This document shows, in pieces, positions 1-38,188 of a stretch of DNA of 38,188 nt; position 1 is the stretch's first letter, and every line of letters starts with the position of its first letter. A program made the translations under genes and the position numbers. Under the pieces are notes generated by a model. That model saw nothing but the letters and a program-made list of their open reading frames with translations. It made no database searches and was not told the origin of the DNA. Location: positions 1 to 38,188 of the IMG/VR virus record IMGVR_UViG_3300008117_000170; one strand, 5' to 3'. Origin of the DNA: a virus.

Positions 1-49
1 AAGTTAACAAGAAAAGAAAAAACAAAGTTTAAAACAAAAAAGTAAAATT

Positions 50-502
50 ATGAAAGAGCAGAATGATGTAACAAAGGTTGAGTTTCTAATTACACTTAAC
101 AACAATTTTGTGGTTCAAAGATTCTTTAATGTAAAAAATTATCATGAAAAGGCTGAAAGTTCAGTTGAATTATATGAGTACATTAAGTATCTATCTGAGT
201 CACTTCAAACAAAATTGAGAAACAAGTGTATGGTATACATGTTAGATAACAGATACCAAATTGAAGAAGACCCAAGCGTTTTAGAAACATCAAATACAGA
301 TGGACCTGAAGTATTTAACATTATATTAAAGGTTGGAAATAAGACAATTTGTCATAGAGTGATTGATGCGAAATTATACCCACCAAAGGTAAGATATACC
401 CTTGACATACGACCAGACATAAAAAACATTTTAAGAGAATTGACTGACATTTTATCAGACAAAAATTTATCTTATCAGTACCTTAATTATTCGTTCGCTT
501 AA
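50..502 (+). CDS. Hypothetical protein, 150 aa, upstream of the helicase
   Basis: I do not recognise a family. The protein is soluble-looking and mixed alpha/beta, without signal peptide, membrane segment, cysteine cluster or nucleotide-binding motif. The centre is acidic (around residues 65-85) and the C-terminal third reads like a helix (DIRPDIKNILRELTDIL). The ATG follows an A-rich leader with no Shine-Dalgarno, as elsewhere in the window. It ends 38 bases before the replicative helicase, so a role in DNA replication or recombination is a guess from position only. The reading frame is long and clean for this AT-rich DNA, and codon use matches its neighbours, so I take it as a real gene. 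Confidence 0.7.
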   Translation: MKEQNDVTKVEFLITLNNNFVVQRFFNVKNYHEKAESSVELYEYIKYLSESLQTKLRNKCMVYMLDNRYQIEEDPSVLETSNTDGPEVFNIILKVGNKTICHRVIDAKLYPPKVRYTLDIRPDIKNILRELTDILSDKNLSYQYLNYSFA

Positions 503-505
503 CTA

Positions 506-513
506 TATTTATT
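506..513 (+). promoter_or_regulatory. TATTTATA-like motif before the helicase gene
   Basis: TATTTATT (one mismatch to TATTTATA) in the gap before the helicase gene, 27 bases upstream of its ATG, within the context ACTATATTTATTAAAAC. It belongs to the recurrent intergenic motif described in the findings. A promoter role is inferred. Confidence 0.3.
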
Positions 514-540
514 AAAACAAGGAACAAAAATCTATACAAT

Positions 541-1923
541 ATGTCAGACAAAAAAAACTTCGGATACTTAGGAAATACTTTTCAAATTCAATTACTAAAT
601 AACATAATTACTTACAAAGATTTCTCTAATTCCATCATTGAAGTTATTGATCCTCATTATTTTGATAATCAATATTTTAAGATTATTTGTCAAATGATCA
701 AAGAATATTATTCAAATTATGAGCATACGCCGACATTTAATACCCTTGAACAATTAACTAAGTCAGAAATTAGTTCACCGATGGCTCAAAAGAGCGTTTT
801 AGATACGTTAGATCAGGTTAAGAACGTTTCGGACGAAGGTTCAATATATGTTCAAGAAAAATCTCTTAAATTCTGTAAACAACAAGAACTCCAAAAAGTA
901 ATGACCAAAGCTCAATCAATCATCGATAAAGGTGATTTCGAGAGTTATGATAAGTTAGAAGAAATGGTAAGGGGGGCACTTCAAGTTGGTGAAGTAGATA
1001 AGGGAACAACCGATGTATTTTTTAATATTGATGAGGTATTGGATGACGACTATAGACACCCAATTCCGATTGGAGTACCTGGTATAGACAACCTATTAAA
1101 AGGTGGTCTTGCTAAAGGTGAGATTGGTGTAATTTTAGCACCTACAGGTGTTGGTAAATCCACATTTACAACTAAAATTGCTAACCACGCATTTAACTTA
1201 GGGTATAACGTTCTTCAGATATTTTTTGAAGACAACCCAAAAATTATCCAAAGAAAACACTTTACACTTTGGACAGGAATACACCCTGACGACCTTTCTG
1301 AAAATAGAAAAGACGTAATGGAAAGAGTAAAAGAAATTCAATCATCAAGAAAAAACAAATTGATATTGAAAAAATTACCTTCCGATACTGTAACTATGAA
1401 TCAGATTAAAAATCAAGTAAGAAAGATGATGGCCGAAGGTATAAAAGTAGATATGATTATTTTAGATTATATCGACTGTGTGGTTCCTGACAAAATGTTA
1501 GGTGACGAATGGAAGAGTGAAGGATCGGTAATGCGAGGATTTGAAGCGATGTGTCACGAGTTGGATATTGCGGGATGGACAGCAACACAAGGTAACAGAA
1601 ATTCAATTTCATCAGAGGTTGTAACAACAGATCAAATGGGTGGATCAATTAAAAAAGCACAAGTTGGTCACGTTATTATTACGGTTGCAAAATCATTACA
1701 ACAAAAAGAAATGAACTTGGCAACTATAGCAATCACTAAATCAAGGATCGGTAAAGATGGAATTATATTTGAGAACTGTAAGTTTGACAATGGTATGTTA
1801 GAAATAGATACAGAACAAAGTGTAACATTCCTTGGTCACGAGGAGCAAAAAGAAGAAAAGAATAGGAACAGAATTAAGGAACTGTTAGAAAGAAAAAAAC
1901 AAAAAGAACAACAAGAATCTTAA
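541..1923 (+). CDS. dnaB: Replicative DNA helicase, DnaB/T4 gp41-like
   Basis: Predicted hexameric 5'-3' helicase that unwinds DNA at the phage fork and partners the primase (a DnaG-like gene lies at the right end of the window). The N-terminal ~150 residues look helical, like the DnaB N-terminal domain. The C-terminal half is a RecA-type ATPase with Walker A (APTGVGKST, about residues 200-208), a Walker B strand (MIILDYID, about 305-312), a TQGNR motif and a late basic TKSRIGKDG motif (near residue 400) that fits the arginine finger of DnaB-family proteins. The tail is charged and Lys/Glu-rich. At 460 aa it matches DnaB and gp41. The class II reductase gene starts 25 bases after it. Confidence 0.93.
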   Translation: MSDKKNFGYLGNTFQIQLLNNIITYKDFSNSIIEVIDPHYFDNQYFKIICQMIKEYYSNYEHTPTFNTLEQLTKSEISSPMAQKSVLDTLDQVKNVSDEGSIYVQEKSLKFCKQQELQKVMTKAQSIIDKGDFESYDKLEEMVRGALQVGEVDKGTTDVFFNIDEVLDDDYRHPIPIGVPGIDNLLKGGLAKGEIGVILAPTGVGKSTFTTKIANHAFNLGYNVLQIFFEDNPKIIQRKHFTLWTGIHPDDLSENRKDVMERVKEIQSSRKNKLILKKLPSDTVTMNQIKNQVRKMMAEGIKVDMIILDYIDCVVPDKMLGDEWKSEGSVMRGFEAMCHELDIAGWTATQGNRNSISSEVVTTDQMGGSIKKAQVGHVIITVAKSLQQKEMNLATIAITKSRIGKDGIIFENCKFDNGMLEIDTEQSVTFLGHEEQKEEKNRNRIKELLERKKQKEQQES

Positions 1924-1948
1924 AATAAATTATTAAATTTGTATAAAA

Positions 1949-3808
1949 ATGGATATTTCGCAAAAAATATTAAGTGACATTACTGTCTTTATGAAATACG
2001 CTAAGTTTCAACCTGAATTGAACAGGAGAGAGACTTGGGAAGAGTTGGTAACTCGTAACAAAGAAATGCACCAAAGAAAGTACCCTCACATCAAAGATGA
2101 GATAGAAGAGGTATATAAAATGGTGTACGACAAGAAAGTTTTACCATCTATGAGATCATTACAATTTGGTGGAAAGCCAATTGAAATCTCACCAAACAGA
2201 GTCTACAATTGTGCATATATGCCAATCGATCACGTAGATGCATTTTCTGAAACAATGTTTTTACTTTTAGGTGGAACAGGAGTTGGATACTCAGTTCAAA
2301 AACACCATGTTGAAAAACTACCAGAGATAAAAAAACCAAACGCCGAAAGAACAAGACGTTACCTTATTGGTGACTCTATTGAAGGATGGGCAGATGCCAT
2401 TAAAGTATTAATGGAATCGTATTTAGGTTACAAATCATCAACACCTGTGTTTGATTTTTCAGACATCAGACAAAAAGGTGCGATGCTTGTAACATCAGGA
2501 GGAAAGGCTCCCGGACCTCAACCATTAAAAGATTGTATTCACCACATCACAAAAGTTTTGGATAACAAAAAAGATGGAGAAAGATTATCACCTATTGAAA
2601 CTCATGATATTGTTTGTCATATTGCAGATGCTGTATTAGCGGGTGGTATTAGAAGAGCCGCTCTTATCTCATTATTCTCAGCGGATGATGAAGAAATGAT
2701 TTCTTGTAAATCAGGAAGTTGGTGGGAACAAAACGCACAAAGAGGTAGAGCAAATAACTCAGCGGTACTTCTTCGTCACAAAATCACAAAAGAATTCTTT
2801 ATGGATTTGTGGAAACGTATTGAGTTATCAGGAGCAGGTGAACCAGGAATTTATTTATCTAATGATAAAGATTGGGGAACTAACCCATGTTGTGAGATTG
2901 CACTAAGACCATTCCAATTCTGTAACTTATGTGAGGTAAATGCTTCTGATATCGAATCACAAGAAGATTTTGATAAAAGAGTTAGAGCAGCAGCATTTAT
3001 CGGAACACTACAGGCTGGTTATACTGACTTCCATTATTTAAGAGATATTTGGAAAAGAACTACTGAAAAAGATGCACTTATTGGAGTTGGTATGACAGGT
3101 ATCGGTTCAGGTGTTGTTTTAGGTTATGATATGAAAAAAGCAGCTAAAGCAGTTAAAGAAGAAAACGAAAGAGTTGCTGCTTTGATTAAAATTAATAAAT
3201 CAGCAAGAACAACAACAGTTAAACCATCAGGTACATCATCTTTAGTATTAGGAACGTCATCAGGTATTCACGCTTGGCATAATGACTACTATTTAAGAAG
3301 AATCCGTGTTGGAAAAAATGAATCAATTTATTCATACTTAGCAATTAATCACCCTGAATTAATTGAAGATGAATACTTTAGACCACACGATACTGCGGTA
3401 ATTACAATCCCACAAAGAGCACCTGAAGGATCAATTGTTAGACATGAGTCAGTATTCCAAATGTTAGAAAGAGTTAAAAAAGTTTCACAAGAATGGATTA
3501 AACCGGGACATAGAAACGGACAAAATACCCACAACGTATCTGCAACAGTATCAATTAAAGAAGATGAGTGGGAATTAGTTGGTGATTGGATGTGGAATAA
3601 TAGAGACTTCTATAACGGACTTTCAGTATTACCTTATCACGGTGGTTCGTATACCCAGGCCCCTTTTTCTGATTGTACAAAAGATGAGTATGAAAACTTA
3701 GTAAAAACATTAACTAATATTGACCTAACAAAGGTTATTGAATTACAAGACAATACTGATTTAAGAGGTGAAGTAGCTTGTGCTGGAGGAGCTTGTGAAA
3801 TCGTATAA
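1949..3808 (+). CDS. nrdJ: Adenosylcobalamin-dependent (class II) ribonucleotide reductase
   Basis: Reduces ribonucleotides to deoxyribonucleotides for phage DNA synthesis, using adenosylcobalamin to form the thiyl radical, so no separate small subunit is needed. The radical site reads N312-P-C314-C315-E316, matching the N-x-C-x-E triad of the family. The redox cysteines fit C88 (in YNCAYMP) and C325 (in QFCNLCEV). The C-terminus ends in C611-x4-C616 (CAGGACEIV), the swinging reductant pair of monomeric class II enzymes such as the Lactobacillus leichmannii one. GGTGVGYSVQ and AGGIRRAALISLFS are further family motifs. At 619 aa it is shorter than the ~740 aa of that enzyme but complete at both ends. 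No small-subunit gene follows; a hairpin closes the unit. Confidence 0.88.
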   Translation: MDISQKILSDITVFMKYAKFQPELNRRETWEELVTRNKEMHQRKYPHIKDEIEEVYKMVYDKKVLPSMRSLQFGGKPIEISPNRVYNCAYMPIDHVDAFSETMFLLLGGTGVGYSVQKHHVEKLPEIKKPNAERTRRYLIGDSIEGWADAIKVLMESYLGYKSSTPVFDFSDIRQKGAMLVTSGGKAPGPQPLKDCIHHITKVLDNKKDGERLSPIETHDIVCHIADAVLAGGIRRAALISLFSADDEEMISCKSGSWWEQNAQRGRANNSAVLLRHKITKEFFMDLWKRIELSGAGEPGIYLSNDKDWGTNPCCEIALRPFQFCNLCEVNASDIESQEDFDKRVRAAAFIGTLQAGYTDFHYLRDIWKRTTEKDALIGVGMTGIGSGVVLGYDMKKAAKAVKEENERVAALIKINKSARTTTVKPSGTSSLVLGTSSGIHAWHNDYYLRRIRVGKNESIYSYLAINHPELIEDEYFRPHDTAVITIPQRAPEGSIVRHESVFQMLERVKKVSQEWIKPGHRNGQNTHNVSATVSIKEDEWELVGDWMWNNRDFYNGLSVLPYHGGSYTQAPFSDCTKDEYENLVKTLTNIDLTKVIELQDNTDLRGEVACAGGACEIV

Positions 3809-3820
3809 ATAAATTAAAAT

Positions 3821-3857
3821 TAGAATGGTGACGTATTGATTTTTTGTCACCATTCTA
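3821..3857 (+). terminator. Perfect 12-bp hairpin after the reductase gene
   Basis: TAGAATGGTGAC (3821-3832) pairs perfectly with GTCACCATTCTA (3846-3857) across a 13-base loop that ends in six T. It begins 13 bases after the reductase stop. There is no clean U-run after the stem, only AATATTTATT, so it may act as a terminator, an mRNA-stabilising 3' end, or both. Confidence 0.6.
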
Positions 3858-3858
3858 A

Positions 3859-3866
3859 TATTTATT
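3859..3866 (+). promoter_or_regulatory. TATTTATT motif before the HNH gene
   Basis: TATTTATT immediately after the hairpin and 4 bases before the HNH start codon; one mismatch to the recurrent TATTTATA. If it is a promoter element, the HNH mRNA would be almost leaderless. Confidence 0.3.
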
Positions 3867-3870
3867 ATAT

Positions 3871-4431
3871 ATGGGAAGTAAAGGGGTAAGTAAGTATGAT
3901 GATACTTTTAAAGAGAATCAGATATATGGAAAATGGTTAATAATTAATGAAAAAATATTAATAGACGGTGAAGCTAAGGTTTTATGTCGTTGTTTAGAGT
4001 GTAATAAAACAGAAAAATATGTTCCAGCATATCATTTAGTATCTGGCTTATCTAAAAGATGTTTGGTATGTGGTAACTCATTGAAAGAAGAAAATAATCC
4101 ATCTTGGAAAGGATATGGTAAAGTACCAGGAGAAAAACTATCAAAAATAATGAGGGGTGCGAGACTAAGGAATATAAATTTTAATCTTACTATTGAATAT
4201 ATTTCTGAACTATATAACAAACAAAATGGTTTTTGTTATTACACAAATTTACCAATATCCTTCAAGGATAAAACCGCATCATTAGAAAGAATTGATAGTA
4301 AAATTGGTTATGAAGAATCAAATGTTGTTTGGATTCATAAAAATGTTAATATAATGAAAAGAGATTTATCATACGAAGAATTTTATAATGTTTGTAAACT
4401 AGTAGTTGAAAACAAAAAAGAAAATATTTAA
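3871..4431 (+). CDS. Free-standing HNH homing endonuclease, 186 aa
   Basis: Predicted DNA endonuclease of selfish-element type. The N-terminal part has two CxxC pairs (C41/C44 and C64/C67) that look like a small zinc-binding DNA-contact domain, then an NPSWKG motif seen in phage homing nucleases. The C-terminal part has an HNH-like core: R140-I-D142, G146-Y, N151, W154-I-H156-K and N160-I-M-K, the arrangement found in many phage HNH proteins. It sits alone between two hairpins and next to the reductase gene, a common resident site for mobile nucleases in T4-like phages. No intron or intein is visible in the reductase, so it is probably free-standing. The natural target site is unknown. Confidence 0.8.
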   Translation: MGSKGVSKYDDTFKENQIYGKWLIINEKILIDGEAKVLCRCLECNKTEKYVPAYHLVSGLSKRCLVCGNSLKEENNPSWKGYGKVPGEKLSKIMRGARLRNINFNLTIEYISELYNKQNGFCYYTNLPISFKDKTASLERIDSKIGYEESNVVWIHKNVNIMKRDLSYEEFYNVCKLVVENKKENI

Positions 4432-4459
4432 TATTATGAAAGTAACATGGGGTAATAAT

Positions 4460-4493
4460 ATAACGCTAACATACCAAGTATTGTTGGCGTTTT
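4460..4493 (+). terminator. Hairpin after the HNH gene
   Basis: AACGCTAAC (4462-4470) pairs with GTTGGCGTT (4483-4491) with one G-U pair and a 12-base loop. The stem is followed by TTTAT, a weak U-rich tail. It lies in the 86-base gap between the HNH gene and the next gene. Confidence 0.5.
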
Positions 4494-4517
4494 ATAATCT
4501 TAGAAAGAATAATTAAA

Positions 4518-4745
4518 ATGAACGTAGGGGCATCAAAAGATTGGATACAACAACAATATGTTAGAGAGTTTGGACCAAAACTCCAGCCAACTGAATTTTA
4601 TTATGATAGTCAAGGTAGAATGGTAATGACAGAAGAGTATCACAAAAGACGAGGTAGATGTTGTGGTAATGGATGTTTACATTGTCCATACGAACCAAGA
4701 CACGAAAGAGGAAATACAAATCTACAAGAAAAATCACTGAGTTAA
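4518..4745 (+). CDS. Small cysteine-rich protein, DUF5522-like, 75 aa
   Basis: The core runs from FYYDSQGRMVMTEEYHKRRG into CCGNGCLHCPY (C48, C49, C53, C56). This matches my recollection of the DUF5522 family of short Bacteroidetes proteins, whose hallmark is a YH-x-x-RG-x-CCGNGC-x-HCPY signature. The function of that family is not established; the clustered cysteines suggest metal binding. Finding it in a phage suggests a gene taken from a Bacteroidetes host. It stands between a hairpin and a strong terminator, so it may be a single-gene unit. The last codons and the stop codon lie inside the terminator hairpin. Confidence 0.7.
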   Translation: MNVGASKDWIQQQYVREFGPKLQPTEFYYDSQGRMVMTEEYHKRRGRCCGNGCLHCPYEPRHERGNTNLQEKSLS

Positions 4746-4759
4746 TCAGTGATTTTTTT
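4729..4759 (+). terminator. Rho-independent terminator before the baseplate operon
   Basis: AAAAATCACTGA (4729-4740) pairs with TCAGTGATTTTT (4746-4757) around a 5-base loop, and the T-run continues to 4759. The stop codon of the preceding gene (4743-4745) lies in the loop. It separates the metabolic genes from the structural genes. Confidence 0.85.
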
Positions 4760-4772
4760 ATTTAAATAAATT

Positions 4773-4818
4773 TTCATCTAACTATATTTATAGAATTCAT
4801 CTAACTATATTTATAGAA
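4773..4818 (+). repeat. Two perfect tandem 23-bp repeats with TATTTATA cores
   Basis: The unit starts TTCATCTAACTATATTTATA and ends GAA; copies are at 4773-4795 and 4796-4818, identical and head to tail. Each contains TATTTATA (4785-4792 and 4808-4815). The second copy ends one base before the start codon of the gp25-like gene. It looks like a duplicated promoter or regulator-binding site in front of the baseplate operon. Confidence 0.85.
4785..4815 (+). promoter_or_regulatory. Doubled TATTTATA promoter-like motif, baseplate operon
   Basis: Two TATTTATA cores spaced 23 bp apart (about two helical turns) in the context CTAACTATATTTATAGAAT. They sit directly downstream of a strong terminator and directly upstream of the first structural gene, which is where a late promoter is needed. 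The function is inferred from position and recurrence. Confidence 0.5.
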
Positions 4819-4819
4819 T

Positions 4820-5281
4820 ATGGCTGACGGTATTACTTACGGTATAATTTTTCCATTTAGACAAAGTATCAAAGGGAAATATTTTTCACTTTCTGAAGAG
4901 ACTGATGATGAAATTAGAAGTAATTTAATTCATTTACTATTAACAAGAAAGGGATCGAGATATTTTTTACCTGATTTTGGAACAAGATTATATGAATTTA
5001 TTTTTGAACCATTGGATGGTCAAACTTTTGAGGCTATAAAAATAGAAATAGAAGAGGCGGTTAGAAAGTATATTCCTAATCTAACGATACAAGACATTAC
5101 AATTGAACCATATACAGATAGTGAACCATCACTTGGAGAACTATCATCGGAGCAGTTTGATATACCTATTTACAGAGTTCCTGGTGCTAATACTGAAGAA
5201 TACACTGCTAAAGTGAAAATAACATATACAGATGAAAGTAGTCCTTTCGGATCAAGAGAATTTGTAATAATTAATTTATAA
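4820..5281 (+). CDS. gp25: Baseplate wedge protein, T4 gp25-like
   Basis: Component of the inner baseplate wedge of contractile tails, where it helps nucleate the sheath. The GPW/gp25 signature is clear: EIRSNLIHLLLTRKGSRYFLPDFGTRLYEFIFEPLD (about residues 29-67), followed by EIEEAVRKYIPNLTIQDITIEP. Length is 153 aa against about 130 for T4 gp25, with a slightly longer C-terminus. It is the first gene after the terminator and doubled motif, and it ends 3 bases before the gp6-like gene. That pairing is conserved in contractile phage tails. Confidence 0.9.
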   Translation: MADGITYGIIFPFRQSIKGKYFSLSEETDDEIRSNLIHLLLTRKGSRYFLPDFGTRLYEFIFEPLDGQTFEAIKIEIEEAVRKYIPNLTIQDITIEPYTDSEPSLGELSSEQFDIPIYRVPGANTEEYTAKVKITYTDESSPFGSREFVIINL

Positions 5282-5284
5282 AAA

Positions 5285-7120
5285 ATGGCGAAAAAAATAG
5301 ATTACACAGTTAGGGACTTTGAAGGTCTAAGACAAACATTGATAAATTATACTCAACAATATTATCCTGAGTTGATTCAAAATTTTAATGATGCGTCGGT
5401 CTTTTCTGTTTTGATGGATTTAAATGCTGCAATTGGAGATAATCTTCATTTCCATATTGATAGAAGTATTCAAGAAACTGTACTTCAATACGCACAACAA
5501 AGATCGTCGATTTTTAATATAGCTAGAACTTACGGGTTAAAAGTTCCGGGTTATAGACCTTCAGTTGCTATTGTTAACTTATCTATAGTTGTTAATGCTC
5601 TTGGAGATCAACCCGATCAAAGGTATTTAGGGATTTTAAGAGCTGGTTCACAATTCTTAGGTGGAGGTACCGTGTTTGAATTACAAAATGATGTTGATTT
5701 TTCATCTGATTTTAATGCTGAAGGTAATGTTAACAGAACAGTTGTTCCTACATTTGATCAGAACAATATAATTAAAAATTATGTAATAACAAAACAAGAA
5801 GTAGTTGTTAATGGTACAACAAAGATTTTCAAAAGAACAATTAATCCACAAGATGTGTTTCCTTTCTTTAGTTTTTTCTTACCTGAAAAAAATGTGCTTG
5901 GAGTAACTTCTATTATACAAAAAGATGGAACATCATATGCAACTGTACCAAGAAATAGTGACTTTATTAGTGAAAATAACAGATGGTATGAGGTACCTTC
6001 ATTGGTTGATAATACTATTTTTGTTGAGGACCCAACAAAACCAGTTGATAACGCTGGTATAAAGGTTGGAAAATACATAAAAACAGATAGAAGATTTATA
6101 ACAGAATATACTCCTGAAGGTTTTCTTAAAATACAATTTGGTGCCGGATCTACAACACCTGAAGAACAACTTAGACAGTTTTCTAAAACAATGATACCTT
6201 TGAAGCTTCAAAATTATCAAAATAACATAGGTCTTGGAGTAACAGTTCAACCAAATACAACACTTTTTGTTCAATATCGCGTTGGCGGTGGTTTAGCATC
6301 TAATATTGGTGTGGGTGTTATAAATCAAGTAGGTACCATTGATTTTGCAGTAAACGGTCCTTCTGCGGTTGAAAACTCAAATGTATCTCAATCACTATCA
6401 GTTATAAATGTAACAGCGGCTATTGGAGGTGCGAATCAACCAACAACAGAAGAAGTTAGAAATATGGTTGCATATAACTTTTCAGCACAAAGAAGAGCAG
6501 TGACAATCAATGATTATAAATCGATAATAGATACTATGCCAGGTAACTTTGGTGCACCAGCAAGAGTCTCGATAGTAGAAAATAATAATAAAATTGTTAT
6601 TAAAATTTTGTCAACAGACGTTTCAGGGGCTTATACACAAGTGGTATCTAATAATCTAAAAACAAATCTAGCAACATACTTGTCAAAGTACCGAATGATA
6701 AATGACTATATTTCTATTGAACTTGCAAAAGTAATTGACTTAGAATTTGAAGTTTTTGTCGTAGTAGATAACACAACAACACCATCTGATATAATAACTC
6801 AAGTTATTAATTCAATAAATAATTATATGTCACCGACTAACAGAGACTTGGGACAAAATATTAATATATCAGACCTAAACCGATTAATACAAGACATACC
6901 AGGAGTTAATACATTAGTAGGTATAAATGTCTTCAACAAAGTTGGTGGACAGTATTCTTCATCTGAAACATCACAACAATATTCAAATGCAGAAACAAAA
7001 CAAATAGCTCTTATTGATAATACAATATTTGCAGAACCCGATCAAATTTATCAAGTTAGATTTCCAAATAAAGACATTAAAGTCAGAATTAAAAATCTTT
7101 CAGGAGTAGATATTTTCTAA
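5285..7120 (+). CDS. gp6: Baseplate wedge protein, T4 gp6 / baseplate J-like
   Basis: Predicted wedge protein that forms the ring of the baseplate. Support comes from the segment TTEEVRNMVAYNFSAQRRAVTINDYKSIIDTMPGNFGAPARVSI (about residues 385-430), typical of the baseplate J/gp6 family, and a later LGQNINISDLNRLIQDIPGV segment (about 520-540) also characteristic. Length is 611 aa against 660 for T4 gp6. The N-terminal YTVRDFEGLRQTLINYTQQYYPEL opening is common in myovirus gp6 homologues. It directly follows the gp25-like gene, which supports both calls. Confidence 0.85.
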   Translation: MAKKIDYTVRDFEGLRQTLINYTQQYYPELIQNFNDASVFSVLMDLNAAIGDNLHFHIDRSIQETVLQYAQQRSSIFNIARTYGLKVPGYRPSVAIVNLSIVVNALGDQPDQRYLGILRAGSQFLGGGTVFELQNDVDFSSDFNAEGNVNRTVVPTFDQNNIIKNYVITKQEVVVNGTTKIFKRTINPQDVFPFFSFFLPEKNVLGVTSIIQKDGTSYATVPRNSDFISENNRWYEVPSLVDNTIFVEDPTKPVDNAGIKVGKYIKTDRRFITEYTPEGFLKIQFGAGSTTPEEQLRQFSKTMIPLKLQNYQNNIGLGVTVQPNTTLFVQYRVGGGLASNIGVGVINQVGTIDFAVNGPSAVENSNVSQSLSVINVTAAIGGANQPTTEEVRNMVAYNFSAQRRAVTINDYKSIIDTMPGNFGAPARVSIVENNNKIVIKILSTDVSGAYTQVVSNNLKTNLATYLSKYRMINDYISIELAKVIDLEFEVFVVVDNTTTPSDIITQVINSINNYMSPTNRDLGQNINISDLNRLIQDIPGVNTLVGINVFNKVGGQYSSSETSQQYSNAETKQIALIDNTIFAEPDQIYQVRFPNKDIKVRIKNLSGVDIF

Positions 7121-7171
7121 GATTGTTTATTTCGATGTTTTATTGTTTATTCTTAAAATTGATAATAAAAC

Positions 7172-7179
7172 TATTTATC
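7172..7179 (+). promoter_or_regulatory. TATTTATC motif before the 1785-aa gene
   Basis: TATTTATC within AAACTATTTATCATC, 13 bases before the ATG, in the 72-base gap after the gp6-like gene; one mismatch to TATTTATA. I see nothing else in this gap. Confidence 0.3.
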
Positions 7180-7192
7180 ATCAAACAAACTA

Positions 7193-10100
7193 ATGAGTAA
7201 AAGCTACAGATTCAGAACACAACCGGGTGAGGATAGAACAATAAGATTAAACATTGAACAAGATTTTGATTTTATAGAAATATTATCTTTAAAATTAAGA
7301 CAAGATGATGTTTATACAAGATTTTGTGCGGATTATGGTGTTGTTGCTGGAAGGGTAATTGTTAATGGAGGATATGGCGTACCAAACGCATCCGTCTCTA
7401 TTTTTGTACCCTTATCTACTATAGATGAAAACGATCCAATAATTTCAACACTATACCCTTATAAAACAATAGAAAATAAGAATGAAGATGGTTATAGGTA
7501 TAACTTATTACCATATATTCCTGAATATCGTGGACACGCAGCAACAGGAACATTTCCAGATAGGTCAGATCTTTTAACAAGTCCTGTAGTCTTAGAGGTA
7601 TATGAAAAATATTATAAATACACTGTAAGAACAAACGAAAGTGGTGACTTTATGATTGTTGGTGTCCCATTAGGAAATCAAAAAATAGTTTTAGATGTAG
7701 ACCTTTCAAACATCGGGTGTTTTTCTTTAAGACCTTCTGATTTAATCAGAATGAATATGGGAACAGACGCTCAGTTTGCTGGACCTAATTTTAGGGCTTC
7801 TTCAGATTTGGGTTCATTACCTCAAATAGTTAACATAGTTGAAGACATAGAAGTCGCTTCATTTTGGGGTGAGGAAGAATTGTGTAATGTAGGTATTACA
7901 AGATTAGATTTTGATTTAAGAGATCAAGGTATTGAAATACAACCACATTGTGTTTTTATGGGATCTATGTTTTCAACAGATGAAAAGGATGCACTTTTAA
8001 CCAACTGTAAACCAAAGTTTGATACGGGTAATCTTTGTGATTTAGTTAGTGCTCCTGGTAGAATTTTAGCAGTAAGACAAACAATACTTTCAGATTCTCT
8101 TGGTTATCCAGTTTTAGAACAGTATAATCTACCTGAGGGTGGTAATGTTATTGATGAGGACGGTACATGGTTAATAGAAATACCTATGAACTATGATTAT
8201 GTTACAACAAACGAGTTCGGAGAACAAATATTATCAAATGACCCTAAAGTAGGTATACCAACTAAAGGTAAATATAGGTTTAGAATTCAATACCAAAATG
8301 AAGGTGGAGAAGATGAAGATGTATTAAGAGCCGATTACTTAGTTCCAAATATTAGAGAATATGGTTGGGATAGTAACGCGTCAGCTAACGGACCATCAAG
8401 TGATAGTTTACAAAATAAATCATATGCTTTTAGTTTAGATTGGAACGACTACGGAGATACCGGAACAACTGTAGGTCAATTTATGATTAATGAAGCAATC
8501 AACTGTAACGATAAATTTTTTGAATTTAATTTCAATAGAGTTTACACTGTAAGTTCATTTATTGACAGGTGGAAATGGGGATATAATAGATCGAGACATT
8601 TAGGAATTAAAGAAATAACCGATAGAACTTGTACGTCTACAACAAATAGAATGCCCGTTAATGATGGGGTTAGAAACTTTGATTTAATATTTTTTGTATT
8701 TAACATAGCAATTACTACTTTAGGTATTTTAGCATACGTATTGATACCGCTTTTACATTTTGCCGCACTTATTTGGCCAATATTGAAAAGAGTTTTAGCT
8801 GTTGTTGTACCTATTTTATTAGGTATTTTATCCGTATTCTTTGTTGTTGGTGGTATTTTGGCGTTCCCAGCAATTGCTTTAGGTTTATTAATGATTGGTC
8901 TTGGAATTGCTTTTGGTTTTGCTACCGTCGCCTTTGTTAGAAAAGTGAACCCATTACTAAGAGGTTCAGGAGAATTTAGAGGCATAACATTACCATCCAT
9001 GTCTTACCCTGATTGTGAGACTTGTTCGTGCGATTTAAGAAAATTACCTTTGGATTTAGAATATGAAGTAAGTGACGGAGCGCTTGCTAGAACAACAATA
9101 AATGGGATCGACATTTATACTAGAAATAATTCTTCATACTTAATGAATACAAACTCTAATAGTTTATGGGGACAAACACCAGATAGTGCTAGAATTCAAA
9201 CTGACGATGAAGATTTAAATTGTAGTGATAATAATGACGACGGTGACAATACATACTTTCAGGGACTAATTGAAGATAAGTTTGATTTTGATAAAGCTAA
9301 TAGGTACACACTTAATTCATTTGGTATAAGATACTCACTTGCTGGTTATCCTGTATATGCGGTACAAGGATGCCCAATTAATAGTATAGGTTTTAGGCCT
9401 GGCGATTTTTATTTGACTCGAGATATAAATTATTCACATAGATTAAATTGGATTAATTTAAGACAAAGATATTTCGATACTTTTACGACATTGAGTTATA
9501 CTTTTCCTTCATTATCTAGTTCACAGTTTTTTCAAAATAAAATAACAACAACAATAAAAAATGGAAATCAAATATCACAACCTTTTACTGATAATGTTTT
9601 AATTTTAATAACCGATCCTGATACATTAGATAAACTACCAAGTGGAACTTTGATGACATTTACAAACCCTGATGATATTAAAGATAGAAATGTAGATGGA
9701 TATAATGTTTCCGGACTTACTCAAAACCAATTTGGTACAAATTCAATAACGGGAACCTCTTTTACTAATTTACAAACAACAGTAACATACATAAAAGATA
9801 ACGCGACTGTTGGAACCGCAACAGTATATTTAACAGGATCCACATCTGGAAGGACATATAACTATAAAGGTGGGATGGAATATTTTCAAGTAATAACAGG
9901 AACTACTTTAGCTAATTTGAATAGTAATAGTCATCCACTAAGGGCTAATACAACAAACTATAATTTGATGAATTTTGGTATTTTACGTTCCGCACAAAGA
10001 ATTTACTATCGAACTTCATGTGGTACTAATCCCACTAGATATACAAATATTAATTCTTTAGATGCGATGGGTGTTCAAAACTGGCAAAAACATTGTGTAC

Positions 10101-12550
10101 TGATATTAGTAAGGGGTGTTGATGTTTATACTGAAAAACAAAATATTGAATATGACCTTTCTAGATTATTTGGTTTTAATAATGGTACCGTAAAAGTTAC
10201 AGGTAATTTTTTTATGAATGTACCTATACAACCAAATACTGGAAACCCAAGTGCTGATTGGTGGACAAACGCCAAATCACCAGAAACACATGAAGCACCA
10301 TATTATTTATCTAGCATTTATCATAAACCATTTAACTTTAGACCAGATCCGCAACTTTACAGTGCTTTTACAACAAATTCAATAAAATATTACTCATCTT
10401 TAGATAGAAAATTTAGAAACCAAGCGTGGAAAGTTTTTCCAAATGATATATATGAGTTAGGATTAAATTATAGTCTAAATATTGATGGGTTTAATAATAA
10501 TAATTTACAATATCCAAATAACGGTGTTACAGATGTATGGTCTGGGTCACAACAAAAATATAGATTTAGATATATTACCGGACCTGTTAGTCAAGGAACA
10601 TTTGATCAACTTCAACAAATGTCTAATGAAACTTTTCCACAAGGAAATGTTGAGGGTGGCAGTTTTATGTTTTTTAAAACAGATCAAAGTCAAAACCAAA
10701 GATTTGACGCAGGAAATAACGGAGATTTAGTTTCTAATTTAGTCGGTAACGGTGCTTATCAGGGTGGAGTCTCTACTGTGTTACCTAGATTATTTGCTCC
10801 GTCATACGCAATTAGTAATCCTACTTTGAGTGCTAATATAACATTTTTAAATTCTATTGATAATTTTAAACCAATAATAAGATCTGATAGATTACCTACT
10901 TCTGATAGAATTAGAAGACCTTCCGATGGGAATGTTACATTGGGGGATAGTAGTTATCCATTATTTCAAAATGATAATTTTACAATATATTTAATAGATG
11001 AAGACGGCGAAGTTGAAACACTAACATCTTCCCCTACTGATGTAACAAACAATGCTGCTGACTTTGGTGATGATGGATTAACAGGAGCAACTTCAGTATT
11101 ATCAACATTTTCTTGTGAAGGAATGGTCCCTTTAAATTGTTATTCAGGTAACGGAGAAAATTTTGGAGTAGAGACCCCATGTGTTGATAATCAGAACCCA
11201 GTAAAAGTAGATAAAGGTTGTTATTTATTAATCCAACGACCATATTTTACTTTTGGTGATGGTGGAGTTAGTAATGGAATAGTTAGGGATTATGCATTAT
11301 TTCAAGAATGGAAAACAAGATATAGATTTACTTTTGCTGCTTGTAGAGGGGTTATTGGTCACGTATTTCAAAATAATTGGGTTAACGGAGCATTATATGC
11401 CTTTTCTTTCAAAAGAAAGAAAGTTTTTGATGTTCAAGGTAACTTAAAAAAGTATGTTTTTTGTGGGTCTAAAGATTTTAATTTAGCAAAAAGAAGAAGA
11501 AATCAAGGTACAATTTATTGGGATGTTACAAAAGGTTCTTTCTTCTATAGATCAACCCCTTATGTTATAACACAAAATGGGACAACAGTTACTGGTGGTT
11601 ATTTTATTGGTCAAGAACCAAGAGAACAAGATATAAATGGAAATTGGAATCCGGCTAATGATAAATATAAAGGGATGAATGAAAGAAATTTATTTTTTCC
11701 AACAACAATTATGGACTTAGGACCAAAAGACCAATTTGTAAAAGAAGTTTGTTTGAATCCACAATTAGACAACTATTTAGCCGAAACTCTAAAATCAACA
11801 TCTTTTAATGATACGGATGATTTATTATTATTTTTTATATTATCAAGAATTCTTTCTACAACAACTTGGGGTAAAGTATTTAATTCTGGAGACTCAAGTA
11901 TAGATAATTTATTTTCAAGAAGCGAAAAAAGAATTGATGGTGATTTAGCACAATTATTTAGTATAAATTCAGAATATGGTATTTTACCATTTGATGAGCA
12001 ATTTTATGATGATGATGATATCATTTTAGACAATCCTGATGGTGTTGGTAATAGTTTAATTGGTGTTCTTTTTTCTGCATCAACAGCACAAAGAATCGCA
12101 CTAACACCTGGTATAAAAACATTCGAAAATAATTTAACACAACTTATTGGATATCCAAAAACACAATCAGTCCCAATGTATCAATGGCAATTAAAAGATA
12201 ATAATGACCAAGTTGCCCCAACCACTAGAATTTTTGGTTCTCAATATAATGATTGGAAGACTGACCTTAATTTAATTAATGGTGTTAATAAAATGTATGC
12301 GGTACCTTATCAAAGTATGTCATTTACTAGTGCTAGATATTTCAAACCAGTGAATGGACCGGCAACTGGTTACATAATGAATTATCAAAATGGCGGACAA
12401 AGAACAAGTGAGTGGTTACCTGGAACAAATAACGGAAGCACAAACTTTGTTGTCGGCGCTCCTTATCATTTTTACTTTGGTTTAGGAAAAGGAAAAACCG
12501 CACTTAATAGATTCATAAAAAAATATGTAGTAGGTGTTACTGAATTATGA
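7193..12550 (+). CDS. Giant baseplate-associated protein, 1785 aa, with a membrane-like segment
   Basis: I do not recognise the whole protein. Residues about 46-180 look like a carboxypeptidase-regulatory/Ig-like fold (GVVAGRVIVNGGYGVPNASVSIFVP then TNESGDFMIVGVPLGNQKIVLDVDL). Residues about 497-582 form a very hydrophobic stretch that could hold two to four membrane helices, flanked by the basic RKVNP. A Cys cluster follows (C608, C611, C613). The remaining ~1150 residues are beta-rich with many Asn, Tyr and Thr and several acidic loops, as in tail proteins. It follows gp25/gp6 and overlaps the next gene by 4 bases (ATGA), so it is part of the baseplate operon. Position and size suggest a T4 gp7/gp10-like scaffold role, but the hydrophobic segment has no counterpart there that I know of. 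Confidence 0.7.
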   Translation: MSKSYRFRTQPGEDRTIRLNIEQDFDFIEILSLKLRQDDVYTRFCADYGVVAGRVIVNGGYGVPNASVSIFVPLSTIDENDPIISTLYPYKTIENKNEDGYRYNLLPYIPEYRGHAATGTFPDRSDLLTSPVVLEVYEKYYKYTVRTNESGDFMIVGVPLGNQKIVLDVDLSNIGCFSLRPSDLIRMNMGTDAQFAGPNFRASSDLGSLPQIVNIVEDIEVASFWGEEELCNVGITRLDFDLRDQGIEIQPHCVFMGSMFSTDEKDALLTNCKPKFDTGNLCDLVSAPGRILAVRQTILSDSLGYPVLEQYNLPEGGNVIDEDGTWLIEIPMNYDYVTTNEFGEQILSNDPKVGIPTKGKYRFRIQYQNEGGEDEDVLRADYLVPNIREYGWDSNASANGPSSDSLQNKSYAFSLDWNDYGDTGTTVGQFMINEAINCNDKFFEFNFNRVYTVSSFIDRWKWGYNRSRHLGIKEITDRTCTSTTNRMPVNDGVRNFDLIFFVFNIAITTLGILAYVLIPLLHFAALIWPILKRVLAVVVPILLGILSVFFVVGGILAFPAIALGLLMIGLGIAFGFATVAFVRKVNPLLRGSGEFRGITLPSMSYPDCETCSCDLRKLPLDLEYEVSDGALARTTINGIDIYTRNNSSYLMNTNSNSLWGQTPDSARIQTDDEDLNCSDNNDDGDNTYFQGLIEDKFDFDKANRYTLNSFGIRYSLAGYPVYAVQGCPINSIGFRPGDFYLTRDINYSHRLNWINLRQRYFDTFTTLSYTFPSLSSSQFFQNKITTTIKNGNQISQPFTDNVLILITDPDTLDKLPSGTLMTFTNPDDIKDRNVDGYNVSGLTQNQFGTNSITGTSFTNLQTTVTYIKDNATVGTATVYLTGSTSGRTYNYKGGMEYFQVITGTTLANLNSNSHPLRANTTNYNLMNFGILRSAQRIYYRTSCGTNPTRYTNINSLDAMGVQNWQKHCVLILVRGVDVYTEKQNIEYDLSRLFGFNNGTVKVTGNFFMNVPIQPNTGNPSADWWTNAKSPETHEAPYYLSSIYHKPFNFRPDPQLYSAFTTNSIKYYSSLDRKFRNQAWKVFPNDIYELGLNYSLNIDGFNNNNLQYPNNGVTDVWSGSQQKYRFRYITGPVSQGTFDQLQQMSNETFPQGNVEGGSFMFFKTDQSQNQRFDAGNNGDLVSNLVGNGAYQGGVSTVLPRLFAPSYAISNPTLSANITFLNSIDNFKPIIRSDRLPTSDRIRRPSDGNVTLGDSSYPLFQNDNFTIYLIDEDGEVETLTSSPTDVTNNAADFGDDGLTGATSVLSTFSCEGMVPLNCYSGNGENFGVETPCVDNQNPVKVDKGCYLLIQRPYFTFGDGGVSNGIVRDYALFQEWKTRYRFTFAACRGVIGHVFQNNWVNGALYAFSFKRKKVFDVQGNLKKYVFCGSKDFNLAKRRRNQGTIYWDVTKGSFFYRSTPYVITQNGTTVTGGYFIGQEPREQDINGNWNPANDKYKGMNERNLFFPTTIMDLGPKDQFVKEVCLNPQLDNYLAETLKSTSFNDTDDLLLFFILSRILSTTTWGKVFNSGDSSIDNLFSRSEKRIDGDLAQLFSINSEYGILPFDEQFYDDDDIILDNPDGVGNSLIGVLFSASTAQRIALTPGIKTFENNLTQLIGYPKTQSVPMYQWQLKDNNDQVAPTTRIFGSQYNDWKTDLNLINGVNKMYAVPYQSMSFTSARYFKPVNGPATGYIMNYQNGGQRTSEWLPGTNNGSTNFVVGAPYHFYFGLGKGKTALNRFIKKYVVGVTEL

Positions 12551-14304
12551 TACGTCAAGAAAATATAAGAATAGTATTAGGTAATAAGAGATTCGCAGGA
12601 TCTTCAAATAAACCTATCTCTATTCAGTTACCTTTAGACAATAGTAAAAGAGATATTGTTGATAACCAAAGGTCAACGGTTGTTGATTTACAAGATATTT
12701 CGGCACAAGAAAGAAATGAATCTTCAGAATTTAGATTATCAGGTAAAATAGTGAACATTTTTGATAATTCTATTTCAGGAAAAACTACATACGTTCCTTT
12801 TAGAAATAATTTATATTATGTAAATCCACAAAACTCAGTACTAAACGGAGTTTGGCAAGGTTTTCCGCAATATGATGAGTTTAACTTTATAAGAGAAAAG
12901 GGGGTAGAAGGTCATTTACAACTAATAAATAAAAGTGCCACAACATATAATTGGGGTATTTATACTTCTTATGCTTTTAGTAGTAGCACGAACCAAGTCA
13001 TGTCATATACTAATGAAACCTTTGGTGTTGTAAACCAAAATTTTATGGCTTCAGATGGTATACCATATGTCATAAAAAACACAACAACATTAGGAAGAAA
13101 AACAGTTCTATTCTATTGTGCAACAGACCATAACCTTACTTTAGAAAATCATGTCATGTTGTCAACACCAATAAATGGAAGAAAAACATTTAAAGTAACT
13201 AGATTAGGTGACGGACAAACGGGTACTGAAAAAAAAGTATTTGGTATATCAAATATATTATTTAACCCTAATGATATTGTTGATGGGACATACGGAAATT
13301 TTAAAAGAATTGCTAATATAGACAATCTAAGAGAAAGTACGTCTAAATATTATGTTCGTTTACATAAAATTATAACAGGAACTAAAGACACTTTTATTGT
13401 TAACAGTGGGTTTGAAAGAAATGGTTTCCCAATAAGGAGTAAATTAGAATATTCTGCGTTAACACCAAATCAACAACAAAGAATATCTGTTAAAGATGGT
13501 GCTAGAACTTATGGGTTCAATATAAATCAAGATATTAATATTAAAAATTTAAAGGATAATAATAATAAACCTGTTAGAGAACTTTTTATTACAATAGTTA
13601 ATAAAGGTTATTTTGGTTATTTTAATAAACCTGGCAATAATAGTAATACCGCTTTAGATATCGGGTGGGAGTTTAACTTTTTGAAAAATGGTATAGACAC
13701 TTGGTGGAATCACCTACAAACAACAAATAAAGATAATATATTTATTGATTCGTATACTAAACAATCTAATACATTTTATTTTAATAAAGAACTAAATAAA
13801 GGTGACGTTATAAAAGGTGATTTTTGTGAATATAATGATATAGAACAAATGGAATATGTACTTTCACCATTATATCATAAATACTCATATAACCCCGATC
13901 TTTTGAATACCGATCAACCTGTACCAAATGGATTTGCGGGTATTGGAATTGCTCTTGCAAATTATTTTAACTCAGTAATATACCCTCCTGGTTATTTTTA
14001 TAGACCACATTATTCTATACCAATAAGAACATATAGTAATTATATTGAAGACGCAACAAACGATGCGTTATTTCAGGTACCTGATTATGCGTTTTACTCT
14101 GAAAATGATCAAAAATTTTATTGGAGAGATATCTATACATATGATTTTATTGATGGTGATGGTAGAGGATTAAACCTTCCTTTTACAAATGGTAAACATT
14201 ATGTTTTTAAAGATATTTTATTTTTACAACATCCAGTAAAACGAAACACCTCACTTGTCGTAACCGACATAATAACAGACCCAATTAACGATAACTGTGA
14301 ATAA
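12547..14304 (+). CDS. Putative baseplate structural protein, 585 aa
   Basis: No family recognised. Opens IRIVLGNKRFAGSSNKPISIQLPLDN and continues with beta-rich, Asn/Tyr/Phe-rich sequence without signal peptide or membrane helix. A C-terminal region carries several aromatic clusters (YPPGYFYRPHYSIPIRTYSNY, about residues 480-500). Its ATG overlaps the stop of the giant protein (ATGA), indicating translational coupling, and it overlaps the following gene by 8 bases. By position it should be a wedge or peripheral baseplate component; T4 gp8 occupies a comparable place, but I see no sequence evidence for that identity. Confidence 0.6.
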   Translation: MIRQENIRIVLGNKRFAGSSNKPISIQLPLDNSKRDIVDNQRSTVVDLQDISAQERNESSEFRLSGKIVNIFDNSISGKTTYVPFRNNLYYVNPQNSVLNGVWQGFPQYDEFNFIREKGVEGHLQLINKSATTYNWGIYTSYAFSSSTNQVMSYTNETFGVVNQNFMASDGIPYVIKNTTTLGRKTVLFYCATDHNLTLENHVMLSTPINGRKTFKVTRLGDGQTGTEKKVFGISNILFNPNDIVDGTYGNFKRIANIDNLRESTSKYYVRLHKIITGTKDTFIVNSGFERNGFPIRSKLEYSALTPNQQQRISVKDGARTYGFNINQDINIKNLKDNNNKPVRELFITIVNKGYFGYFNKPGNNSNTALDIGWEFNFLKNGIDTWWNHLQTTNKDNIFIDSYTKQSNTFYFNKELNKGDVIKGDFCEYNDIEQMEYVLSPLYHKYSYNPDLLNTDQPVPNGFAGIGIALANYFNSVIYPPGYFYRPHYSIPIRTYSNYIEDATNDALFQVPDYAFYSENDQKFYWRDIYTYDFIDGDGRGLNLPFTNGKHYVFKDILFLQHPVKRNTSLVVTDIITDPINDNCE

Positions 14305-15199
14305 TTTAAGATACGCAAAAAGTAGTGATGGAAAATATTTCAATATACCTATAGAGTTCACATTTGATAATCTAGGTAGAGACCAACAAATTGATGAATT
14401 TGAACAGGACGTTATAAAAAATATTATAAATGAAATCAAAGATTATGATGTTACAAAGTTTGCTTTTAAAGATTATCAACACACATCGATCACGTTTACA
14501 CAAATACAAATTCCGGCCGGACCATTTTTACCGGCATTAAACCTTACCATACAAATTCCGACTACAACTGTAGAAACATCCATAAATTATGAATTTAATT
14601 TTTACAAAAATTTAACAGGAGTAACAGCATCAACTAATTCAGATTGGATTGTTGACTACGAGGCTGCCGGATTTACTGACAACGAAATATATTATTTTGC
14701 TAATAACTTCAAGGGTAGTTTTTTCAAGTTAGATTTTTATGACACAACAATAACTGAAAAACAAAAAGCATACATATCTATAATTATACCAACTCAACAA
14801 GGTGAAAAAGAACCAGGATTTATTGGCCCACCACAAAATCAAAAACCCGCCATGGTAAAAAGGCCTAAATTCAAACTTGATTCACAAGGTGCTGACAAAG
14901 AAGGTTATTATGTGTATTGGTTAAAAGATAGAAACTTATTAGATATAAATGAATTTTATGTTACTGCTAAATTTTTTAACGCTAAACAAGGTCAATTTGT
15001 TAGAATGATTAATACACCACAATCACAATTTATTGGACCATCAATTTTTAATATAGATAAAGAAAATTATTACTACTTTAAATATGTATTAAATTATGAT
15101 ACAAATGAATATGAAGTTTTCAAAATAATAAACACACAATCACAAAAAGTAGGCACAATAAACACACCAATAAAATGGTACGAATACGTTAACCCATAA
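14297..15199 (+). CDS. Putative baseplate/tail protein, 300 aa, GTG start
   Basis: No family recognised. Beta-rich with a proline-rich central stretch (GFIGPPQNQKPAMVKRPKFKL, about residues 175-195) that separates an N-terminal and a C-terminal domain. The start is GTG at 14297, inside the end of the upstream gene (8-base overlap). No ATG lies nearby in frame, and the sequence is convincing from the first residues (NNLRYAKSSDGKYFNIPIEFTFDN). The stop codon shares its last base with the next start (TAATG). Membership of the coupled baseplate chain is the only functional clue. Confidence 0.6.
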   Translation: MNNLRYAKSSDGKYFNIPIEFTFDNLGRDQQIDEFEQDVIKNIINEIKDYDVTKFAFKDYQHTSITFTQIQIPAGPFLPALNLTIQIPTTTVETSINYEFNFYKNLTGVTASTNSDWIVDYEAAGFTDNEIYYFANNFKGSFFKLDFYDTTITEKQKAYISIIIPTQQGEKEPGFIGPPQNQKPAMVKRPKFKLDSQGADKEGYYVYWLKDRNLLDINEFYVTAKFFNAKQGQFVRMINTPQSQFIGPSIFNIDKENYYYFKYVLNYDTNEYEVFKIINTQSQKVGTINTPIKWYEYVNP

Positions 15200-16281
15200 T
15201 GGATAGTAAAATTTTTAATATAGTTGTTAGTCCTGAGGTTCTAAAAAGTGACATTGTTTTAGAAACCTATGAAGGTAATACTTTTGGTGTGTATTCAGGA
15301 CTTTCTGAAATTTTAAGTGGATCGACTAACGGCAATTCATTATTGACAGGATTAACAGTACCGGTACTTTTAACCCAAAGTTATAATGATATTGGTTTTT
15401 ATGATGAGTTCGAAGGTTTTATCGAACAAAAAGATACTGTTACAAATTTTGTTATATCGGGAGATACTTTTTTTCCTTACAAAGTAACACTTTATAATAC
15501 GGGAGGTTATAACTTCTCGACTTTTTTAGAGTTATCTAATTATACTGTTAATTGGGGTGATAATACATCAACATCTCAACTTAGTATTTCTCAAAATATA
15601 CAAATTCACGACTACCCAACAATACCGGGGGAATACACTATAAAATTAGTACAAAATAATCCATTCGGAACAACACAAGTACTAAAAAAAATCAATTTAC
15701 CATTTACCGGAGTTACTGTAGATAATCAGTTAGGTGAGATAACATTTACCCAACAAGGAGGAAATTGGTCAGGTATACCAATAAGTTATGATTACATATT
15801 CACAGGAGATAGTAATACAAATCTATCGGCACATTTATCAAGTAATTATACACAAATACCGTTTGTTGTTTCAGGATTTACCAATTCTAGACTAACTTTA
15901 TTAAGAAGATATGGTCCAATACCATATGTTGTTGGATATGTGGTACCAATTAGTAAGTTTGTTGTAGGACAAGTGGATGAAATTACAAACCTATACACCG
16001 CATATACGATTAACAATATAAATTATTTAGATTTCCCAAATAAAACTACAGTATTTTATGTTAATTCTTCAGGTATTACATTTAACGATTATGTTATATC
16101 AGGTTTAACAAAGAACGAAGCATTATTAGATTTTGTTTCAGATCCCGAAATACAAACCGATATTTTTGTAGAAAGAGGTAAATATTCGCCATCAGAATTA
16201 ACACAAAGACTTGGTGAAGTTGACAATTTAGGTGATTTACAAAAATATGGTTATGGGTATTTTAAATTTTTTGGTTCTTAA
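15199..16281 (+). CDS. Tail protein with a PKD-like domain, 360 aa
   Basis: The segment from about residue 75 to 170 reads as a PKD/Ig-like fold: FVISGDTFFPYKVTLYNTG, then YTVNWGDNTSTSQL, then HDYPTIPGEYTIKLVQNNPFGT. The WGDN and H-Y-x-x-PGEYTI motifs are the usual PKD landmarks. PKD domains are common in surface proteins and appear in phage tail proteins as spacers or weak glycan or cell-surface binders. The start overlaps the previous stop by one base. The rest is beta-rich and unassigned. A peripheral baseplate or fibre-connector role is inferred. Confidence 0.6.
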   Translation: MDSKIFNIVVSPEVLKSDIVLETYEGNTFGVYSGLSEILSGSTNGNSLLTGLTVPVLLTQSYNDIGFYDEFEGFIEQKDTVTNFVISGDTFFPYKVTLYNTGGYNFSTFLELSNYTVNWGDNTSTSQLSISQNIQIHDYPTIPGEYTIKLVQNNPFGTTQVLKKINLPFTGVTVDNQLGEITFTQQGGNWSGIPISYDYIFTGDSNTNLSAHLSSNYTQIPFVVSGFTNSRLTLLRRYGPIPYVVGYVVPISKFVVGQVDEITNLYTAYTINNINYLDFPNKTTVFYVNSSGITFNDYVISGLTKNEALLDFVSDPEIQTDIFVERGKYSPSELTQRLGEVDNLGDLQKYGYGYFKFFGS

Positions 16282-16296
16282 AAAAACTAAATAAAC

Positions 16297-16304
16297 TATT
16301 TATA
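16297..16304 (+). promoter_or_regulatory. TATTTATA motif before the 302-aa tail gene
   Basis: TATTTATAAAATAA in the 33-base gap, 10 bases before the ATG, preceded by AAAC. Exact match to the recurrent core plus the AAAT extension. Confidence 0.4.
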
Positions 16305-16314
16305 AAATAAAAAA

Positions 16315-17223
16315 ATGGCACTTGGTTCATATGGTATAGTTAGACCTGCAGATGTATCACCTGAGGATGTTGAAATAATTTTACATTATACACCCTCAAG
16401 AGATTTAACAAATAACTTTGTATTAAAAAAATTAAACGCATCTGATATTTTAACACCCTATTTTCATAACACAAATACGGGAGGTAATAATAATATAGAA
16501 ATATTAGGTGGGTTATACAACTTGAAATTACCAACTAGTGAGTTCAATCAAATAGGTATTTATACCTTATACATTAGACCTGCGGAAATTAGAACAACAA
16601 TAAATGATTGTGGAGTATTATCTTCATTACCTAACGTAAAAGGTATTGTAATTAATTTAAACCAAGTACCTGTACAGTATAGAAATAAATTTACAAACCA
16701 AGGCCTAGTAGGTTTTAGAGTTGAGTATTTAAACCCAGACGGAACTAAAGTTCCTAACTTTTTTAGAGTAATAACTTCTAGTTTTTTCTGTGAACCAATT
16801 ATTACTGATTTGGCCAACACAAATCAAAAGGCTTTAAGATATAGATATATTGATAGTGGTAGTGATTTACTATTTTGTACTTTGTCACCGACTGCGTCAC
16901 CAACTAACAAACCTAATGCTACTCCATATATCGGACAACCAAATCAAAATATCATTATTACAAATACTTTTTTCAATCCTATATCATTGGACATACAAAT
17001 TGCTGAACATGATTTAGATACCTTAGCAATCGCTCTTTATGGTAATCAAACCAAGAGTATGGCGGATGGTATTTATACTCTTTACGATACTGCAGGAAAT
17101 ATCTATAGACAATACAACTTATTTGAGGTTAGAAATAACTTTAATGAGTTACTATATGAAGTTAGACAAGATAGGGGTACAAATATCGACTTTACTAAAA
17201 ACTTTACAAATATTATTAGTTAA
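16315..17223 (+). CDS. Putative tail structural protein, 302 aa
   Basis: No family recognised. Starts MALGSYGIVRPADVSPEDVEIILHYTPSRD and is beta-rich, soluble, with three cysteines and a short Thr/Pro/Ser-rich stretch (SPTASPTNKPNATP, about residues 193-206) reminiscent of the longer linkers further downstream. It ends with TAATG shared with the next gene, so the two are translationally coupled. Preceded by a TATTTATA motif, it may head a transcript of its own that also includes the 1001-aa gene. Confidence 0.6.
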   Translation: MALGSYGIVRPADVSPEDVEIILHYTPSRDLTNNFVLKKLNASDILTPYFHNTNTGGNNNIEILGGLYNLKLPTSEFNQIGIYTLYIRPAEIRTTINDCGVLSSLPNVKGIVINLNQVPVQYRNKFTNQGLVGFRVEYLNPDGTKVPNFFRVITSSFFCEPIITDLANTNQKALRYRYIDSGSDLLFCTLSPTASPTNKPNATPYIGQPNQNIIITNTFFNPISLDIQIAEHDLDTLAIALYGNQTKSMADGIYTLYDTAGNIYRQYNLFEVRNNFNELLYEVRQDRGTNIDFTKNFTNIIS

Positions 17224-20200
17224 TGGCTAAAAAGTATCTATGTCCACCACCAGCGTCAACAGGTTCAGCAACCTTTTCCGATGATTTAGTCGGGTTTCAA
17301 TTAGTTGCAGGAGGAGGACTTACGCAAGGAAACTTTCAATATACAAGTGCGATATTTGAAAAAAATAATAGAACTTTTGATACTGGTGTTTTTTCGCAAC
17401 CTTTTAATTTAGAAAACCTACAGATAGAAAGTATCGAACAAAATAAGTTATTAATAGAAAAAAACTTTAAGGTATTCCCTAATTTTGATTTATCACAAAT
17501 AACAAGTTTCAGCCTATATGGTTCTTTAAGTAAAAGACTAGCAACATCAGTAACAAAGATAATCAATTTTTTTCCAGCGGCGTTACAAATAGATAAGTTT
17601 AATTATAATCAAACTAGTGGTGCGACCGCTTACAATATCACTTACAATTCAATAGAAAATTATACAACATTCGATGTTAGTGTTAGTTTTCTAAAAAATC
17701 CATTTGGTATTGATTATAGCTCAAATGCCGCAAACAACTTAAAAACTATGCCGATGTCGGTTAGTCCACTTAGAGATTTAACAAATGGTTATGAAAAATA
17801 TTCATTATTTTTCACTGATTTTATTAATGAATACAATATAATTGATTTTGAACCAAGTCAAACATTAACTGCAGGTACATTAACTTTCACAGTTTTAGGT
17901 AACCCATTTTCATCCGAAACACAATCAGTTAGAACATTAATTATAAAACCAAATAAAATAAAAACCGAACAATCGTTCAAAGAAGATTTTGATTATGTTG
18001 AACAGTTTTTATTAAACAGAAACACATTACCTCTTTATACTTCACAGTTTTCGTATCCCGATTACGACTCAAACGGTATTTACACCCAGTATGTTGATAA
18101 TTTAACCTGGGCTACTGATGGTTTTTGGAATTTAGATATAAGAACGGCGTTATTTGATACGTACCTTGAAAAACTACAAAATATTGGTGAAAAAATAGAT
18201 GAGTTCAAAACTAATTTAATAAGTAGATTTTTAGTTTCGGGTTCGTTAAAAGAATTTGATACTATTGATCAAAAGTTAGAGAAAGTCTTACAAATTTATG
18301 GTAGAAGTTTCGATGAAACTAAGAAGTTCATAGATGCTCTTGGACACATGACATCTGTTAACTATATTGTGGGTGACGACATCCCTTCACAACTTTTAGT
18401 TAATTTAGCGAAAACCTTAGGACTAGATACAAAAATATCGCCAATTAATAATGATGATTTATTAAATAGTTTATTTAATACATCTACCGAACAACTTTAT
18501 CAAGGACAAGTAAAACCATTAACACCATTAGAACTTAATTATCAATATTACAGAAATCTAATACTAAATGCCGCCTTTTTATTCAAGTCAAAAGGAACAA
18601 GAAAATCAATAGAATATATTTTAAGAATGGTTGGAGCACCAGAACAACTTATAGAATTTAATGAATATATTTATATTGCGGATAAAAAAATATCAATTGA
18701 AGAATTTGAAACAAAATATGCAACTATTGAGTCATCAGGATCCATTTATATTGGTACTCCGGCCTTTAATCCTGATGTGACTTACTCACTTTATGGGACT
18801 CAATATACATCATATACAGTAAATGGTCAGTTAATTTTTACAGATTTAAGAGCAAACGATTACCCAATTGATACTGACACAGGATACCCATATAAACCTG
18901 ATAATACTGAAGATTATTTCTTTCAAAAAGGTGCTGGTTGGTTTGAAAGAACACCAGAACACATATCACCTGAGGTTATTAATGAAGAACTTTCTGACTT
19001 TAGTTTGAACCCTGCGATTATTAGAACAAAGTATAGTCCATTCACTTACGGACAAGATTATTTAGATAGATACCAAAATTTTCCATTATTAAATATTGGT
19101 TATAGATTGACTAAAACTGTGGATAATGTGAAAGCATGGAATTCACAAAAAGTTGGACTTAGAACTAACACTACAAACATGACCGAAACTAATTATGAAG
19201 TTCTAAATGAAAACTTAGTGATTAATTCAAAAAATATGGAATTATACCTAAACATGGGTCAAGGTATAACATACGATATTTGGGAATCTTCAGTTAATTA
19301 TAACTACCCAATACCAAATACAGGATTAACAACACCATACCCTTCACCGGGACTTAATGATTGGACAGTAATTAATCCTAAACCTAATCAGAAAACATTT
19401 TTTGAGTTTGCTCAAACTTTTTACAATAATATGATTAATGTAAGAAATAGACAAACTATTTCAGATGGTAAAACAGGAGGTTACCCAACACTACAATCAA
19501 TATTTTGGAGATACCTTCAATCTGAAGAAACAGTAGGTATTCCAAATAACAAGTTCACATATCAAAAAATGATAGACTTTACTCTTGGTTTGGGTGATTA
19601 TTGGGTTAGATTAGTTGAACAATTCGTACCGGCAACAACTCTTTGGTTAACGGGACAAAAATTTGATAATTCTATATTTCATAGACAGAAAGTTGTTTGG
19701 AGAAGACAAAGAGGTTGTGTATTTATTGCCGGTAGTAGACTTAACAGTGACTGTCTACAATGTACGTATAATGGAGAACCATATGCTTATGATTGTATAG
19801 ACCAAACAACATCTTGTTCTATACCATTTTTTGAACCAGCCAATGTTCTTAGTTTGAAAATACAAGATGTTTTGGCTTCTAGTGGTTATACAACACCACA
19901 GTGTGATACATCAACAGTTGTTTCTAGATGGTATGTTAATCTTAGATTACAAGATATTATTACATCTACTGAAGAGGCACTAGTAAATGGTAATTTTTAT
20001 ACAGGTTATGGTCCTTTTGCTTTGGATATAAACACAGGAATACCGTTGACATATTCTCAAGTGTTGAGTGCGATAGATAGTCAATTACAAAATATTTACC
20101 AATTTGGACTTAATTATTACATAAGTGGTGGTAATCTTATAGTAAGTAACTCTACTTGTTACGACAACTTTACAAATAAACGACTTAAACTATATATTGG

Positions 20201-20228
20201 TTTAGAAATAGAAATTAATTGTAACTAA
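17223..20228 (+). CDS. Large baseplate/tail protein with a gpI-like segment, 1001 aa
   Basis: The middle (about residues 330-480) is helical and includes [30 protein letters not shown]. That resembles the KGT-x-x-[AS]IE-x-x-LR segment of P2 gpI-type tail proteins and many T4-like baseplate proteins. The C-terminal ~170 residues are cysteine-rich after a basic [11 protein letters not shown] motif (nine Cys, with CLQC and CYDN), suggesting disulfides or metal binding at the tail periphery. It is coupled to its neighbours on both sides by one-base overlaps (TAATG) and directly precedes the fibre cassette. It may therefore be the baseplate piece on which fibres are mounted. That role is inferred. 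Confidence 0.6.
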
Positions 20229-22993
20229 TGGCTTGTATTACCGGTTTTACTTCAGGAGGTTATTATCAATACACAGGATGTTGTGGTGATATACAAACAG
20301 GTTTTGCTACTGGAATTTTAGACGTATGTATAGATGCAACACATTCAGCATCTACTATAGGTATTATTTATGATACTGCAAGTACTTGTACGGTTGATTG
20401 TAGTCAAGGACCATTAGATTATTCTTTTTCACTAAGCGGTATTTGTGGTTCAGCAACAGGAAAAGTGGTAATAACACCTACCGGAGGTATACCACCATAC
20501 ACTATAGATCCAATAACACCTACAGGATCAACACTAACAGCACAAACAAGTTCATCGGCAATTACATTTACGGGTTTAACTGGTGGAACTTATGTTTTTA
20601 GATTGAATGATTCACAAAGTATTACTAACAATGAATTATTTATAAATGTAAATGTAACGGGTTGTTTTACTGCGGAAATATACAATACAAGTGGCACAAC
20701 ATGTGGTTCTGATAATGGTAGTTTTTTTGTTACTGCAACTACAAATAATCCGCCATTTAATTTAATACTTTATAGTGGGGGCACAAACTTTGTTAGTACA
20801 GTAACCACAACAGCTTTTCCTTATCAATATACAAATTTACCTGTTGGTATTTTTGACGTATTAGTTTATGATTCTGGTTTTGCAAGTGCTAGAACACAAA
20901 ACGTTATTATAAGTGCGAGTACGGGAATAGATTATGGTTTTTGGATTATAAACGCTGGTACATGTGTAATTGATGGAGGAAAGATTGCAATAACAGGTAT
21001 TACGGGAACTGGACCATACACATATAGTTGGGAAGACTCCCAAGGTAATGTATTGAGTCAAACATCTCAGTTGATAACAGGTTTAACCGCCGGAAATTAT
21101 ACAGCAACTGTTACCGATTATTATGGTTGTCAAGAAACAAAAGTGGCGTCCGTAGGTACTGCTAACCCTATAAGTTTATTAGGTATAGTACCAACACCAC
21201 CATCTTGTTTTGTATCAGATGGTTCTTTACAGTTCACAATGGCGGGTGGGGTGTTACCTTATTTCTACTCCGCAAATACTGGGTATGTTGGAACAACTTT
21301 ATCAAATACTTTTACAATACCTAATTTACCTGCAGGTAATTACACAGTTATAGTAAAAGATGCTAACTTTTGTCAAACTACAGTCACCGCGACTTTAAGT
21401 AGTGTAAACGCCTTCAATGTCGTTAGTAATAATATAACTAACACACAGTGTAATCAGTTAGGATCAATTCAAACGCAAATATCAGGACTAATTGGTTTTT
21501 ATAATTACTCAGTATCAGGATTAACTTCAGGTTTGAATTTAACAACATTTACACAAGACCAAAACATAACATTTAATAATTTAGTTGCTGACACTTACCT
21601 TTTAACTATATCAGGAGAAAGTAGTGGTTGTGTTTATACTGAAAACTTAATAGTTGATAATCAAGATAAGTTCAGTGTAAATGTTAATATTACAGGTGCT
21701 ACTTGTGGATCGGCTTCTGGTATTGCGTTAATAAATGTAGGTACTGGTTATACAGGACAATTAACGTATGATTTGAGTAATGGTTTAACAAGTGGTTTGA
21801 TTGGTTTAAGTTCATTTACCTTTAATACATTAGCTCCTTCAAATTACATTATTACAGTTACTGACTCTGACGGATGCTCTATTTCAAGAACATTTACAAT
21901 TGGACAAGGAAGTTCATTGAATTCGACAGTATTTGCTAATAACTGTACTAATGGTAATAATGGGTCCGCTAATGTTCTTATTTTTGATGGGTCACCACCA
22001 TTCACATACCAATGGAGTAATAACACACCTGCGGGTACAACAGGATCCACCGCTAGTAATTTATCAGGAGGAAGTTACTCTGTTTTAGTTACTGATAATA
22101 GTGGTTGTACAAACCAATTATTATTCAATATTACTTGTAATAGTAATCAAGTTACAGGTACTTCATATTTTTCTATTTGTAGTTCAGACTTTACAACAAC
22201 AACAGGAACTAAAAGAGGTATAAGTGAAATGATATTTGAAGGTTTTTACGATTTAACAACAGGTTATACAGGTTGTGTTTTATCTTCTGTAAATTTAGAA
22301 TGTGAAATTATAATAAATGGTAGTGCTTATACACAAACATTTTTTATAACTAATGATGCTACATGGCAATCAACAATTGAGTCAATACTTTCATCAATAC
22401 CTGAGGTTGGATCGTACTCTGTTAATTTACTTAACAATACATTAACAATTCAGTCTGAGTGTATTGATGGAGTAAATTCATTAAATGATAACTCATTTAG
22501 TTTAAACTTAAATATCGATTACGTTATAGATTGTATAGGTATTGCTCCAACACCTACACCTAGCCCAACACCAACGCCTAGTCCAACACCAACAGCAACA
22601 CCAACGCCTAGTCCAACACCAACAGCAACACCTACACCAACAGCAACACCTACGCCTAGTCCAACACCTAGTCCAACATCAACACCTAGCCCAACTAATG
22701 TTAACTATAGATGGTACAAGAATGGGTATTTTTCATATTATTCAAGCGATCCATCAGTTTGTACAACAACTGGATGCGGGACATCATTTTACACATCAAC
22801 ACCAACAATAACTGTTGGAACCATAATTTATGTTAACAGTACACTAACAACACCTGTTGTAGGTATAAACATCGGAGCCGCGAACGGAGGTCTTGGTAGA
22901 TGTTATTTATCAAATGATTGTCCAATCGTTGGAACAAGATATGTTGCACAAGTAAATGGTTCAGGTCAGGTTACTAATGTATATCAGTGTTAA
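20228..22993 (+). CDS. SprB-repeat tail adhesin with a Pro-Thr linker, 921 aa
   Basis: Predicted virion adhesin. After a Cys-rich N-terminus (about 1-70), about seven SprB-like/PKD-like repeats of ~80 residues run from ~73 to ~637. Each has the pattern C-x-x-x-x-G-x-[IV]-x-[IV] ... PPYTYSW ... [13 protein letters not shown]-x-x-GC; the best copies are the third, fourth and seventh. A globular domain follows (about 638-773), then a 50-residue PTPTPSPT linker (774-823) and a C-terminal domain beginning [14 protein letters not shown] that resembles the C-terminus of the 531-aa protein at 28205. No secretion signal is present, as expected for a virion protein. SprB repeats are known from flavobacterial gliding adhesins. 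The gene is coupled to the upstream baseplate gene (TAATG). Confidence 0.75.
22547..22696 (+). repeat. Hexamer-type repeats encoding a Pro-Thr/Ser linker
   Basis: 150 bases of degenerate 6-bp units (CCAACA/CCTACA/CCTAGT) encode 50 residues alternating Pro with Thr, Ser or Ala. Because the unit is 6 bp, slippage changes length without breaking frame. Confidence 0.9.
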
Positions 22994-22996
22994 AAA

Positions 22997-23284
22997 ATGC
23001 CATATTCAATAGACATAACAGGAGTATCAGGTGGAACACCACCAATAACTTTCTATGCTTGTGATGAGTATGGTAATAACTGTACACTTTTAGGTACAAC
23101 ACCTGCTGTCTACATACTACCGCCACTTTTACAAACTGCAACTACGATTATGATACAATCTGTAGATAGTACAGGATGTATCTACTTCAAAATAATTTCT
23201 TGTCAAGAAGAAACTTACATAATATTAACAGAACTTGGAGATTTCTTAACAACAGAAGGTGGTGATACTTTGGTTTTCTTTTAA
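22997..23284 (+). CDS. Small fibre-associated protein A, 95 aa
   Basis: One of three related ~95-aa proteins in the window (others at 23302 and 29803). It opens with a strand, then a [GT]G-T-x-P-[IYL]-x-[IF]-x-x-C motif (SGGTPPITFYACDEYGNNC) and a DSTGCIYFKI motif. It ends ILTELGDFLTTEGGDTLVFF, a tail style common in phage structural proteins. The fold is probably a small Ig/jelly-roll unit with a disulfide. It starts 3 bases after the SprB-repeat gene. A fibre cap, adaptor or chaperone role is a guess from its conserved place before the long fibre gene. Confidence 0.65.
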   Translation: MPYSIDITGVSGGTPPITFYACDEYGNNCTLLGTTPAVYILPPLLQTATTIMIQSVDSTGCIYFKIISCQEETYIILTELGDFLTTEGGDTLVFF

Positions 23285-23290
23285 TATCTC

Positions 23291-23298
23291 TATTTATA
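23291..23298 (+). promoter_or_regulatory. TATTTATA motif before small protein B
   Basis: CTATTTATAAAT in the 17-base gap; it ends 3 bases before the ATG. Exact core match. If it is a -10-like element, transcription would have to start at or inside the start codon, so the spacing matters for its interpretation. Confidence 0.35.
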
Positions 23299-23301
23299 AA
23301 T

Positions 23302-23589
23302 ATGATAGTACAAATTACAGGAGATACGGGTGGAACTGAACCGTATGATATATTTTTATGTGACCCCAATAATTCTAATTGTTTTTACATATCTGGACTT
23401 ACAACAATTCCAGGAACTGTTTACATAAATACTAGTACTTATTTTCCAAATGAAACTTTTCTTTACCTTAGAATAGTTGATAACTCAGGATGTGTTTATC
23501 AAGCACAAATAGACTGCGGAATACAAAAGGCTTTCCAAGATTTAGTATTCTTTAATTTTATGGATGGAGTCGGGTATATTTTCCAATAA
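23302..23589 (+). CDS. Small fibre-associated protein B, 95 aa
   Basis: Paralogue of the preceding small protein and closer still to the one at 29803. All three share a T/G-rich first strand, P-x-[DN]-I-[FW]-L-C-D near residue 20, a [DS]-[NS]-[AS]-GC centre and similar length. This copy ends AFQDLVFFNFMDGVGYIFQ, whereas the 29803 protein ends QFQDGDIFEFMDGDNYDFQ, a shared F-x-FMDG-x-x-Y-x-FQ terminus. Both of these stand immediately before a long fibre gene with a conserved N-terminus. The pairing suggests they bind that fibre or its attachment domain. Confidence 0.7.
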   Translation: MIVQITGDTGGTEPYDIFLCDPNNSNCFYISGLTTIPGTVYINTSTYFPNETFLYLRIVDNSGCVYQAQIDCGIQKAFQDLVFFNFMDGVGYIFQ

Positions 23590-23593
23590 ATAA

Positions 23594-23601
23594 TATTTAT
23601 A
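23594..23601 (+). promoter_or_regulatory. TATTTATA motif before the 825-aa fibre gene
   Basis: AATATTTATAAAATAAAG in the 21-base gap, 9 bases before the ATG. Exact core and AAAT extension. Confidence 0.4.
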
Positions 23602-23610
23602 AAATAAAGT

Positions 23611-26088
23611 ATGCCAACATATCAATTACTTACTGACAGAACATTAGCACAAGCGTCGGCAATAACACCAACGACATTAATACATATTGTTACAACAGGT
23701 GATACTTCACAAAATAGTGCAGGATCTTCTTACAAGGCACAATTAGGACAATTAGTTGGGTTATTTAGTGGGTCTTCAAATACTTTAGTAACGGGTGGAA
23801 CTTATTCTGCTGGTACAATTACATTTACAAATAACACAGGTGGCACGTTTAACGTAACAGGTTTAACAACAGGTTCTACTACAACAGTTAGTGGTGACTT
23901 TTTACCATTAAGTGGAGGAACTGTGAGTGGAGCAACAAACTTTACAAATGGACTAACCGCAAATACTTTTTCTGCTAGTTCAATTTTTGTTAATGGTGTT
24001 CAGATTACAGGCGATACTTTTGTTACGGGAGGAACATTTTTAATTAACACTTTAACATTTACAAATAATCAAGGAAATACTTTCCAAATAACAGGAATAA
24101 CATCATCAGGAACTACTTTTACTGGCGGATCAGGTAATTGTATAACTGATTTATATGTGGAAAACATTCATGGGTGTACTTCAGCCATAACTATTTATGA
24201 TTCCATTAAATCTTCTGGATCAACAGTAACAAATCAAGAACTTGCATTATCTTATGGTATTAGAACATCGGCAACAACAAGTGCGAGCACCGCATTAAAT
24301 TATGAGACAAGGGCTTCAGGGGTTGGATCATTAGCTCAAGGTGCAAATACTTGGGCGTCAAATATCGCATCACATGCAGAAGGAGTATATAGTGTTGCTT
24401 CAGGTATTGGTTCACATTCAGAAGGAGGTTTTAATATTGGTGTAACTATCTACTCAGGAGGTACAGCATCGGGTAGAGGGTCACATGCTGAAGGTGCTTT
24501 GACATTTGCAACTGGTAATGGTTCACACGCCGAAGGGTTTGCAACACTTGCATCAGGTAGAGGTGCTCATGCCGAGGGTGGATATTACGGCGATTCTGTT
24601 TTTTCTGGAGGAACCGCAATAGGTAATGGTTCACACGCCGAGGGAGTGAGTACTATTGCTCAAGGTGTTGGTTCACACGCTGAAGGTTATATAACAACAA
24701 GTTTTGGTACTGGTTCACACGCTGAAGGGTCAGGAACAACCGCTTACGGTAGTTACTCACACTCAGCAGGTGCTTCAACATATGCAAAAGGAAATTATCA
24801 AAGTGTAATTGGTATGTTTAATTTAACCGCTGACACAACTGAAGGTGCCTTTATAATAGGTAATGGAACAAGTGATTTAAATAGAAGTAATTTACTCTTT
24901 GCCGGAGGAAATCAAGTTAATATTTCAGGAAATTTAAATGTTAGTGGAGGAACAAGTGTTAATTGGTTTAGTGGTGATACATCCACAGACATGTTAAGAA
25001 TCACACAAGCGGGTTCAGGTAATGCTTTTGTTGTTGAGGATTCCACAAATCTTGATTCATCACGTTTTGTTATAACATCTAATGGTTCCGTTGGTATAGG
25101 TGCTACAGGAGCAACCGCATTATTAGATATTAGGGCTCAAGATAATTTATCGGGAACGTTTTCATTAAGAATTAGAAATAGTACAAATACTTCTAATTAT
25201 TTAGTCGTTAATAATGTTGGTGACGTTTATAATAATGGAAATGGTGGGATATCATCAAATACATTTTTTGGTGAAGATGTTGGTAGAAATTCGGTGAGTG
25301 TTGCTGGTGGTAATAGTTCTTTTGGTTTAAAAAGTTTAAGTTCTAATAGTACTGGATTTTATAATTCGTCATTTGGATCTTACAGTATGAGTGCAAACAC
25401 CACTGGTAGATTTAGTTGCTCGTTTGGGTATGAAAGTTTATTTAATCACACTATAGGTCAATTTAATAATGCATTTGGATACGGGGCATTATATTCAAAC
25501 ACTAACGGACAATCAAATAATGGATTTGGTACAAATACTTTATATAGAAATATTTCAGGAACAAATAATTCCGCATTTGGTGGATCTGCTTTATTTTCAA
25601 ACATCACAGGAAATAGTAATACGGCCTTTGGAGATAATAGTTTGAATAATTTAGAAAATGGTTCAAATAATGCCGCTATTGGTCATACTGCTGGTTCATT
25701 TAGACAAGGGTCACTTAATACTTTAACGGCATCAACAGACTCTATATTTATTGGATACGATTCAAGAGCTAGTGGAAATAACCAAACAAATCAAATCGTT
25801 ATAGGTACTGGTACGGTCGGATTAGGTAGTAATACTACGGTTATTGGTAACTCATCGACGACATTATTTAGACCATATGGGAACGTTTTGGTTGATGGTA
25901 GTTTAACTGCAACTACAATATCCGCAACAACGACAACTACAAACACAATTATAATATCTAATCCATACATACCAACGGGTTCTACCGACCCTTCTGGTGT
26001 TGTAGGTACTATAAGTTGGAGCGGAAACACTATGTATTTAAGAAATTCGACAGAATGGGTAAGATTTACAGGTGAAACTTCTTGGTAA
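23611..26088 (+). CDS. Long trimeric-type tail fibre with two beta-repeat stalks, 825 aa
   Basis: Predicted receptor-binding fibre. Residues about 8-50 (LTDRTLAQASAITPTTLIHIV ... SSYKAQL) match the N-terminus of the 607-aa fibre at 30113 and are probably the attachment domain. Residues ~254-387 hold nine SHAEG-type motifs (SHAEG, SHSEG, AHAEG), the pattern of YadA-like head repeats that form a left-handed trimeric beta-roll. Residues 568-691 hold seven 17-residue repeats of the form SAFGGSALFSNITGNSN. Between them is a GSVGIGATGATALLDI segment common in fibre shafts. The C-terminus is short (STEWVRFTGETSW), and I see no S74 autoproteolytic chaperone. Follows small protein B. Confidence 0.8.
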   Translation: MPTYQLLTDRTLAQASAITPTTLIHIVTTGDTSQNSAGSSYKAQLGQLVGLFSGSSNTLVTGGTYSAGTITFTNNTGGTFNVTGLTTGSTTTVSGDFLPLSGGTVSGATNFTNGLTANTFSASSIFVNGVQITGDTFVTGGTFLINTLTFTNNQGNTFQITGITSSGTTFTGGSGNCITDLYVENIHGCTSAITIYDSIKSSGSTVTNQELALSYGIRTSATTSASTALNYETRASGVGSLAQGANTWASNIASHAEGVYSVASGIGSHSEGGFNIGVTIYSGGTASGRGSHAEGALTFATGNGSHAEGFATLASGRGAHAEGGYYGDSVFSGGTAIGNGSHAEGVSTIAQGVGSHAEGYITTSFGTGSHAEGSGTTAYGSYSHSAGASTYAKGNYQSVIGMFNLTADTTEGAFIIGNGTSDLNRSNLLFAGGNQVNISGNLNVSGGTSVNWFSGDTSTDMLRITQAGSGNAFVVEDSTNLDSSRFVITSNGSVGIGATGATALLDIRAQDNLSGTFSLRIRNSTNTSNYLVVNNVGDVYNNGNGGISSNTFFGEDVGRNSVSVAGGNSSFGLKSLSSNSTGFYNSSFGSYSMSANTTGRFSCSFGYESLFNHTIGQFNNAFGYGALYSNTNGQSNNGFGTNTLYRNISGTNNSAFGGSALFSNITGNSNTAFGDNSLNNLENGSNNAAIGHTAGSFRQGSLNTLTASTDSIFIGYDSRASGNNQTNQIVIGTGTVGLGSNTTVIGNSSTTLFRPYGNVLVDGSLTATTISATTTTTNTIIISNPYIPTGSTDPSGVVGTISWSGNTMYLRNSTEWVRFTGETSW
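24370..24771 (+). repeat. SHAEG-type YadA-like repeats in the fibre
   Basis: Nine degenerate units spaced 14-26 codons apart, with a TCACA(C/T)GC(T/C)GAAGG-like DNA core. They encode the left-handed beta-roll signature within the 825-aa fibre. They are coding repeats, not a CRISPR array. Confidence 0.85.
25312..25683 (+). repeat. Seven 17-codon (51-bp) tandem repeats in the fibre
   Basis: Seven consecutive units of exactly 17 residues, consensus [SN]-[AS]-F-G-x-x-[AS]-L-x-x-N-[TI]-x-G-x-x-N, followed by a partial eighth (AAIG). The exact period suggests a regular beta-helix stalk. Confidence 0.85.
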
Positions 26089-26092
26089 AGTT

Positions 26093-26100
26093 TATTTATA
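26093..26100 (+). promoter_or_regulatory. TATTTATA motif before the glycosyltransferase gene
   Basis: GTTTATTTATAGAATTTTTTT, 24 bases before the ATG, with the same TATAGAAT extension as the doubled site at 4785-4815. Confidence 0.4.
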
Positions 26101-26124
26101 GAATTTTTTTAATAAGATTACTAT

Positions 26125-27363
26125 ATGAAAATATTTGTTCAAATAGCATCATATAGGGATCCAGAACTTTTACCAACAATTAATTCTTGTAATGAAAATG
26201 CTAAAAATCCAAATAATTTAGTTTTTGGTATTTGTAGACAATTTCATCCTGATGATAAGTTTGATAATTTATCTGAATTTGAAAATGATGAAAGATTCAA
26301 AATTATAAATATACCACATCAAGAATCAAGAGGAGTTTGTTGGGCCCGTAACCAAGTTCAACAATTATATAGTAACGAAGAGTATACCTTACAAATTGAT
26401 TCTCATATGAGATTTGAAAAAAATTGGGATGAAACACTAATTCGTATGATCAAAGAATTACAGAATTATGGTGTACCAAAACCACTTTTAACAGGATATG
26501 TACCATCATATGACCCAAATAATGAACCAAACGGTAGAGTCAATGTTCCTTGGAGAATGGTATTTGATAAATTCATACCTGAAGGCGCAGTTTTCTTTTT
26601 ACCTGAAACAATACCTAATTGGTCAGAAATTAATACTCCAATACCGTCAAGATTCTATTCTGCTCATTTTTGTTTTACTCTTGGTCAGTTTAGTAAAGAA
26701 GTACAACACAATCCTAATTTTTATTTTCATGGAGAAGAAATTTCTATTGCTGTTAGAGCATTTACACACGGTTATGATTTGTTCCACCCACATAGGGTGG
26801 TTGTTTGGCATGAATACACAAGAAACGGTAGGGTTAAACAATGGGACGATGATAAAGATTGGTGGAGAATGAATGAAAAGTCACATCTACTAAATAGAAA
26901 ATTATTTGGTATGGACGGTGAGACACAAGAAGGTCATGATGGTGAATATGGTTTAGGAAACGTTAGAACTTTAAGGGATTATGAAAAATATGCCGGAATT
27001 CTTTTTGAGAAAAGAGCGGTTCAAGATTATACGTTAGAAAAAAAATACCCACCTAATCCTGATTATGAAAATGAAATTGAATGGGTAAACAGTTTTTCAA
27101 AGACATTTACAAATTGTATAGATCTTGACCTAAAAGAATTTACAGAAAAAGATTATGATTTTTGGGCGGTAACTTATCATGACGAAAACGGTCATGAAAT
27201 TTTTAGACAAGACTGCGATGAAAATGAAATTAAATCTTTTTTTTCTAATAATAATATAAAAATTTGTAGGACATTTTTAACTACAAGAACACCAAAATCT
27301 TGGTCAGTATGGGTACACTCTAAATCAAAAGAATGGATAAAACAGTATAAAGGTGAGATATGA
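26125..27363 (+). CDS. GlcNAc-transferase-like glycosyltransferase (PF11397 type), 412 aa
   Basis: The N-terminal domain fits the GlcNAc family that includes the Skp1 hydroxyproline GlcNAc-transferase of Dictyostelium (GT60). It begins IFVQIASYRDPELLPTINSC, followed by GICRQ, ARNQVQQLY and the DxH metal-binding motif in QIDSHMRF (D92, H94). Later FHGEEISIAVRAFTHGYDLFHP (about residues 202-223) is also typical. The final ~100 residues are a separate acidic/aromatic domain of unknown role. No membrane segment is seen, so it should act in the host cytoplasm on a nucleotide-sugar donor. It overlaps the next gene by 4 bases (ATGA). The acceptor is unknown; its position inside the fibre region suggests fibre or host-surface modification. 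Confidence 0.75.
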   Translation: MKIFVQIASYRDPELLPTINSCNENAKNPNNLVFGICRQFHPDDKFDNLSEFENDERFKIINIPHQESRGVCWARNQVQQLYSNEEYTLQIDSHMRFEKNWDETLIRMIKELQNYGVPKPLLTGYVPSYDPNNEPNGRVNVPWRMVFDKFIPEGAVFFLPETIPNWSEINTPIPSRFYSAHFCFTLGQFSKEVQHNPNFYFHGEEISIAVRAFTHGYDLFHPHRVVVWHEYTRNGRVKQWDDDKDWWRMNEKSHLLNRKLFGMDGETQEGHDGEYGLGNVRTLRDYEKYAGILFEKRAVQDYTLEKKYPPNPDYENEIEWVNSFSKTFTNCIDLDLKEFTEKDYDFWAVTYHDENGHEIFRQDCDENEIKSFFSNNNIKICRTFLTTRTPKSWSVWVHSKSKEWIKQYKGEI

Positions 27364-28151
27364 TAAAAAAAACTACTATTGTTACAGCACTTTTTGATAT
27401 TGGTAGAGATAAATGGGAAAACTACGCCCAATCATACCACACATATCAATATTGGATGAAAAATATTTTAAACTTTGAAAATGAAATGGTTATCTTCACT
27501 GAAGATAAATTCAAAGATTTTATATTAGAAAATAGAAAAAAAGCAGATCCCGAACTAATTAAAACAAAAATAGTTGTACAGGATTTTCAAGATATTGACT
27601 CATATAAAAAATATTACAGTAAAATAAAAAATTTAATGAATGATGAGGTTTTCAAAAGTAAGATAATATTTAAAGTACCTGAGATGACTAAACCTGAATA
27701 TAATACGGTAATTTTTAATAAGTTATATTTTATAAAATACATAATAGATAATAAACTATGCGATTCAGATTTTTTTATTTGGTGTGATGCTGGAGTTATT
27801 AGAGATGAAAAAAAAGAAGTTTACACTGGGTTTCCTAATTTGGATAAAATTAATGAAAAGTTTTCTAATAAAGTAACTTTTTTTTCACACCAAGAAAACT
27901 TTAGTATACATAACAGAGACTTACACCTACTTTCACAGTATCGATACATTCATGGTGGTTGTTTTTTTATTCCTAATAATGGCGTAATTAATGAACTAAT
28001 AGAAAGATTCGATAAATTAGTTGAACACTATCTAAATAATAAAGTAATAGGTAGTGAAGAAAAAATATTAGACTTTTGTTTTCTTGATAACAAAGATAAT
28101 TATAACATAGTAAAATCTGATTGGAGACAGTATTTTGACCTTTTATCTTAA
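27360..28151 (+). CDS. HtrL/YibB-like putative glycosyltransferase, 263 aa
   Basis: Opens KKTTIVTALFDIGRDKW and contains VIFTEDKF and then FFIWCDAGVIRDE (D143), followed by RYIHGGCFFIPNN and SEEKILDFCF. This order fits the HtrL/YibB family, which is found near LPS or capsule sugar genes and is thought to be GT-A-like; the biochemical activity is not firmly known. The start overlaps the upstream transferase stop (ATGA), so the two are co-translated and probably act on the same substrate. No signal peptide or membrane helix. The 53-base gap that follows contains a TATTTATA motif. Confidence 0.7.
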   Translation: MIKKTTIVTALFDIGRDKWENYAQSYHTYQYWMKNILNFENEMVIFTEDKFKDFILENRKKADPELIKTKIVVQDFQDIDSYKKYYSKIKNLMNDEVFKSKIIFKVPEMTKPEYNTVIFNKLYFIKYIIDNKLCDSDFFIWCDAGVIRDEKKEVYTGFPNLDKINEKFSNKVTFFSHQENFSIHNRDLHLLSQYRYIHGGCFFIPNNGVINELIERFDKLVEHYLNNKVIGSEEKILDFCFLDNKDNYNIVKSDWRQYFDLLS

Positions 28152-28178
28152 AATAAACAAATAAATCAAACTTTAGAT

Positions 28179-28186
28179 TATTTATA
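28179..28186 (+). promoter_or_regulatory. TATTTATA motif before the second fibre cassette
   Basis: ATTATTTATAAAATAAAAAT, 18 bases before the ATG. Exact core with AAAT extension; it would allow the second cassette to be transcribed separately from the transferases. Confidence 0.4.
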
Positions 28187-28204
28187 AAATAAAAATAATA
28201 TTTA

Positions 28205-29800
28205 ATGGCAGACGTTGTTTTAAGTAGTTGTTGTTATACTCAACTTGTGTTTAGCGCAACTAGTTGGGGATTATCCACAACACCGGGTGATGTTTTTACA
28301 ATCAGCGGTGACACTGTAATTCCACAAGGGTGTTATACGGTTATTTCTTTACCAACAGGCACTACCACAACATTTAATGGTACCGCTACCGTTACAACAG
28401 GTTGCACAGATCCATTATGTTATGATTGTTGTGATTTAAATATTTGTGTTGACATACCATTGAGTACTTATAGTGGATATAATGGTACATATGAAGTTGT
28501 CGGAGCACACAATGGATATATCTACTATACAGGAGCAACTCAACCGGGTTATCTTTATTTTGATACGACAAAATGGTGTTTAGCTAGCGGTTTAAGTCAA
28601 ACATGTTTATTTTATGGATCTAACCCAACAGGAGATTTATGTCCTGATTTGGATACATCAATAGCAACAAGCGGAACATGTACACCAACACCAACACCAT
28701 ATGACCCTTGTTCTATTTTAGATTTTGATGTTTTACTTGATTGTATATTACCAACACCTACTCCGACACCTACCGCAACACCTGGACCAACACCTACTCC
28801 GACACCAACACCAACAATAAACCCTTGTGATTTATTTGTTGTGGATTTTACATACAGTGCAATAACACCAACACCAACGCCTTCACCAACGCCTTCACCA
28901 ACACCAACACCAACGGTTTATCCTTATAATATAACATCAGGCGTTACTTTTGTTGTGGATAGTGGATATTTTGATTGTCCTGAAGTTAAAGTATTAGAAG
29001 ATTGTTCATCAAGTAATATTTATTATGTCTCTAATCCATTGGTTGTTTCAGGAAACCCTGTATCAACAGGTACAACACTTCTAGTTGTTGTTAACTCAGA
29101 GTATAAGTGTGTGACATACACTGATTCCATTTTTGGAAGTCCATCAGATTATTTAAATTTAGTTATAACTTCTTATACATCAGGATGCACTTCATGTATT
29201 GCACCAACACCTACTCCGACACCTACTCCGACAGCAACACCAACACCTACTCCGACAGCAACACCAACACCTACACCAACTTATGCACCAAACACACAGT
29301 TTGTGTTTACGTCTTGTACAAATAATTCGATGATTATACAATACTCATATCCGCCAGCAAATATAACCCAAGGGAATGTAATAAAAGATATTTCAGGTAA
29401 TTGTTTCACATATGTAGATTATTATCTAAATTATACTCCACCTGTTGGTTTTGTTTGGTCATTTATCGAAATGTTTACAGCTTCTACAACTACAAATTAT
29501 GGAAATTGTATTGGATGTTTAACACCAGCTCCTACTCCAACCGAAGCGTTTAGAACATGGAGAGGTTATGGGTCGTTCTCACTTTCATGCCCAATATGTG
29601 AATTAACAAATGGTGGAACAAGTTATACTTTTTATACAAGCCCTACCGTTAGTTCATTGGCGACCGGAGTTTATATTTACCAAGATAGTTTATTACAGAC
29701 TCCTTTATTAGTTTCCTATTTAAGATACTTAGGTATTATTTATAGTGTGGATAGTGAAGGAAGATTAACACAGTTATGTAATCAAAATTCTAATTGTTAA
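28205..29800 (+). CDS. Beads-on-a-string adhesin with Cys-rich domains and Pro-Thr linkers, 531 aa
   Basis: Predicted virion adhesin, counterpart of the 921-aa protein at 20228 but built from different beads. Small Cys-rich modules alternate with Pro-Thr linkers at residues 183-204, 221-237 and 334-359, plus short ones near 160 and 440. A recurring module of ~65-80 residues has G-[DN]-V-[IF] ... G-[NC]-CY/CFTYV ... then Y-x-[SN]-C-x-x-C before the linker; it appears at about 1-78, 245-333 and 360-440. Another bead contains NGTYEVVGAHNGYIYYTG and CPDL. The C-terminal domain (FRTWRGYGSFSLSC ...) resembles that of the 921-aa protein. No signal peptide. Its extended, probably disulfide-rich shape suits reaching receptors. 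Confidence 0.65.
   Translation: MADVVLSSCCYTQLVFSATSWGLSTTPGDVFTISGDTVIPQGCYTVISLPTGTTTTFNGTATVTTGCTDPLCYDCCDLNICVDIPLSTYSGYNGTYEVVGAHNGYIYYTGATQPGYLYFDTTKWCLASGLSQTCLFYGSNPTGDLCPDLDTSIATSGTCTPTPTPYDPCSILDFDVLLDCILPTPTPTPTATPGPTPTPTPTPTINPCDLFVVDFTYSAITPTPTPSPTPSPTPTPTVYPYNITSGVTFVVDSGYFDCPEVKVLEDCSSSNIYYVSNPLVVSGNPVSTGTTLLVVVNSEYKCVTYTDSIFGSPSDYLNLVITSYTSGCTSCIAPTPTPTPTPTATPTPTPTATPTPTPTYAPNTQFVFTSCTNNSMIIQYSYPPANITQGNVIKDISGNCFTYVDYYLNYTPPVGFVWSFIEMFTASTTTNYGNCIGCLTPAPTPTEAFRTWRGYGSFSLSCPICELTNGGTSYTFYTSPTVSSLATGVYIYQDSLLQTPLLVSYLRYLGIIYSVDSEGRLTQLCNQNSNC
28751..28816 (+). repeat. Pro-Thr linker repeat 1 of the 531-aa adhesin
   Basis: 66 bases of CCNAC(A/T/G) hexamers encode 22 residues ([22 protein letters not shown] has this composition). 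In-frame length change by slippage is possible. Confidence 0.85.
28865..28915 (+). repeat. Pro-Thr/Ser linker repeat 2 of the 531-aa adhesin
   Basis: 51 bases with CCAACGCCTTCA units encode 17 residues of alternating Pro with Thr/Ser. Confidence 0.85.
29204..29281 (+). repeat. Pro-Thr linker repeat 3 of the 531-aa adhesin
   Basis: 78 bases, including an 18-bp unit (CCTACTCCGACAGCAACA) repeated nearly in tandem, encode 26 residues of alternating Pro with Thr/Ala. The near-identical units suggest recent expansion. Confidence 0.85.
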
Positions 29801-29802
29801 TT

Positions 29803-30087
29803 ATGGCTCAACAAATAATTATAAATTCAACAACAGGAACATTACCATTAAATATATGGCTGTGTGACTCTTGTTTAAGTACAGCAACTTGTATTTATTT
29901 AACAACAGTAAATTCACTACCAACAACTGTGACTATACCTAGTAGTTATGATTCATATCCTAGTTACGGAGTTAAATTTACTGACAGTGCTGGATGTGAA
30001 ACATGTAGTTTAGTTTCACAAGATAAACAATTCCAAGATGGAGACATTTTTGAGTTCATGGATGGAGATAATTATGATTTTCAATAA
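29803..30087 (+). CDS. Small fibre-associated protein C, 94 aa
   Basis: Third member of the small-protein set (see 22997 and 23302). It has LPLNIWLCDSC near residue 20, an SAGCETC centre, and the FQDGDIFEFMDGDNYDFQ terminus shared with small protein B. I chose the ATG at 29803, not the in-frame TTG at 29794, because the latter overlaps the upstream gene and ATGGCT matches the usual start in this region. It stands between the Pro-Thr adhesin and the long fibre gene, the same place as its paralogues in the first cassette. Confidence 0.7.
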   Translation: MAQQIIINSTTGTLPLNIWLCDSCLSTATCIYLTTVNSLPTTVTIPSSYDSYPSYGVKFTDSAGCETCSLVSQDKQFQDGDIFEFMDGDNYDFQ

Positions 30088-30112
30088 ACTTGTAAATATT
30101 AATAAATAAAAA

Positions 30113-31936
30113 ATGGCAAGATTAACAGATAAAACATTAGCCCAATCAACGGCAATAACACCAACAACACTTATACATATTGTGTATACGGGTGATCCTT
30201 CACAGAACGCTGCGGGATCATCATATAAAGCTGAGTTACAACAACTTTATCCTATTTTTGGTGCGTCAACGTTCACTGGCGGTACCGTAGTTGGTCAAAC
30301 AACATTTACTAATGGTTTAAGTGCTAATACTATAACTGCAAGTACAATAGATTTATGTGCAACGAATGGTACTTTATTTACTGACTCAATTTCAGGATGC
30401 TCACCAATAAACTTTTTAAGTGAGTCTTTATTTCAGAGTGGATTGAGTGGTACAAGTATTAGTGGTTTAACATTAAACCTATCACAAATACCTATTATTT
30501 CTTCAGGTAATACTCTTTCAATAGATTCGAATGGAAATGTTGTTATTACAACAGGATCAACTAGAAGTGAGAATTTTGTTGCAGATTCTAGTTTTGAAAG
30601 CAAAGGGCCAGCAACTTTTCAAGATAACGTACAATTTTATCAAGGACTTAGATCAACTAAAATTAGATCATTTTCACCTTTAGCCATTAATGATGGAAAT
30701 GAAGGAAATGTTCATTTTGGGTCTTCAAGTGGTGTAACCGTTGATGTTACAAACAGTAGAATAGGTATTGGAACATTAAATCCGACTAAAGATTTAGAAG
30801 TAACAGGATCAACACTAATTGGTGGAGGATTAACCGCATCAACAATTTCTGCAACTACATATCAAAACTTACCGACTAGCGTTGATACATTTACAACTGG
30901 TTTTACATATTCGAATAATGAGTTTACGTTATCAAGAAATCAAGGACAACCAAATTTAACAGCAACAATAAATACCGTAACGGGATTGACAGTTAGTGGA
31001 ACAATAACAACAACAACAATTGGTGTTGGAACATCCTCACCATCATATCCATTAGATGTTAGAGGGGTTAGCGGTTTATTAAATTATGATCCAACATCTG
31101 CTGGAGGTAGATTAGTTATAAGTGGTAATACAAATATACCAAGAATGGATGTAACCATACCAGCATATTTAACTAAACCTGTTGCGGGTTCTAGTATAGG
31201 TATAAGAACTTGGGATGACGCAACATATCCTGGATATGGTAAAGTCGGTGATACATTTTTGAGGGCCGGTAATGAAAGTAACGGTTTAAATATAATTAAT
31301 AGTAATGGTACAGGAACGGAAGATTATATTAGATTTTATGCCGGGAAAAATGCAGATACATTATCAGATTTACATATACAAGGATCTGGCGCAACTATGG
31401 GGTATATTGGAATTAATATTGAAAACCCTACAGAAAGACTACATGTTAGTGGTAATACTTTAGTATCAGGTAATATTAGTGCAAATACATTAACACTAAG
31501 TGGTGTTAGTGTTAACCCAAAACAAACAATAGCTTTATTTTTTGGTCACGATTCATTGAGTCCTGGTGATACTCAGACATATTACATTGGAAATTCAATT
31601 AATCTAACAGCACCAATATCTGGCTCTGATGGTAGAAGAGTTATAATGCCAAAAACAGGTAACATTGTAAGGGTTGGTATATGTCAAACAGTTGGGGGTA
31701 CTTTAGGAACTTCAGAAACAAGTACTTTTACTGTTAATAATGTAACACAAGTTACACAAAGTACAATAACTACGACATACACTTATGACGCCTCAAGTGC
31801 TAATATTTCATATAATTTAGCAACCCCTTTAGCAGTTACAGAAGGAGATAAAATAGAATTAAGATGGATAACACCCACATGGGTAACAAACCCAACAACT
31901 GTTAGGCAACAGATGAACGTTTATTTAGAATATTAA
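30113..31936 (+). CDS. Second long tail fibre, 607 aa
   Basis: N-terminal ~48 residues (RLTDKTLAQSTAITPTTLIH ... GSSYKAELQQL) match those of the 825-aa fibre at 23611 almost residue for residue, while the rest differs. This is the classic pattern of a conserved virion-attachment domain with a variable shaft and tip. The shaft contains SRIGIGTLNPTKDLEVTG and TIGVGTSSPSYPLDVRG motifs and many Thr/Ser/Gly beta-repeats. The last ~130 residues (from QTIALFFGHDSLSPGDTQTYYIG) look like a compact beta domain and are probably the receptor-binding tip. No S74 chaperone is seen. Follows small protein C after 25 bases. Confidence 0.8.
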   Translation: MARLTDKTLAQSTAITPTTLIHIVYTGDPSQNAAGSSYKAELQQLYPIFGASTFTGGTVVGQTTFTNGLSANTITASTIDLCATNGTLFTDSISGCSPINFLSESLFQSGLSGTSISGLTLNLSQIPIISSGNTLSIDSNGNVVITTGSTRSENFVADSSFESKGPATFQDNVQFYQGLRSTKIRSFSPLAINDGNEGNVHFGSSSGVTVDVTNSRIGIGTLNPTKDLEVTGSTLIGGGLTASTISATTYQNLPTSVDTFTTGFTYSNNEFTLSRNQGQPNLTATINTVTGLTVSGTITTTTIGVGTSSPSYPLDVRGVSGLLNYDPTSAGGRLVISGNTNIPRMDVTIPAYLTKPVAGSSIGIRTWDDATYPGYGKVGDTFLRAGNESNGLNIINSNGTGTEDYIRFYAGKNADTLSDLHIQGSGATMGYIGINIENPTERLHVSGNTLVSGNISANTLTLSGVSVNPKQTIALFFGHDSLSPGDTQTYYIGNSINLTAPISGSDGRRVIMPKTGNIVRVGICQTVGGTLGTSETSTFTVNNVTQVTQSTITTTYTYDASSANISYNLATPLAVTEGDKIELRWITPTWVTNPTTVRQQMNVYLEY

Positions 31937-31938
31937 TT

Positions 31939-32097
31939 ATGGATTTAGGAACTTATTTAATTGAAACTTATACGGTTGAACACCCAACCGCAGGTACTTT
32001 AACTAAACAGAAAATAACATACTACAATAGAAGAGATGAGATTGAAACTATTGAGTTTTATGATGGTTTTATAAGACCTGGGTATTCACCTAGATAA
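31939..32097 (+). CDS. Short conserved-looking protein, 52 aa
   Basis: A 53-codon frame (ATG 31939, TAA 32095-32097) fills the gap after the second fibre. The product starts MDLGTYLIETYTVEHPTAGT and ends DGFIRPGYSPR; it is charged, beta-like and has a sensible composition. It starts 2 bases after the upstream stop and ends 22 bases before the next ATG. That fit, and the lack of any other use for the interval, argue for a real gene. The family is not recognised. A fibre-tip or assembly accessory is possible by position. Confidence 0.6.
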   Translation: MDLGTYLIETYTVEHPTAGTLTKQKITYYNRRDEIETIEFYDGFIRPGYSPR

Positions 32098-32116
32098 TAT
32101 AAATAGTTTTTTATAA
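32098..32116 (+). promoter_or_regulatory. AT-rich site with TATAAATA and TTTTATAAAA before the 540-aa gene
   Basis: TATAAATA (32098-32105) reads like a T4 late promoter core in the forward direction, and TTTTTTATAAAAG follows a few bases before the ATG at 32120. It may be a variant of the recurrent motif. Evidence is weak in such AT-rich DNA. Confidence 0.25.
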
Positions 32117-32119
32117 AAG

Positions 32120-33742
32120 ATGGCAGGATACAGTGCAACTACATGTGATATTTTAACTCTTTTCCCTATGGGGGTTAGTTGTTTAACTATTGACGCATAT
32201 ACCCCATTCACATCTGATGGATATGCTTCACTTATTATAACAGGAGGAACGTTTCCTTATACGACTACTTGGAGTAATGGTGCTCAAACATCTTTCATCA
32301 GCGGGATTCAATCAGGATTATACACCGCAACAACTGTTGATTATTATGGTGATTTTACTGCCGTTACTGTTTGTAATGTTGGTTATCAAACTTATGGAGT
32401 TGAAAAATTTTATAACTGTAATGATCTAAATAATATAATTTATTATAGGGCTGACTACGATAATCAAGTTTTAACCGGGAAAACGTATTCTATTGTAGGT
32501 CAACTTGGTTGTTGGGTATCTGTTGGTATTGAAATATACACCGGCGGAACATTATATGAGAATTTTGTTCAAATATTAACAGGACCTTTTACTAATTGTA
32601 CTGAGTGTTTACCAACAACACCGGCTTTAGAAAATACTAGTCAATTATGTCTTAGTACGACATCAACAATATTGTCATTACCACCAGTACAAACAATAAA
32701 TCAATATCAGTTTTTTTCTGCAAATACAATAAATGGTTATCCATCATGGACAAGTAATACGTTAACTATGTATTACAATACTTCAGCAACAAAATGGTTG
32801 ATTTCAGGTTGGACTCAACCAGGAATACCAAATTTAGTTTCTTCTTTATCCCCACCAATAGGTGCGTGGGTTTATGATGGTGTAATTGGAAGTGCTAATG
32901 TTACTCAAGGTACATGTACAACTAATTTTATTATAAATACAAATCAGACTAACCCAACATGTATTAACTCAGTTAACGGTGCAATATTTGTCACATCAGT
33001 AATTGGTGGTAATGCTCCTTATACGTATGCTTTAAACAATTCATCACCAGGTAATTTTCAAGCGGGATCAATATTCAACAATTTAGATGATGGAACATAT
33101 ACTGTTTACGTAAAAGATATTATTGGAAATATTGGATCAAAAATTATAACTTTAACACCACAACAATCAATAATAAATTATCAAGTTAATTTATCATTTG
33201 TTCCTGCAAACCCAACTAATACAATTTTAGCGAATGGTAGACAAATTAGTTTCCAATATCAGGTTACTTGTAATCCACCCTTACCAAGTAATAAAACGGT
33301 AAATCTTAGTTTTTTACACACCACAACAATATCTGCGGGAACAGCTACTAATACAACACCCACACTTACTTATACAAATACTACAGGAACAACCGCCGGT
33401 GGTTCATATCTAACAAGTACTCAAACAACAACCACTAATAGTTACCCTAACACTATTTCTTGTCACCCTAATTACTTTACTACCGCAACAACCAGACAAT
33501 ATACTGTTCAATTATCAGGTAGTGGTACAGTTAACGGAAGTATCTTCAAAAAAGTTATAGCAAATACAGGTATTAATTGCGGACCTTTTGGAACAATTAT
33601 AGATAATTTTACAATAACAAATATTTCTTTAAGTAACCAAACAGTTTGTGAGACTATATCAACAACAACCCCAACAATTTCAAATACGGTTAGTTTTGGT
33701 GCCGCATCACAATTTTCTGATGATGAAGACGAATTGAATTAA
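32120..33742 (+). CDS. Second SprB-repeat tail protein, 540 aa
   Basis: Contains two SprB/PKD-like units. The first is at about residues 24-85 (CLTIDAYTPF, ITGGTFPYTTTWSNG, GIQSGLYTATTVDYYGD). The second is at about 275-350 (NPTCINSVNGAIFVTSVIGGNAPYTYAL, LDDGTYTVYVKDIIGN). Between them lies a Cys-rich module with TGKTYSIVGQLGCW and FTNCTECLP that matches the beads of the 531-aa adhesin. The C-terminal ~190 residues are Thr-rich beta sequence ending in the acidic SDDEDELN. It shares parts with both cassettes and lies just after the second, so it is probably another peripheral adhesin or fibre component. Confidence 0.65.
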   Translation: MAGYSATTCDILTLFPMGVSCLTIDAYTPFTSDGYASLIITGGTFPYTTTWSNGAQTSFISGIQSGLYTATTVDYYGDFTAVTVCNVGYQTYGVEKFYNCNDLNNIIYYRADYDNQVLTGKTYSIVGQLGCWVSVGIEIYTGGTLYENFVQILTGPFTNCTECLPTTPALENTSQLCLSTTSTILSLPPVQTINQYQFFSANTINGYPSWTSNTLTMYYNTSATKWLISGWTQPGIPNLVSSLSPPIGAWVYDGVIGSANVTQGTCTTNFIINTNQTNPTCINSVNGAIFVTSVIGGNAPYTYALNNSSPGNFQAGSIFNNLDDGTYTVYVKDIIGNIGSKIITLTPQQSIINYQVNLSFVPANPTNTILANGRQISFQYQVTCNPPLPSNKTVNLSFLHTTTISAGTATNTTPTLTYTNTTGTTAGGSYLTSTQTTTTNSYPNTISCHPNYFTTATTRQYTVQLSGSGTVNGSIFKKVIANTGINCGPFGTIIDNFTITNISLSNQTVCETISTTTPTISNTVSFGAASQFSDDEDELN

Positions 33743-33779
33743 AATTGAAAAATACTAATTACTAAAATATAAAAATATG

Positions 33780-33787
33780 TATTTATA
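33780..33787 (+). promoter_or_regulatory. TATTTATA motif before the 730-aa tail gene
   Basis: TGTATTTATAAAATATG: exact core and AAAT extension, ending 4 bases before the start codon. Confidence 0.4.
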
Positions 33788-33791
33788 AAAT

Positions 33792-35984
33792 ATGGCTTAC
33801 ATTAACAAAACTACAGATCCACTAATTAATACGATTCTAACTGATGCTGGTAGAAGAAAGTTATCTCAAGGTAATTTTAATATAAGCTACTTTCAAGTTG
33901 GAGATAGTGAGGTTTGTTATAACTGTATTGATGATATGAATAATAATGATTTTATTATCCTAAGACCGCAATACAATGCTCAAAATATTACACCAGCACC
34001 TGAAGCTAATAAAATGAATGTAAAGTACCCACTATTTGTCGACTCAACGTCAGCTAGTACATTTGGTATGGTTTATGATTCGTCTTTTATAGATAATATT
34101 TATAACTCAGCAGCCCCAAGAGGGTTTTTTACAGGGTCCACACTTTATACTACTTCAGCATATACTATAAACCCTAATTTTATAGTTGGAAACGCACAAT
34201 TATCTTCAGGAAATACTTTAGTTATAAGTGCCAATTCTGTAAACGCTAGTGTTTCAGGTATAGTAAGTCCAAATATGTTTATGGTTTTATTTACTAATAA
34301 TAGTATATCACCATTGAGTGGTAATTCACCAATTTTTACTTATTTAGTTGTCGGTGTAACAGGTAATACCTCAACTGCAACAACAGTAACAATACAAGTA
34401 GATAGGGATTTACCTAATTTTAACAGTTTAGGTTTTAGCGGAAATTCTCGTGTTATTTTTTACCCTTCAGGTATGACATCTCTTTATGATACAGTTACTC
34501 CTGAACCTTATTGGGCAACAAATGTATTTAATTTTGAAACTAACTGTGATGTTTCACAAACAGATGTTAAAGTTTGGAATATGAATATTCCGTGGACTGA
34601 ATCACCGGCGGGTGTGTTTAACTCAGTTAATGATGATTATAATAAATATAAATCATCAGGATACACTGGGAGTAAAGAATATTTGGGTTATGTAACAACA
34701 GGCGGTACAACAGATACTGATGGGTCTTATTTTTATAACTCTATGGGTGAAATAATAAGAGTTAAGGCTTTTGAACAAAAAGCGATCGCCATAGTTCATT
34801 ACACAAACCAATCTATTGATAATTTTTACGGTGAGAAATTCGCTCAAGAAGTTTTTGACGCAACTAATTCAGGAGCTACTGGTCAAGCTAGAAATTTCAA
34901 AATATCTCTTCCTTGGTTGATGTGGCATAAAAACTCTTCAGGTACAATTGGACAAGACTTTTATACTGACCCAAGTGGTTTTACAAGTCAAAACCTTTTT
35001 GTTCCTTATTACATCAAGTCTACAAAGAGTACAGATTTTAATGATCCTGGTTTAAGGTACTACCAACTGTGGGACACTAACCCAAATACTGATGGAATAC
35101 CAAATAGAGTCGGTAAAGTTTTTCCTGACTTAAAAATGGTTGTTTTTGATGATGATGAAATTGTAGCGGCACTTAACTACAAAACAAATAGATCATGGAC
35201 TCTACCAGCACCTAAAGTAGGTACCATTATACCAAATGCTTGTGACGGGGTATTAGGTGTTGACGAAGGGTTATTAAGTGCTAATACTGAGAGTATGTTT
35301 ATTACATATAGATTCAATAATTCGGCGTTTACTAACTCATTACATTGTAATTATTATACAAGATTGAATCCAATTATGTTAGATTCAAGTCAGCCAACAT
35401 ACAATATATTCTTGAAATTTAAAAATGAGTTTCCTTTCTTGGTTTCACAATCTACAACAATACCAACAGGTTACACCGCTAATGAAATGAAAGTTTTAGC
35501 ACAAAAAGTAACTTCAACAACTCTTAGACCGGACCCTACTCTTTGGAGAGAAATTGACGTAATGGGTCAGATTTCAGCTAGTTCAGTTAATAACTATATT
35601 ACCATGTCAGGTTTAACAGGGACTACTTTTCAAATAACAAAAGACATGTATGACAACGCTCCTTTATATGATTTAAATGATTATATTGATTTGCCTGATC
35701 TTAATGAATCTGGAAATACATTGAATTTTGGTGGTGAATACTTTTTCTTTGGTAGCATACAAACAGACATTCAAGCAACAATTTATGTTATGAATTTCCT
35801 TTGTAACTTAGGACAAACACAGTTTTTGAAATCAACAAACCCAACTTGGGATGGAGTAACATCACCATATATTACAGAAGTTGGACTTTACAATACCAAT
35901 AAAGAACTTATGGTTATTTCTAAGATACAGTCACCTCAAAAAAGACAAGGTATTCAACAGTATCCCGTTAAACTAGATTTTTAA
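33792..35984 (+). CDS. Tail/baseplate structural protein, 730 aa
   Basis: The N-terminus (NKTTDPLINTILTDAGRRKL then GNFNISYFQVGDSEVCYNC) is a recurrent opening of T4-like structural proteins. I remember it as LTD-x-GR-x-x-L-[AS]-x-G-x-F-x-I-x-x-F-x-x-GD-[DS]-E-[IV], but cannot name the family. The end has SPYITEVGLYNTNKELMVISKIQSP, the EVGLYD/N-x-x-x-EL-[ML]-x-[IV]-[AS] element found in several phage tail-fibre and collar proteins. The middle is beta-rich with SSGN/TSGNT-type loops. Length and position after the fibre region suggest a distal tail component such as a tip or fibre-base protein. Confidence 0.65.
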   Translation: MAYINKTTDPLINTILTDAGRRKLSQGNFNISYFQVGDSEVCYNCIDDMNNNDFIILRPQYNAQNITPAPEANKMNVKYPLFVDSTSASTFGMVYDSSFIDNIYNSAAPRGFFTGSTLYTTSAYTINPNFIVGNAQLSSGNTLVISANSVNASVSGIVSPNMFMVLFTNNSISPLSGNSPIFTYLVVGVTGNTSTATTVTIQVDRDLPNFNSLGFSGNSRVIFYPSGMTSLYDTVTPEPYWATNVFNFETNCDVSQTDVKVWNMNIPWTESPAGVFNSVNDDYNKYKSSGYTGSKEYLGYVTTGGTTDTDGSYFYNSMGEIIRVKAFEQKAIAIVHYTNQSIDNFYGEKFAQEVFDATNSGATGQARNFKISLPWLMWHKNSSGTIGQDFYTDPSGFTSQNLFVPYYIKSTKSTDFNDPGLRYYQLWDTNPNTDGIPNRVGKVFPDLKMVVFDDDEIVAALNYKTNRSWTLPAPKVGTIIPNACDGVLGVDEGLLSANTESMFITYRFNNSAFTNSLHCNYYTRLNPIMLDSSQPTYNIFLKFKNEFPFLVSQSTTIPTGYTANEMKVLAQKVTSTTLRPDPTLWREIDVMGQISASSVNNYITMSGLTGTTFQITKDMYDNAPLYDLNDYIDLPDLNESGNTLNFGGEYFFFGSIQTDIQATIYVMNFLCNLGQTQFLKSTNPTWDGVTSPYITEVGLYNTNKELMVISKIQSPQKRQGIQQYPVKLDF

Positions 35985-35991
35985 TTTTTTT

Positions 35992-36594
35992 ATGGCAAAA
36001 ACAGACTTGAAGAACTCACCAAAAGTTCTCGGATTAGACGTTTCAACAAAAACAATTGGTTGGTGTTTATTTGATATTAAAACACAAGAACTATTGGAAC
36101 TTACACATTTTTCACCAGTAATAAAACCAAAAGTGGAAGACAAAACACAAGAACTTTTAATGAAGGTTGACGCGTTTGAAGAAAAACTACAAAACTATAA
36201 AAATCTTGGGATCACAAAAGTTGTAATAGAAGAACCTCTATTAAATTCTAATAACGTTTGGACCGTAGGTACCTTATTAAGATATAATTCTATGATTACA
36301 AAATCAATATATGATATTTTAGGTATTGTCCCTTCATTTATATCAACTTATAACTCAAGAAAATTTGCATGGCCTGATTTTGTTAAAGAAAACGATAAAG
36401 GAAAACATGTTTTATTTGGTGGGTTACCAAAAGATATTGATAAAAAAGATTTAATTTGGAAAAAAGTATCAGATAAAGAACCACAAATAACATGGTTATA
36501 CACAAAAAATAATACCCTTAAAAAAGAGTGTTACGATATGGCCGATTCATATACTTGTGTATTAGGGTATATGAAGCAAGAAAAAATTTGGTAG
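35992..36594 (+). CDS. ruvC: RuvC-like Holliday-junction resolvase, 200 aa
   Basis: RNase H-fold nuclease predicted to resolve branched DNA during recombination or before packaging. The four carboxylates of RuvC are visible in order: D16 in LGLDVSTKTIGW, E80/E81 in VVIEEPLL, and D182 and D185 in CYDMADSYTC (the D-x-x-D pair). The 200 aa compare with ~170 for cellular RuvC, the extra length being a Lys-rich segment around 125-165. It starts 7 bases after the tail gene. T4 uses a different resolvase (gp49) for the packaging step; this protein may fill that role here, which would explain its expression with structural genes. Confidence 0.75.
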   Translation: MAKTDLKNSPKVLGLDVSTKTIGWCLFDIKTQELLELTHFSPVIKPKVEDKTQELLMKVDAFEEKLQNYKNLGITKVVIEEPLLNSNNVWTVGTLLRYNSMITKSIYDILGIVPSFISTYNSRKFAWPDFVKENDKGKHVLFGGLPKDIDKKDLIWKKVSDKEPQITWLYTKNNTLKKECYDMADSYTCVLGYMKQEKIW

Positions 36595-36619
36595 TAGGTG
36601 TTTTTTTTATTTTGTGATA

Positions 36620-36627
36620 TATTTATA
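36620..36627 (+). promoter_or_regulatory. TATTTATA motif before the tagged proteins
   Basis: GATATATTTATATGTAAATAAA, 27 bases before the ATG at 36655; exact core. A T8 run lies upstream at 36601-36608 but I see no hairpin before it. Confidence 0.35.
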
Positions 36628-36654
36628 TGTAAATAAAAAAAAATATTAAAAAAA

Positions 36655-37146
36655 ATGAAAAGAATAATTAGACTAACAGAATCAGATCTTGCAAGAATTG
36701 TAAGAAGAGTTATTGCTGAAGAATCACAATCAACACCTAACGTAAGTTTTAAAGATTTAACATTTTCAATTACAGACAATAAGGGTAACGAATTATACAT
36801 GAATGATGGTAATTATGGAAGTGAATTTGATATTTATCTAAAGCAGACTATGTTTGACCAAAATGAAGAAGTTACTTTAGAAATTGGAGGTGGACTTGTT
36901 GGTACAAATGCGATTATCAAAACAGATAGTGGTGATAAGAAATTAAACGTAACAAATAACCCGTTTAAAACAAAATTTAATGTATCTGATCTTACTAAAG
37001 ACACCAAATTAGCTTATGAAAAGATTATAATAACAGGAGCTAATGTTGATGGAGGAGAACTTACCCTAACCTTAAATTTTTCTGACAGTACAATAAGACC
37101 ATCAACAACTAACGAATCTTACAGAAGAAGATATAGAAGATATTAG
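36655..37146 (+). CDS. Tagged protein 1 (shared N-terminal 22-residue tag), 163 aa
   Basis: Residues 1-22 (starting MKRIIRLTESDLARIVRRVI, then A-E) are the same as in the next gene except one residue. The segment is a basic amphipathic helix ending I20-A21-E22, which fits the (I/L)-x-E cleavage rule of the T4 prohead protease. The mature part (about 23-150) is a beta-rich domain (VSFKDLTFSITDNKGNELYM ... AYEKIIITGANVDGGELTLTLNF), followed by a basic, Tyr/Arg tail (SYRRRYRRY) that could bind DNA. No family recognised. I suggest a capsid-internal or ejected protein carrying a packaging tag; a cytoplasmic role with a helical interaction motif is the alternative. Confidence 0.65.
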   Translation: MKRIIRLTESDLARIVRRVIAEESQSTPNVSFKDLTFSITDNKGNELYMNDGNYGSEFDIYLKQTMFDQNEEVTLEIGGGLVGTNAIIKTDSGDKKLNVTNNPFKTKFNVSDLTKDTKLAYEKIIITGANVDGGELTLTLNFSDSTIRPSTTNESYRRRYRRY

Positions 37147-37156
37147 AAATTAAATT

Positions 37157-37543
37157 ATGAAAAGAATCATAAGACTTACAGAATCAGATCTTGCAAGAAT
37201 TGTAAGAAGGGTGATATCAGAAAATAAAAATTCAGATATATTTAGTGAAGATAAATGTTATGATTCGAACGGAAAAAAAACACCTTGTCATAATGAAGAT
37301 AACCCAAATGAAATCACTGGTGTTAGTTTAATTGTTATCAAATTAAAACAAGGTCCACATAATCCCGATGGAATTCTTGGAATTAAATATAACTCAGAAA
37401 CTGGTGAAATAATGGATGCTACTGATGGTACAGTTGTTATTGAATGGCAAAAAAATAAAACAATAGATGAATTGGCGGCATATTTAAGAAGGAATAAATT
37501 GATTAAAAGAAGTCAAAAGAGAAACATACAAAAAAAATATTAA
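37157..37543 (+). CDS. Tagged protein 2 (shared N-terminal 22-residue tag), 128 aa
   Basis: Carries the same N-terminal tag as the gene before it, here ending I20-S21-E22, and then an unrelated body: a short acidic region with two Cys (CYDSNGKKTPC), a beta-rich core (ITGVSLIVIKLKQGPHNPDGILGIKY) and a strongly basic C-terminus (LRRNKLIKRSQKRNIQKKY). Six of the nine base differences from the first gene's tag are single synonymous changes, so the peptide appears to be selected. The basic tails of both proteins fit DNA contact inside a capsid. Starts 10 bases after the preceding gene and is followed by a strong terminator. Confidence 0.65.
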   Translation: MKRIIRLTESDLARIVRRVISENKNSDIFSEDKCYDSNGKKTPCHNEDNPNEITGVSLIVIKLKQGPHNPDGILGIKYNSETGEIMDATDGTVVIEWQKNKTIDELAAYLRRNKLIKRSQKRNIQKKY

Positions 37544-37562
37544 ATATTATAAATTATTAAGT

Positions 37563-37589
37563 AACCCACCCCATAAAGGTGGGTTTTTT
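37563..37589 (+). terminator. Rho-independent terminator after the tagged proteins
   Basis: AACCCACC (37563-37570) pairs with GGTGGGTT (37578-37585) around a 7-base loop, followed directly by further T to 37589. It ends the right-hand structural/late unit before the primase gene. Confidence 0.9.
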
Positions 37590-37628
37590 GTTGTTTGACT
37601 ATTCACCCTTATTTCTTATATTTTATGT

Positions 37629-37949
37629 ATGAAAGAAGAGTCACTATTAGTTGACCTTATCGAGAATATTTTTGGTGAACCGAAAAACGTAAATGAATAT
37701 AGTGGTCAAATATCTGTTGACTGTCCCGTTTGTTCCTATGAGATAAAAGGTTTATCAAAAACCGATGGTAAGGGAAACTTAGAAATAAATTATATTAACC
37801 ATGTTTATAAATGTTGGGCGTGTTCTGAAACACATGACACTCACGGACATTTAGGTAGACTAATTGAACAATTTGGTTCAAAAAAAGACAAAAAAACCTA
37901 TAACCTCATCAGACCGGATAAGGTAGAAAAAAAAACAAAAAGAATATAA
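37629..37949 (+). CDS. dnaG: DnaG-like primase, N-terminal zinc-finger part (frame broken)
   Basis: Encodes the CHC2-type zinc-binding domain of a DnaG-like primase: C32-P-x-C35 and, after YINHVYK, C62-W-A-C65 followed by HDTHGHLGRLIEQF. It would lay RNA primers for the DnaB-like helicase encoded at the left of the window. The frame stops at TAA 37947-37949 just after a run of nine A (37927-37935), yet the rest of a primase continues in the +1 frame immediately afterwards. Removing one A restores a continuous product. So this is either one gene with a homopolymer error or real mutation, or a recoded gene. A zinc-finger-only protein is less likely. Confidence 0.7.
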   Translation: MKEESLLVDLIENIFGEPKNVNEYSGQISVDCPVCSYEIKGLSKTDGKGNLEINYINHVYKCWACSETHDTHGHLGRLIEQFGSKKDKKTYNLIRPDKVEKKTKRI

Positions 37950-38188
37950 AAAACTAGAACTACCAAAAGAGTATAAAAGGTTTGAAGAAATACACCCCTT
38001 ACATTTACCAAGAAAAGAGGCTTGGAACTATCTTAAAAAAAGAGGAATAACACAAGAAACAATAGATAAGTATAAAATTGGTCTATGTATTGAAGGAGAA
38101 TATGCTGGTCGTATTATTGTTCCGTCATTTAATAAAAAGGGAGAGTTAAACTTTTTTGTGTCAAGGTCGTGGAACCCAAAATCAAAAT
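37936..38188 (+). CDS. dnaG: DnaG-like primase, downstream part in shifted frame, cut by window end
   Basis: In the +1 frame relative to the upstream part, the sequence reads on without a stop to the window end. It includes AWNYLKKRGITQETIDKYKI, GLCIEGEYAGRIIVPSFNKKGEL and NFFVSRSW, the region between zinc finger and TOPRIM in phage and bacterial primases. There is no ATG near its beginning, and the upstream open stretch in this frame starts at a TAG (37924-37926) in the A-run. It therefore cannot easily be an independent gene. The TOPRIM catalytic core should lie beyond position 38188. Confidence 0.7.

Follow-up and report, generated by a model that had tools for sequence, protein, structure and literature searches.

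The last two genes of the phage DNA analysed here (a stretch of 38,188 nucleotides from an IMG/VR virus record, hereafter the window) begin with the same 22-residue peptide, which very probably is a cleavable capsid-targeting propeptide, comparable to the capsid-targeting sequence (CTS) of bacteriophage T4 in the way it would work and unrelated to it in sequence. The case is built on what can be read from the sequences alone: the tag itself, its sharp end at a protease motif, its modularity, the co-occurrence of a prohead protease, a conserved site in the major capsid protein and linkage to head genes. The original prediction had proposed a capsid-targeting role by analogy with T4, and it draws support from the sharp end, which falls at (I/L/V)-x-E, from the protease, which belongs to the S77 family, and from the head-gene linkage.

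The two genes, ORF1 and ORF2, lie 10 bases apart and form a unit with which the window ends (Table 1). Both open with MKRIIRLTESDLARIVRRVI, followed by AE or SE at residues 21-22, so that the shared N-terminal helix and the I-x-E at residues 20-22 first claimed for these adjacent proteins are indeed present in both, as MKRIIRLTESDLARIVRRVI-x-E. No third copy of the tag was found within the 38-kb record. The bodies behind the tags gave nothing credible and no known domain when compared with Pfam and PHROGs, nor did ORF1 against NCBIfam, and structure prediction yielded no usable model of either protein (mean pLDDT 39 and 41). The ORF2 body has a distant homologue that is also tagged (L115:5179-5622).

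Table 1. Parts of the two-gene unit in the window; cut positions and mature bodies are predictions.
Feature	Position	Strand	Details	Basis
ORF1	36655-37146	+	163 aa	
ORF1 class I N-terminal tag, MKRIIRLTESDLARIVRRVIAE	36655..36720	+	predicted cut between codons 22/23 (36720 and 36721)	family profile
ORF1 predicted mature body	36721..37146	+	141 aa + stop, ends ESYRRRYRRY	syntenic homologue in L005
ORF2	37157-37543	+	128 aa	
ORF2 class I N-terminal tag, MKRIIRLTESDLARIVRRVISE	37157..37222	+	predicted cut between 37222 and 37223	
ORF2 predicted mature body	37223..37543	+	106 aa + stop	
Terminator-like hairpin with T run	37563..37589	+	closes the two-gene unit	seen in sequence

A DnaB-type helicase, baseplate wedge proteins and a RuvC-like resolvase mark the window as a piece of a T4-like myovirus genome. 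Compared by its gp6-like wedge protein, it shows 57-73% identity with nine tag-bearing contigs of 213-322 kb (73% for G002, G004 and G006), 34-41% with three contigs of 348-413 kb and 32% with Flavobacterium phage immuto; judged by sequence, the window phage belongs to the group of large phages that bear the tag. Proteins in its structural region carry SprB repeats of the gliding-adhesin type (20228-22993 and 32120-33742), from which a gliding Bacteroidota host may be inferred. A sister locus, L005, has the same gene order as the window (RuvC-like, tagged ORF1, primase-like) and flanks with 88-92% DNA identity. ORF2 is cleanly missing there, marking it as a gain/loss cassette, and a terminator-like hairpin stands immediately 3' of ORF1. 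The two ORF1 proteins are 74% identical overall and their tags differ at one of 22 residues. The primase-like ORF that follows in the window (37629-37949) is broken by one extra A (A9, against A8 in L005, where the intact ORF encodes 306 aa), reflecting either an assembly error or a recent frameshift.

Recurrence of the tag in IMG/VR is far beyond chance. A first scan with a 32-column alignment of the two starts returned 205 further places and a broader one at least 490, and this one leader, which we call class I, stands on 252 non-redundant bodies from related viral contigs; as had been foreseen, the tag serves as a search key for a previously unknown set of candidate cargo proteins. It is present in all 20 contigs searched whole (1-16 matches each), and eleven further large contigs have, at 4-30 matches each, a variant lengthened by one helical turn to 26 residues (LTESDLHRIVKESVKRVxxE). 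When 84,980 species genomes of bacteria and archaea were scanned twice, five places came up, three of them on small contigs of a single metagenome bin, and the tag therefore belongs essentially to phages. One variant lies close to the end of a contig of gut Bacteroidales that also has host-like genes (L190:111-1541), possibly a prophage remnant. Neither class I nor the class II tag described below was found in immuto, Mel-JY01 or RM378, relatives with the same head type.

The 252 bodies give the pattern M-K-[KR]-I-[IV]-R-L-T-E-[SR]-D-L-x-R-[IL]-V-[KR]-R-V-[IL]-x-E, which is N-terminal in nearly all cases. Residues 20-22 read [I/L/V]-x-E in 247 of the 252 (IxE in 205, LxE in 24, VxE in 18), with residue 21 free (N, K and S being commonest). 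Conservation drops straight after E22, from a mean relative entropy of 3.1 bits at residues 1-22 to 0.16 at residues 23-45. A leader that is recognised, cut after E22 and discarded would be expected to look like this.

Class I is not the only such leader. Some 40 different bodies carry a class II tag (MKxFIISExEKxRILxMHxNATSxxYLxE), which occurs in 12 of 21 contigs, among other places at L005:4742-5371 and in L050, L051 and L069; its ending is LxE in 26, IxE in 6 and VxE in 1 of 40 bodies. A class III tag, MNRSYSKIRHIQESN..LE..., which ends in (L/I)-x-E, stands on 12 proteins (contigs L139, L143, L147, L156, L160, L013 and L027). A further shared start, MKIIITESQ..., occurs on many proteins, including large DHH-like ones, and was not counted, having no clean terminal motif. 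Homologous bodies bear different tags, and the homology begins at the motif. Thus classes II and III are exchanged in YLTE↓QTIAN and FLTE↓QTIAN (L050, L160) and in LISE↓QDVKQG and LLNE↓QEVKQG (L139, L186; the arrow marks the motif end), and the MFFSNL body carries a class I tag in L125 and a short tag of 14 residues in L097 and L098. In such pairs the bodies after the motif are 56-85% identical and the tags 25-36%. In L082 tagged and untagged paralogues adjoin. Interchangeable, unrelated leaders that share only a terminal (I/L)-x-E are, as far as sequence can tell, the strongest argument for one destination and one protease.

Tags also occur inside longer reading frames. Four large contigs (L373-L376) share a conserved ORF of 599-711 aa with an internal tag-like stretch, IKLSEAELKQVVKEAAMKILSE, and a KINE site; in two of these ORFs the pattern used picks out a second tag-like stretch (IKVTENELKTIIKEAAVKLIKE and its variant), and L123 and L377 contain more than one tag each. 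With their internal or C-terminal tag copies, these long ORFs are possible polyproteins, which we infer would be split by the prohead protease.

A protease of the required kind accompanies the tag. Peptidase_S77, the family of T4 gp21, was matched above the curated cut-off in 12 of the 20 tag-bearing contigs, in five of the six of these that exceed 200 kb, and then in all 17 further contigs of 149-413 kb, and it was not matched in any of 14 control genomes. Contig fragments without a match were not counted as absences. One contig of 214 kb (G006) has tags and no S77 match and is possibly incomplete. The gp21-like prohead protease to be expected under the original prediction thus exists in tag-bearing contigs and not in the window, where none was found; since the window is a fragment, the link to the protease is drawn through its close relatives. 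Tagged genes also lie near the protease gene, within 3 kb of it in 9 of 14 contigs against 1.9 expected for random placement, a comparison for which no exact probability can be given because of partial relatedness among the contigs. Directly behind the protease, on the same strand and within about 5 bases, lies a tagged gene in L365 and L366, and in L100 and L104 a tagged acidic protein of 98 aa is encoded between protease and scaffold; G001, G002, G003, G005 and G027 have no tagged gene close to the protease.

The same kind of motif is found in head proteins themselves. In 25 major capsid proteins, three of them from other relatives, (I/L/V)-x-E↓(A/S) occupies residues 59-62 (for example LINE↓A, LIYE↓A and LLKE↓A), a site near residue 60 which we take to correspond to the cut site of T4 gp23, although the two were not aligned here. 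T4 gp23 loses a propeptide of 65 residues, and the cleavage motif in T4 is L/I-X-E (PMC9026906). The gp22-like scaffold contains several conserved L/I-x-E sites, one of them kept across an insertion. Around residues 35-50 the scaffold reads E-I-x-x-L-V-K-E-S-L-x-E↓Q (L097:6171-7694 and other scaffold genes), which resembles the second half of the tag. That the tag may mimic a scaffold helix is no more than a hint, for a tag profile compared with the scaffold proteins gave no significant homology.

The helical stretch of the tag, about residues 8-20, is amphipathic (1.5% of shuffles reach the hydrophobic moment of SDLARIVRRVI), and a short helix of this kind would suit any docking role. The tag might accordingly be read as an uncleaved helix that docks its bearers to some other phage structure, be it the tail, the replication compartment or a membrane, with the Glu merely capping the helix. 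We consider this unlikely: a docking helix does not account for conservation that runs up to (I/L/V)-x-E and no further, the middle residue of the motif being free, nor for unrelated tag classes of different lengths that interchange on the same bodies and keep the same end tripeptide, and the capsid protein has the same motif and tagged genes are linked to the protease.

What the tags are attached to was assessed by comparing 234 tagged proteins with Pfam, counting domains above the curated cut-off. The domains traced were TseH-like (TseH being a family of type VI effectors), VanY, PG_binding_1 with YkuD, PG_binding_1 alone and LysM, together with one protein carrying sigma-70 region 4. In contrast, a control set of 145 untagged proteins drawn from the same loci returned 68 families, mostly those of ordinary enzymes; the tagged set therefore differs from the remainder of the genome and shows a bias towards cell-wall functions. 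The appearance of the tag on clearly cytoplasmic enzymes would have refuted the original prediction, and almost only cell-wall domains and the one sigma-region-4 protein were seen. A weak match to ArdA (E 1.4e-4) could not be traced to a protein and was not used. Stretches resembling annexin repeats (GLGTDE...) occur in three tagged proteins (L025:1596-2027, L017:97-564 and L126:738-1193), the first of which, scanned alone, had no Pfam match. The very basic C-termini also noted at the outset are real in the two window proteins and do not extend to the tagged class: Arg-rich tails of the ESYRRRYRRY type end 11 of 228 tagged proteins against 1 of 1256 untagged ones, an enriched minority and not a general feature. 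Arg/Tyr-rich tails are seen in the window at 37114-37143 and in L064, L147, L150, L151 and L005.

Several tagged proteins are very acidic, and these, together with the acidic 98-aa protein between protease and scaffold, invite the suggestion that tagged proteins are scaffold-like parts of the prohead core that are enclosed, cut and mostly removed during maturation, and so never delivered. T4 gp67 and gp68 are core components of this kind. Such a role probably does apply to a minority of tagged genes under either reading. For the class as a whole it is very unlikely, since single contigs hold up to 16-30 diverse tagged genes, the majority far from the head cluster, and since there is gain and loss of a tagged gene between sister phages; cell-wall and sigma-factor domains would moreover make little sense in a core.

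Within the window, the tag DNA of ORF1 and ORF2 differs at 8 of 66 bases (88% identity). Codons 4, 5, 7, 18, 19 and 20 each have one synonymous third-position change, and the remaining two changes are both in codon 21 (Ala/Ser). The early observation that the differences are mostly synonymous is thereby sharpened: all six in codons 1-20 are, which, with 25% of single changes in codons 2-20 being synonymous, has a probability of about 2.5e-4 and therefore indicates selection on the peptide. This, and the retention of the peptide over hundreds of diverged genes, leave hardly any room for the notion that the shared start of two adjacent genes with such similar tag DNA is a nucleic-acid feature (a translation enhancer or recombination seed) or a recent duplication without protein function.

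We therefore return to a cleavable propeptide and propose how it would act. The amphipathic helix would bind the assembling prohead core, so that any bearer is enclosed; the gp21-like prohead protease would cut after (I/L/V)-x-E, as expected in the major capsid protein; and the mature body, freed among the packaged DNA, would be carried out with it at infection. In this view the bodies are accessory cargo that changes fast, and several of them seem capable of acting on the cell wall. Core binding, cleavage, packaging and ejection are all inferred, there being no virion proteomics, N-terminal peptide or packaging assay. That the tag is a cleavable head propeptide we nevertheless hold with little doubt, and that tagged proteins are cargo of the mature head is highly probable; their delivery into the host is merely probable, the only evidence being the indirect one of the cell-wall and sigma-factor domains.

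Known systems offer close parallels. T4 internal proteins IPI-III and Alt carry an N-terminal CTS that is cut by gp21; propeptides of 10-19 residues bring the internal proteins into the prohead core and are removed after L/I-X-E, the first 10 leader residues sufficing in IPIII, and the proteins, unrelated apart from the leader, are injected and inhibit restriction enzymes (PMC9026906, PMC3012670, PMC12373910). Like the T4 CTS, the present tag is a short N-terminal leader that small accessory proteins with no other relationship have in common; it ends in (L/I)-x-E and occurs in genomes with a gp21-family protease and T4-like head genes. Unlike the T4 leaders it has 22 residues, or 26 in the variant, is unrelated in sequence, stands on up to 16-30 genes per contig and has several interchangeable classes; targeting and cleavage, proven for T4, are only inferred here. 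Membership of the T4 CTS sequence family is not supported, since a search of 50,697 phage records with the tag, allowing E values up to 10, gave no match, and a tblastn search of named phages with the tag and its 26-residue variant gave nothing apart from one match at E 7. In phage P1 an N-terminal stretch of about 30 residues directs DarB to the capsid (PMC9024508). DarB thus has an N-terminal capsid-targeting signal of the kind inferred for the tagged proteins, but it is a single large protein of a phage without a separate scaffold, and there is no family of small tagged cargo. Head proteins of SPN3US and phiKZ lose N-terminal propeptides to a gp21-related protease, and two paralogues, gp53 and gp54, have the first 15 residues in common (PMC5694885). 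These propeptides resemble the tag in their position and in the kind of protease, which for the tag is inferred; however, most of those described exceed 100 residues and are found on a restricted set of conserved head proteins, and the cleavage motifs are A-x-E and S-x-E, unlike the present (I/L/V)-x-E. None of the tag sequences searched for was found in print in the paper collection consulted. On every feature readable from sequence, then, the tag appears to work like known head propeptides, with a sequence of its own and a cargo list far larger than that of T4.

Since the cargo genes lack recognisable domains, little is known of what large phages inject along with their DNA. If our reading is true, a simple sequence key would list the candidate cargo of a whole phage group, up to some tens per genome, and the tags would provide new short leaders with which proteins could be loaded into phage heads. 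On balance we favour, with some reserve, a clade-wide delivery code in which at least three, and probably more, unrelated and interchangeable tags ending at the prohead-protease motif would direct hundreds of different accessory proteins to the heads of large phages, with some of the precursors being polyproteins split by the same protease. This suggests that removable head-address leaders, known for a few proteins of T4 and P1, may be a widespread form of modular delivery with swappable labels.
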